Positions 1 to 64,000 of a stretch of DNA of 64,000 nucleotides are shown here, in pieces. The stretch's first letter is position 1. Every line of letters begins with the position of its first letter. The DNA is from Dactylellina haptotyla. Lineage: Eukaryota > Ascomycota > Orbiliomycetes > Orbiliales > Orbiliaceae. The position numbers were made by a program, and so were the translations under genes. The notes beneath the pieces are model-generated. The model was not told the origin of the DNA. It did no database searches and was given only the letters and a program-made list of their open reading frames with translations. The stretch lies in assembly GCA_031310005.1 (NCBI GenBank), contig CM062385.1:1364001-1428000 (forward strand). Direction: 5' to 3'.

Positions 1-470
1 TTTCTTTGGAATTCTATTTGGCTTGATTCATACCCCCTTACCCAAGCTTGATGATTATCCTTGGGTATTTTAGCTATAGCCCTTTACTGTTGGATTGGTT
101 GTGATATCCGACCTTTGTATTGATCAGAAGCATGTAAGCATTCATGAGTTGGAGTATAACCACCAAAAATAGAGAAGTGTTGGGCACCCGTTTGTTAAAA
201 AAAAAGAGTTTTCTGGGGCTTTTTTTCGTTCTTTGCTTTTTCTTTGGATGAGAAAACCCGAAACCAAATGTGGAAAATCCCACAAACCACTGCTTCTACA
301 TCCTTATACTTGGAATAACGCGGGGATCACGACAAAACCCAAGAGGAAGTTATCTTTGCGTGCAGCTCTTCTAAATCGTGGTTTCTAGGAGTAGTTCCGC
401 CCCAGACCATACTGAAGCTTCCATCCATTCGATAATTCTGCCCTTGGTTGTTCCCCACTTCATCACAAAT
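1..470. other. upstream region of eIF3l
   Basis: No gene is recognised here. The stretch holds only short open frames on both strands. Its right part is the presumed promoter and 5' leader of the eIF3l gene. The open frame of that gene extends upstream to an ATG at 378, but the hydrophobic extra residues do not resemble the family, so 471 is preferred as the start. Confidence 0.5.
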
Positions 471-2213
471 ATGCTCGCCGGACAGACTCCATATCAAAAC
501 GGTACACAGGATGACGACTTCGACGACGACGAGGGTATCTTGGCCGCTTCCATAGTTGAGGCGATCCAAAACAATGACGACGACCCCTCGCAAACCCTCC
601 AGAATATACAGTCAAGGGAAGATGACCTTCAGAGTCGGCTACAAGCTGCTGCAACGCCTCTTGAGTATCAAGCATCGCTCGAGGCTCGTTATGCTTCTTA
701 CGATAACTACTGTAGTCTATTTCACTACATCCTAAACTCCAATGGCCCCGTAGAACTTGATTTGCCTACGGTACAGATCCCTGGCACGGAACTCGGTCAT
801 TTCATTACACTGTTTAGAGGCGGTTTGGCTGATCATTTTACGTTCCAACTAGTATTATTGGGCTTGGGATGTTATTGACGAATTCATATACCAATTCAAC
901 AACTTCTGCGCTTATAGAAATCGGTTAGCAAAAAAAGGGCAAAATCAAGAGGAATTGGCATCCCTCCGAGAAAACCAGCAGATATGGGGCTGCTACAGTG
1001 TTCTAAACGTCCGTGCCTCCAACTTTATCATCATTCTATCCCGCTCTAAAATTTATTGGCACAGATATTGTATTCTTTGATCCAAAGATCTCAGATGAAT
1101 GAACAATTAGCTGCAATCAAACGAGGGGAAGACCCAAAGTAAGTGATATGGTTATTGTTCATGTCAAACGTAGACTAATATCTCAAAAACAGCACGGTTG
1201 CTGGTGAATACGGTTCACGGCCACTCTACCGTATGCTTGGTTATTTTAGCATAATCGGCCTCCTACGGGTTCATTGTCTCTTAGGCGATTTTACACTTGC
1301 CTTGAAAACCTTAGACGACATCGAGCTAAATAAAAAGGCCGTTTTCGCTCGAGTAATGGGCGCACATTTCACGACATACTACTATGTCGGGTTTTGTTAT
1401 CTGATGATGGGTAGATATTCCGACGCCATTAAGGCATTTTCGCATATTCTTCTATATGTCACTCGAACAAAAAATTTCCATAACAAGAGTACGCAATTTG
1501 ATTCTGTAAGTGACTGTATCCCTACCTGCAGCTATGAAATGTGGCTGATGGTTTCATTTGTTTCCTCAGATCTCGAAGACAATGGATCAGATGTACGCTT
1601 TGTTAGCTATGTGTGTTGCGCTCTGTCCTACTCGGCTTGATGATACTATCCATTCGTCTCTTCGCGAGAAATACGCCGACCAGTTCCAAAAGTTACAGCG
1701 AGGTGGCCCCGAAAGTCTTCCCGTTTTCGAAGAACTCTTCCAGGCCTCTGCGCCAAAGTTTATCTCTCCGATTCCTCCAGATTTTGAGAACCCTACTAAT
1801 AATGTTGACCCCATGCAACACCATCTACAAGTTTTTATGCTTGATGTGAAAAACAACATGATGGCCCCAATTCTTCGGAGTTACCTCAAGTTGTATACAA
1901 GCATGGACCTTCAGAAACTTGCCGCCTTCTTGGAAATAAAACCTGATGAATTACGAACCAAGCTCCTAGTTTTCAAACAAAAGTCCAGGCAATGCAAATG
2001 GGTCGAAGGTGGTCTACTCAGTGGAGACATTGTGAATGTATCCGACCTCGACTATGCCCTGCAGCAGGTAGGCCTGATATTCATCCCTAGTAGAATTCAC
2101 CAATATTCGCTAATGAGTGCCCCCTATAGGACCTAATTCATATTTCCGAGGCAAAGGTTGGGCGAAAACTTGTAGACTGGTACCTAAGAAACCTGACTCG
2201 GTCATATGCCTAG
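471..2213 (+). CDS. EIF3L: eukaryotic translation initiation factor 3 subunit L
   Basis: This encodes a core PCI-type subunit of eIF3, which helps load mRNA and initiator tRNA on the 40S ribosome in the cytoplasm. Six exons are inferred: 471-770, 853-1008, 1065-1138, 1193-1505, 1570-2067 and 2130-2213, giving 474 residues. All junctions are GT-AG and in phase. Family landmarks read in order: an acidic N-terminus, a W-A-W-D-V-I-D-E-F block at the start of exon 2, the highly conserved tract from E-Y-G-S-R-P-L-Y-R-M through L-L-Y-V-T-R-T-K-N-F, then K-T-M-D-Q-M-Y-A-L-L, and a C-terminal end with W-Y-L-R-N-L. The length is usual for the family. It converges on the TANGO2 gene with 155 bp between stops. 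The start at 471 is the least certain part. Confidence 0.93.
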
Positions 2214-2226
2214 GAAATCCAGTTAC

Positions 2227-2247
2227 TTTTTTTTTTTTTTTTTTTTT
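2227..2247. repeat. poly(T) tract between convergent genes
   Basis: A run of 21 T on the plus strand lies 14 bp after the eIF3l stop, within the 155-bp gap to the convergent TANGO2 stop. Confidence 0.9.
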
Positions 2248-2368
2248 GGGGTACATTTCATAATAAGGTGAATCCACCAAAAATAAGAAATAACAAAAAG
2301 AGGCATTCCTACTCCACCCGCCGAAAGCCTTGAGAGTTTTGTAAAATTTTATCTTTTATCAAGTCAAA

Positions 2369-3572
2369 CTATATCGCTAGATCGAATGAAATATTAACAG
2401 TGTGGTTCTCAGCCATGCCGTTTCCCTGTAACCAGTCGAACAGAGTCCTTTCCGTATATCTCACACTACCACTATCCAGAACAATGATAACGGTTTGTTT
2501 TTGGGTTCCATAGTGGCTATATAGATGCGGCCCATTCGGTTGCCCTTGACTCGAAAACATGTCTTTAGAGCGCTGATGATCAATGCCTGCTTCTTTCCCC
2601 GTCTCAAACATGGGAATGAAAATGGACTGCTTCAGTTGATCGAGCCTTTTATCCGCCCTCCAATCTGGGTCGTTGCTTAGTGAATCACGGCTAAGAATAT
2701 CAAAAGCTCTGGTGAAAATATCTTGAACCTGGAAATCTCCTAATTGGATATCATCGACCAATCGATTGAGGGACACCTCTCCATCAAGGACCTTCCGCCA
2801 TGGTTTTGTGAATGTGGAATTACTTAGGCCATGTGGTTCGGTGTTAGTTGGATCGAGTCTATCCAAATTTTGAATATGCTCTTTTTCTTCTTTGCCTCTA
2901 TTAGAAAAAACGCCAAGATCTCCGACTCGAATCTTATTTTCGCTGTTGCGTATAAGCTGCCCAAAGAGCATCGAGAAACCGCCAACTTGGTCCGCGTCGG
3001 GGAATTCCTCGGGACCATGTTCTGCAAAGCAGTTTACCCAAATATCGGGATGGGTACCTCGGGGAGCTAGAAACGATGATACGATAGCCCCTCTGCTCAC
3101 CGAACCTATGGCTGCGACTGAACTTTCCTCCCGAATGTTGGTAAGACCTGCAAAACGGCCGACTTTACTAATACCTAGCCAGGTGCCTACATTGATGGTT
3201 GTAAGCATAGTGGACAAAATGAAACACAAATATGTCTATAGAACCAATAGTTTACCATTCTCAATACGAGCTAGGTCTCGCCCACCAAACACACCTTGAA
3301 ACTCAGGCGTCCACGGCCCAGCATCTTGTGTAGGCCGATGTAAGAACTCCTACTAGAACGAATGAAGAGAGATCCAGATTTCGTTAACATATATCCCGCC
3401 TCAATAACTGAGATTCGCAAACTCATTCCGCCATAACAAAACACTCAAACAAGAAAGCTTTGGGAAAAGGAGTGGTTGAAACAGTGGGGCCAATACGCAC
3501 GTCCCGGTTCGACAGGATGATAAGCGGGTATCCCTGATTCGCACACGCAGTTGTCCAGAGAAGTATACACAT
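2369..3572 (-). CDS. TANGO2/NRDE family protein
   Basis: This resembles the TANGO2 (transport and Golgi organisation 2) family, whose animal members affect Golgi organisation, lipid and haem handling; its fungal role is little known. Three exons are inferred on the minus strand: 3572-3501, 3349-3256 and 3186-2369, giving 327 residues. The protein starts M-C-I-L, the family signature start. The N-R-D-E motif is at residues 22-25 and is split by the first intron, with E as the first codon of exon 2. It is followed by F-L-H-R-P and then by G-T-W-L-G-I-S, another family signature. Later G-L-S-N-S and W-x-K-V fit the conserved middle. The C-terminal third is less conserved. The assignment rests on the NRDE, GTWLGIS and GLSN motifs. 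Confidence 0.88.
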
Positions 3573-6200
3573 TCTATCTTTATTTGTGCTTGGGATGTCG
3601 TTATCTATTTGGTTCGGAGGTTTAGGTTAGTGGTCTCGCTTGGAACCCAAAATCGAGGTCTAGATAATATCAGGCATGAATGCCCACAGCAAATCTCACT
3701 TTAAATTTCTTTAGCTCGCACTGAATGCTTATGCAGGAACGTGCACTGGACTCGTTGTTCAAGAGCTAAGGAAGGGTTTGGTGCCAAGATGGCGACTAAT
3801 TTCCCATAGGACCGAAACAACACACCTCTCGGTAAACTCGGATCGTTTCACGGCTCTATGGAATGTTCTGGCCGCATTTTGATCCTGTAGGCGCAATACT
3901 CCGTGAAGCCCGCAGACTTTTCTTATTCAACGCATCGGAAAGTAGAAGTACATGTTCAATGTACCTCTTCATCCAGCGGTTGGTTAGGAAAAGAGGAACT
4001 AATGGAGCAAAGTACAAATACTTGCGCCAAAACAAACATTGTGTATATTGGGAAAGGGCTTCAGGGTGGGGTGGGGCAATATCAAAATCCAAATAAGTGG
4101 AGCTGAGCTCATCCTCGAGTATCTTCCGGGTCAAGTTAGCTTGCAACGATGCTCGGGCGCTTTGCCGGTTCCGGTGGCCAACTAACAAAATGAAGCATAC
4201 CAGATGTGGGGCGGAATATGGACACGTCTGCTGGACATGTACTTTTGTCCATGTCCAGTGGTTGACCATGTCTCATTAGCCCAGATATACATCAAAAGAA
4301 CAAAATTGTGGCCATATTCGTATGCGGACCAGATTTGGATTATGGGTTACAGTTGGATATGATGGAAGCTAATATATATATATATATATATATTTTGAAT
4401 ATATAAGTACTTAAGTACATATATTCTTTAATTTTTTTAATTTCTTTTCCTGCGGCGAGGAAAACAGGCGGATCTGTCGCACTTTATGGGGGTATGAGGT
4501 GCCGGATTTCAAGACTTGAAAATGTTCCGATTTTTACGACTAGCTTCTATCAACAAGCACCTTCCAGGTGCATCAACCTGAGCGTCTCGTTGACATGGGT
4601 CTAAATTTGTTTTCGACTAGAATCCGCAATCGCCAAGGTTGAGCCTACGTTTTCCCGTCCTGTGCCTACTCTGCCTGTTTCCCAGTTCATCTAGCTTCGA
4701 CCTACCTCCATGTTTTCACGGTGCGATCGCTATTTGCTGTTTAGTTCCGACTGTGCACTAGCGCAGTGGCAGACCCAACCGCCAGGGTATTGTCTCTCAC
4801 TCGCCATTTACTTCTTCATTTTCGTTTTATGAGGGAGTAAACCTTCCGTAAGAAGTAGTAAGTGATAGAGCTATTGATCACATTATCCTTATCGACTTGT
4901 GGTTTCGGTTCTGCAAAAGAGACCCAATGGAGAGAGAGGCAAGGGCCGGATTGAGGACACGAGCACAGGTGCAAGATATATGTTGCCGGATAGAGACAAA
5001 CCCAAACGGAAGGGCTTATTGTGTGGCAATATTTGGAAGAATGGCTGGGGAATCTTCTGTTCCTTCAGAATGCGTAAGAATTTCAAGACACATTTTGCTA
5101 GTGACATAAGGCCGCCCCAAGTATTTACTGGTTTCGTCGCGGTGCAATGCTGGATTTGTTCTACCAGCACCGGGAGCCCAACCATCAATAAGTCTCTCTA
5201 GAGTTTTGGGTTCTCAGGAGTTTCGAATCAATGCTTTCTAGAAAAACTATCTACCAATAGTAATTAGCAAGCTCTATACAACTTTAGGAAATTAGATAGT
5301 TAAGCTGTAGTACCAATTTACAAAGGATAAAAACGTAAATTAGAATCTGCCTTCAATAAATCCCAACGGATATTTCTCCTCTCAATATTTATGGTGTATG
5401 GAATGATATTTGATATCGGGTGAGTTGCCCTCTCCGGGTTTCTGAGAGTTTGCGACCGGGGTTCACAGATACCTGAAGGTGTCGAGTCGAGCCTCTGCCT
5501 CTTTTTTTTTTTTTTTTTTTCACCCTTCATTCCCTGTCTTCCCGCATAATTTCCAAAACCACATGTTGCTGAACTCCCAAGATCAATGGAGGAATATTAC
5601 CTATTGTCTACGCATCATAAATTATTGCTGTAGCTAACGACTACGACACGAATTCACGTCATAAGTAAGTTAGCAAATGTAGCTAAGAGGTCTAAGTTAA
5701 TCCGGCCAGTTCACGCCATCATGCGAAAAGGCAAGAAAGCACCAGGATGGAAAAGGGAAGCACACACACTTGGGAACTTACCGGAGTTGGAAAAAAACAA
5801 GAAAAGAAAAGCAAAGCCAATCTAGTACCGCTCACTCGCTCCCTCCCTCTTTTTTTTTTTTTTTTTTTCCTTGGTGCAGGAGGTCCGAACTGGGGACTAG
5901 GATTGGAGGAAAGAAGGGCAAAAAAGCAACTAGTGACCCGACGTCCGCCTTTTTCTGGAGTCGGCACGGCACCGTGGGAATTTTTTAGTTGACCCTAAAT
6001 TATTTATCTTCGAGCTACTGCTCGCTCGCTTCTCTTCCATCAAAACCCTACGCTATCTGTCAGGATAATTGCCATTTTATTACTATTTTCGAGGTAACGT
6101 ACATCATCCCACATGCCAATAGTACATGCGTGATAGACTGCAGCAACTTTTCCTCCACCAACAAATACTCTCGACACGCTTCTCTCTCTAGGCTATAGCT
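3573..6200. other. gene-poor intergenic region
   Basis: No gene could be supported in these 2.6 kb. Open frames of 60-137 codons occur on both strands, lack family signatures and overlap each other. The region contains a TA microsatellite near 4372 and poly(T) runs near 5502 and 5850. Its left end holds the TANGO2 promoter on the minus strand. Confidence 0.5.
4372..4393. repeat. TA microsatellite
   Basis: A simple TA dinucleotide run of about 22 bp in the intergenic region upstream of the TANGO2 gene. Confidence 0.9.
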
Positions 6201-7358
6201 CTCCAGCTTGCCTGACTACCTATCTTTTTTTCCCAGTCTATCGGTCTGTTGACCCTTGTGTGTGTTTCTCTCCGCGTTCTTTCCCCTCCTCCAAGCTTCT
6301 TTTAAATCGTTTTTTTGCCTTTGATTCTCTACATTGCTGTCAGCATCGTCGCCATTATCATTGACCTACTCTTCTGTTCTTTCTTTATTTTTTCTGTAAA
6401 CCAGGTGAACTAATCGCCTGGTTTGGTTGATATTCCTCATCAACTCTACTGATATGGTTGGCTTAGAGGCTGGCTTATATTGATTGCATTGTCCATCCAC
6501 TCATTCTCTGCATACACTACTGCTCTCTTTGCTTCGTTTCACCTTAGCTCAAGCTACTCCCGTCGGTTCATACCTTAATTTCTTTTTCTCTCCCATTTGC
6601 TTTCTATCCTTACGCTTCCTTTTTTTATCTTTCTACCCTATCCTGATTCTCCTTTACTTTTTTTTTTTTTTTTTTTTTTTCCTTTCCTTCGCTCACGTTT
6701 ACTTTAGCCACCCCTCTATCTCTGCTCTAGTCGTTAGTCGCAAGCCTTTTATTGTTTCTCATCAATACTGGTAAACCCGACACTTCGTTCCCCCTTGTGT
6801 CTCGTTTCCATCTTTCGCCTGTGCTCCTCCTCGCACCTGTCCAGAAACACCAATCCCTCTCCTCCCTGTTCTTTCTGACGCGCTTTAGATCTAGATCTAG
6901 ATTTCTTCGCAGTTCTCTCATTTTGAGACTTTAAGTGTCACCTCCACCACCATCATCATTATCTTTAAATATTTTTTTGGGGGGAATTTTTTTATCATCA
7001 TTATTATTATTATTATTGTTGTTCCGCCTTCTTAATTTTTTAATTTTTTTTTTTTAATTTTTTTTCCCTCCTTGTTGTGGCTTTTGGAGAGAAACTTCCT
7101 AATAAGAACCCTCTCAATCTGGTCCGCTCTCCCTAGCCTCTCTCTTTCCTTTTTCTTTTTTCTTTTTCCCGGCCTATTTTTCTTTTCCACCCCCCCAAAT
7201 TTTCTCTTATTTTTTATTTTATTATTATTTTTTATTTCCTTTTTCCGACAACACCACCACCCAACCCTTCTTCTTGGTAAAACCTCGAGTGCTGCGTTAT
7301 CAGCAACTAACTAACAATCAACCGAGTCGGTAGAACTGGAATACGGTACTTGAGTAGA
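6200..7358 (+). promoter_or_regulatory. long pyrimidine-rich leader and promoter of con7
   Basis: More than 1.1 kb before the con7 start is strongly strand-asymmetric, with long C/T-rich stretches, a 23-bp T run at 6658-6680 and an ATT repeat near 6999-7018. Such CT-rich tracts are common around transcription starts and in long 5' leaders of fungal regulatory genes. GT...AG pairs are present, so a leader intron is possible, but none can be fixed without transcripts. No protein-coding frame is supported. Confidence 0.45.
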
Positions 7359-8333
7359 ATGGCAGCATCTAGTCCTCCTTATGCACAAGGCTCACAGTAT
7401 TCGCCTTATCCACCCCAACCGGGTCACGATATCTCACAAGCTGGCTATCCGCCTCAGCATACTGGCTGGCGACCAGAATGGGGTCACATTCATCCCTCAG
7501 TTCCCCAGCCTTACACTTCACCTACCGCGTCAGTTTCGAACCAATCCTCACCCACTACCGCCACACCGCGACTCTCCGATAAGTCTCGTCGGAAACGCCT
7601 TTCCCAAGACCAGCAACACCCTTTAGCCCAACAGCAACAGGTCTACTCTTTCGTTCCTATACCAGGAGCCCAGCAACACAAACGCCCGAGAAGACGCTAT
7701 GAAGAAATTGAGCGAATGTACAAGTGCGGCTGGAATGGCTGCGAAAAAGCATACGGGACACTCAATCATTTAAATGCCCATGTGACTATGCAATCCCATG
7801 GTGTGAAAAGAACACCGGAAGGTAATACTATCATTCAGACCCCTAGTATTCTGTCTCCTATTCTGCAGGTCGTTGACCCTTTCATTGGTATTTTTATATG
7901 TATAGAATTCAAAGAAATCAGGAAAGAGTGGAAGCAGAGGAAAAAGGAAGAGGAGGCAGCTAAAAAGGCGGATGAAGAACGAGAACGCCAGCAGAGGCAG
8001 CTGGACGGGTTGTCATTGGAGAACAATGCACAAACAGCATCAGGCCAATATAACAGTGTTCCTCAGCAACGCCAGCTGCCACCGCCTGGCTATTCCCAAC
8101 CCCCTATGCAACCAGGAATGCACCACTACACCCAAGCTTCCGGTGGCCTCGATCAGCTACAACGTTTCAATACCCCGGCTGCAGGTATGTATGGTGGATA
8201 TCCGCATGGTGCGTATGGGCACGCCCCCAGTCACCACATGTATCAACCCAGGCAGCCACCTGGCACTGAGGAACCAGATGCAGACGCGGATGCGGACCCC
8301 GATGTTCCAAGCGCATCTTACACCCACACATAG
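7359..8333 (+). CDS. con7: C2H2 zinc-finger transcription regulator, Con7-like
   Basis: This is a Con7-type nuclear regulator; in plant-pathogenic fungi Con7 controls conidiation, morphogenesis and infection-related genes. Two exons (7359-7821 and 7906-8333) give 296 residues. The N-terminal half is rich in P, Q, S and Y. A basic stretch K-R-P-R-R-R-Y-E-E-I-E-R-M precedes one C2H2 finger (Y-K-C-x4-C ... H-L-N-A-H-V-T-M-Q-S-H), then R-T-P-E-E-F-K-E-I-R-K-E-W-K, which is the family hallmark, and a charged K/E/R coiled-coil-like segment. The tail is P/Q/G/Y-rich and ends in D-A repeats. The 84-bp intron is a multiple of three without a stop, so its retention would insert 28 residues just after the finger. 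The start is the ATG at 7359, with the frame open only nine bases further upstream. Confidence 0.85.
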   Translation: MAASSPPYAQGSQYSPYPPQPGHDISQAGYPPQHTGWRPEWGHIHPSVPQPYTSPTASVSNQSSPTTATPRLSDKSRRKRLSQDQQHPLAQQQQVYSFVPIPGAQQHKRPRRRYEEIERMYKCGWNGCEKAYGTLNHLNAHVTMQSHGVKRTPEGNTIIQTPSILSPILQVVDPFIGIFICIEFKEIRKEWKQRKKEEEAAKKADEERERQQRQLDGLSLENNAQTASGQYNSVPQQRQLPPPGYSQPPMQPGMHHYTQASGGLDQLQRFNTPAAGMYGGYPHGAYGHAPSHHMYQPRQPPGTEEPDADADADPDVPSASYTHT

Positions 8334-8710
8334 ACAGCCATTGTGTGCTCCAAAATCAGACTGGCATCTGGGTTGTCATGAGTTTTCGGAAACCTCTCAA
8401 ATCCCTATTGCTTTACCCTTCTCTACAAACCTAAATTATCTACTGCAAATGCAAGCTATCTGGCGAAACACACCAAGTCCTGGATCTTGTTGCTGCTCCA
8501 ATCAAACTACCCGTAAGTGGTCAAAGTTTTGGTATCGCCATTCAAATCCATGTCGCCTCACTGTAATATATTACGAGCCTCTTGTTCCCTCTTTCCCGGG
8601 TGTTGCAGTATCGCTGCCCCCTTATGCATAGCCTTTTTTCCTTTCTCTTTTTCTCCTTATCCTATTTCTTTCTTGTTTCGGCTGATCTTCATTTCCCATC
8701 TCCCAAAGTT

Positions 8711-8810
8711 AGAGCGGGTAGGTCGTGTGCATCTTCAAGGCGAGTTTGGTGGCTGTATGAAGAGCGGGTAGGTCGTGTGCATCTTCAAGGCGAGTTTGGT
8801 GGCTGTATGA
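8711..8810. repeat. perfect 50-bp tandem duplication in con7 3' region
   Basis: Bases 8711-8760 and 8761-8810 are identical, base for base, with no spacer. The unit begins AGAGCGGGTAGG and ends GGCTGTATGA. It lies about 380 bp after the con7 stop, probably in its 3' untranslated region. Perfect identity suggests a recent duplication, or an assembly artefact. Confidence 0.95.
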
Positions 8811-10070
8811 TTATTATCATTTTTCTCAGTTGATCTATACATCTACAACTATTTTCTTTTCTCGTCCTCTCATATTGCCCCTTTCCCTTCCTGTTTTTAC
8901 TACTTTATGCGTCATTACGACACAGGGCGACGTGTTCCTCTTGCTGGTTTCAACTTTTGTACTTTCTGTCAACGGTTTTACAATTCCTGTCACTACCTCA
9001 TCATTGATGCATTTTTCTGTCAGCTTTGTTCGTTCGTACATTTGATTTTCGCATAGGTGCGTTCGACTGGAAAAAACAAAAACAAAAGACATTCTTGAGT
9101 ATTCTACCATTGAATCAAACAAAATGGCGCGGAAGATTTTTATTTTGATAAGCAGTTCCCAAGAAACTATCATTAAGTGCTTCAACTCGAATCTTGAGAA
9201 TTTGGATATAATTCTGTGTTGTAGTAAGCTTCTAATCTTGCAGCTACAAATTCCTGTCACAGCAGAAAATATCTTGGCACTTAGGTTGTGGGTTGAGATA
9301 AAAATACCAGTTTAGCGCCGGGAAATGTAGCTTATCGCTTCCGTGGTAACGAGAGAATGGCCCGGTTTCTGGCCCGTTCGTTCCTTGCATAGGATCTTGG
9401 GGAAGATAGTGCGAGAACAAAACCTTACTAGTGAATTAATGTTGTTTGTTAAGATGCCGCGGCGAAGAGCTTTAAGCAATGCATGTATATGCGCTAATAC
9501 TCAAAAAGGGGAGCACTTTGTTAGGAAAAGTTCAAGTACGGAGGACTCGAGTGCTCGAGTAAGTACAGGTTAAGTACTTACTTATTTGAACCAGTAGTAG
9601 CGTGAAGCAACAAAAAAGAAACGAAGGGCTGTCTTAGCGTCCGAAAACTTGCATATTCCATGCAAACCAAACACGAACACCGAGGCCACGTGGGTTATCC
9701 CAGACTCCCGAACCAACTGAACTACCAAAGTGCTTGAAGTATTGCTAAGCAAGTTCCCGAAAGCCTCGGCGTCGTTGCGATGGGATGAAGGTTCTAGGTA
9801 GCCTATTCCTAATCGAAAAAAATCTACTTCGCTACCTTGTACGTATGATCATAGTCAAATGCGTAAGTCTGGTTACGAGACTGAGTCAAATGCTCTTCAT
9901 TGAGCTTTTTTTTCCAATTCACCGAATAAATTCTTGCTTTTTATATTCACCAGACCCACATGTATAATTAAGAGGGAGGGTTGGAATATCATATTGGTTT
10001 TCATTTGCTTCGAGAATGTTATTTCTATATTGTTATTATGATTACTATTGTTTAGTTGTTTTTTTAATAT

Positions 10071-10096
10071 AAGAAGAAGAAGAAGAAGAAGAAGAA
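10071..10096. repeat. AAG microsatellite
   Basis: A run of about eight AAG units, downstream of the eIF3c gene (which is on the minus strand). Confidence 0.9.
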
Positions 10097-10302
10097 ATCG
10101 AAGCTTCGTCTCGTTTCTTGTTAAAAATTTCTCTTTATAAGGTAAACTTGAATTTAGAAATGGTATATCTCGGATTCAAAACAGGAAACCCTACGAACAG
10201 GGTTGATATTACATGACCGCGAGAATATTTAGGGCAAAGCCGATTCAAAGTTATCGTAAATTAGCCAGGAAAATCGGACAAAGAAAACATATATAACATC
10301 AA

Positions 10303-13143
10303 TTAGGTTTTGGCCGAGGCCCGTTCGCCCCCAGGAAATGGAGCATTTCGACCACCTCTCCCTCGGCCACCACCCCTGCCTCGGCCCCCGCCTGCGTTAC
10401 CAGCAAATTCTGTCCGAGACTTGCCGCCTCTTCCCCCGCCGCCTGTCCTAGTAGAATTCTCCTGGAGACCACCCACTGTACCACTTTGGGATTTCTGTTC
10501 ATACACTCTCTCGTTTAATTCAATGAGCCCACTTGCCTTTTCGCTAAGTGCTAATGCTAGAGTTTGCAACCGCGATACCTCCACACCTTTTCTAAAAGTA
10601 ATAGTCTTGTTGATCTGGTCTAGGGCGGCAGCTATCTCATCATGAGCAATCATTTTGCTCACCACGGCAGCAACCTTACGCTCAGGAAGATCGAACATTT
10701 CAGATAGTCTTGTCAAGGATAGAGCATCATAGAAAGGTGCATAGGTGAAGATATACGTTCTTAATCCTTCCTCCTGTATTTTCCCAGCAAGCATAATCTT
10801 GAGGGGGTCGGAATTTGGGAGGAGATCCCAGATCTTGATGGCTTGTATCAAGTCGCTACTTTTCCTCCAATCGCCAGCGGCCAGTGCATTCGCCGCCTGG
10901 AAAACGTGGTCTCTTGTGTTCTCCGGTGGGCCGGGGAACACATTTCTCTCGTGGAATTCCAACATGCGTCGGAACGTCTTGCTGATAACCTTCTTCCTCA
11001 TATCGGGAGAAGAGCCGGCCGCCGCCATCGCAGGTATCTCCAAAAGCATTGAACATGTCAAATAAGCTGCTTCCAAGAGCTCAAGGTTAATATGCATATG
11101 AAATGGTAGCTGACGTTGCTTTTCCAAGCGCTCTTGTTCTGGCGATATGGTTGAGTATCGGCTCTGCGGTCCTACACCTTGAGCAAGATGTTCCTTCACC
11201 CTGCCAGAGCCGAGTATTTCCTGGAGGCATGACTGGGCATCCGATATAAGTCCATTTCGAAAGGCGCACAGTCCCACTTGGACCAGAGTTCGATTGTACA
11301 AGATCTGGGTTGTTATATCAGCGTTGTGGATGTTCTCTTGCAAGTGGGACATAAGTAGCATATCGCGTGACTGGTAGAAGTTTTCGCGGAGGGCGAGGTG
11401 GTAGATGTGACAGAGCATTGCACGTGTTCGAAGTATTGTACTGTCGTTTTTGTAAAGAAAAGAACAGAGGTTTTGAACAATATTTGCTGGAATTTGCTGT
11501 TGAAGGCCCGAACGAAGAGCCTCGGACGATGACTCGGAGGTAAGTAGACTGTAAGAACCTCCTTCCATTGTTTCGATCACGGCAAGCGGCTATTGAATTT
11601 TATTAATATCGCTTCTGTCATATATTGAAATTTAATGGTGAACGAACCTTATAATATAGGTGCTCAACACGTCGCATGACGGTACGATTTAGACTGTCGC
11701 CCATGTTACCAGCCTTCTCGGCTTTTGCGAGGCGCTCAAAATATACTTGACTGCGGACGATTGTTCGATAAAGAGCAGCTTCATCTCCAAGGCGGTCGAT
11801 ATACTCCGTCGTGTGCGGGTCGATGTTTTGCAGGGATTTTGTCAATTCGTCATCCAGACGGTCAACAAAGGACACGATGCTACCCGAAACCTTGAAAACT
11901 TCACCCGGACCTGGTGTTGGAGGCGTTTTCTCATCGTCTTCCCACTCGTCGCCATTTTCGACTATAACCCAAGAGGGATTATCTTCGAGAACGCGAAGTA
12001 GGGCGTTTAACTCCTTTTCAGCGCTGTGGGGTGATTCGTGGGTCAGTATCAAAGCTGGTGGATACTACGGCAGTTGTGGATTGGTGTAGACCTACGCTTT
12101 CCATTGGTCGGTAGCCATATACGAAAGTACACCGAATGATAGGTCGTATCTCGTGGATATTAAAGCTATGAGGACCCTTATTTTCTGGTACGGAGTTTGA
12201 GCGAGTTCAAGGAGTTTCTCCATAGTGCGGATTTGCTCTGCTCTATCTGTATTCTTCTTACCACGAGCCTCAACGATTACTTTGAGGTGTTTGAAAATAG
12301 ATTCAGTCGTAAGTTGGACGGCCTTCCCCCCACGTGTTACCACTGAATATGCGCCAGAATCGTCATCGGCGTCTAAGGTCTCAGGGCCATCAGGTATGGA
12401 TTTCTGGACAACTGGAGCCTCTTCAACATCTGGTTCTAAGAGATAATTCTCTTTGTCAGAACGGTATTGTGCAATCTCCTGCTCGTATTGTCGATTGTTC
12501 CTTTTTAGTCTTTGCTTGATGGAATTGAGAGCCTTTGCATTGGTGGCATTCATTTTTTTGGATGCAGTCTTTTCTTTACTGAGAGTTTCATTCATAAAGT
12601 CTTCAAGATCTGCGATCGCTTTGATGTAAGGCTTTGGAACAACATCGCCATGTCCAACTTTGGTTACAAGTTTATTCAACTTGTCAAACTCTAAAGCATT
12701 TTGTATTAGTAAATATTCTTGAAAAAGAGGATTTCCATTCTAGTCTTAATACCCTGTGAGATTACAAACCAGTCATTTATTTTTTGTGCATTCTCAATGA
12801 GTCTAATACAAGCCTCGATTTCTTCGAACCGCTTGTCTTTTTTATTCTTAACTATTCGACGCAAGCCATCTTCATCGCTATCATCTTCGTCTGCAGCGTC
12901 TCTTGTGAATATGTTCCTTCGGCTTTGGCGTTCACCGACGTTGTTAGCTTCTAACTTGCTGTCATCATCAGTATCGTCGTCATCGTCTTCGTCATCGGAT
13001 TCTTCCGAGCTTTCAGATTCGTCAGACTCATCAACGGCTTGGGCGTTCTCCTCAAGCTCCTCTTCTTCGGATGAATAATCCTCGGAGGATGAGCTGGACT
13101 CGCTATCACTTAGACCCCCGTGGAAGAACCTTGAGGTGGCCAT
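10303..13143 (-). CDS. nip1: eukaryotic translation initiation factor 3 subunit C
   Basis: This is a core scaffold subunit of eIF3 that bridges to eIF1, eIF5 and the 40S subunit. Four exons are inferred on the minus strand: 13143-12753, 12690-12096, 12023-11648 and 11589-10303, giving 882 residues, a normal length. The N-terminus begins M-A-T-S-R-F-F and is followed by a long Ser/Asp/Glu tract, the region that binds eIF1 and eIF5 in yeast. Exon joins restore I-S-Q-E-F-D-K-L-N and [18 protein letters not shown] domain occupies the last third (from about L-R-T-Y-I-F to L-A-L-A-L-S). The C-terminal about 50 residues are Gly/Arg-rich RGG-like repeats. The stop faces con7. A 20-bp tandem duplication lies upstream of the start. 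Confidence 0.95.
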
Positions 13144-14201
13144 CGCGATATTTTTAGGTGTGCAGGTGGCAGCTCGTGCTAGGGGTGATTTCAATGAGCG
13201 GCCTTGATATTCCTGGGGCGATGATATGCTATTTTTCAATGTTTGGCGGTTTCCAGAAGGGCGAATATTTGGGAGTGGAAGATTGAAGAGTCTGTTCGAG
13301 GTTGTCCGTCGAACTAGAATCGGATTGTTCGAACTAGAATCGGATTGTGTGTGCGAGTGTGGGGAGCAAAAAAGTAGCTTCTGGGCTGGTGCAACACAAG
13401 TCACGTTTGGCGTGTTCTTACAATACAACAACTGTGCTTAAATTAGGTCTTAAGCACGTGCACAGGATTCACTGCTCTGACTCGCCTAGTAATAGAAATG
13501 GTTCCACGGAGAAGATGTTGCTACATGAACTTAGAGAAGTATACGCATACCTCGGCGAGGACAAATATGTTATATGGGAAGCTTGAAATAGTACGTTGGT
13601 GCCTGTGTTAGACACGCTCCTTCGATTGCAGTAAATTTAAATTTCGAATTTCTTTTGGAGAGCACCATCTCTATTTCTTGATCTTAAAAACAAGGGTACA
13701 TAAATGCATGCAAGTTGGACTGAAAACAATTATACCATTACTTCCTGCACATAAAAGGATTAACGATGGGGAAAGTGAAGCCACGGTGCAATCCGGTAGG
13801 TCGGTAGGTCGGTCGGTACGGTCAGTCAGCCTGTTAATATTTCAATAGTAAGGACGCGACAACTGTATTCGCAGGCGTTAGGGGTAAACGAATAGCCGAC
13901 TTAACACCGAGCACCGGCCCGATCCGAAGGTTAAAATAAAATTCATCGAATTATTCAATAGTCAGTGATTGACCTAACATCGTCTTCGATAGTGCAGATA
14001 TCGGATCCAATTAGTACCGCGGGCGTATAATGAAGAGGGAGGAAGGGGCGGATGTGCGAGCTTTGAGAAGCAAAAGTAAAGAAAAAAAAAGAAAATAATA
14101 CAGTCGTCGTATAACAACCAGTCTATCCTTCTCTCTCTGAACACCTAAGGCAAAAAAGAAAGAGAAAAAAGAAGAGAAAGATGAGATGATTTTAGTGCAA
14201 G
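13144..14201. promoter_or_regulatory. eIF3c promoter region and DBP2 3' region
   Basis: No coding gene is supported. The stretch contains the presumed eIF3c promoter (minus strand), the 20-bp duplication at 13309-13348, GGTAGGTC-like repeats near 13795-13825 and an A/G-rich stretch near 14075-14185 that is probably the DBP2 3' end. Confidence 0.5.
13309..13348. repeat. 20-bp perfect tandem duplication upstream of eIF3c
   Basis: Bases 13309-13328 and 13329-13348 are the same 20-bp unit, containing GAACTAGAATCGG. They lie 166-205 bp before the eIF3c start codon, in the 5' leader or promoter. Confidence 0.9.
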
Positions 14202-17092
<2,891 letters not shown>

Positions 17093-18014
17093 GGAGCGCG
17101 ATGTGAGTGTGTTAGAAGAAAGACGTTGAGATGTGGTGCGATGGCTAGATGCTAGAGGAGATCGGATGGCTGTGATAGGTGTCGTCTTGATTGAAGACAA
17201 GCACGAAAGAAGGGAGGGCAAGAAGAAGGAACAGAATTATTTCGTAGTTATATCAAGTTGGGTTGAGGGTTGTTGGTGGAAGGATTTCGTTGGAGGATGG
17301 AAGAGTAAGTACCTCGCAATTTTTTTCTTTAAATTTTTTTTTTTTTTTCTTTTCTTTTCTTCCCTACCCCTTCAGAGATTTAAAATTTTTTATTTTTTTT
17401 CTAAAAAAAATAGAGTGTTACATATTTCTTTTTTCCTTGTTTCTGCGAGCAATGATTTTCCTCAACAGGAAAGTTTTCAATTTTCGGCCTGGAACCTCTG
17501 ACCCCGTCTGTCTTGGCGCCGAGGTCAAACACCGAGACAGTCGACCGGGACACAACGCGCATGACCGCCTTCTGCCATCATATCATCGATCTCCATCATC
17601 ATCACGGCGATATTACCCCTAGAACCAACCCTCCTCTTGCGAATAGTTTTCTAGGTTCGTAGCCGACTCGAAGTCACAGGGTTACGGATCTTCTCTCCTT
17701 TCATCGATTCTGTTGGTTTGCAGGGAGGGAACATCAGATAGATAAGCTCACAGTAACCTCGATTGACTTGACCTGAGTCGACGCCTCTCACTTATGCATC
17801 CCGATCTCGGAATTAAGTCGATTGTCTGAGGACATATACGTTGATTAGCGCCTCTAAAAGACGACAGGTTGGTGAATACTGCCTTCCCAAGGCCTTCGCT
17901 CCTCCGCATATACCTCGACCGATGCTAATAAAATTCATCCTCCATGTGAAGGCCGAGACTTTGAACCCGAGATCCCCGTTTTTGTCATTTGAAGGTTATA
18001 AAAACATCAGGAAA
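17093..18014. promoter_or_regulatory. divergent promoter region of DBP2 and TOR
   Basis: About 920 bp separate the two divergent start codons. A T-rich, strand-asymmetric block lies at about 17320-17410. Short open frames on the plus strand show no family features. No site can be assigned with confidence. Confidence 0.5.
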
Positions 18015-21000
18015 ATGGCCACCCCAGCTGCTGCCAGCGATGCGGTTACTCGTGTATTTTCGGACTTGCGGAATAGGTAGTTATCTTGCAAGCTGCGTGG
18101 GATTCGGCATAGAATATATTTCGGTCGGTCCGAGAGGTCTATAACTCAGTACCTCACTAATCAACCTTGGAATATTCTTAGTAAAACAGAAGACACTAGA
18201 CAAAAAGCGGCCGATGACCTAAGGTCGATGTTGGTCATTAGCCAGCGAGGTTGGCTTGCTCTCCTACCACTCATTACTATATGCTTTCTTCTGACTAAGG
18301 GAAATAAAAAAAACTAGAAATGCCAGCTGAGGCATTTACCAGATTCAACAATGACATTAACAAACGAATATTCGAAATGATCCATAGCAACGATACATCA
18401 GACAAGATCGGAGGCATCCTTGCTCTCGACCGCCTGATAGATTTTGATGGGGATGACTCGATGCAGAAAACCACTCGTTTCGCCCATTATTTGAGAAGCG
18501 TGATTAGAGGCAACGATACCGCTGCCATGGTATTGGCCGCAAAATCGCTTGGAAGACTTGCGACACCCGGCGGTCCACTGACTGCAGAACTAGTAGAGAG
18601 CGAGACTAGGCAAGCACTGGAATGGTTGCAAAGTGACAGACAAGAGAACCGAAGGTTTGCTGCCGTATTGCTTTTGAAAGAGCTAGCAAGGAACTCCCCT
18701 ACTCTTTTTTATACCTATGTGCCCCAGATACTCGAATTGCTGTGGGTGGCTCTTCGTGATTCCAAGGTGCTTATACGAGAAGCGGCTGCTGAGGCTCTTT
18801 GTGCGTGTTTGGAAATCTTATACCAAAGAGATAGTCAGCTACGGTCACAGTGGTATGGTAAGATTTTGGAAGAAGCTCAACATGGCTTAAAAATTGGGAC
18901 AACAGACGCAATCCACGGAAGTCTCTTGACATACCGAGAGCTCCTGCTCCGAGCTGGCATGTTTATGCATGAGCGCTATCGGGATGTCTGCGAACTTGTC
19001 CTTAAATATAAAGACCACCGAGATGTACTGATACGAAAATCTGTTGTAACCTTGATACCGATTCTTGCCGCATATAACCCAGACGAATTTGTCAGCTCTT
19101 ACCTGCATCGTTGCATGATGCATCTGCAATCTCAATTGAAGAAGGAGCGGGATCGGAACGTGGCTTTCGTTGCCATCGGTCAAGTAGCCATAGCTGTGGG
19201 TAGCAGCATGAATCCTTATCTCGAGGCGGTACTTCAATGTATCAAGGATGGGTTATCGAGCAAAAGGTATGCCTCGGAAGCCGTTCTTCTAACAACCTTT
19301 ACGGTTTTGCTAATCAGTTGTTATATTGTAGCCGGCGAATACCAGTCGAACCGGCTTATTTCCAATGTATTAGCATGCTTGCTACCGCCGTCGGATTAGC
19401 TTTGACAAAGCATATTCAAGAACTGCTTTCGCTATTATTCAACTGCCCTCTGAGCGATTCTCTTACACAAGCATTAGTGGATCTTGCTCATTATATCCCC
19501 CCGTTACTTCCACAGATACAAGAAAAGCTATTGAATATGCTTAGTCTTGTTCTAAGTGGTAGACCTTTTAAACCATTGGGGAGCCCAGCAGAGCAACTCA
19601 GTGCTCAACAGACTCTTAAGGAAGCCCGCGAAAGTAGTGGGGGGGAGCCGAAAGACTCTGAAATAATATTAGCATTACACACGTTGGGTAGTTTTGATTT
19701 CACTGGTGAGAATATCTCGGGCGTTTTCTTTAGGTTCTAGTGCTAATATATTTCTTAGGCCGTATTCTCAATGAATTTGTTCGAGATTGTGTCATAAAGT
19801 ATGTAGAGGATGATAACCCAGAGGTCCGAAAAGCGGCGGCACTTACGTGCTGTCAACTCTTTGTACGGGACCCGATATGCTACCAAACAAGTAACAATGC
19901 TATCCAAGTTGTGGGCGATGTTATGGAAAAACTTCTCACTGTTGGAATTGCTGATCCTGGTAATGCGTAACATCGATATATTACTGTTATGTACCTGCTA
20001 ACGTTTCCGGCAGATGCGGACATCCGAAAAACGGTACTCGATTCACTTGACGCACGGTTCGATAGGCATTTGGCACGGGCTGAAAATGTTCGAACACTCT
20101 TTTTGGCGTTAAATGACGAAATCTTTACAATACGAGAGTCTGCTATCACCATAATTGGCAGGCTAACCGCCCATAATCCTGCGTATGTCATGCCATCGCT
20201 TCGAAAGTCGCTCATACAACTCCTTACAGAGCTGGAGTACTCTACAGTCGCGCGAAACAAAGAAGAAAGCGCAAAGCTGCTAAGCCATTTAGTATCAGCT
20301 GCTCAAAAGCTCATTAAACCATATGTGGACCCTATCGTAACAGTTCTTCTTCCAAAAGCATCAGACCCAAGCGCAGGTGTTGCTTCAAGTGTGCTTGGGG
20401 CGCTTGGAGAGCTTGCCACTGTTGGTGGAGAAGACATGGTTCCGTATATACCACAGCTCATGCCCATCATAATAGATACGCTACAGGATCAAGGTTCATC
20501 TTCTAAAAGAGAAGCTGCTCTTAAGACTCTTGGGCAACTCGCAAGCAATTCAGGTTATGTTATTGAACCTTATATGCAATACCCATATTTGCTCACCATC
20601 TTAGTGAACATTGTCAAAACGGAGCAAACAGGATATCTGAGGAAAGAAACAATAAAACTTATGGGGATACTCGGGGCCATTGACCCTTATAAACATCAGG
20701 TATCCCAGGCGCTTCGGAAGAATTTGTGAATCATACTAATGCAAAACATTTAGCTAGTTGAACAGGGGCACGAAAACCGCCCGGCAGATCAAAGTAGTGC
20801 GATTACGGATGTCTCATTGATAATGACGGGCCTGACGCCATCTAACGAGGAGTATTATCCCACTGTGGTTATAAATTCTCTTATGAATATGCTCAAAGAT
20901 CAGTCACTCAGCACACAGCATTCAGCGGTGATCGATGCTATTATGAATATATTCAAAACTCTGGGACTAAAATGCGTACCGTTCCTTGGCCAAATTATCC

Positions 21001-24000
21001 CAGGGTTTATTGCTGTGATTAGGACAAGCCAGCCAAGCAAACTCGAGTCGTATTTCAATCAGCTTAGCATTCTAGTTTCCATTGTTAAGCAACATATCAG
21101 GAACTTCCTGCCTGAGATCTTGCAATTAATTCGAGAGCACTGGCAACTAAACACCAATTTGCAAGCTACTATACTCCAACTCGTGGAAGCGATTGCTAGG
21201 TCTCTCGAAGGAGAGTTTAAAGTCTATCTGGCGCAACTATTACCACTCATGCTTCAAGTTTTAGAAGCAGATAACTCTACGAGGAGGATTCCGACCGAAA
21301 AAGTATTGCATGCTTTTCTGGTTTTTGGAACCAATAGCGAGGAATACATGCATTTAATCCTCCCCGTTATAGTTCGCTTATTCGAAAAGACTACTCAACC
21401 AGTCACTGCACGGAAAGCGGCTATCGAGACGATCGCCCGACTTTCACGAAAGGTCAACCTGTCCGATCACGCTTCTCGTATCATCCACCCACTCGCTAGA
21501 GTGCTACAAAATGGAACACACGAGCTTCGGATGTCTGCTTTGGATACTCTTTGTGCCCTGGTTTTCCAGTTAGGGCAGGACTATGCCCACTTTATACCTA
21601 TGATAAATAAGGTTCTATAACTCGACCGTCCTCAAGATGCTCGCCGCTGACTATAAAATCTTGTCTTCGTGTAGTACCTCGTACAAACGAAAACTCAACA
21701 CTCTAACTATGAGCTTCTTGTCTCGAAACTTTTGAAAGGGGAGTCTCTTCCTCAGGATCTTAACCCGGACGAAATGTAGGACGACATATTCCCATTTCAC
21801 TTTGTATCTAGACTCACCCAACGTGCGCAGGTTTGGTGAGAAATATGATGAAGTGCTGATACCGGATACCCATTCGAAGAAGCAAACTGTGAATCAACAA
21901 CACCTAAAAAATGCTTGGGAAGCCTCTCAACGATCTACGCGAGAAGATTGGCAGGAATGGATCAGACGTTTTAGTGTTGAGCTCCTGAAGGAATCTCCAT
22001 CACACGCACTTCGTGCCTGCGCTGGTTTGGCGGGCGCCTATTACCCTCTCGCAAAAGATCTGTTCAACGCTGCATTTGTTTCCTGCTGGGTTGAGCTTTA
22101 TGATCAATATCAGGTATCTCATAGTATAATAACCTAGTTCCATACGAATTACTAACATGAAGTTAGGAAGAGTTGGTTAGGTCCATTGAGTTGGCTCTCA
22201 CCTCACCCAATATACCCCCGGAAATATTACAGATATTACTGAATCTAGCGGAATTCATGGAGCATGATGATAAGGCTTTGCCTATTGACATCCGTACTCT
22301 AGGGAAATACGCCGCAAAATGCCATGCGTTTGCGAAAGCGCTACATTACAAAGAGACCGAATTCCTACAAGAGCCTCAAACAAGCACCATTGAAGCTTTG
22401 ATTAAAATAAATAATCAACTACAGCAATCTGATGCCGCAATCGGCATACTTCGCCGTGCGCAGCAGTATAACGATGTCCCTCTTAAGGAGTCTTGGTTTG
22501 AAAAACTACAACGATGGGAAGAAGCGTTAAAGGCCTATCAACTTCGTGAATTGGATGAACCGAATTCATTCGAAGTAACTATGGGGAAAATGAAGTGTTT
22601 ACATGCTCTTGGCGAATGGGATCAGTTATCACAGCTTGCCCAAGAGAAATGGACTCATGCTACACACGAAATGCAAAGAGCAATCGCCCCTTTAGCTGCT
22701 GCCGCCGCTTGGGGACTAGGACAGTGGGATATAATGGATGACTATATAAGTGTTATGAAACATTTATCTCCAGACAGGTCGTTCTTTGGAGCCATTTTAG
22801 CCCTGCATCGAAACCACTTTGATGAAGCTACGTTGCACATCGAAAAGGCGCGCGAAGGCTTAGACTCAGAACTAAGCGCCCTCGTTGGGGAAAGCTATAG
22901 CAGAGCTTACAGGTATTCATGTCCTACTTTCTACTGGTTAACAAATGAGGCATTCAAAGCTTAACGTATCCTGTTCTTTATATTAGTGTCATCGTAAGAG
23001 TACAGATGTTAGCAGAGCTGGAGGAAATTATCACCTACAAACAAAGTTATGACCACCCAGAAAGGCAGGATACTATGAGGCGAACCTGGATGAAGCGGTA
23101 AGCTTCGGAACCTTCGCTATTATATTAGCGCGTCTAATGATCTATATAGGTTACAAGGTTGTCAAAGGACTGTTGAAACTTGGCAAAGAATGCTGAAGGT
23201 CCGAGCCTTAGTAATATCGCCAAAAGAGAACATGGAAATGTGGATCAAGTTTGCGAATCTTTGTCGCAAATCCGGAAGGGTCGGATTAGCGGAGAAATCC
23301 TTAAACTCATTGTATGATGTTGAGGATGGCGTGCTACTTGCACCCACTGATCCCCGTGTCCCACCACAGGTGGCTTATGCACGTTTGAAGTACCTTTGGT
23401 CGATTGGAAACCAGACAGATGCTATTTCTAGTCTTGTTGAGTTCACCGACAGGATCTCTAAACAGGTTGGCCCGAGCATCACGGACCCAAATACGCAAAC
23501 GCAAATACCACCTAATTCAGCTATAGCAACTTCTCCCACGCTTCCCAGTCAAACGCTTGAAGACCTGTCACGCCTTCTAGCTCGATGTTATCTCAAGCAG
23601 GGCGAATGGTTAGTTGACTTGAATAAAAACTGGTACTTAGGAAATGCGCAGGAGGTTTTACGATCCTATTGGCTGGCAACCCATTTCAATAAAGACTGGT
23701 ATAAAGCCTGGCATGCCTGGGCGCTTGCAAACTTTGAGGTCGTAACGAATCGAGATTTGAGAGAAGTATCCTCATCACCTGATATGCTCAATAATCATGT
23801 TGTTCCGGCAGTTCGTGGCTTCTTCAAGTCGATATCGCTTTCAGCTGGTAGTTCGTTACAGGACACCCTGAGACTTCTCACGTTGTGGTTTGCCCATGGA
23901 GGCCATGCGCAGGTAAACGCTGCTATGACTGAAGGGTTTGGGGTCGTCAGCATTGATACTTGGCTGGCTGTGATCCCTCAGCTTATCGCTCGCATAAACC

Positions 24001-26237
24001 AACCCGATCCTGTTGTTCGACGTTCCATTCACCAGTTATTGGGTGATGTTGGCCGCGCTCACCCCCAAGCATTAGTTTTCCCGTTTACAGTTGCTGCGAA
24101 GTCCCAGCATTCTCGGCGCCAAAAATCTGCGTCTTCTCTAATTGAAAACGTAAAAACTCACAGTGCTGCCCTTGTTGATCAGGCCGCCCTTGTCAGCCAA
24201 GAGCTGATAAGGGTTGCTGTTCTTTGGCATGAACAATGGCACGAAGGGCTGGAGGAAGCGTCTCGATTGTACTTTGGTGACCACAACATCGAGGCAATGT
24301 TTGCTACTTTGGAGCCGTTACACGAAATGCTAGAAAAGGTGAAAAGATGTTCCCTCTGTTTGACTCCGTCCTTGCTATTTTGGTTAATCGAAACATATTT
24401 AGGGCCCCGAAACATTGCGAGAAATATCTTTTCACCAGGCCTTTGGACGTGATCTCCACGACGCCAGAGACTGGTGCAATACCTTCCGGAGGACTGGAGA
24501 CGTAGGTGACCTAAATCAAGCCTGGGATCTCTATTATCAGGTATATGGATGCAAATTACTCTCCGAATTGTGATATTGGCTCATTGTTTTAAAGGTTTTC
24601 CGCAAAATTACGAAGCAACTACCTCAATTAAATACCCTGGACTTGCAATACGTGTCTCCTCGGCTTCTAACTGCAAGAGATTTGGACCTCTCAGTTCCAG
24701 GTGAGTGCGAAAGTCATGTCCTTGGTTAGCTTGGAGGGAGCCTTGAAAAATAATTTGCCACCCTGCTAGGCACATATCAATCCGGTCGCACTATCACCAA
24801 GATCGTTAGCTTCGATTCGGTATTCACAGTCATATCTTCAAAACAACGGCCTCGTAAGCTCTCTATAAAAGGTAGCGACGGAATTATGTACCAATATGTC
24901 TTGAAAGGTCTGTTTTATCCTCCTGATAGTCCAATATATATGCCTAATATCTATTCTCCATCTAGGCCACGAAGATTTGCGGCAAGATGAGCGTGTTATG
25001 CAGCTTTTTGGACTCGTTAACACCCTTCTCTCCGTTGATTCCGAATGTTTCAAAAGACACCTTAATATACAACGTTACTCTATTATACCGCTGTCTCAAA
25101 ACTCCGGTTTGATGGGATGGGTTCCTCACAGCGATACTCTACACGTTTTGATTCGGGAATACCGCGAGAGTAGAAAAATACTCTTGAATATTGAGCATCG
25201 TATAATGCTTCAGATGGCCCCCGATTACGATAATTTAACCTTAATGCAAAAGGTGGAGGTATTCGGCTATGCGCTCGATAATACAACCGGGCAAGACCTT
25301 TACAGGGTACTTTGGCTAAAAAGTCGAAGCTCGGAAGCATGGCTTGACCGAAGGACAAACTATACCCGTTCTTTGGGGGTAATGTCAATGGTAGGCTATA
25401 TACTTGGGCTAGGAGATCGCCATCCATCGAATCTGATGCTTGATCGAGTGACGGGCAAGGTTGTCCATATTGACTTTGGAGATTGCTTTGAAGTCGCTAT
25501 GCACCGAGAAAAATACCCTGAGAAGGTGCCTTTTCGTCTAACTAGAATGCTCACGTATGCTATGGAGGTGAGCAATATCGAGGGGAGCTTCAGAATTACT
25601 TGTGAGGCTGTGATGCGAGTTCTGAGGGACAATAAAGAATCCTTAATGGCAGTTTTAGAGGCTTTCATGCATGACCCTTTGATGCATTGGCGTTTAGGAA
25701 ATCGTGAAAGTCCATTGGACTCCGGAATATCAGGGGAAGCGAGTCAAGGTATGAACCCGTCTAAAACCACTATATATAAGTACTCATAAGCTGTAGATTT
25801 AACCAAGGCGTCCAATACTTTAGCTTCTACACTTGAACTTCCATCCAGAGGGCCACGAATCAAACCGGAGGCTTCTGCCAATGGATCCACTGGATATCAA
25901 TCAGAAACCCAAAACACAACAGAAGACCAAAATCAAAATGCCCGGGCACTTGCCGTGCTCAGCCGTGTGAAGGACAAGTTAACCGGTCGCGATTTCCGAC
26001 CTAATGAAGAGCTAGCCGTACCAGATCAGGTCGACAAATTGTTGCAGCAAGCAACATCCCTCGAGGTATGGCTCGAGTTCGCCCATAAAGTTATTTTTTA
26101 CTCTTACTAACTAACCATTTGTTTTTTAGAACCTATGCCAGCTGTACGTTGGATGGTGCGCATTTGTAAGTTGCAACCCTGGGATCAATATTTTTAATGG
26201 AATATTTTGCTGATTCAGGTCATTTTCTTAGTGGTAA
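18015..26237 (+). CDS. tor: target of rapamycin (TOR) serine/threonine kinase
   Basis: This is the TOR PI3K-like kinase, the catalytic core of TORC1/TORC2 that couples nutrients to growth. Nineteen exons are inferred: 18015-18076, 18182-18249, 18318-19266, 19332-19705, 19759-19959, 20014-20699, 20754-21611, 21675-21775, 21831-22113, 22167-22912, 22987-23097, 23150-24338, 24403-24540, 24595-24700, 24770-24907, 24966-25748, 25797-26065, 26130-26165 and 26232-26237, all in phase, giving 2367 residues. Order: N-terminal HEAT repeats, FAT domain (from about exon 9), FRB domain near 1840-1935, kinase domain with G-D-R-H-P-S-N and H-I-D-F-G-D near 2150-2175, and a C-terminal FATC. The FRB keeps E-E-A-S-R-L-Y-F and A-W-D-L-Y-Y-x-V-F, the residues rapamycin-FKBP12 contacts, so sensitivity is predicted. 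A single copy is seen here. The last exon encodes only Trp and the stop. Confidence 0.96.
26166..26231 (+). other. tor: last TOR intron with tandem acceptors
   Basis: The intron starts GTAAGT and has two AGs, at 26217-26218 and 26230-26231. Using the second joins ...G-W-C-A-F to a TGG codon and TAA, giving the conserved TOR end G-W-C-x-F-W. Using the first would instead add ten unrelated residues after Phe. Confidence 0.75.
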
Positions 26238-26942
26238 AAAATGGTTGACAATACTTGTGTTTTTTATTCCCTGTCATATGCTTTATAGATCGGACTTGTA
26301 TTGACTTGGATCAATGGCAAAAGTGAAAAATAATTGATGGTCTCTATAGTATTTCGTTCCATGTATTTACATATCTATGGCTAGCTTTCTTTTGATTTCC
26401 GGAATTCTATTTTCCTCACCGATGCATTTTAGTCCAATACTTATGCCCGACTGAAAGGAAGGGTTACCTCAAACCTCACTAAATTAACAATTATACTTTT
26501 TTGATAATAATACTCTCAAAAATGTGTTGTTTTTTTTGGGTTTTCTATATTATACTACTTTCTTTAAAACTCTAATTATAAACCCTATATTATAAAATAC
26601 CATCTACGTTTTAAAAGAGAGGTTGCTGAAGGTGAGCTCGATTGAGAAGTGTTGGGGGTACAATGATAACAGTCGGGTTTAGTACTGCGCAGCAGCCGTC
26701 TAGTATATAGAAACACGAAAGTACGTGAGTATTTGCGGACTGTGTTTGGTTTGTTTTGAGACTGACTTGCGGAGTTGATGGGAGTCATTCAACAGCTAAT
26801 ACAAAAGTTTGTGTTTGCTTCCAACACCTTTGTAGCTTGTAAGCGATATGTATGCACTGATAATCGAGTTTTAGGAAGACAAAGCGGAAAAAGGAGTGTT
26901 CCAATCTATCATATTCGTAGCGACGGTGGCTGTTTCAGCAGT
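26238..26942. other. AT-rich intergenic region between TOR and tfb2
   Basis: No gene is supported. The middle (about 26440-26600) is very AT-rich. The right part is the presumed tfb2 promoter and leader. The tfb2 frame stays open upstream to ATGs at 26775 and 26778. Confidence 0.5.
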
Positions 26943-28747
26943 ATGACTGCACAAACTATGAAAGGCTTCGAGCAACTAGAAGGTTTACCTGAGGCGGTTT
27001 TCAAGCGGCTATATCAGCAACCAGCTACGGCGTTGGCGATTTTTCGTCGAATGCTCCCGAATTTAGGTACGCGTATCACCGTCCCAGACGGGTGGCGGGT
27101 ATTGAACGTCTGCTAACATCAGTACCATAGCTAAAACTTTCGTGATGGCTATGCTATTTAATCCAGACCCCGTACCTATCTCTAACCTAGAACATTGGGT
27201 ACATCCGGACAAGAATAGGTACGTTTTATACGAAGACCAAATTTAACAGAAGCTACAGGGCTGGCCTAATTGTTATAGCCTTAAGGAGGAGGCTTTTGCG
27301 AAACTACGGCAGCTGTATCTAGTTGCTGAAAAACAGGGAACATTTGCCCTAGATCCGACTTTCAAAAATGAGCTGAGGAAGGCTTTAACAGGAGGGTAAT
27401 TGGCTCCTAGCCGAACAAATCCACTATTTGTTTTGGTCCTAGAACTCGATGTTTACTCAGATATTAGTGGGCTTCCAGGAAGCTTTGGGCTTCCTTGTGA
27501 CACAGACGATAAGAACAAGGTCGATGTTGCGTTCCTTGATAAATATTCTACTGAACAATGGGAATCAATTCTCCACTTCATGGTTGGAAATGAAATTCCG
27601 TCCTTCAAAAGACCAAGCGAGGGTGTCGTTCGATTACTGTTGCACGGGAAACTCATGGAACAATCGAGGTGAGGTCACTACTGAAGCACCGAAACTTCTG
27701 CTCAATTGCTAAATTATCTGTAGGATGTCCTCGGAACCGGTAATAACTCAGGTTGGGTTTTCATTTTTGCTCCAAGAGGCGAATTCGCAAGTCTGGACTT
27801 TACTACTTCTCTATCTTGATATGGCGGAACAAGTAAAAGAAACAAATACGAACTTATGGAGATTAGATCCTATACTAATCATCTGTGCATCGCAGTTACG
27901 GATGGATCCAGTGGACATACTCCACTTCCTTTTCCTCCTGGGGAGTCTAGAGCTAGGCCAAGATTACGATATGAAAAATTTAACTCCTACACAAAAAGGA
28001 ATGCTCGAGGATCTTCGAGATTATGGAGTGGTTTATCAACGGAAAGTGTGTAGCGCATTCCGAGTTCTTGACCAGATGGACCAGCCTAATAACTTTGAAG
28101 TCATCGTCAAGGCGCTTCTATCCTACTAGATTAGCTACGGCATTAACATCCGAAATCCGAAGCATACGTTCTCCTGCTGCAAGCCTCCAGAATGCAACAT
28201 CACAGGGTGACGGAAACGGGTTTCTGATCATCGAAACCAATTATCGTTTATATGCTTATACAAGTAAGCAAATGGAATGGTTAGATTGACGTCTATTTGG
28301 CTAATTGTCAAGAACGTAGGCTCCCCTCTTCAAATAGCAGTGTTGAATATTTTCGCCAAGCTCATTTCACGATTTCCAAATCTTGTTACTGCAAGAATTA
28401 CACGCGATAGTATCCGACAAGCAATAAGTAAAGGGATAACAGCTGAGCAGATAATTGATTATATGACTGTTAACGCCCATCCCCAGCTACGGAAAAATAG
28501 CCCGGTATTGCCACCAACGGTAGTTGACCAAATTAGACTCTGGCAGATTGAGGGGGAGAGGATGAAGACAACACCAGGGTACCTGTTCAAAGAGTTTTCC
28601 ACCATTTCGGAATTCAATGCTGTCTGTAGATACGCCAGCGATCTTGGGGTCTTGGTATGGGCAGATCACAACAAAGGTAACTTATTTGTTTCGAAACATG
28701 AACAAATCGCCGACTATATCCGAAAAAGAGCACACGCTGGTAGGTAG
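26943..28747 (+). CDS. tfb2: TFIIH subunit Tfb2 (p52/GTF2H4)
   Basis: This is a core TFIIH subunit that anchors and stimulates the XPB helicase in RNA polymerase II initiation and nucleotide excision repair. Eight exons are inferred: 26943-27066, 27131-27218, 27279-27395, 27468-27668, 27724-27832, 27896-28045, 28101-28263 and 28320-28747, giving 459 residues. Family landmarks: [12 protein letters not shown] near the start, [62 protein letters not shown] and [14 protein letters not shown]. The fifth intron (63 nt) is a multiple of three without a stop. The start at 26943 is chosen because it sits at the usual distance from the first motif. It converges on the Aquarius homologue. Confidence 0.93.
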
Positions 28748-28819
28748 GCTGTCCATTTTTTTGTTGTAAAGAGGAAAAGAAAAGGAGAAAGGAAAACATA
28801 TCCTTTTTTGAAAACAGCG

Positions 28820-28849
<30 letters not shown>
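28820..28849. repeat. TA microsatellite between convergent genes
   Basis: About 15 TA units in the 135-bp gap between the tfb2 stop and the convergent Aquarius/Cwf11 stop. Confidence 0.9.
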
Positions 28850-28853
<4 letters not shown>

Positions 28854-28882
28854 TCAGATTCACAACTCATACCCAGCCTTCC

Positions 28883-31800
28883 TTAACTGATTGCTGGAAA
28901 TTCACTCAAGGCTGTCTTTCCCAACCTTAACTTCGTATCGGTCATTTCGAACACATATTTCCCTACCGCAAAGCCTGCAATTAAACACATTATTCAAGCC
29001 TAGTACGGAATATGTTACTCACCTAAATGCTCTACTCCTTCCATAACTGTATATTCAGCTGAAGCCTCCAATAACCTTTCCGTCGGCCACATCTCGCCAG
29101 TTATTAATTCAAGTTTTGTAGGCTTGCACAAGATACGTGAGAATGCATCCTTTAATTCATAACATGTTTGGAAGATTTTGAGCCGACCAATAAGATACAA
29201 CCCGAGACGAGCTCTGGATAATGCAACGGTCAATCTTCGTAAATCTCTCAAGTATCCAACACGGTTCGTCCGGACCAAGGAAACGATGACATCTATGCGA
29301 AATTAGCAGGTTTTATAGACGCGGTCCCACCTCGTAAACTTACAATCGTTTTGTTCACCTTGAAACTTATCTATGGTTGTGATATGCGCTGGCGATCCGA
29401 ATAGTTGATTTTTAGCACAACGATGATTTATTATATCTCGTATGAGGGCGCGCTGGCCTGTATAGCTTGCGAGGATGGAAATTTTGCTGGCTGGATATCC
29501 AAGAAGGCGCATATATTGGAAGAGGGCTACCGCATATTCGGCTTCGCCAAGGTTTTGGATAAAATACGGTGAAGGCTCCTGTTCCCCATGGCCTCTAAAA
29601 TCTCCAACATCGATAAATTGGAATTCATGTCTAAACCCGGCATTTGCTCGAAGGAACTCCTTTTTCTCGTGTAGATAGGAGAGATCTCCAAGATTGGAGT
29701 ACCTCCAACTATACAATGATGCGATGCTCGGGCGTGCCCGGCCTTGTTTATCAAGTATTACTTGGGGAACACCTAGTCGTACAAACCGGGCGAATAAACT
29801 TTGTTCCATGTTAGAGAAGTAACGAAGAGCCGAATTTTGTATTACTGGGGAATTCTGCAGATGATCACCGCATAAGATAATTCGTTTCAATTGTGTGTTG
29901 GAGTTTAGAGGGTTTTGTAATGTCAAAGGAATAAAGGCTTCAATCTCAGTCATCTGAGCGGCTTCTTCCATAACTACATTGTCGTATTGAAACCCTTGTC
30001 GAATTATATCCTCCCTCTGCATGTAGGAAATTAGTGATGAAAATAATCTTTGGAAATTATGAGATTTACCTTGATGGCAGCATAGGTAGAGGTCATTGCA
30101 ATGATTCGAGCTGTTTTAACGAGAAGATAATTGGCTTTATCTCGCCCATTTCGCAAAATCTCAAACGGCATCAAGTCATCCAATTGCATAAAAATCTTAG
30201 ATATTTGATCGAAACTGTGTTCGGCGGCGTCCAGTGTGAGCTGGAAGGAAGCCCGTGCCTGCAATGGCGCTTGTTTTGTACTTGTAAAGTAAGCATCTTA
30301 GAAAAGTTAGCAAACTTCCCGAATTATGGTCATAGACGAGAACTCACGAAACGGGAAGGACGTTAAGATGTTGTCAATCGTTGGTAACCGCACCACCTTT
30401 TCTTTGAATGCTTCCCAGAGCGGTTTGATGTACACCTGATTAAAATACGATGCAGTTTCACAAGAATTACCATGAGCCCCTGGCGCGCCGACACTTGCAG
30501 CAAGTATTTCCACGTTCTGAAGAAGTTTAGTTCGAATATCCTAACGAATAACGTTAGAAAACTATATTGAAAGACAAGAAAAGCCGTTACCCGTACAATA
30601 AGGGACTCAATTCTGCCAAATTTACCCGAGTCAGGAGAGAATTGATGAGTATCGTCTTCTCCATGGCCTAGTCGTAGAAGATGACGCTCGTCAATATTCC
30701 TTTCCACAATCTTCTGGAAAAGCTGATTTAAAGCTTGATTACTATGCGCTATCACAAGAGTTCTTTGATTTGGAAAATTATGGTATATGTTAGAGATGAT
30801 TTGTGTGGCCACATCAGTTTTTCCAGTTCCAGGGGGCCCAAGGACTAGTGTTAGCCCAGTATTAGTTCCAGAAAAGATTGCTTTCACTAAATTCGATGCC
30901 GTTAGATGAAGTATTTTGAGTCTGGGAGATTGGCTGTGACTAACCCTGTGCCCCTGTGTATCTAATCACATTACTTAAAGGCCCCGATTTTGATTTTTCC
31001 AACCATTTTGAAGTCGCCTTAGAACCGGAAACTTCATAAGACGATTTTGAGCCACCCTCCTCGTCTGGAGTTCTTGACTGGTGATCGACTCTCACTTTCG
31101 TGAACATAAAAGGAGGGCTTATATCACTAGATGGGGCTTGGATATTTATATTGAGCTGACAAACGCTTATTAGGGTTTCTTGCAGGTGCTCGATATTGTG
31201 AAACGTCTCCCCAAAATCTATTGTTTCCGGAACAGGGCGGATGTTTGGAAAGCAGGCTTCTGTGGGATCACCACATCCAAGGAAGGTGTCTCGAAACCAC
31301 TCAGGAATTGGCGTTGCGGTCTCTTGGATCAATGATTGGATTGATGAAAGAATAGACTTGAAATTGTTGCCCTTAACTCTGTGTTAATTTCGTGATCTTT
31401 GGCCTAGTTTGCATGGGAGTTCGGGTGACCTTACAACTCCCTTCCTACGAATAAGGACGTTGAGGGATCCATATATATCGCTAGGATCCTCGTTATTCTG
31501 TACATCATTCTATAAATTCATTAGTATTCGATGGGACAGTGCATAGGTTGGACTCGACGGTTTTACCATGTAAGCTTTACGGTCTAAACGAACGTGAAGT
31601 TTTTTATTTCCCTGAGCTCGTGATAGATTTGAACCTTGTTTATCTTCTCCGAACACTTGTAAGATTTCGGCGCACCGTAGAAACTGGACCTCGATGTTCT
31701 CAAATGTAGAACTAGCACGCATATGTGCCCGATTCGCATCATCTTTGGCGTGGACACTCAGAAGAAACACCACATCATCAGAGCGGAGAGATTCCCATTC

Positions 31801-33969
31801 TTTTCTAGTATCTGCGCTCATTTTGTCGAGGCAAAGATCTAGTTCGGCATGGACATAGAAAGGATAGGACTCTCCAACTCTTGGAGGAGCTACTTCTAAT
31901 ATACTGTTTGTTGTAAGTAGTGATCGTTTCACGGAGGTTTCAAGAACATTTCTTACGAAACTTTATTAATTTGGAGGGCCATTTTAGTAACTCCGGTAAA
32001 TATTGTGCTACCGTTGTGGAGTTTTGGCCGGAGTTTCTTTAGACTATCTTGCAGGTCGCGTCGTATTTCGTGAAAAGACTCGGCTTTATAAAGGGAGAAT
32101 ATTCGCCACAAGAAATCGGTCGGCGATAAATATTGTATATTCAGTTTTGGGACTGGAATGGGATGTAATCCGTTGTAGCTATTGTTTGGAAGTGGCCCAT
32201 TGAATAAAGATTCCTATGTAGTGGAAGCGCATGTCTATCAGTAGAGCTTAAAGAAAAGAAAACGGGATTAGTGGTTTACAAAATACCTCATTCGGGAAGA
32301 CAGAAGCGCTTTTGACGATTTCGGCGGGACCGGGGCGCCAAGAAAAGGCCTCTACAATAGTGCACAACATGAATTGCCGGTTTACTGACTGCGAAACACC
32401 CTGTGGGTAGCTTTGGCGGAACGACAGTCGTTGGTATAACTCAGCAAGCTCTTTATCATCAAGTGACGAAATCTGGTGTTCAAGGTCTTCTTTCTTAGAT
32501 ATTGAAGCATAGTTTGTCAAACCTAGCACTGTTAGTTTATTTCTCGAAACTTGGATCGATTCTCTCTGTAACTTGGCGATATTTTGGCGATATTTTGAAT
32601 TCGACATGGCGTTTGTTTCATTCAAGTCGGTCGCCGTATCAATGTCGAAGTAATAATAATGTTCGAATAGAGCAACTAAGTTACGGAAAAGCTCGTTACT
32701 CTGCGAGGTAAACATCGACGATAGGCGTAGACATGGGATTATTTGGAGGTCTTCTAAGAGACCGTTAACATATCGCCGTGTCGGCAACTGTGAGAGGAGA
32801 TCTGTCAAGAATTCCACCATTCGCCCCGCGTATAGGAGTAATTCTGTGGCTGTATATTTAGACATTAGCCACTCTAATTGAATTCCCTTAAGTGCATTCT
32901 CACCGTTATAAACGTCATTGTTTCTGGTATTGAATAATGTAGAGATAAAATCCAGAACAAGCATATGAAGCCATGAACGCTCAAACTTCAATCTAGCCTG
33001 CGCTTTCTGGTCAGCGATAGAGAATTTCTTTACGGCACCTCTCCAGGCTTTCTTGAAGAGCGGATTCCCCCCAAGTTTAATCTCCTTCGCCTCTTCAGAA
33101 TGTAAATTCTGCCATATCCCTATCGAGACAAGAGGAGCACATTCCTTTCTGACGATTGGATTATCCAATGACTGGAAAGCCATTGATATAAAATACAAGA
33201 TATATGTTCGGGAAGTAAAGGTAAGAGAGTTTGATAAAGACATTATCAGGACTCGACGAAAGAATGATGAAAATGCGTTTGTATCATTTTCAAATATATC
33301 TAACGACATAACAATGGTGTCAGTAGATCTGAATATACGCGGAAACCGCCATTCAAAACATGAGATGGCCCAGGTACTTACCCCAAACATAAATGGTTTC
33401 TCTTCTCTTCACCGCTACCATCATTACTAACGATATGACCAGTTCATCTGGAGAGTCCTCGTTGTAATTGGGCCAGAGGTATCTAAATCAAACCGTAAGA
33501 TTATACCAGGTTAGGAAAAAAAAAAAAAAAAAAAAGACTGCCTCAAGACGCTTAGGGAATATTGTGCATTTTGGAATCGTGGCAGTTTTTGTTGGTTGCT
33601 GGTATAACATCTCAATAAACAAGGCATGTGATAATTTCACCCAATAAAGTGGGTTGTGAATTTCAGTATAGAGCATAGATATGTCACGTGTAGGATATTC
33701 GATATTTGAAGAGGAAGCAGAATTGATAGAAGAACTTACCGTTCCACATATTGAAGGGTTTCAAGAAGCAGAAGGCTTCTTTGATTGAATGATTCCTGTT
33801 CCAAGGCGTTGTATATTTCTCTCACTACGCTAGTAGAAAACCGAGTGTATGCATCTTCTCTGAGCCAATTTGATTTCGCGGTCGTGGCGTATATATTGCT
33901 GCCCTGAAGTTCAGAGAGCGTCGGTTCGTAGTCCTCGGCTAGTGGTAAATAAGAATCTTGCTGGGTCAT
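28883..33969 (-). CDS. cwf11: intron-binding spliceosomal helicase Aquarius (Cwf11)
   Basis: This is an SF1 RNA helicase of the activated spliceosome that contacts the intron upstream of the branch point. Thirteen exons are inferred on the minus strand: 33969-33740, 33482-33382, 33299-32287, 32213-31957, 31903-31567, 31509-31435, 31371-30945, 30886-30591, 30540-30348, 30296-30070, 30016-29344, 29292-29023 and 28974-28883, giving 1396 residues. The N-terminal third is the helical-repeat region, with L-E-x-L-Q-Y-x-E-R-Y-L-W-P-N-Y and later A-F-Q-S-L-D-N. The beta region carries L-N-I-Q-Y-L-S and V-A-P-P-R-V-G-E. The helicase core has [11 protein letters not shown] near 830, M-E-E-A-A-Q near 1070, then N-M-E-Q-S-L-F-x-R-F-V-R-L-G and G-R-A-R-P-S. 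A start at 33969 is preferred, but the frame is open upstream. It shares a 213-bp promoter with hpr1. Confidence 0.93.
33516..33535 (-). repeat. poly(T) tract in first Aquarius intron
   Basis: Twenty A on the plus strand, thus T in the transcript, about 30 nt before the acceptor of the 257-nt first intron of the Aquarius gene. It may serve as the polypyrimidine tract. Confidence 0.85.
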
Positions 33970-34182
33970 GGCGACTCGAGCTTTCTGGTCGCGGATTTGC
34001 TGTGATGCTGATGATATAGATATGTTCGAGGTCTGATGTCCAATTCGAAGAAATGGTGTTTCGGAACCAAACGCTTTCCTATTTTGCATCATACACACCA
34101 CACCTCGCGCCTCCATGCAAGCGACGCGCTTCATCGCACATTCCGACCATCCAAACGATTTCGACCAAATACTCGAGACACG
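33970..34182. promoter_or_regulatory. compact bidirectional promoter between Aquarius and THO1 genes
   Basis: Only 213 bp separate the two divergent start codons. Both products act on nascent mRNA (splicing and THO/TREX packaging). No specific site is claimed; the region is a promoter by position only. Confidence 0.6.
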
Positions 34183-36365
34183 ATGCCCTCAGCCTCTCCA
34201 GCCATTTCACGGCTGAGGGAGAACCTCAAAGTTTTATTATCACATTTTAGAGCGCCGTTATCCTCATTAGATCTCACTAATTCGCCTCCTGTCATCAACC
34301 GTCAACACTTCCTATCCGTTTTTGAATCTATTTCAGGAACGCAGGATTTTAAGTATTGCCTAGAATGCGCTTCAAGGGAGCTACTTTATGAGATAATAGT
34401 CTGCAAAATCTCCATATCCCCTCTTGCTACATCTTTTGCTGACGTGGAGGAAAGACCGACTTTGAAGGGAAGATGTCTCAAGAGGCGTTTGGTGCTTTGT
34501 ATCAACTATTTGATTTAATTTTAATTCTATCAGAATTAGGTAGGTAACAAGCCCCCGAAATAAATAAGAATATAGACTATGTTGAACCTCCATTTACTAA
34601 TTACTAGTATGGTTTCGGCTATTAGATATTAGTGATCCTCAATTGCCTTTCGCCATCATCGAGGAAACTCTAGATACCCAACCCATTGAGGGTTGCAAAC
34701 AGGTTTTCTTATATCTAGAAGCTAGAATAGAGCATCTTACCGTTGTATGTCAGGATATTATATTGCATTCCTTTCAATGGTCGATTAATTTAAAACACCC
34801 CTCTCCTAACGCATTTTGGCAGGGCGTCGATGGAACGAAAGGAAAGGGAATAACCTTGCTTAGACTCTGTAATGAGCTTTTGCGAAGGTTATCTAAGTCA
34901 GAAGACACTGTCTTTTGTGGGCGTATATTTGTCTTCCTGACAAAGAGTTTCCCTCTATCTGAACGATCTGGAGTCAATTTGAGAGGAGAATTTCACGTCG
35001 AGAATAGAACAACATTTGATGACCAATGGCTCCCAAGAGTAACTCATGGTTTGGTCAATGAATCCGAGAATGCTGATAATCAGATGCCGGCAAGATCGCA
35101 GGTCGATACTATGGACTTCACAACCTCAGAGGCAGCCCTGGCAGTGGATACTTGTCATAAACTTTACACTACTTTGTGGTCTACACAACATGACTTTGCT
35201 GAACCTACAAGACTTTTTCAGAAACCAAATCTCGAAAATTTTAAAGATTCCCTTGAATTTGTTATCAAAGCATTTAAAGCCTCCATTGATGAACATGGTC
35301 ACCATGTTGCTCCAACGATGCCAGACATGAAGACTAGTGGCAAACAGAAAAGAGACGAAAATATGAAGGAGGATGAACTGGATAGCTATAACCCGAAATA
35401 TCTTACAAGCAGAGAGTTATTCGACCTCGAAGTGTGTTTTCCGATTTATTGACACGAAAAATAATGAGAAAGTTGGCTAACACGAACTTCAGGTCCGAGA
35501 CCTTGTTTTTAGAAGACACATCCTAGTTCAATTTCTTATTGTAATCGAGTTCCTTTTGAGCCTATCACTAAAGTACAAAAGATACCTCGAAGCTGATGCA
35601 AAAAATCGCTCCGTGCAATTTGCATATACACTAAGCGAAGAAGATGTATGTTCTTTAAATTATGGTTGCGTCTTTTTAATATAAATTTTTAACACCTCTG
35701 ATATCTAGGATAAATGGGCAGAGACGGCAAAGAAAGACATCGTTAATGCCCTGAATTACAAATCAGGAATGGATGGACTCTTGTTCTCCCGCACTGTCGA
35801 CTCCGTACTTGCTCGAGAGAAAAATTGGGTCAAATGGAAAGCCGAAAATTGTATATCATTCGAGATGGAGGCCATCCCCACCCAGGATGTTGCGATATCG
35901 AAGCTCACTGGCGACCAAATTACTAAACTTAATCCTAGTTTAGAATATAATATGGGTGCACCGGCTTTGAGCAAAGTTTGGTTTGATAATAACCCCGATT
36001 TACCTGCCATGACAAGCCTTACGCGCTCTCATAGGTATATATCAGACATTCCTTAAATTTAGCTTCTGCCTCACTAAGCTAACCCATTCGTCAGAATATA
36101 CCTCCCAGATTACAAGGAGTACGGCCAAGCTATCGAAATGTTTGTGCTTGATAAAGATTTTGCGGTAACCGACCAAGAAAAGGAAGAAATAGATTCATCG
36201 ATTTCGAATAAGTCGTGGAGGGCTCTTAGAATCGCATCCCGAGATAGATTTCATTTCTTTAAAAATCTCGACGAAGATCTATCTATTAAATCCTTACTAA
36301 CAGCAGAGGAAGGACTGGCGACTGAGAAGAAAGACTCGGAGAGAGAAGCTAAAAGGGCTGGGTAA
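34183..36365 (+). CDS. hpr1: THO complex subunit 1 (Hpr1/THOC1)
   Basis: This is a core subunit of THO/TREX, which packages nascent mRNA for export and limits R-loops. Seven exons are inferred: 34183-34398, 34473-34539, 34626-34744, 34823-35431, 35493-35645, 35709-36034 and 36095-36365, giving 586 residues. Landmarks: F-x-L-I-L-I-L-S-E-L, then P-F-A-I-I-E-E-T-L-D, T-K-G-K-G-I-T-L-L-R-L-C-N-E-L-L-R-R-L-S, F-C-G-R-I and F-P-L-S-E-R-S-G-V-N-L-R-G, which are diagnostic. The third intron (34745-34822, 78 nt) is a multiple of three without a stop, but has GTATGT, CTAAC and CAG signals, and removing it gives the family sequence. The first intron (GTCTGC donor) is the least certain; without it the frame stops early. 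Confidence 0.9.
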
Positions 36366-36872
36366 ACTAATAAACGATCCACGGTACCTAGACGCGCCGT
36401 TTCTCCATAGCTTTATACTCTTCCGCTAGCTAGAACCAGACCTTATCTAGTTCTATGTAGATATACATTCTAGGAACATATGATATTTAAGCAACACCAA
36501 ACAGGTGCTAGCGTAGAAAATATTCAAAATCCCGGCCGCTGGAATAATTGGCTAAGGCCGAACACCTGAAAATGCTGAATACAACTGCAACCACGAATGA
36601 ATTCAGTGCAACGACAAGCATATAGTGTCCAGTTTGGATTGGGCACAAGGCTGAGGGAGCAGATGCAATGTCGGTTTATTGTTCACCTATGGAACCCCAT
36701 CGAACAAAGGATTGAAGAAGAACTTCAATAACACACGACATTCCCATAAATTTGAAATTTTTTTGGCAAGAGCGGGTAAAATTGCACTGGAAGCATTGCT
36801 ACTAAATCTATGCCGAAGATGTGGATCCAGTTTGGCCACGCTAGCATTATGCGTCTGGCAGTTTTGTATTTC
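36366..36872. other. 3' regions of convergent hpr1 and did2
   Basis: About 500 bp between the two convergent stops. Nothing recognisable was seen. Confidence 0.5.
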
Positions 36873-37593
36873 TCAGCTCCGAAGCGCTCTTAAACGCTCT
36901 CCAAGGCCTTCCTCCTCTACCTCGCTAGGTTGCTGAATACCCTTTGTGGGGGTAGCTGCATTCAGCTCCTGATCTAATTCAACACCAACTTTATCCGCGA
37001 CTTTTCCAAGTAATCTGTCAATGTCTTCTTGGGGCGTGTCGATTGCAGTTGCCGATGTTGTGGCATTCTCATAGTGCTTGGTCGCAACATCTAGGTCCTC
37101 GAATTGGGATTCAAATTTGTCCATGATGGTTGATATCTATGTTTTTATAGCATTTAGCATCACCTTCACTAACGCAAGTCAAGAAGGAGGAGGGGTGCAA
37201 ACCTTTTCTAGGTTCATGGATTTCATAGCACTGTCCATTCCTTTCACCACATTAAGCATACTTCCAGAGACCTGTCTCATTGTAACAGCCGTCTGTACCC
37301 GGCTTGCAACACTATCTATTCTGCTGGCTAACCTCAGGAGATTCAGGTGTTCATTTTGCTTTCGGATAACGTTTTGAGCGTAGACTTTGGCTATGTCCTG
37401 GTTTCCTTGTTTCATTGCCTTCTCGAGTTTCACCTCATCTTTTGCTGCTTCCTGTTTGGCTTTCGCTGCCTGCCGAGTAAGCTGTTTTTCGGTGAACTGG
37501 GATAAGGACAGACTGTTAGGAGAGAACGTTAATGTGTATAGACTGAGATATATATACCTTCAAGTTGAACAGTGCCTTCTCCAAGCCAGACAT
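36873..37593 (-). CDS. did2: ESCRT-III associated protein Did2 (Vps46/CHMP1)
   Basis: This is a CHMP1-type protein that regulates ESCRT-III disassembly by the Vps4 ATPase at endosomes. Three exons on the minus strand (37593-37558, 37496-37203 and 37136-36873) give 197 residues. The N-terminal helix M-S-G-L-E-K-A-L-F-N-L-K-F-T-E-K-Q-L is followed by a basic coiled-coil half (K-L-E-K-A-M-K-Q-G-N through M-K-S-M-N-L-E-K), then an acidic half with M-D-K-F-E-S-Q-F-E-D-L-D-V. The C-terminus E-G-L-G-E-R-L-R-A-L-R-S is a MIT-interacting motif (MIM1), the expected Vps4 contact. Length and halves are typical. Confidence 0.95.
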
Positions 37594-38595
37594 TCTGGTT
37601 TCCCCTCAGATAATATTTCAACTCTAAAGTGTAATATAACTAATAGTGAATCGCTCCGTGCACCTTCCTTTCTGTTGCCTTAACGGATCCGGAATCGATG
37701 GTCTGTAAGATCGTTGCTATGACCTGCATGTGATGGCAGATGACGATGCGATGGCAGATGACGACGCGATAGCTTGCTTGATGGAGCTGGCGACGATATT
37801 ACTTGGCAAATGCTTGGCATAATTTGTCGGATATAGCTAACTAAATTTTGAGACTGGGCAAACTATAACACACCCATCAACACAATAAACCACCCAGTTT
37901 AGTTATGAGACTGCAAACCATCAAGCAAGCGAGCTATATATCGATATCAACGCAATTGTTTTGTTTCTAGATTCTCCATATTTGTATTGGTTATATATAT
38001 ACATGTTTTTTGTTTTGTTGCAAACTATCAAAATTTGCTCGCTATACGGACGCGCAAGCACGTTTGTCGCAATTAGAAATCATTTGGCCAGAAACCAGCG
38101 GGTAATAGAAACAAGGATACCGTACTGTGATAAGACGAAACATTGGACAAAAAAAAAAAACAAAGATATAAACAGAAAGGCATGTGGCTAGCTCTAGGCT
38201 TAGACGCATTGCGTAAGGCTATTAGACATCTAGTCTGCACCAAAAGTGTATCTTATAGTAATGCTCAAAGTCGAAAAAAAGAACTAAAACAAGACATAGG
38301 AATTTTCAAAGGGCAATGCCAGATCGAGAAATCGCGTTTGATGAGTTAAGGGTATAGGACATAACAATCTTTCCAGAAAGAAAAACATAAAAATGCAATT
38401 CTTCATAACAAAGGGAATTCGTGAGAAACGGCGCAAGAATCTGGAAGATCTCTGCTAGATAAAAATGTTTGGCTCGCAAACAATAGTGATTGAGTAAGCC
38501 GATATGGAACAACACCATGGGGATTGATATCTTGATAGTAAGTCTCATAACTAAGCCTACTCCTTATTTAGAAGAGTACCTATTGCGCGGGTCCG
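37594..38595. other. did2 promoter and homeobox gene 3' region
   Basis: No gene is supported. An imperfect 18-bp tandem duplication (37732-37767, one mismatch) lies 139 bp upstream of the did2 start. The rest is AT-rich with an A run near 38148-38160. Confidence 0.5.
37732..37767. repeat. 18-bp tandem duplication upstream of did2
   Basis: Two 18-bp units beginning GATGGCAGATGACGA stand head to tail and differ at one base. Confidence 0.85.
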
Positions 38596-40334
38596 CTATG
38601 AAACTGTAGCAGTGGGGGCGTGGACCAAGTCGGGAGGATGAGAGCAAGATCTTCTCGACCGATGACCGTACCAGCGGCCGAATGTCGAATCTTTCGAGTT
38701 TGATGTTTTGGGACTAAGGAAGCCATCATGTGGCGAGTAACCTGGATTTGATGTAGCCGATGTCAAATATGAAGTGCTAAACGTTGTTGCCTCGGGTGGT
38801 GCGCTCAACTGTTGTGGTAAGTTCAATATATCGGATGACTCCTGTACGGACTGTTCAGAAAAGGAATTGGATCCTGCTGTATGTGGTGTTATTGGCATCT
38901 GATACTTATATGGAATGAGATTCAAGGGTGGGCTGAAGTCGGGTTTGTGAGGGGAAGGATAAGGCTGTGATGTTGAAGCTAAGTTACTATTATTAGCCTC
39001 GGAGCAGGTACCCTATTTAGCTTTCTAGCAACTATGATTTACTTACGTGGAGCAGATGGAAGGTATGGATTTTGGCCTCCTTGGCTATTCGGAAGGTTTC
39101 TTGGAAGCCCATCAGGATGAGTAGGCATAAAAAACCCCTTCGAGTCATGTGTAAAATTTTCCGAATTCATCGCTGGAGGCGAATAGCTTTGAGGTTGTCC
39201 TTCACCCGAAAGTTCAGAGAATACCCTAGGGATGCTGGACGGTGGGGCAATTGGTTGTGGCTGGCTTCTGAAGTTTTCACGTCCTGGGGGTGACGAAAAT
39301 GGATTCCCACGGGCTTGTTTGCAAGTAACTGGAGTTGATAAATAAGGGAACGAGGATCTATCTCCAGCAGCCGTCGATATCGGGGAGGGAAGCCCAACAA
39401 TACTTCTGGGAGAAGTAAACGGAAGAGATCCATAAGGCTGATTTTGATTTCCGTTTAAACTAGATGCATCCGATGCCATATGTCTTTGTAGCGGCTGGTA
39501 TCCGATTGGCTTTAGATCGCCATGCTTACTTCCATATGACTCAACCGGAGATGAATGAGCTTCAGTCAATTTCGACGACCCATACGAGTGGAGGGTTTGA
39601 AGAAGCGGAAATTCATCTGGTAGCGCCCGAGATCGCATCATTCGGTCTCTGTCATCGCTACTCATCCGCTTCAATTTTGCCCTTCTATACAACGGCGGTA
39701 AGTGAGATAATTTATTAGTACGGCCTTATATGCATGTAGTTCAGAATATAGGAGGTGGTTATCAATCAACCCTATGCAATCTCCTATCCAAACGGGAATA
39801 AACCTACCTATTCTGAAACCAGACCTGAACCTGGCGGGGACTCAGTCCAGGAATCTCTCGCGATAGCCTTTCACGATGTGCTGCATCTGGATGCGCCTGG
39901 CGGGCAAATTCGCTCATCAAGTAACGAGTCTGGTTATGAGTCAAACTAGAGTTTAGTTAGTTTAGTTTACTAAGATAACGCAATGCAAGAAACAGAATCA
40001 CAATACGAGGTTGAAAGGTGCCCTACCGAAAGCGCTTCATTTTGCGCTTGTCGATTTTATTCATGTCTACTGGCGCTAAGAGGCTAGGTTCTCGAGAGTG
40101 ACTGGTATTGGAACTGTGGCTGGAATTCAAGTGGTGCAGGTTGTGGCTCGATCGGTTATTATTTGGTGAATCGGACATATTTTCGTCGACAAGTGGGTCT
40201 GCTTCCTCCATTCTGTCATGGAAACTATTCGGTATAGGTGATCGAGAAAAACTATGATTTCCCTCTGTTTTGTCGAGAGTCGCTCCAGTCGACAGCATGT
40301 TTTGGTCCCTCGACGTAAACCTTGCTTCATACAT
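38596..40334 (-). CDS. homeobox transcription factor
   Basis: This is a homeodomain protein of the kind that controls development and conidiation in filamentous ascomycetes; the specific orthologue is not assigned. Four exons are inferred on the minus strand: 40334-40027, 39945-39808, 39684-39047 and 38978-38596, giving 488 residues. The homeodomain spans about 93-155: K-R-K-M-K-R-F-R-L-T-H-N-Q-T-R-Y-L, then L-S-P-R-Q-V-Q-V-W-F-Q-N-R-R-A-K-L-K-R. The recognition helix is complete and split by intron 2 in the second Arg of N-R-R. R-M-S-S-D-D-R-D-R-M-M follows. The remaining two thirds are low-complexity, rich in S, P, N and G, as expected for an activation region. The start could lie further upstream in an unseen exon. 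Confidence 0.88.
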
Positions 40335-41193
40335 GGCCCTTCCCCTCGAATACTAAACGCCGTCTTTTTTGTTTCAGGTGTCGATCTTCTGGTATCAAGG
40401 CTTTATCTTATTACTCTCCTCGTTGACGATATCAACCGATATCTCCCTGTTGGCGGCAATCCGTAGGACTGTAGATGGTAATACCGCAAATGCCCACAAG
40501 CTTGGTTGTATTTATGAATGGACCAAGTATTTATTTGGGAAGGTTTACTCGATATCCTTGAACCTGTATGGGAAAACAGTCAAGGTAAAGGGGCTGGTAG
40601 TATTGGATAGCTAGTAGAACAACAAGAAGGTAAGATCCCGGACGTCGACCTGTGCTAATATCTCTCAAGATCGTAAACCTAAATGTTTTTTTTGTCGCAC
40701 CCAACTAAATGAACGACCGTTGACCTTTCAAGATCAACTGACGGGCGGCTTTGATATATTAGGTTGGTGTTAGTATTTAAGGCTGAATAAAAGCATACTA
40801 GCACGGCAAGTATACCAATATAAATATTTTGAATATCTGTAGATGTACCCGAAATTTGTCTGATATAAATGGGAAACTTTTCAACAGAATTCGGTTCACA
40901 GTGGCGTCCAGCACACCGTTATCTCTATTCCTGGCACCAAAATCCGGGAAACCTTTCGCGGTGGTGATATGAATTGTATAAGAAAACAACAGTGATAAAA
41001 TAAATAAAAACTGTATACGAATGGAAAGGATTGAAGATAACTCCGCTCGTGGGATGTTTAAAAAAAATAAAAAATAAAAAATAAAAAAAAGGTTGAACAG
41101 AAAAGAGAGAATGAATGAAGGAAGGAATGAATGAACTAGGGAAGGGGGGGAAAGAGCGAGAACGACAGCAATCAAGCATAGGTCGACAGGAGT

Positions 41194-41218
41194 GGAAAGG
41201 AAGGGAAGGGAAGGGAAG
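41194..41218. repeat. GGAAG-type simple repeat
   Basis: Repeated GGAAGGGAAGG units on the plus strand, inside a larger purine-rich block (41090-41220). Confidence 0.85.
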
Positions 41219-42030
41219 CGGGCGAACAACTAACTAGGCGGACGATCCTCGGAATTATATGAAGGTTGACATGTTCAGAACGAGCAAGGTCTAGGATCAA
41301 TGGCCTCGGTGGATATTTTTCAATATGCAAAGTGCAAGAGCCCCGGACTCCTGGGCGACTCAATAATAGGGGAAACGATAGATTTTCCTTTTTCCCACCT
41401 GGGGAGGAAATACCAGTTTATCCGTATAATCTAGACATGGGCACCTGCTAGCATATGACGAGTGCGCAGAACATTGCATTGGATTTGTGTTTTGTCAAGC
41501 AAATTTTTCAGGGAACCAAAGGCCACCCAATATGAAGATTAATTGGCCATAGAAAGGAGAGGGGTTCCAGGAAAGCGAGGGAGGGGCTTGTGTGATAGCA
41601 GACTCGAATGCATGGAATGGCAAGGTTGCTGGACAAAGCTGCTACAGTTATTGTCGGGGGCACCAGAACTGAATCGCTCTTCAAACCCTGGAAGCCCAAA
41701 CAACTGGGGTACCATTTGTTACCCGACACAACGCTGTTGGCTCCTACTATCCAATACTCGCTCCAGATTTCACGCACGTATCAGCATCTGAGGTCTGGAG
41801 CAAGCGTCTCCCATTCTCCTTTACCTTACGACACGGGCGACTACGACCTATAATATTCTATAATATAACGCTGGTTACCTAGCATCTAAAATTTTTTATC
41901 GGTATCCAGCTACACTTGCGTGGCCCGCCTCAATATTCCAGATAGGCCATTAGAGGAACGAAATGTTAACCTTTTTTAATAAAAAATGAATAAAATCTTG
42001 AAATATAAAAAATATTGAAAATAGGAAAAA

Positions 42031-42069
42031 TAGAAAGAAATGAAAGAAATGAAAGAAAAGAAAGAAAAT
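42031..42069. repeat. GAAA/TGAAA simple repeat
   Basis: A run of GAAA and GAAAT units within an AT-rich block. Confidence 0.85.
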
Positions 42070-43351
42070 ACATATTTTTTTGGAAATTAAAAGCGTAAAA
42101 TAGTACAAAAAAATATATCGCTTTTATTTGAAGAAAAGGTCAGGAATCAGTCAGTTCCCAATCTCTGCTATCACTTGCCGTTCGAGAGATCCCAGGCATA
42201 AGTTTGGGAAAAGATACATCTCAGCCATGTAGTTCTCGGATTTTGAAGCGTGATACAACTCACGCAACAACGACGACGCACAGCCGTTGGCTTAGGCATT
42301 TCAAGTGTCAGATCGCGCCTTGGTGGCTAGTTACGACCTGGAAGGGTCCCTTGTCAATTTAGAGCATCGGGATTGGATGCCCAGTCCCCCAAGCGTGGAA
42401 TAGATATCAACCAGGGGGTGTGGCGTTTGAGGTTGGTTCGAAGAGGTCCGTCCGCCACTTTCGCACACCCGGCGGCTCAGCGCAGCAGCGGTCCTGTAAA
42501 CAATCTCAAGACCCTCCTCATGGCTCGTATCTATCACTATTAAACAATGTTGCCTCATTCTGTTCTTCCTTTCGATGTTTTGCGTGCACGTACCTGAGTG
42601 TGGAGTGGTTGCGATACGCAATCCCAGGTCCCAAACCAAAACTAAACTTTTGAGAAACAAACTATGACTTGCACCGCTTCAGCCAAGTATAATTGGTACG
42701 GAGAGGAAAGAGAATAATACCGCCAGATTCTTTATTTCGTAGTTCCGGCTGTGAAGACGAAATTGGAGGCGGGGTAGCCAAAATGGGACGGGTTTAAGGT
42801 GGGACGGCCATCGTTCAATGTTTTGTTGATGAAGAATCCCACCCGCTCATCACCACTTCAAGCCTATTTCGGGCCGGACGCCGTGATCTCCCCCCATTAG
42901 CAAGTCTCAAGGACCGAGGGCCTGACGCATGGCTCACAGGGGTTCCATGGTGCCTTTCGATTCCTAGCCAGGCAGCAGCGTTGAAAAGATGCAGTTGCGA
43001 CAGGTGGGCTGCAGGTGCTACCCACCAGCCATAATTGACCCCAACCCTTTGTAATAAAAATGTCGCCTTGGGTTTGCCCTGAGGTAGCCCCAATCTTGCT
43101 ACATTCTGACATCGGCAAGTTTTCTAGAACGTGTTTACGAGACTGTGTGTTTCCATCGGGCTTGGCAACGCGTAAACCGAATTCCAACATCACCCACCTG
43201 ACACCCGAGAAGCGGACCAGCAGCAAAACTGCCCCGTCTGGCCAACGAGACTACCGAGAAGCATAATTGCGTACCGCTTGCCATCGATTATATACCCTTT
43301 CCAAACAGCCGAGCTTCTCCCCGTCCCCCCCACATCGCAGTAATTTCAAAG

Positions 43352-44428
43352 ATGCCGCGGGTAAGTAAATCAAGCCTGCAAGTTCTCGCTCGTGCACCCT
43401 AAATTTTCGATACTTTACGACGTGCAACCCTTCTTGTTGCGAGATTATCAGTTCTGTATGCTCGAGAGCCAATCGTTGGTCCATACTGCTCTCGCAATGA
43501 GAGCCATCTCTGGCAATTTGAACATAGAATATCTAAATTTGACACAAAAATGAATCACAATATATAGGGTGGTCGAGGTAGCCATTCCACTTCTGTGCCA
43601 ATCCCGTTAGTAAGTGATAGGACATATACCCATAAACACCGATAAGATGAATGTGAAATAACCATGAATTGAGCCAGGATAGACTCAAAGTGCTCTCGAT
43701 GCTCGAAAGTCATTTTACTGTTAGCATCTACTCCCAGTTTCTTCTAAATATGTTGAAATGCTTCGCACGCTGATAAATCAACTGCAGGTGAATTGTGTGG
43801 CAAGGTATCTTAATGTCATCCCATCATTCCGTGTATCTTTGAAATCTGTCAATCATTAACAATGCGGTGGAAGGGCTATGGTCGGATGAATGAATTTGAG
43901 GCTCACGAGTCGTCGTACGATCACCAACATAAAAAGGTGATCCCTATTGCGCACGGGGCCGTCGTTGCTCCCTCAAATCTTGACTTGCTCCTGATCTTAC
44001 CTCAGGAAAATGGCATAAATTGCTAATACAAAACCTCACTGCAGAGATTTATGGAAATGAAACAAATGCAGAGAGGTGCATCATCAATCGAGGCACGCCG
44101 GGAACGGGAACGCCGCGCTGAGGAAAAGGCCGGGTTGATCACAATAAAACCTCTGCGACCACACGGAGAAGAAAGCCTAGTAGGAAACCTAGACGATACA
44201 ACTGCCCGCGCAGGCAAAAAGGGATTCAAAAGTGCCTTCGGAAAAGGAGATAGCGATAGTCTAAGCACTCGAACACCAGTCGGATTTAAAAAGGCCTTCG
44301 CATCAGTCGTCGACTCTGCGCCTCCAGCGACTAAAGTTCTAGAATTCCACGATTTTGATGCTAGTGTTGAAAGTGATACCGACGATGAAAGCTATTGCAT
44401 TTACAACCCTGAACAACCAACAATTTAA
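43352..44428 (+). CDS. small charged protein of unknown function
   Basis: The family is not recognised. Four in-phase exons are inferred: 43352-43360, 43568-43609, 43874-43936 and 44045-44428, giving 165 residues. The first exon holds only M-P-R before a GTAAGT donor. Exon 2 adds G-G-R-G-S-H-S-T; exon 3 reads G-Y-G-R-M-N-E-F-E-A-H. The body has a highly charged helix (S-I-E-A-R-R-E-R-E-R-R-A-E-E-K-A) and two related short motifs, G-F-K-S-A-F and G-F-K-K-A-F. The tail is acidic (S-D-T-D-D-E-S) and ends N-P-E-Q-P-T-I. No signal peptide or membrane segment is seen. It could be a conserved small fungal nuclear or RNA-binding protein, but that is a guess. The exons are supported by signals and phase only. 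Confidence 0.65.
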
Positions 44429-44491
44429 CTGGATATCCCATTCTTCTTCTTCCTCCTCCTTCATTCACTGATTCATTTCTTTAACGCGAAC

Positions 44492-45449
44492 TTAAGATAG
44501 CGAATTGTACAACACGTCATATTGTCTTCCTAGGTGCCCAATAGCTCTCCCGATCCTGGATATCCGAACGATGCTTGCCAACCAGAGACCGGAAACACCA
44601 AATATAGCCCACCCTGCACTCATTCTCGAGGTCCTCGATAGGCGCAACCATTGAGCCCAGCCTTTAGCGAATTATTAGCAAGATAATCGAAAATAAGATG
44701 CTCTAAAGCCGTAGCTACTACCTTGTATCACATGGTAGCTACTAATAATAGCTAGTGATGGGTAAACAATCCAACTGAAATATTTGTATCTAGCAAAGCC
44801 GTGCCCGACGAAATTGATGCCTATTCCTTCACTACCCCCAGTAATTATGAGTGGTAACAAGCGGTTAACTGAAATATGTACTATGGTGATTGGTGCCAAT
44901 GCGTATCCTGTAAAGTGTAGAAGATTCATATCTCTAAACCATGTAACATAGCCATCATTTCGATATTGCCTAACTCGGCGAATTATTCTTAAACAAACCC
45001 CAGATAAAACATGGGCGGTCAAACTTCCAATTACCAGGCTTGGCTCTACAGCATTACTCTGATAAAGGACCCTGAATAGGACGAGCGAGTTCTCAGCGGT
45101 GGATATAGAACCAAGAACCGGTAAAACACCGGTTGTAATTAAATGAATCCCGAGGAAACCAGAAAAGGCGTACGAAGAGAAACGTTGCGTTAGTAAAACT
45201 ACAAAAGATATCGATGAGTTTTGAGAATCAAAAGCGAATTAACTGTAGAGTATATAGCTACCCCTCGAGTTATTTTTGTAAGGCAGAGGGCATTGCAGAT
45301 TATAACTCACGGCATGACATTAACCCACTCGAATACTCGTAGTCGGTTTTCTTTTGTGACTCTTTCAGGGTTTCATCGGAGTCGGCATTGGTTGGATTGA
45401 TGGGATCAATTAATTGCAAGTCAGGCAATCGTGTCGCGCTTGGGTGCAT
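44492..45449 (-). CDS. mcp1: Mcp1-like mitochondrial membrane protein (DUF1691)
   Basis: This resembles fungal Mcp1, a mitochondrial outer-membrane protein whose overexpression rescues ERMES/Mdm10 and Vps13 defects in yeast. Three exons on the minus strand (45449-45311, 45198-44722 and 44661-44492) give 261 residues. A soluble N-terminus of about 45 residues is followed by several hydrophobic segments: around F-S-G-F-L-G-I-H-L-I-T-T-G, the stretch near L-V-I-G-S-L-T-A-H-V-L-S-G, Y-A-L-A-P-I-T-I-V-H-I-S, Y-P-S-L-A-I-I-S-S-Y-H and the C-terminal G-W-A-I-F-G-V-S-G-L-W-L. Regularly spaced histidines in the helices fit a cytochrome-b-like fold. The second intron splits the H-V-I-Q-G-W block. Identity is from pattern and not from an alignment. 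Confidence 0.72.
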
Positions 45450-46270
45450 TTTTTAGAAGATTAGTGTAATGGTAATTAGTTTAGAGAACGCGGCTACAGT
45501 CTTGTTATAAATTGGTGGCGCAGGGAACCCAAAAGTTATTGTTGAAATCTCTTTGGAGAACAAACCTCCGAGAGCGGGCTGACATTGTGTTTTAATGCTT
45601 AACATGTTGACATGTTGATATGTTGACATCAAGTTCAAACAATCGTGCTGATAATCAGTACTCACCAAGTGTTGCCTTGTTGCGGGTTCCCGAGAAACCA
45701 AATGGTTAGACAGCTTGTCTTCTCATCTCGGCAATACGCAATACACCTCCACTCGATTCAAGAATAACAAGACTGGTTGAAGGGAAAAGCCCCCATTAAA
45801 TTCTTCCCGCGAAACCCGACTTAGGTGAGTTCGTGAGTGCAATATCGCATATGCATCCTCCGTATGCTCAAGTCGACCCAGTAGCTACATGCTAGCTTCA
45901 CCTAAGGAAGCAATTTTTCGATCGTTTATATAATATAGACTCGATCATAAATTATTGACAAATAAGTCTATTGGCAGGAGTTTCCTTCCGGAAGGTAGGT
46001 GTGACCACATTTGCGTGGCCGCTAGAAATGAAAAGGCATCTCCTTACATAGCATAGCACAGGTCTTTTGGTGGCGTCTACACGAGATCATATCTGCATTC
46101 CAATGCTCACCTTTGCAGGACTGATCCGCACGAGTCTTTAACAAAAGGTCCTTTATAATACTAAACCGATTGCACGCCTCAATTTGCGTCCTTATTGCAA
46201 AAATTATTAGTATCGTTAGAAAAATATGGGGGGGTTTCTTTTTCGCCAACCGATCTTAGGAGCAACGGGC
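45450..46270. promoter_or_regulatory. divergent region between mcp1-like and etr1 genes
   Basis: About 820 bp between divergent starts. A short TGTTGACA-type repeat occurs near 45600-45635. No coding gene is supported. The etr1 frame is open upstream to an ATG at 46226. Confidence 0.45.
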
Positions 46271-47816
46271 ATGAAGCCAATCCGACTGCGACTATCATCG
46301 CCATGGCAGGGTCCCACTCCACTGCACCGAACTATATTCGGTATACATCATCGTACTCTGCCTAATGTAACTGCCAGATACTACGCTACCCGATTCGGTT
46401 ATGCCCTGTCGAGATGTCTTGTTTTCTCAGACTACGGCCAACCGGAGAAGGTTCTAAGGTATGGGTTTGAAGTTATTTGAATACTATACTTCTCCTTAGA
46501 ACTAGATGTTTTAACGTCTAAGAGATCTGAATTGATATTCATTATACCTTTTTTTTTAGCCTACACTCCTACTCTATTCCACCACCCTATGGCGATAATC
46601 TCATCGTGAAGTTTCTCGCTTCACCGATAAACCCGGCGGATGTTAATCAAGTAAGGTTTCTCGGTGTCTTGAAAACAAGTGTGCATTCTTCCACATATCT
46701 TTCTAAGTTCTTTTAGAAAGAGTAACCCTCCCATTAGGATATATTCCTCTCAATTATTGATTGCGAAACAACTATAAACTAAGAATGATGTTTTAGATTG
46801 AAGGGGTTTACCCAGAGAAGCCTGAGTTTACCCGAGAACTAGGAACAAGCGGAGAAAGTGCAGTTCCTGGTAACGAAGGGCTCGTGCAAATTATATCCTG
46901 TGGTTCTAGGGTGAACTCTGCCATTCGGCCTGGTCAGTGGGCAATTATGTCTGGACCGAACTTTGGTACATGGAGGACATATGCCGCGGCGAAGGAGTCA
47001 GATTTGATAATGCTACCAAATAAAGAAGGCATATCGCAACTAGATGCTGCCACCGTCTCTGTAAATCCTTCGACAGCGTACCGTATGCTTCGGGACTATG
47101 GTAACTTGCAAAAAGATGATTATTTTATCCAGAATGCGGCGAACAGTGGAGTTGGAAGGTCTGCCATTCAAATGGCCAAAATTTGGGGGTTCAAAAGTAT
47201 AAATATAGTGAGAAACCGTCCTGGAATCGAAGAGTTGAAAAAGGAACTTGTAAACATTGGAGGTACGGCGGTTCTCACAGAAGAAGAGGCTAAGGACAAA
47301 AACTGTATAGCCGAGGCCACAAATGGCGAGCCAATAAAGCTGGCCCTTAATTGTGTCGGTGGAGAGTCTGCAACCAATCTTGTACGAGTGCTAGAGTAAG
47401 CATATAAATACCCTGAAAACTGCTTTCCGAAAGCAGGCCTTCCGAAGTTGATCGGATTCCTCACTATGAGCTAGCATATCTAACCATCTGTATCCTATAG
47501 AAAAGGCGGGCACCTCGTTACATATGGTGCAATGGCTAAAAAACCATTTTGTCTGTCAGCGAGCGCACTCATATTCAAGGATCTCCACTTCCACGGGTTT
47601 TGGATCTCAGCATGGTCGAAAGAGAACCAAGCGGCCAAGTCTGCGATGATTCTAGAGATTCTTGAATGGATTCGGAATGGAGAATTTAAGTCACCTCTTT
47701 ATGATGTGACTACTTGGTCTGATGATACCAAATTACGCCCTTTGATAGACGCAGTCAATAAAGGTATATCGGAGTTTTCTGGGAGAAAGGGGATTTTTCT
47801 AATGAATGAAACTTGA
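46271..47816 (+). CDS. etr1: mitochondrial 2-enoyl thioester reductase (Etr1/MECR)
   Basis: This is the NADPH-dependent enoyl-ACP reductase of mitochondrial type II fatty acid synthesis, which supplies octanoate for lipoic acid. Four exons are inferred: 46271-46458, 46560-46650, 46797-47395 and 47501-47816, giving 397 residues. A basic, hydroxylated N-terminus rich in R, S, T and P is a probable mitochondrial presequence. Catalytic-domain landmarks are S-P-I-N-P-A-D-V-N-Q-I-E-G-V-Y-P, P-G-N-E-G, then the nucleotide-binding region N-A-A-N-S-G-V-G-R-S-A-I-Q-M-A and L-N-C-V-G-G-E-S-A-T. It is a medium-chain dehydrogenase/reductase without zinc ligands. The start could also be the in-frame ATG at 46226. 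Its stop is only 75 bp from the convergent her2 stop. Lipoate made through this pathway is used by pyruvate dehydrogenase, encoded about 11 kb away. Confidence 0.93.
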
Positions 47817-47891
47817 AGTGGCTCTTGTACGCATAAATTTTCTGATTGCTTAGATCACTGTGTCGCATTAAAACTCTAAGATAACAAGAAG

Positions 47892-49930
47892 TTATTCATT
47901 CTCAATTGCTTCCGATCTGCAGATCTCCTCAATTACCGAAGAAATATCAAGTAAACTTGATTCGTCGCCGTATTGCCCAATGACTTGGAGTCCGAGAGGG
48001 AGCCCATCGTGGTGGCAAACTCGTATGCTAAGCGCTGGTAAGCCAGCCATACTAGCTGGTACAGTGAACGTATCGTTAATGTATCCCTCTAACCCGAGTT
48101 CGTCAGGGGATATAACGGCCTCTAATGTTGGGGCTGATGATGTGGATACTGGGGAGATTAACACGTCAACACCCTTTGAGGATACTGATTGCTTTTTTGA
48201 TAACATTCGAAGTCGATTTGGGGTAGCGAAGATGTTATCAAACTCATTTTGGACCATTCTTCGTGTCTTCTGGGCTTGAAGAAAGTAGTTTTCCATCGCC
48301 CTGTTCACCCTAGATCAATATTCAGATATTCAAATATTTTGGATTATGGATCACATGGGTCCCTTACTCCGATGTCAAGCTATAGTTACCCAAGAGAATC
48401 CTACGAAGAACTTCTCCCCCAAAACCCATTTCTCTTACCGCCGCTATATTGGGCAAAGGAAGGGTAATATTATTAGCATGTTGAGGTGATGCTTTAGCAT
48501 GAAACCCAAACCGAACACCGTCATATTTGGCTAAGTTTGATGCAGCTTCTGCTAGTGCTATGATGTAATAAGAGCAAATTGCATATTTTGTAGATGGTAG
48601 GCTGACTGGAATAATTTGATGACCTAAGTCACGTAGGGCCGCAAGTGTGGCCACCCAAGCTTCCTTTAGATGAGATGAAATCTCAGAGACATTGTATTCC
48701 TGGATTTGTGATTAGCATAATTTAAATTAAAACAGCGACAATGGATGGAATAGGGACACACAGCCGGCACTCCGATCCTCCAGCGACGATCTGAGAGCTT
48801 TGAAGGACATGAATGTGCAACTTTAGGATTTATTCCTTGTGTAGAATCAAAATCGACTGATGTGGGGTCTGCGCCATCGAAACCCTTCAAACAATCTGTA
48901 GATGGTTAGTCCGAGGTAGGGAAAGAAGGGCACAAAGAAGGTTACCAAATATCAATCGCGTAGATTGTACATCTCGGCAAAGTATACCAATAGTGTCAAA
49001 GGAATTCGCGTAAGCTACGAGACCCCGCCGAGACAATAGCCCATATGATGGTTTGAACCCAATGATCCCACAATATGAGGCAGGCAGACGAACTGACCCG
49101 CCTGTATCCGACCCAAGTGCCCTATATTATGTATTCTAGTTAGCATATTTGACGAATGGCATCCGCTTCTAAAACCGATCGACCGACCCAAAGCACATGT
49201 TCGATGCAACAGCGGCCGCACTTCCACCGGAGCTCCCACCCGCAGAATAAATGGACATTTCTGATGAAAGGGGATTCATGGTAGGGCCGAAGTAACTAAA
49301 TGTAGAATTCGAACTGTGATATATAAACAAAACCAGAAAGTATTTAGTTTCCCGGTCTTGCTATGAGTAATAGTTTAAGGCTTGACATACCCCATTCCGA
49401 ATTCATCCATGTTAGTTTTCCCGAGAATTATAGCTCCGCATTCTTTAAGTTTGGTCACAACTGTGGCATTGTAACCGGGTGCGAAATCTATCAAATTTCT
49501 GTTAATGTCGATATGGAACTGTATGCGCCGTTTTCTTTCCTTTTCAATCATAGCCTAGGATGAGAATCTACCTTGCAGCATTCGAGACGAACATGTGGTC
49601 CTTAGTTCGTGGGTACAGATGTTATCTTTGAGACCAAAGGTAAGCCCGCTTAGCTTCAAGACGTGGTTTGCTATACCCAGAACAAATTTTCAAAATAAAT
49701 ATTCGGAATCAAAGTTAGTGATAAGTTAATAGAGTAGTCTCGACATAGGGGTGGAATGATAAGACCGTCTGGAATATTCAATCACCTTGGTTCTGGCAGA
49801 GTGAGGTGTTTTTGACCTCATCAAGGACAACGGGATCTGGCCGGGTCTGGGAGAAAGCGTTAATGGAGTGATTTCTTTCCAATACCCTTTGAAGACACTT
49901 TGCGACCTCTCGGATGGCAGCTGACGACAT
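47892..49930 (-). CDS. her2: glutamyl-tRNA(Gln) amidotransferase subunit A, mitochondrial (Her2/GatA)
   Basis: This is the amidase subunit of the mitochondrial GatFAB complex, which converts Glu-tRNA(Gln) to Gln-tRNA(Gln). Eight exons are inferred on the minus strand: 49930-49786, 49670-49572, 49487-49391, 49313-49188, 49121-48946, 48895-48762, 48699-48368 and 48309-47892, giving 508 residues. The amidase-signature triad is present: Lys63 in F-G-L-K-D-N-I, the cis-serine at about 141 in G-G-S-S-G-G-S, and the nucleophile Ser165 in D-T-G-G-S-V-R-L-P; the 24-residue spacing of the two serines matches Gat[12 protein letters not shown] and G-F-K-P-S-Y-G add support. All boundaries are in phase. 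The donor after exon 4 (GTCGGT) is atypical. Confidence 0.93.
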
Positions 49931-51785
49931 GTTAATAGAATAGCAAGCGAACGTGAATGTCACGAGCGTACGTGAGGCTTAGGGCGAGAGGGACCAGCCC
50001 AAGCCGACTACGACGCTGTTTGCGTTGCCCGATGTTGCTTTTCGGGCTACCCGCAGCAAAATTTTTTCTTAAAAAAAATCTGCTTCTCTACAATGTGATA
50101 GCTGAGATATAACGCAGGTACGAGATCTGCTCCGAAACTTTTCGGTACCTTATACATCCCAGAAAGAAAACATCAATAAGCGGATAATTTAATTAAACGA
50201 GACCTTATTGATCCAGATGACCTCATGACTCGCGCGTGCATATTTTTTACAATATTCTAGCTTTTATAGTATTACATAATCTTGCAGGAGTAGAATGACT
50301 GGCGTTAAGACGTATTTAGACATATTATATGGGCTATGCTATCATGGAGCCTATACTTGCAAATAATCAAACTCAATTTAAGTATTTTGAGGTCTAAATG
50401 CGCGACTTTGCTAAGGCGAGAACTTTCGTTGAGAAGAATTCGGGAAAGTTTACCTATAAATTTAGATTTACCACAATTGCACAAACATATAAACAGCCCA
50501 ACAAAAATCTATTTTTATTTCCATATACATGTACTTTCACTGTTATTTTACCACGCCCAACTAAAGTACTCATCAAAAGCGCCAACTATATACACCAAGT
50601 GGCTTTGCTCCGTAAAGGTTATGTAAAAAAACATGAGGAAATACCTACCAAACATTTTCAATATGTCATTTCTTCCCGCAATATTGATGAAGGTTCGTGT
50701 ACGAGCTTTGGTTTCTTGGATTAACCTCCTTTGCTCCCTCCCTCTACTTTCGACACACTTTTGAATGGGCAGCTGTAAGTTAAGCATATTCTACGGGGCT
50801 AGAGCTTAGTTGCGGCAGCTCTAGTTCTGTAAAAACGCCCTTCAAGATTTCAAAGCAATGCCTTAGCTTTGCGATACCCACTGTCTGGCTTTAGAATACA
50901 CTACCGCTATTGTATATACCTACCTTCCAGTCCGAGTCAAAAGGATTTGACGATAGAACGGGTTAGCTAGGCTGTTGCAACAGACGACCATGCCTCTGTA
51001 GCTTTGCTTAATACCCGAGTTCAGTCTGGATGGGAATTTTTCCGGGAATACAGGCATATGCTCTGTCTTCGTGTACGCATGTGGGTTGTCGATTACTAGC
51101 TGGACGGCTTTGTATGTTCCTCTAGGAAGCATTCGAAACAAGTTAATGAACCCACTCCTCTGTTCCTCGACCTTGCCCCCTTGCATCTCTGATTCCTGGT
51201 TATTATGCGCTCCACTGTGAGTATTCTATTTTCACTGGTGTTGATACGCTACTACCTACACCATATAACCACCCGTTCCTTCGTTCCTTTGTTATAACTA
51301 GCGTGGTATTGATGTCGTTTCACATCTTTGAGGTTGGTCGGTTGGTAGTATTGTTTGTTCCTGCTCGGCGTTTTCTAAATCTCATGATAATCCTGCCATA
51401 TTTTGCGTAACTATTAGTCATGTTGTACGGTGCCTCCTGCGTATATCTGCTTGCTTTAAGCTACATTTTACTAGCCGACACCAAGCCCTACCTCTATCCA
51501 TCTACACTCTCATCGTTTCCAACAATTTCCAACGGTTTCCCCTGAAAAAGGGTAATTATCGTTCTGCTCTCTCCCACATACCCATAGGATCTAGGTGAAT
51601 TTGTTTCTCCACTCCTGCAGATTTCCTACCCAAATTTCCTACCAAAACTACGCTCCTCTTCAAGCTCTCAAAAGTTATACCAAGAGTAATAACAACATAG
51701 AAACCTCGTTTAACGCTCATCTTCAACCAAACAGGTCATAGCCTTCTTCAGAATACCTTCATTCGTTCGGATACTACAGCTTAAA
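49931..51785. promoter_or_regulatory. divergent region between her2 and tad2
   Basis: About 1.85 kb between divergent starts without a supported gene. The best open frames (50398-50724, plus; 50920-51186, minus) have no recognised features. The part just before tad2 (about 51420-51780) is pyrimidine-rich, as expected for its leader. Confidence 0.45.
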
Positions 51786-52720
<935 letters not shown>

Positions 52721-54311
52721 CTGAAGCAAAGGCTTCAAATGTTGGTTGGCTTCTCATTCGAAACTTACTATCATAGTTGTCACTCAAACCCACCTTGTCT
52801 GTTTATGATACAGGGAATACGATATACTTTAAAGTCATTGGTGGGTGGTGCTTGGGAGTTGCTTATATCTTCATGCTTTTGTGAGAGGTGGCGTTGAATT
52901 ATCGTTTCACTCAGCTCCTGCATCTGTACTTGAGAGGGAAGAACCTTGTACTAAGAAATATATGCCATTCCCAAACTAGCAATGGGGGACAACAAAAAAA
53001 GGCTTAATATTGCCATAGACACGCAGATGTTTGGGCGTGGAACTTCGACGTAAAATCTTCAAGGGCTCAAGTCGGCTCTAAGCTTTTAAACAAGAAAGAT
53101 AAGTAACTATAATAATACTTGAGATTGGATAGCTATATAGGATTCGATGTAGCAATGTAAATCTTGGACCCTGTGTTATAATCTTGTTGGGATTTACGTA
53201 ATGACGGAACACCAAGCACTCATGTGAACTTAAGAAGCAGCTACGAGAGAATTTTGTCAGCGCACTATGTTTAGGGACTGATCATGTCGCTCAATCTAAT
53301 CTGATATAGAGTAGTACGAGAGGGTTTGTGAAGACACTGCTTAGGTCAATATCGATAATATTTGATCGAACCTCCGTATCCCGCCCATCTGGACACGGAT
53401 ACCGCCACCGGGATGGTGCAGATTAGATGTTTCCATGTATGAAATTTCTTGTGATTCATGGAATTCCGGAAGCGCGAGTGGATTCTGGACCCCCCACCTC
53501 TCGGCTCACGACGTCACCCCACTCCTTGGAGGGCGGCGACCACACATCTTTAACAGGGTCTAAGAGTTTGCTGGCAGGAGGGGTTTAGCTTCCTTCGGCG
53601 AAGTGGGTTGCATGGTGGGTAACAGCACAATATCGGAGGCCGGGATCGCAACGAAAGCGGACAGCAGACAAATCGAAAGAAGCGGTAAAAAAAAAAAAAA
53701 AAAAAAAAAAAAGCGAAGGGCAAAAAAGCGATCGATCGAACGAAGGAATGAAAGATGAAAGACGGGTTCAGTGTTGGCCCGGCTGCTGCCCATCGAAACC
53801 GATCAGACCACCAGCCGGAACGGCGTCGAGCGACATATTCCGACATATTTCGGGTCTGGACGTCAATTCGGCTTCGAATCCTCCTCCCGTGTTGTACATG
53901 CACATGTACATGCACAATATATTACAACCTCCCCTCCCGAGCTCCCCACCTTCCAATCCCACGGCCCTTACACCAACCGAAAGTACGGGAGCCTCTCCCT
54001 CATTTATTAAATATACATTCAATAGTCTGGAAATCAACGGTTCTTCACACCATCCGTGCTCTCGGTCCTCTCTCCACAGGTTGGGCCAAAACCATTTCGA
54101 GTCGACGACGTCCAACTGAGCATTTTCTCTTCCAGAACATTTACGCAGATTCACCCCCGCAAATTGGGTGGTTTTATCATATTGGACACGCTTGCAACCA
54201 CATCCGTTACCGCTTTCTTTTGAAACTTACATTATATCGTCCCTACGAAATCTTAAGAATTTGTTCCTGAGCCGCATCTGGCCAGAACGGCAAGTTTCGC
54301 AGCCTGTGGCG
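52721..54311. promoter_or_regulatory. phosphofructokinase promoter region
   Basis: About 1.6 kb without a supported gene. An A run of 26 bp lies at 53687-53712. A palindromic GTACATGCACATGTACATGCAC stretch sits near 53894-53915. Several overlapping open frames at 53550-54270 on both strands are not family-like and probably reflect a GC-richer leader. Confidence 0.45.
53687..53712. repeat. poly(A) tract
   Basis: A run of 26 A on the plus strand about 600 bp before the phosphofructokinase start. Confidence 0.9.
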
Positions 54312-57300
54312 ATGGTTACTCCAGACGCCCAGAACATGCACAATTATCTTGGGTAGGGCGCGCGTTCTTCCTCTTTATATATATTATTTCGAATAATCCT
54401 GATGCTCAACGATATCCAGAGGGGTTTCTTTTGTTTCTCTAGTGGCACCGGATGATGATCTATTCTATGAAACCATCACGTATTATACGGATCTTGGATT
54501 CACGGAGACCTTAGTTTACGACAGAGCCAACCCGCATTCTAGTGAACACCAAGATGATCTTTGCTTCCTGAGCGATAAAGAAACTTGGCTGCATAGTGAT
54601 GCAGAGCACGAAGGCCAAGGGACTGCCATTACTATTAAGGTTCGTCTAGTAACAACTGCGAAGATTGAAGAGGTAGTTATCAGACAGAGGAAACACCGCC
54701 GGAGCTCGACTCTCTTTCCTCCCACTGAAATCCGGGACTGGAGGGCGGCAAAGCAGGCACTTGTTCTGTTCACTCCTAAGCTTGAAAATGTCATCAAACT
54801 GCTCAAAGAAAAAGGTTATGCGTACCAAGCGCAGCCTAACAACCACGCACCCTTCGAAATATATACCTACGATCCATTGTCAACACTTGTTGGGTTCACT
54901 TCCAAGCCGAACCCCTTTACGACCGTCGTGAAGCCTTTACCCACACCTCAGGCGCTCCAGAAGAAATCCTTAAAAACTAGCGATACCCTGGATACCGGGA
55001 AGAAGAGGCGAAAGATCGCCGTTATGACCAGTGGTGGTGACTCTCCAGGAATGAGCGGTGCGGTCAGAGCTGTAGTTCGCACTGCCATAGCAATGGGTCA
55101 CGAGGCGTATTGTATATACGAAGGTTATGAAGGTTTGGTGCAAGGAGGAGATCTGATCAAAAAGATGGTTTGGGAGGATGTCCGCGGTTGGCTTTCGGAA
55201 GGAGGGACTCTGATTGGAACTGCACGAAGCGCAGCATTCCGTGAAAGGTCTGGTCGTCTAGCAGCTGCGAAAAATCTCATTGTCAACGGCATCGACGGGC
55301 TTATCGTTTGTGGTGGTGACGGGTCACTGACAGGAGCCGATTTATTCCGCGCAGAATGGCCTGGCCTCCTGGAAGAGTTGGTGCAAAGTGAGGAGCTTAC
55401 AAAAGAACAAATCGAACCATTTGAGACTCTTAATATCGCTGGTTTGGTAGGCTCTATCGACAATGACATGTCATCTACCGATGCCACGATAGGCGCATAT
55501 TCTTCTTTGGCACGTATTTGTCAGGCCGTCGACTATATAGATGCTACCGCAGCCTCCCATCAAAGAGCCTTCATCATTGAAGTTATGGGTCGCCACTGTG
55601 GTTGGTTGGCAGTAATGTCAGGAGTCAGCACCGGTGCAGATTATATTTTCATTCCAGAGAAACCCCCCGGTGAGGGCTGGGAAAAACAAATGTGTGACAT
55701 CATCGCACGGGTGAGTCCAAATTTCGGCATATATAATCCTATTGCTACAATCTGACTTGTGTTTACTTCTATAATATAGCACAGGAAACTCGGTAAGCGG
55801 AAAACCATTGTCATTGTCGCAGAAGGCGCAATCGATCGAGATCTCAAACCAATCACCTCTGAATACGTCAAGAAGGTCTTGGTGGATGTTTTGAAGCTTG
55901 ATACTCGTGTTACCTGCTTGGGTCACGTCCAAAGGGGTGGCACAGCTGTGGCTTACGACAGAATGCTTGCAACTTTGCAAGGAGTTGATGCCGTCAAAGC
56001 AATTGTTAATGCCAAACCTGGAAGCCCAAGCCCAATGATCGCCATTACCGAAAACAAGATAACGAGGAAGCCGTTGGTAGAGGCCGTGAAAATGGTATGT
56101 CTGTTAGAATCCGACAAAGCTACTCTATTATTACACGCCACTCGTAGGGAAGCAATAGCTTACTTATTTATGCGCGCATCAATAGACCAAGGGTGTCGCC
56201 GAAGCCATTAAGAACAAAGATTTTGAACAAGCCATGAAACTTCGAGATGCCGAATTTGATGAGTACTATCGGGCTTTCATAGCGACCACGGTAACTGGGA
56301 AAGAGAAAGATAGGCTACCCGAGGAGAAGGTTCGTAACTGGTAGTTTCAATATTTGACCCGCCTTTTCTTTTTTCATAGAAGGAAGAAGGAAAGAAGAAA
56401 AAGAAGAAGGGGCTAATGTTAGATACTAGCGCAAACGCTACGCAATCGTCCACGTCGGTGCCCCAGCTGGTGGGATGAATGCGGCTACCAGAGCAGCCGC
56501 CCTTTATTGTATAAGTCGTGGTCACCGAGCTTTTGCTATCCACAATGGATTTCCCGGACTAGTTCGCCACGATTCCGTCCAAGAATTGACCTGGTTAGGA
56601 GTTGAAGGCTGGGCTATCCGAGGCGGTAGTGAGATTGGAACGAATAGGACGGAGCCGGACGTCGATATGGGCATGGTCGCTTGGTATTTTCAAAAGTACC
56701 AGTTTGATGGATTGCTTCTTATCGGAGGCTTCGAAGCCTTCAAATCACTTTCAGAACTGAGAAAAGCACGCCAATCCTACCCGGCATTTAGAATCCCCAT
56801 GGTTTGCCTTCCAGCAACAATTAGCAACAATGTCCCGGGTACAGAATATTCCATCGGTAGCGACACTTGTTTGAATGCTTTGATAGACTATTGCGACGCC
56901 ATAAAACAGAGCGCGAGTGCAAGCCGAAGAAGAGTATTTGTGTAAGTCCTCAAAAAGACATTTACGAATTAAGAAATCATACTCACGTTTCTGGTTTTAG
57001 GGTCGAATGCCAGGGTGGCCGCAGTGGCTATGTCGCAACTATGGCAGGGCTTTCTACCGGAGCACTTGCTGTGTATACCCCCGAAGAAGGTATCAGACTA
57101 GAGACACTTATGCAAGATATCAACAAATTGCGCGAAAGCTTTGCCAGTGACCAGGGTATGAATAGAGCAGGAAAGATTATATTGAGGTGAGATTGAAACC
57201 CCTTCCTCCCTAAATATCTCTAATATTGATGAATATCCAGAAATGAGAAGGCGTCCGCTACTTACACGACCGAGATTATTGCCAATATGATCCGCGAAGA

Positions 57301-57685
57301 ATCCCAAGGACGGTTTGAATCACGAACCTCCATTCCTGGTCATGTACAACAAGGTGGCACACCATCTCCGATGGATCGTATCCGAGCGGTTCGACTTGCT
57401 ACAAAATGCATACAATTTCTAGAAACACATGGTGGCACCAAGATTGCGGTATACGAGAATCCTGAATCAGCGGCCGTAATTGGTATCAAGGGTGCCGCTG
57501 TTGTTTTCACACCTATGGCAATACTGGAGTCCACTGATACGGATTGGAAAAACCGTCGGCCCAAGCAGGCATACTGGCGCAATCTTAGGGGGATTGTTGA
57601 CGTTTTGTCCGGCCGCAAGGATACTTTCGATGATGTGGATGTGGATGAGGAGACCGAGGATGTCAGTTTGGAGTCGTCCCTATAG
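54312..57685 (+). CDS. pfk1: ATP-dependent 6-phosphofructokinase
   Basis: It catalyses the committed step of glycolysis, fructose 6-phosphate to fructose 1,6-bisphosphate. Eight exons are inferred: 54312-54352, 54420-55710, 55780-56094, 56186-56329, 56430-56941, 57001-57186, and 57241-57685 as the last coding part, giving 977 residues. The catalytic half shows G-G-D-S-P-G-M-S-G from about 219, [14 protein letters not shown] at 312, G-S-I-D-N-D-M with the catalytic Asp, and M-G-R-H-C-G-W. The second, regulatory half begins [19 protein letters not shown], the usual duplicated arrangement. About 200 residues precede the first kinase motif and contain a glyoxalase-like stretch (Y-Y-T-D-L-G-F, then A-L-V-L-F-T). 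Seven exons are listed with certainty. The first exon and its start are the least certain part. Confidence 0.93.
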
Positions 57686-58881
57686 GGATTATACAACTCT
57701 CGCCTCCCCTCTCCACACGCTCTCCCCTCTACTGTTAAACAATACGGTATAGAGTCACTCATTGCAGTCAGATGAGGGTTTCTTTCGATGATTGGCCCTG
57801 GGATTTCTTTCTTTCTTTCTTTCCCTTTTTGTGCTCATTCAGTGGTTCCAACCCCTTTCCATGTTTGTATACCCCATCCTGTTGGGAGCTCAAAGTAGTG
57901 CCCAGCTCCATGAATGCTATAGGTTCAAACAGTGTGCTTGCAGCTAAGAACGTAGATGAATCCTTTAGACCGCACCTGCGGACCAGATTAGTGAGAATTT
58001 AGACGAAGTGGTGCCAGTGTTGTGGCCCAGCCAGATCAAACTGGCATGCGTGATATTGGTAATACAGCATTTAGTTCATAGATGCTTTAGTGCAATAATT
58101 CCAATTCTTATAACTTACTCGCTACTTAGCTTAGCTTCAACCTAAGCCACACGTAGATACATGGATTATTGACACCTAGATACTTAAGTCTTTGTTTACC
58201 TAAGTACCTTAAATTATCTCAGCCTCTGTCCGGCTGGCGGACTGACACGGGCGAGCGACCCCCCGAAGGCAGGCCCAACAAAAAAAAGTCGGCGTTGCAG
58301 GCTCGGCCAGCTGGAATGACGGCAAGTTCGGCTGTCGTTGCGCCGGGGCCCTCGGGAAAATTCAGATCGGTCCGGCAACGATAGCAAACGGATGAGGAAT
58401 TATTACGGTCGCAGGTGCACTGTGCTTCGCCGCTGCTTATTTGTTGGTGCGCGAAATCTTCCACCGCCTCCACCAGAACGATTTCCCCCAACACCTTCAA
58501 CGGAGTCAGTCCCTGTACCTTCGTCTCTCTCCAGAACCAACATCGACCCATTGCAATCCGAGCACGGCCCCAAACGCGTATGCTACTCCCCTCATCTTTC
58601 AATCACCTCTTCTTCTAATCATCTAATCAATATCGACTCATTCACAACCACAGCATCAGTTCTACATCCACTGTCTCTCCTCTCCTCTCACCGAATCCTT
58701 GTCCGTGTGTACTCGCCTTCCGTAAATGTTGCCCTCAAACCATCCGAGCACAAATAGCTAGCAGACTTCCTCCCCCCGTCAATTTTTCCTTTGAGTTTAT
58801 TCATATCTGTCTGCTGAGCGTACTGGCGCTGATGAATAATTCGTTGTCATATTTGCAGTCTACTCCCTCGACATCTTCACA
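57686..58881. promoter_or_regulatory. pfk 3' region and pdb1 promoter
   Basis: About 1.2 kb without a supported gene. A short CTTT repeat lies near 57808-57822. The region upstream of pdb1 (58400-58880) is C/T-rich. Open frames at 58219-58757 overlap on both strands and show no family features. Confidence 0.45.
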
Positions 58882-60481
58882 ATGTCTGCCAGGCTTGCAA
58901 CAGCCCGGCTGCTCTTTCGACCCCCCCACATCGCATTCAGTGGTTCCGCAGGGGTCCATCGTAGATCAATTGCATCTATAGCTCGTGCTTCATGCCCACC
59001 CAACCGTGGTATCAGGGCGATACCGAAATTCAGCAGCCAGCAATCTCGAGCGCTAGCTTCAGCTTCCACTGGCGATGTTAAAGAATATACCGTTCGTGAT
59101 GCTCTAAACGAAGCTCTCGCTGAAGAGCTCGAGGCTGATTCCAAAGTTTTTATATTGGGAGAAGAGGGTAAGTATTGCGAGGGAGCATTCCATTCAAATT
59201 GCGTTTAATCCAAACCCATCTTAACCACTCTCTAGTTGGTCTCTACAATGGTGCGTACAAGGTTACCAAAGGTCTCTTGGATAGGTTTGGGCCAGATCGC
59301 GTGAGTAGCAGAATGATTTCCTTAAAATATGCATGAAAGACAAAATTGATTAATAGCGGAATATGCCATTAGGTTATAGATACTCCAATTACAGAATCCG
59401 GTTTTGCTGGTCTGGCCGTCGGCGCAGCTCTCGCAGGATTGAAACCCATAACAGAATTCATGACCTGGTATGCAGCTGAGTTTCTCCTAACTAATACGAA
59501 ACCGCATGTTCTGACCGCAAGGCCGAAACAGGAACTTTGCAATGCAAGCTATCGACCAGATCATAAACTCAGCAGCTAAGACACACTACATGAGCGGAGG
59601 TATCCAGCCTTGTAACATCACGTTCCGTGGACCTAATGGGTTTGCTGCTGGCGTTGCAGCTCAGCACAGATGAGTTTTAAATGCTCCCATCATTCACCTG
59701 TGAAGCTTAATCTGGCTAACATTCCCTGCCGGTTTCTACCCAGGATTATACGGCATGGTATGGCTCGATCCCGGGTTTGAAAGTTGTCAGTCCTTGGAGC
59801 TCTGAAGATGCAAAGGGCCTGCTCAAAGCCGCTATAAGGGACCCTAACCCCGTAGTTGTAAGTGCCGGTCTAATTATATGTCCGGTAGACCTACTGGCGT
59901 TTCTGATTATTGTGATGTGTAGGTCCTTGAAAATGAACTTCTATATGGACAATCGTTCCCAATGAGCGCTACTGCTCAGAAAGACGACTTTGTTATTCCG
60001 GTAAAACCCCAGTAACGAAAGTTTAGAGTTCTTGAAACGCAATAAGAAGACAAACTAATAAAGAACCCTACAGTTTGGGAAGGCCAAAATTGAGCGTGTC
60101 GGCAAAGATATTACCCTGGTCTCGCTCTCCCGTTGTGTTGGACAGTGTTTAAATGCCGCCGAAAAATTAAAGTCGGAGTACGGCGTAGAAGCGGAGGTTA
60201 TCAATCTTCGATCTATCAAGCCCATGGATGTGGAAGCAATAGTGAAATCAGTCAAGAAAACAGGTAATCTGATAGCTGTCGAGAGTGGGTTTCCAAGCTT
60301 CGGGGTTTCTAGCGAGATATTGGCGTTATCTATGGAGTATATGTTCGACTATCTAGATTCTCCAGCCCAAAGAATCACCGGGGCCGAGGTCCCTACACCT
60401 TATGCACAAGGTTTGGAGGCCATGTCATTCCCTGATGAGGATTTGATCTTTAGGAAGGCTGCTCAACTTCTACGTGTATGA
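58882..60481 (+). CDS. pdb1: pyruvate dehydrogenase E1 component subunit beta, mitochondrial
   Basis: This is the beta subunit of the thiamine-diphosphate E1 enzyme that decarboxylates pyruvate in the mitochondrial matrix. Seven exons are inferred: 58882-59167, 59236-59300, 59373-59467, 59532-59669, 59740-59857, 59923-60000 and 60074-60481, giving 395 residues. The first about 60 residues are rich in R, A and S and lack acidic residues, a classic presequence. Landmarks are [60 protein letters not shown] and L-E-N-E-L-L-Y-G. The Q-H-S-Q-D stretch is only obtained by removing an intron with AT and AC ends. The C-terminus with D-V-P-T/E-V-P-T-P-Y-A fits. Confidence 0.95.
59670..59739 (+). other. 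pdb1: AT-AC intron in pdb1
   Basis: The 70-nt intron begins ATGAGT and ends TTTCTAC. It separates Q-H-(AG) from (C)-Q-D-Y and restores the conserved A-A-Q-H-S-Q-D-Y-T-A-W. A GCTAAC branch-like site lies about 20 nt before the end. No GT-AG pair keeps the frame: the obvious AG at 59742-59743 would shift it, and reading through meets TGA at once. The donor is not the U12 type (ATATCC). Confidence 0.8.
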
Positions 60482-61081
60482 GGTGGTGAGAAGGAGTTCC
60501 TGTTACCATATGGATCTCTAGCAACAGAAATTTGTTATTCGAAGCACATCAATTCCGCAAAAATGACAGCTTACTCCTTCGTGTGAAAGGGGTTTGCCTA
60601 TCTCCTGTTTGCCACCAACTCACTTGTATTTGCCTGTGCACGCCTTCGACGAAAGACGGTTTCCACTTAAGAAAAGCCACATTCTCAATCACAAAATTAA
60701 CCTTGTAAATAGAGAAAAAATTGAAAATTTTTCATTCCGGGTATCGATAGAATAGAAAATACAAGTAGAATCAGGTTTTTTCTCTTACTCCTGCGATCTT
60801 TCTGATATTTTACGCATTTGCATATACATTTGTGTTGCTAGGATAAGTTCAGCGAATCGGGTACTACTATTTCGTGACAAGAATTTTATTGTCGCTTATT
60901 TGATCATATTTAAAGAAGTTAAAATCTCGATTGGTGAGTGAGTATATACTTGCATACACCATAGAATACAAACAAGCATCATATCTCGAAACCTTCGATT
61001 ATATTGTTTTTCTTTCACGTCAATACACTAGACCAGCTTTCTTAAAATAGGTCTTCAAGTCGACGAAAGACATCTCTATAA
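60482..61081. promoter_or_regulatory. pdb1 3' region and mzm1 promoter
   Basis: About 600 bp, AT-rich, with nothing recognisable besides the presumed 3' end of pdb1 and the promoter of mzm1. Confidence 0.45.
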
Positions 61082-61608
61082 ATGACCGCCACCCAGGCAT
61101 ACCGTACACTTCTTCGCGCCTCCCGTCTCGCTTTCCAAGGTAAGTTATCTCGAATTCCTAAAATAACCTGGAGCCTGGATTCCAAAGTTAGAGGGGTTTC
61201 CTATTCCCTTTTTACCAGCAAACGAATGAACAAATAAACAAACACTCATGCTAACGATCCGGAAGGTGACTCAAGATTGCTTTTGGCATCGCATCAGGAA
61301 ATCCGCTCACGATTTGAGCAGGGTCGCGGGGATGGTGTATCGAGTGACATAGATGAGAAAATCAAACATGCTTTCGAGGTAGCCCGGTATCTCAGGCAAA
61401 ACGTTGTGCAAGCAGAGAAGGCGGAGGGTGCGGAAAAATTTAGTAAGTTTTCTAACGGTTCGCCCCGGATTTTATATTTTTCAATGAGCTGATCGTTCAC
61501 ACCTATTTTTTAGAATTACGGATACACGAAGAGACAGAGAGGGGAGATAATGAGAGTGTTAAAACACCGTTGAAAGGCCGCGTTGGTAGACTCGAAAAGT
61601 GTAGCTAG
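61082..61608 (+). CDS. mzm1: mitochondrial complex III assembly factor Mzm1 (LYRM7)
   Basis: This LYR-family chaperone stabilises the Rieske iron-sulfur protein before insertion into cytochrome bc1 in the mitochondrial matrix. Three exons (61082-61139, 61266-61442 and 61514-61608) give 109 residues, the usual size. The N-terminus reads M-T-A-T-Q-A-Y-R-T-L-L-R-A-S-R-L-A-F-Q-G-D; A-Y-R stands for the L-Y-R motif, as in other Mzm1 proteins. Further family matches are I-K-H-A-F-E-V-A-R-Y-L-R-Q-N-V-V-Q and K-L-R-I-H-E-E-T-E-R-G-D-N-E-S. The frame is too short and too split to be seen as one open frame. Confidence 0.9.
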
Positions 61609-61882
61609 TCGCGAGTTAGTCTTGAGTCCTTAGTTACTGCAGCGGATTCTGGGTTCCACCAACTTATAATGTATATCTATAGAGGTTCTCAGTGAATACA
61701 GAGAGAAAATAGCTGCGATTCCATTCATACAAATCATGGAGCCCCAATGGTAAACACGCTGACGCAAATGATAACCGTACGCCAAATAAATTATGCAACC
61801 ACAACCGTCCAGTAACTTACAAAAAATGGAAAGAAAGCAAACGTAATAATAAAAAGAAGTGTGACAAGGCGGCGATTCGATT

Positions 61883-63197
61883 TCATTCTGGTATCTGGGA
61901 AGGGTATAGGAAACCTTCGTTACTACTTCCGGGTGGTCCCATCGATTCCATTGCATCCGTTAATGCCCTGTCCTTTCCTGAGCTTTCATGGCTTTCGCTG
62001 TCATCTTTGGCTTTGAGACCGGTTTTAGAACCGGTTTTCACCATCGCGGTCACTTGAGCTCTATCGATATTCCCAAGTGGCCTTGGTTTCCCCCACATTA
62101 TTCGCAGCGGGCACCCTGCAATAATTGCCTTCCCCTGACAAGATTCTGCAGCCGCCTCCGCTCCCGCACGCGTTTGAAAATTTACAAAGGCGCAACGAGA
62201 GTGATGGACACAGACGATGGAGCGTATCTGGCCGAATGCTGAAAAAAAAGTACGAATGGAATGTTCTGCGAGATCGTCTTCCACGCTATAGGAATTCGGT
62301 TGTCAGACAAGGCTTAAAATATCAATGTGGGATGAGGGTTTTGCGTACCCTAGTAAGAATAAAGAAGTGATGCTTTTGTCTGCCGGAGGTTCAACATCTT
62401 GAGGACCGGCGGGGAGTTGTGCGTGGGAAGGGAAGCTGCGGCCAGGTCCCCTGCCTCCGGTCCGGTTCCTATCAACCATGCTTCCTCTTGTTCGAATGGG
62501 ACCCGGTCCAGTTTTAGTTGCAATGCCCGCTTGGGTGTCGTCTCTGTTCCTCCGAGGTCTTTTGTAGTATGGTTCACTCGCCGCAAGTCTCTTCAATAGA
62601 TCCCGGGCAGCGGAGTCGGTTTTTTCGTATTCCTCGGGGATTTGGCCGTCGGTGAGATGGTTTTCTGTATTTTGGGCGTAATATTGTTTGTTTATTTCGG
62701 ACGAAGGGCCTTGGGCGACAAGTTTAAGGGCGGCATCACGAACAACGATGGGTAATCCGAACGAGAGGTCGAGCATGCAGCATTGGCAACAATTTTTGAG
62801 TCGGGCACATGTTAAGCAGATCTAAAGCGAAGAGCCCACGTGGTGTTAGCGACGCAGAAGGAAAGGAAGACAGTGAGACAGGAGCAAGAAGATTTCTCAT
62901 GGCCACTGAGTTACGTACATTTGTTTTCTTGTATCTGCTGTTGCGATCTGGAAGCCATTTGAAGACGGTGAAAGGGCGAGTGCAAATCTTGCACTCGGCG
63001 CCGTAGTTCTCCTTAATCATTTGAACGTACGGGTTCTCGGGAAGACAATTTTCGCAGACTGACGGGAAGTCGGTTGACTCGGAACCGGACTGTATGAAAA
63101 TCATCGCCAAGAGATTAATATTCATCCTACGGCAGTAAGTTCAAGCAAAGGAGAAGAAGGATATACAAACCCTGTTGATATCAGCTTTGGGAGGCAT
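61883..63197 (-). CDS. slt11: pre-mRNA-splicing factor Slt11 (Ecm2/Cwf5/RBM22)
   Basis: This is an NTC-related spliceosome component that contacts U6 and the catalytic centre. Four exons are inferred on the minus strand: 63197-63171, 63089-62919, 62821-62349 and 62285-61883, giving 357 residues. After M-P-P-K-A-D-I-N-R come three cysteine clusters: [19 protein letters not shown] and [14 protein letters not shown], the expected zinc-finger region. A basic R/G-rich linker follows ([12 protein letters not shown]), then an RRM from about 210 with S-L-F-L-L-G-V as RNP2 and R-C-A-F-V-N-F as RNP1, closing with [11 protein letters not shown]. The C-terminal tail is low-complexity. It is divergent from the gene at the right edge. 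Confidence 0.93.
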
Positions 63198-63906
63198 TTC
63201 TGGTGGTGGTGGTGGAGGACGGCGGGGCGACTGGATGAAAAGATGATGTGAAGGCGATGTATTGACATGGAACGAACGAGACGGTGGCGGGAACAGAGTG
63301 CGAGACAAGAGCAATACACACGCGCGTGTGTGGATGTGTTGGGCGGATGTTGGTCCGAGAAACGCGCGCGGCCGACTCGGCGCTGAGTCAGCAGCCTTCA
63401 AATTCACCACGCAACAAAGCCGGGCCGAGGGGAGTCCGGCGGTCAGGGGCTCGCGGCTTGGCTTGGCTTGGCTTGGCCTCTCGCCCGATTGGGAGCTTCG
63501 GACACCGCAACCACCAGACTTATTTCCAGGGTATCGCAGGCTCTTTTTTTTTTTTTTATTTCCCTGGCAGCACATGCGGTATGGCAAATTGCTTGTGCGA
63601 CAAGCTGGGCAGCAGCTTGCGGTTCAACCACTCCTATGCCGATGGTCGTGGAGAGCTGGCTGCCAGCAGTGCTACCCCCTTCCCTTCTTCCCTTCCCTTC
63701 TTTTAGCTCCTTCCTTCCCTTTTCCTTCCCTTCCCTTTCCTCCTCCTTATAATCCCTTTCTCCCCTTATATTCCCTTCTTATTCTGCTCTTCTCTCCCTT
63801 CGTCTACCCCATCTTTTCTGCCACACATAAATCTTAAATCCTCTCCTCCTCCTCTTCTTCTTCTTCTTCTTCTTATTTCAGAACATCTGATCGTTAAACA
63901 TTCACA
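63198..63906. promoter_or_regulatory. divergent promoter region of slt11 and the right-edge gene
   Basis: About 710 bp between divergent starts. The left half is GC-rich; the right half (about 63670-63880) is a long C/T-rich block with CTT repeats just before the start codon at 63907, typical of a strongly expressed fungal gene. A GGCTT repeat lies at 63455-63477. Confidence 0.5.
63455..63477. repeat. GGCTT pentanucleotide repeat
   Basis: About four GGCTT units in tandem in the divergent promoter region. Confidence 0.9.
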
Positions 63907-64000
63907 ATGGTTGCAGGTGCTAAACTCGAAAAGGAGGATCACAAGCGTGATGCCGATTTCTCCAAGGCCATGCACGGCCAGGTCGGCCAATCCGGTTATT
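63907..64000 (+). CDS. erg6: probable sterol 24-C-methyltransferase (ERG6), N-terminal fragment
   Basis: Only the first 31 codons are inside the window; the gene continues beyond the right edge. The residues M-V-A-G-A-K-L-E-K-E-D-H-K-R-D-A-D-F-S-K followed by A-M-H-G-Q resemble the N-terminus of fungal ERG6, which methylates C-24 of the sterol side chain in ergosterol synthesis. The long CT-rich leader fits a highly expressed gene. The evidence is short, so the assignment is tentative. Confidence 0.55.
   Translation, partial: MVAGAKLEKEDHKRDADFSKAMHGQVGQSGY

Follow-up and report, generated by a model that had tools for sequence, protein, structure and literature searches.

The fourth intron of the pyruvate dehydrogenase E1 beta gene in this stretch of Dactylellina haptotyla DNA is very probably a U2-type AT-AC intron, i.e., an intron of the major spliceosome (probability about 0.9). 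It lies at 59670-59739 of the window, which means here the whole 64,000-nucleotide stretch that was analysed. An earlier note had proposed an AT-AC intron in this gene, and its coordinates and bases were found as described (70 nt, phase 2). The U2-type reading is considered the best one because no minor-spliceosome snRNA passes its cut-off in the genome, U2 and U6 are present, and the donor can pair with U1 at 8/9 positions. The intron is anchored by protein homology in a conserved housekeeping gene, in a genome that apparently has the major spliceosome only.

The pyruvate dehydrogenase E1 beta gene

The gene model comprises the following features.

58882-60481, + strand: pyruvate dehydrogenase E1 beta gene, 7 exons, 395 aa, start codon to stop codon (spliced model plus the ORF end of the last exon)
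59168-59235, + strand: intron 1, GT-AG, 68 nt
59301-59372, + strand: intron 2, GT-AG, 72 nt, donor GTGAGT
59468-59531, + strand: intron 3, GT-AG, 64 nt
59532-59669, + strand: exon 4, ending ...GVAAQH + AG (bases 1-2 of the Ser codon)
59670-59739, + strand: intron 4, AT-AC, 70 nt, phase 2, sole exact junction in 14,210 pairs
59740-59857, + strand: exon 5, starting C (base 3 of the Ser codon) + CAG GAT TAT
59858-59922, + strand: intron 5, GT-AG, 65 nt
60001-60073, + strand: intron 6, GT-AG, 73 nt

Five of the six introns are GT-AG (64-73 nt), and intron 4 is the exception. The reading frame is open over the remainder of the spliced model. The predicted product scores 515.8 bits against NCBIfam NF008854 over residues 55-389 of 395, above the cut-off of 454 of this curated model, which places it in the pyruvate dehydrogenase E1 beta family. 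Both transketolase-type domains, Pfam PF02779 and PF02780, are present, and human PDHB (1ni4_B) matches the product with an E-value of 1.6e-132. When 701 bases of the gene were searched as a DNA query against the 39.8-Mb, 11-contig genome, the single place found was the gene itself. No close second copy was thus found by this DNA-level query.

The junction and the conserved peptide

With a slash at each exon border, the junction reads ...GCTCAGCACAG/ATGAGTTTT...GGTTTCTAC/CCAGGATTAT..., or, with shorter flanks, CAG/ATGAGT...GGCTAACATTCCCTGCCGGTTTCTAC/CCA. A search of genome contigs yielded at least 565 confirmed relatives, and the best 80 of these at least 565, mostly labelled alphaproteobacterial, were analysed. 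The junction is covered by all of these best 80 bacterial relatives. His and Ser at the junction are present in 80/80 of them, and the next residue is Gln in 76/80 and His in the other four. The Gln count is possibly inflated, as the relatives were found with six peptide patterns that included QDYTAWYG, whereas none of the six contained His and Ser at the junction. Human PDHB also carries AAQHSQ at this place and aligns without a gap. Among other structures, a 1um9 chain has HSQ and 1ik6 has HSN.

All donors from 59600 to 59739 were combined with acceptors up to 59799, at a length of at least 30 nt and with any terminal dinucleotides (n=14,210). The exact conserved 16-residue peptide is restored by one pair out of 14,210, the AT-AC pair with the junction 59669/59740. 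Judged by the predicted translation, AT-AC is the sole pair of ends that yields the conserved peptide exactly, as the earlier note had argued from the reading frame. DNA and protein together therefore indicate an intron that begins with AT and ends with AC, as expected of a U2-type AT-AC intron. When any residue was allowed at the Ser position, five of the 14,210 pairs passed, none of them GT-AG or GC-AG. When Ser-Gln could be replaced by 0-3 stop-free residues, 19 pairs passed, again with no GT-AG or GC-AG among them. When Ser-Gln was free and stops were permitted, nine pairs passed, including one GT-AG pair (59674/59743), which contains a stop. By our own arithmetic, with equal base frequencies, AT, AC and GAGT would fall together at a given junction with a chance of about 4^-8.

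The stop-containing GT-AG pair deserves attention.

59674-59743, + strand: shifted GT-AG pair, 70 nt, in frame, product H-R-stop, donor matching the U1 complement at 2/9 bases (3/9 with G-U)

The spliceosome might take GT 59674 and AG 59743, in which case the gene would be broken or would give a non-productive (poison) isoform. The shifted pair equals intron 4 in length, is canonical, stays in frame and ends with a CAG acceptor. Indeed, the presence of GT and CAG 4 nt 3' of AT and AC, with the shifted pair in frame, speaks against the main reading. Nevertheless, splicing in this register is judged highly improbable. Its product would stop two codons after the conserved His, about halfway through the conserved enzyme, and its donor, TGA/GTTTTA, hardly resembles the U1 complement (counts above). 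A broken gene also agrees poorly with the open remaining frame and with the lack of a second E1 beta copy in the DNA-level query.

A second canonical solution is splicing from GT 59653 to AG 59743, which keeps the frame open and gives a protein without VAAQHSQ. This pair has almost no claim to be the true one. It removes the stretch bearing the His-Ser found in 80/80 of the best 80 of at least 565 relatives, and its donor GGC/GTTGCA fits the U1 complement at 2/9 bases, or 4/9 with G-U. The statement of the earlier note that no GT donor is available was nonetheless too strong, since GT 59674 and GT 59653 both pair in frame with AG 59743. Likewise, the frame shift it ascribed to CAG 59741-59743 holds for the AT donor (74 nt) but not for GT 59674.

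The unusual ends could also be sequencing or assembly errors that conceal a GT-AG intron at the identical place, each end being one base off the canonical form. This explanation is given very little weight. It requires two independent substitutions at exactly the first and the last base, and the two supposed errors would yield precisely the known functional alternative pair. A substitution at 59670 alone is insufficient because the in-frame AGs for this donor, 59790 and 59799, remove the conserved stretch after His-Ser.

Splice signals of intron 4

The signals of the AT-AC intron are listed below.

59670-59675, + strand: 5' splice site ATGAGT, with the exon CAG able to pair with U1 at 8/9 positions
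59716-59720, + strand: branch-like site CTAAC, putative branch A 59719, 20 nt before the last intron base, role inferred
59734-59739, + strand: 3' splice site TTCTAC, with the competing CAG 59741-59743 ending four bases beyond

The donor CAG/ATGAGT would form seven Watson-Crick pairs and one G-U pair with U1, with a mismatch at +1. The five GT donors of the gene reach 6-7 Watson-Crick pairs, or 6-8 with G-U, so that the AT donor equals the best of them in the number of U1-pairing positions (8/9 with G-U). Bases +3 to +6 are GAGT, identical to those of intron 2 (GTGAGT). These observations agree with the earlier description of the donor as GTGAGT with its first G changed to A, and ATGAGT, with G at +5, is a U2-type donor context. 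Past the branch-like A, AG first occurs in the CAG at 59741-59743, which ends four bases 3' of AC. Taken together, the donor, the branch-like site and the length of intron 4 support a U2-type assignment. RNA structure has no role in the explanation: folding around intron 4 gave a z-score of -0.45, and 61/200 shuffles folded at least equally well.

Spliceosomal RNAs of the genome and the U12 alternative

AT-AC ends are also found in U12-type introns, and intron 4 additionally has an element ending in CTAAC. Removal by the minor spliceosome was therefore considered, and it is regarded as extremely unlikely. Instead of ATATCC and CCTTAAC, intron 4 has the donor ATGAGT and the branch element GGCTAAC (consensus as given in an excerpt of PMC3033335). 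According to the part of PMC10639083 at hand, convincing minor introns are absent from Ascomycota and Basidiomycota.

The snRNA complement points the same way. None of the four minor families passes its Rfam cut-off in the genome. U12 gave three near-matches (best 20.6 bits, cut-off 53), U6atac ten (best 21.5 bits, cut-off 33), U11 one (19.9 bits, cut-off 39) and U4atac none. The second U6atac near-match overlaps a U6 gene. In comparison, U2 has five and U6 two genome matches over cut-off. U1 is itself under its cut-off of 69.5 bits, with three strong matches at 60.2, 53.1 and 50.5 bits; two of these candidates, L019 and L020, printed in gene orientation, start ATACTTACCT. Six near-match loci (L002-L006, L029) and six U1/U2/U6 loci were rescanned with the full Rfam set. 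Of the near-match loci, L006 gave the only match, to U6. The other rescan returned U2 for L013 and U6 for L023 and L024, with 0/3 U1 loci over cut-off. A genome without minor-spliceosome snRNAs is thus likely on these searches but not proven, because, as seen with U1, divergence can leave an snRNA under its cut-off. No Rfam family exceeded its cut-off in a scan of the whole window.

The earlier argument that the GCTAAC branch-like site and the lack of ATATCC favour the major spliceosome holds up, with the signals of U2 type and the minor snRNAs below cut-off. Membership in the U12-type class is disfavoured: intron 4 has the terminal dinucleotides in common with U12-type AT-AC introns, but an ATATCC donor, a CCTTAAC branch element and minor snRNAs over cut-off were not found.

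The U6 copy at L023:1441-1620 (G000 contig C3) seems split by an mRNA-type intron at about L023:1470-1536. This putative intron has the form GTAAGT...GCTAAC...TTACAG, lies directly before CGATACAGAG and contains GTTCGAATCC, which is similar to the pol III B box. Among fungal U6 genes, that of fission yeast is known to have an intron with a B box inside it. The second U6 copy, L024 (G000 contig C1, minus strand), retains ACAGAGAAGATTAGCATGGCCCCTGCAC, whereas its loop and 5' part are unlike those of the first.

Proposed mechanism

Intron 4 is probably removed by the ordinary splicing machinery. U1 would bind CAG/AUGAGU despite the mismatch at +1, U2 would bind at the CUAAC region, and U6 would pair with the intact GAGU. 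During the second step, a non-Watson-Crick contact between the first A and the last C may replace the usual G-G contact. Such an A-C contact would choose AC over the CAG ending four bases downstream. The ancestor may have been a GT-AG intron of the form CAG/GTGAGT...TAG/C, in which both end bases changed.

The rule linking the first and last intron bases, attributed to Parker and Siliciano by the earlier note, was confirmed second hand: in an excerpt of PMC6726248, Parker and Siliciano 1993 is cited for the finding that AT-AC ranks second in efficiency, behind GT-AG, in yeast. Because CAG and GT lie 4 nt beyond AC and AT, the E1 beta locus could serve as a clean natural experiment on the mutual recognition of the first and last intron bases. 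It is conceivable, though very unlikely, that both registers are used as a switch, with a productive AT-AC form and a stop-making GT-AG form 4 nt downstream at both ends. If this were true, the choice of register would set the amount of pyruvate dehydrogenase, and the locus would put the first-base/last-base rule to a natural test by competition, with AC against CAG four bases away.

Comparison with known AT-AC introns

Introns of the U2-type AT-AC kind have been described before, ascomycetes included. Intron 4 is a convincing new example, and its mechanism is not new. In excerpts of PMC2831892, U2-type AT-AC introns with G at +5 are reported, such introns are proposed to become trapped, and conversion of an old U12 intron is put forward as a route of origin. 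Human SCN4A intron 21 (AT-AC type II, U2-dependent), treated in the same text, has AT-AC ends and G at +5 as intron 4 does. For sodium channel introns, A at +4 or T at +6 is said there to improve recognition, and intron 4 has both. Unlike SCN4A intron 21, intron 4 belongs to another gene and lineage, the minor snRNAs are below cut-off in its genome, and its splicing is a prediction.

Further cases come from organisms in which the minor spliceosome is lacking or probably lacking, as here. AT-AC introns of C. elegans are described as probably U2-spliced (excerpt of PMC3033335). For Fusarium graminearum, PMC3577648 covers 2,604 introns in 842 genes that were selected because their models were problematic or because they showed alternative splicing. 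All junction types apart from GT-AG and GC-AG, AT-AC being one of them, account for a combined 0.31% of these introns. Sanger sequencing confirmed seven genes with non-canonical sites there, and the excerpt does not specify an AT-AC member among them. Among fungal SnowyOwl gene models (Aspergillus niger and others), AT-AC reached 0.03% (PMC4084796, in part). According to PMC6726248, yeast can use AT-AC without a minor spliceosome, and SUT635 uses it beside GT-AG. SUT635 is a noncoding transcript that employs both kinds of junction, whereas intron 4 sits in a conserved metabolic gene with a single peptide-restoring junction.

Other surveys give similar or higher values. About 430 AT-AC introns in about 2.3 million fungal introns (0.02%) were computed from the counts and percentages in Table 2 of PMC7072748, and the excerpt of PMC6176087 gives 0.09-5.19% of used junctions, depending on the species. 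From the surveyed frequencies, a few AT-AC introns would be expected in a genome whose introns number in the tens of thousands. The part of PMC7072748 consulted also places minor-spliceosome RNA genes in one fungal species only, Cutaneotrichosporon oleaginosum, and draws no conclusion for fungi. No prior report of intron 4 itself was found in the literature searched, a set with most subscription papers outside its coverage.

Search for further AT-AC introns

A coding-potential scan for more AT-AC introns covered 264,000 bases, namely the window and 20 regions of 10 kb. In the loosest setting, a dinucleotide pair had 14.1 candidates on average; AT-AC had 11, and the top value, for GT-AG, was just 39. 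Three stricter settings gave 4, 4 and 2 AT-AC candidates against means of 5.1, 3.1 and 1.5. Intron 4 itself fails the loosest setting, with an upstream margin of 0.02 where 3 is needed; exon 4 is called nearly as well in another frame. The scan is without power, and the AT-AC finding rests on protein homology. A gene finder restricted to GT-AG would mis-model the E1 beta gene.

Other genes in the window

Twenty ORFs of the window were scanned with Pfam, and eukaryotic genes for TOR kinase, eIF3c, Aquarius and THOC1 were among them. Phosphofructokinase exons (PF00365; window 54403-57685, + strand) lie directly upstream of the E1 beta gene on the same strand, and the two are adjoining sugar-catabolism genes. 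The phosphofructokinase has a yeast-type N-terminal domain. TOR kinase-like exons at 18308-25786 (+ strand) contain HEAT repeats and mTOR, FAT, FRB and PI3/PI4 kinase domains. Exons resembling Aquarius, the spliceosomal intron-binding helicase, occupy 29306-33408 (- strand), with PF16399 at 32251-33408 and AAA domains at 29306-30965. Their sharing a window with the AT-AC intron is probably a coincidence. An RRM protein is encoded at 61883-62302 (- strand), about 1.4 kb downstream of the E1 beta gene. In Pfam it matches RRM families only, and we take it to resemble the splicing factor RBM22/Slt11.
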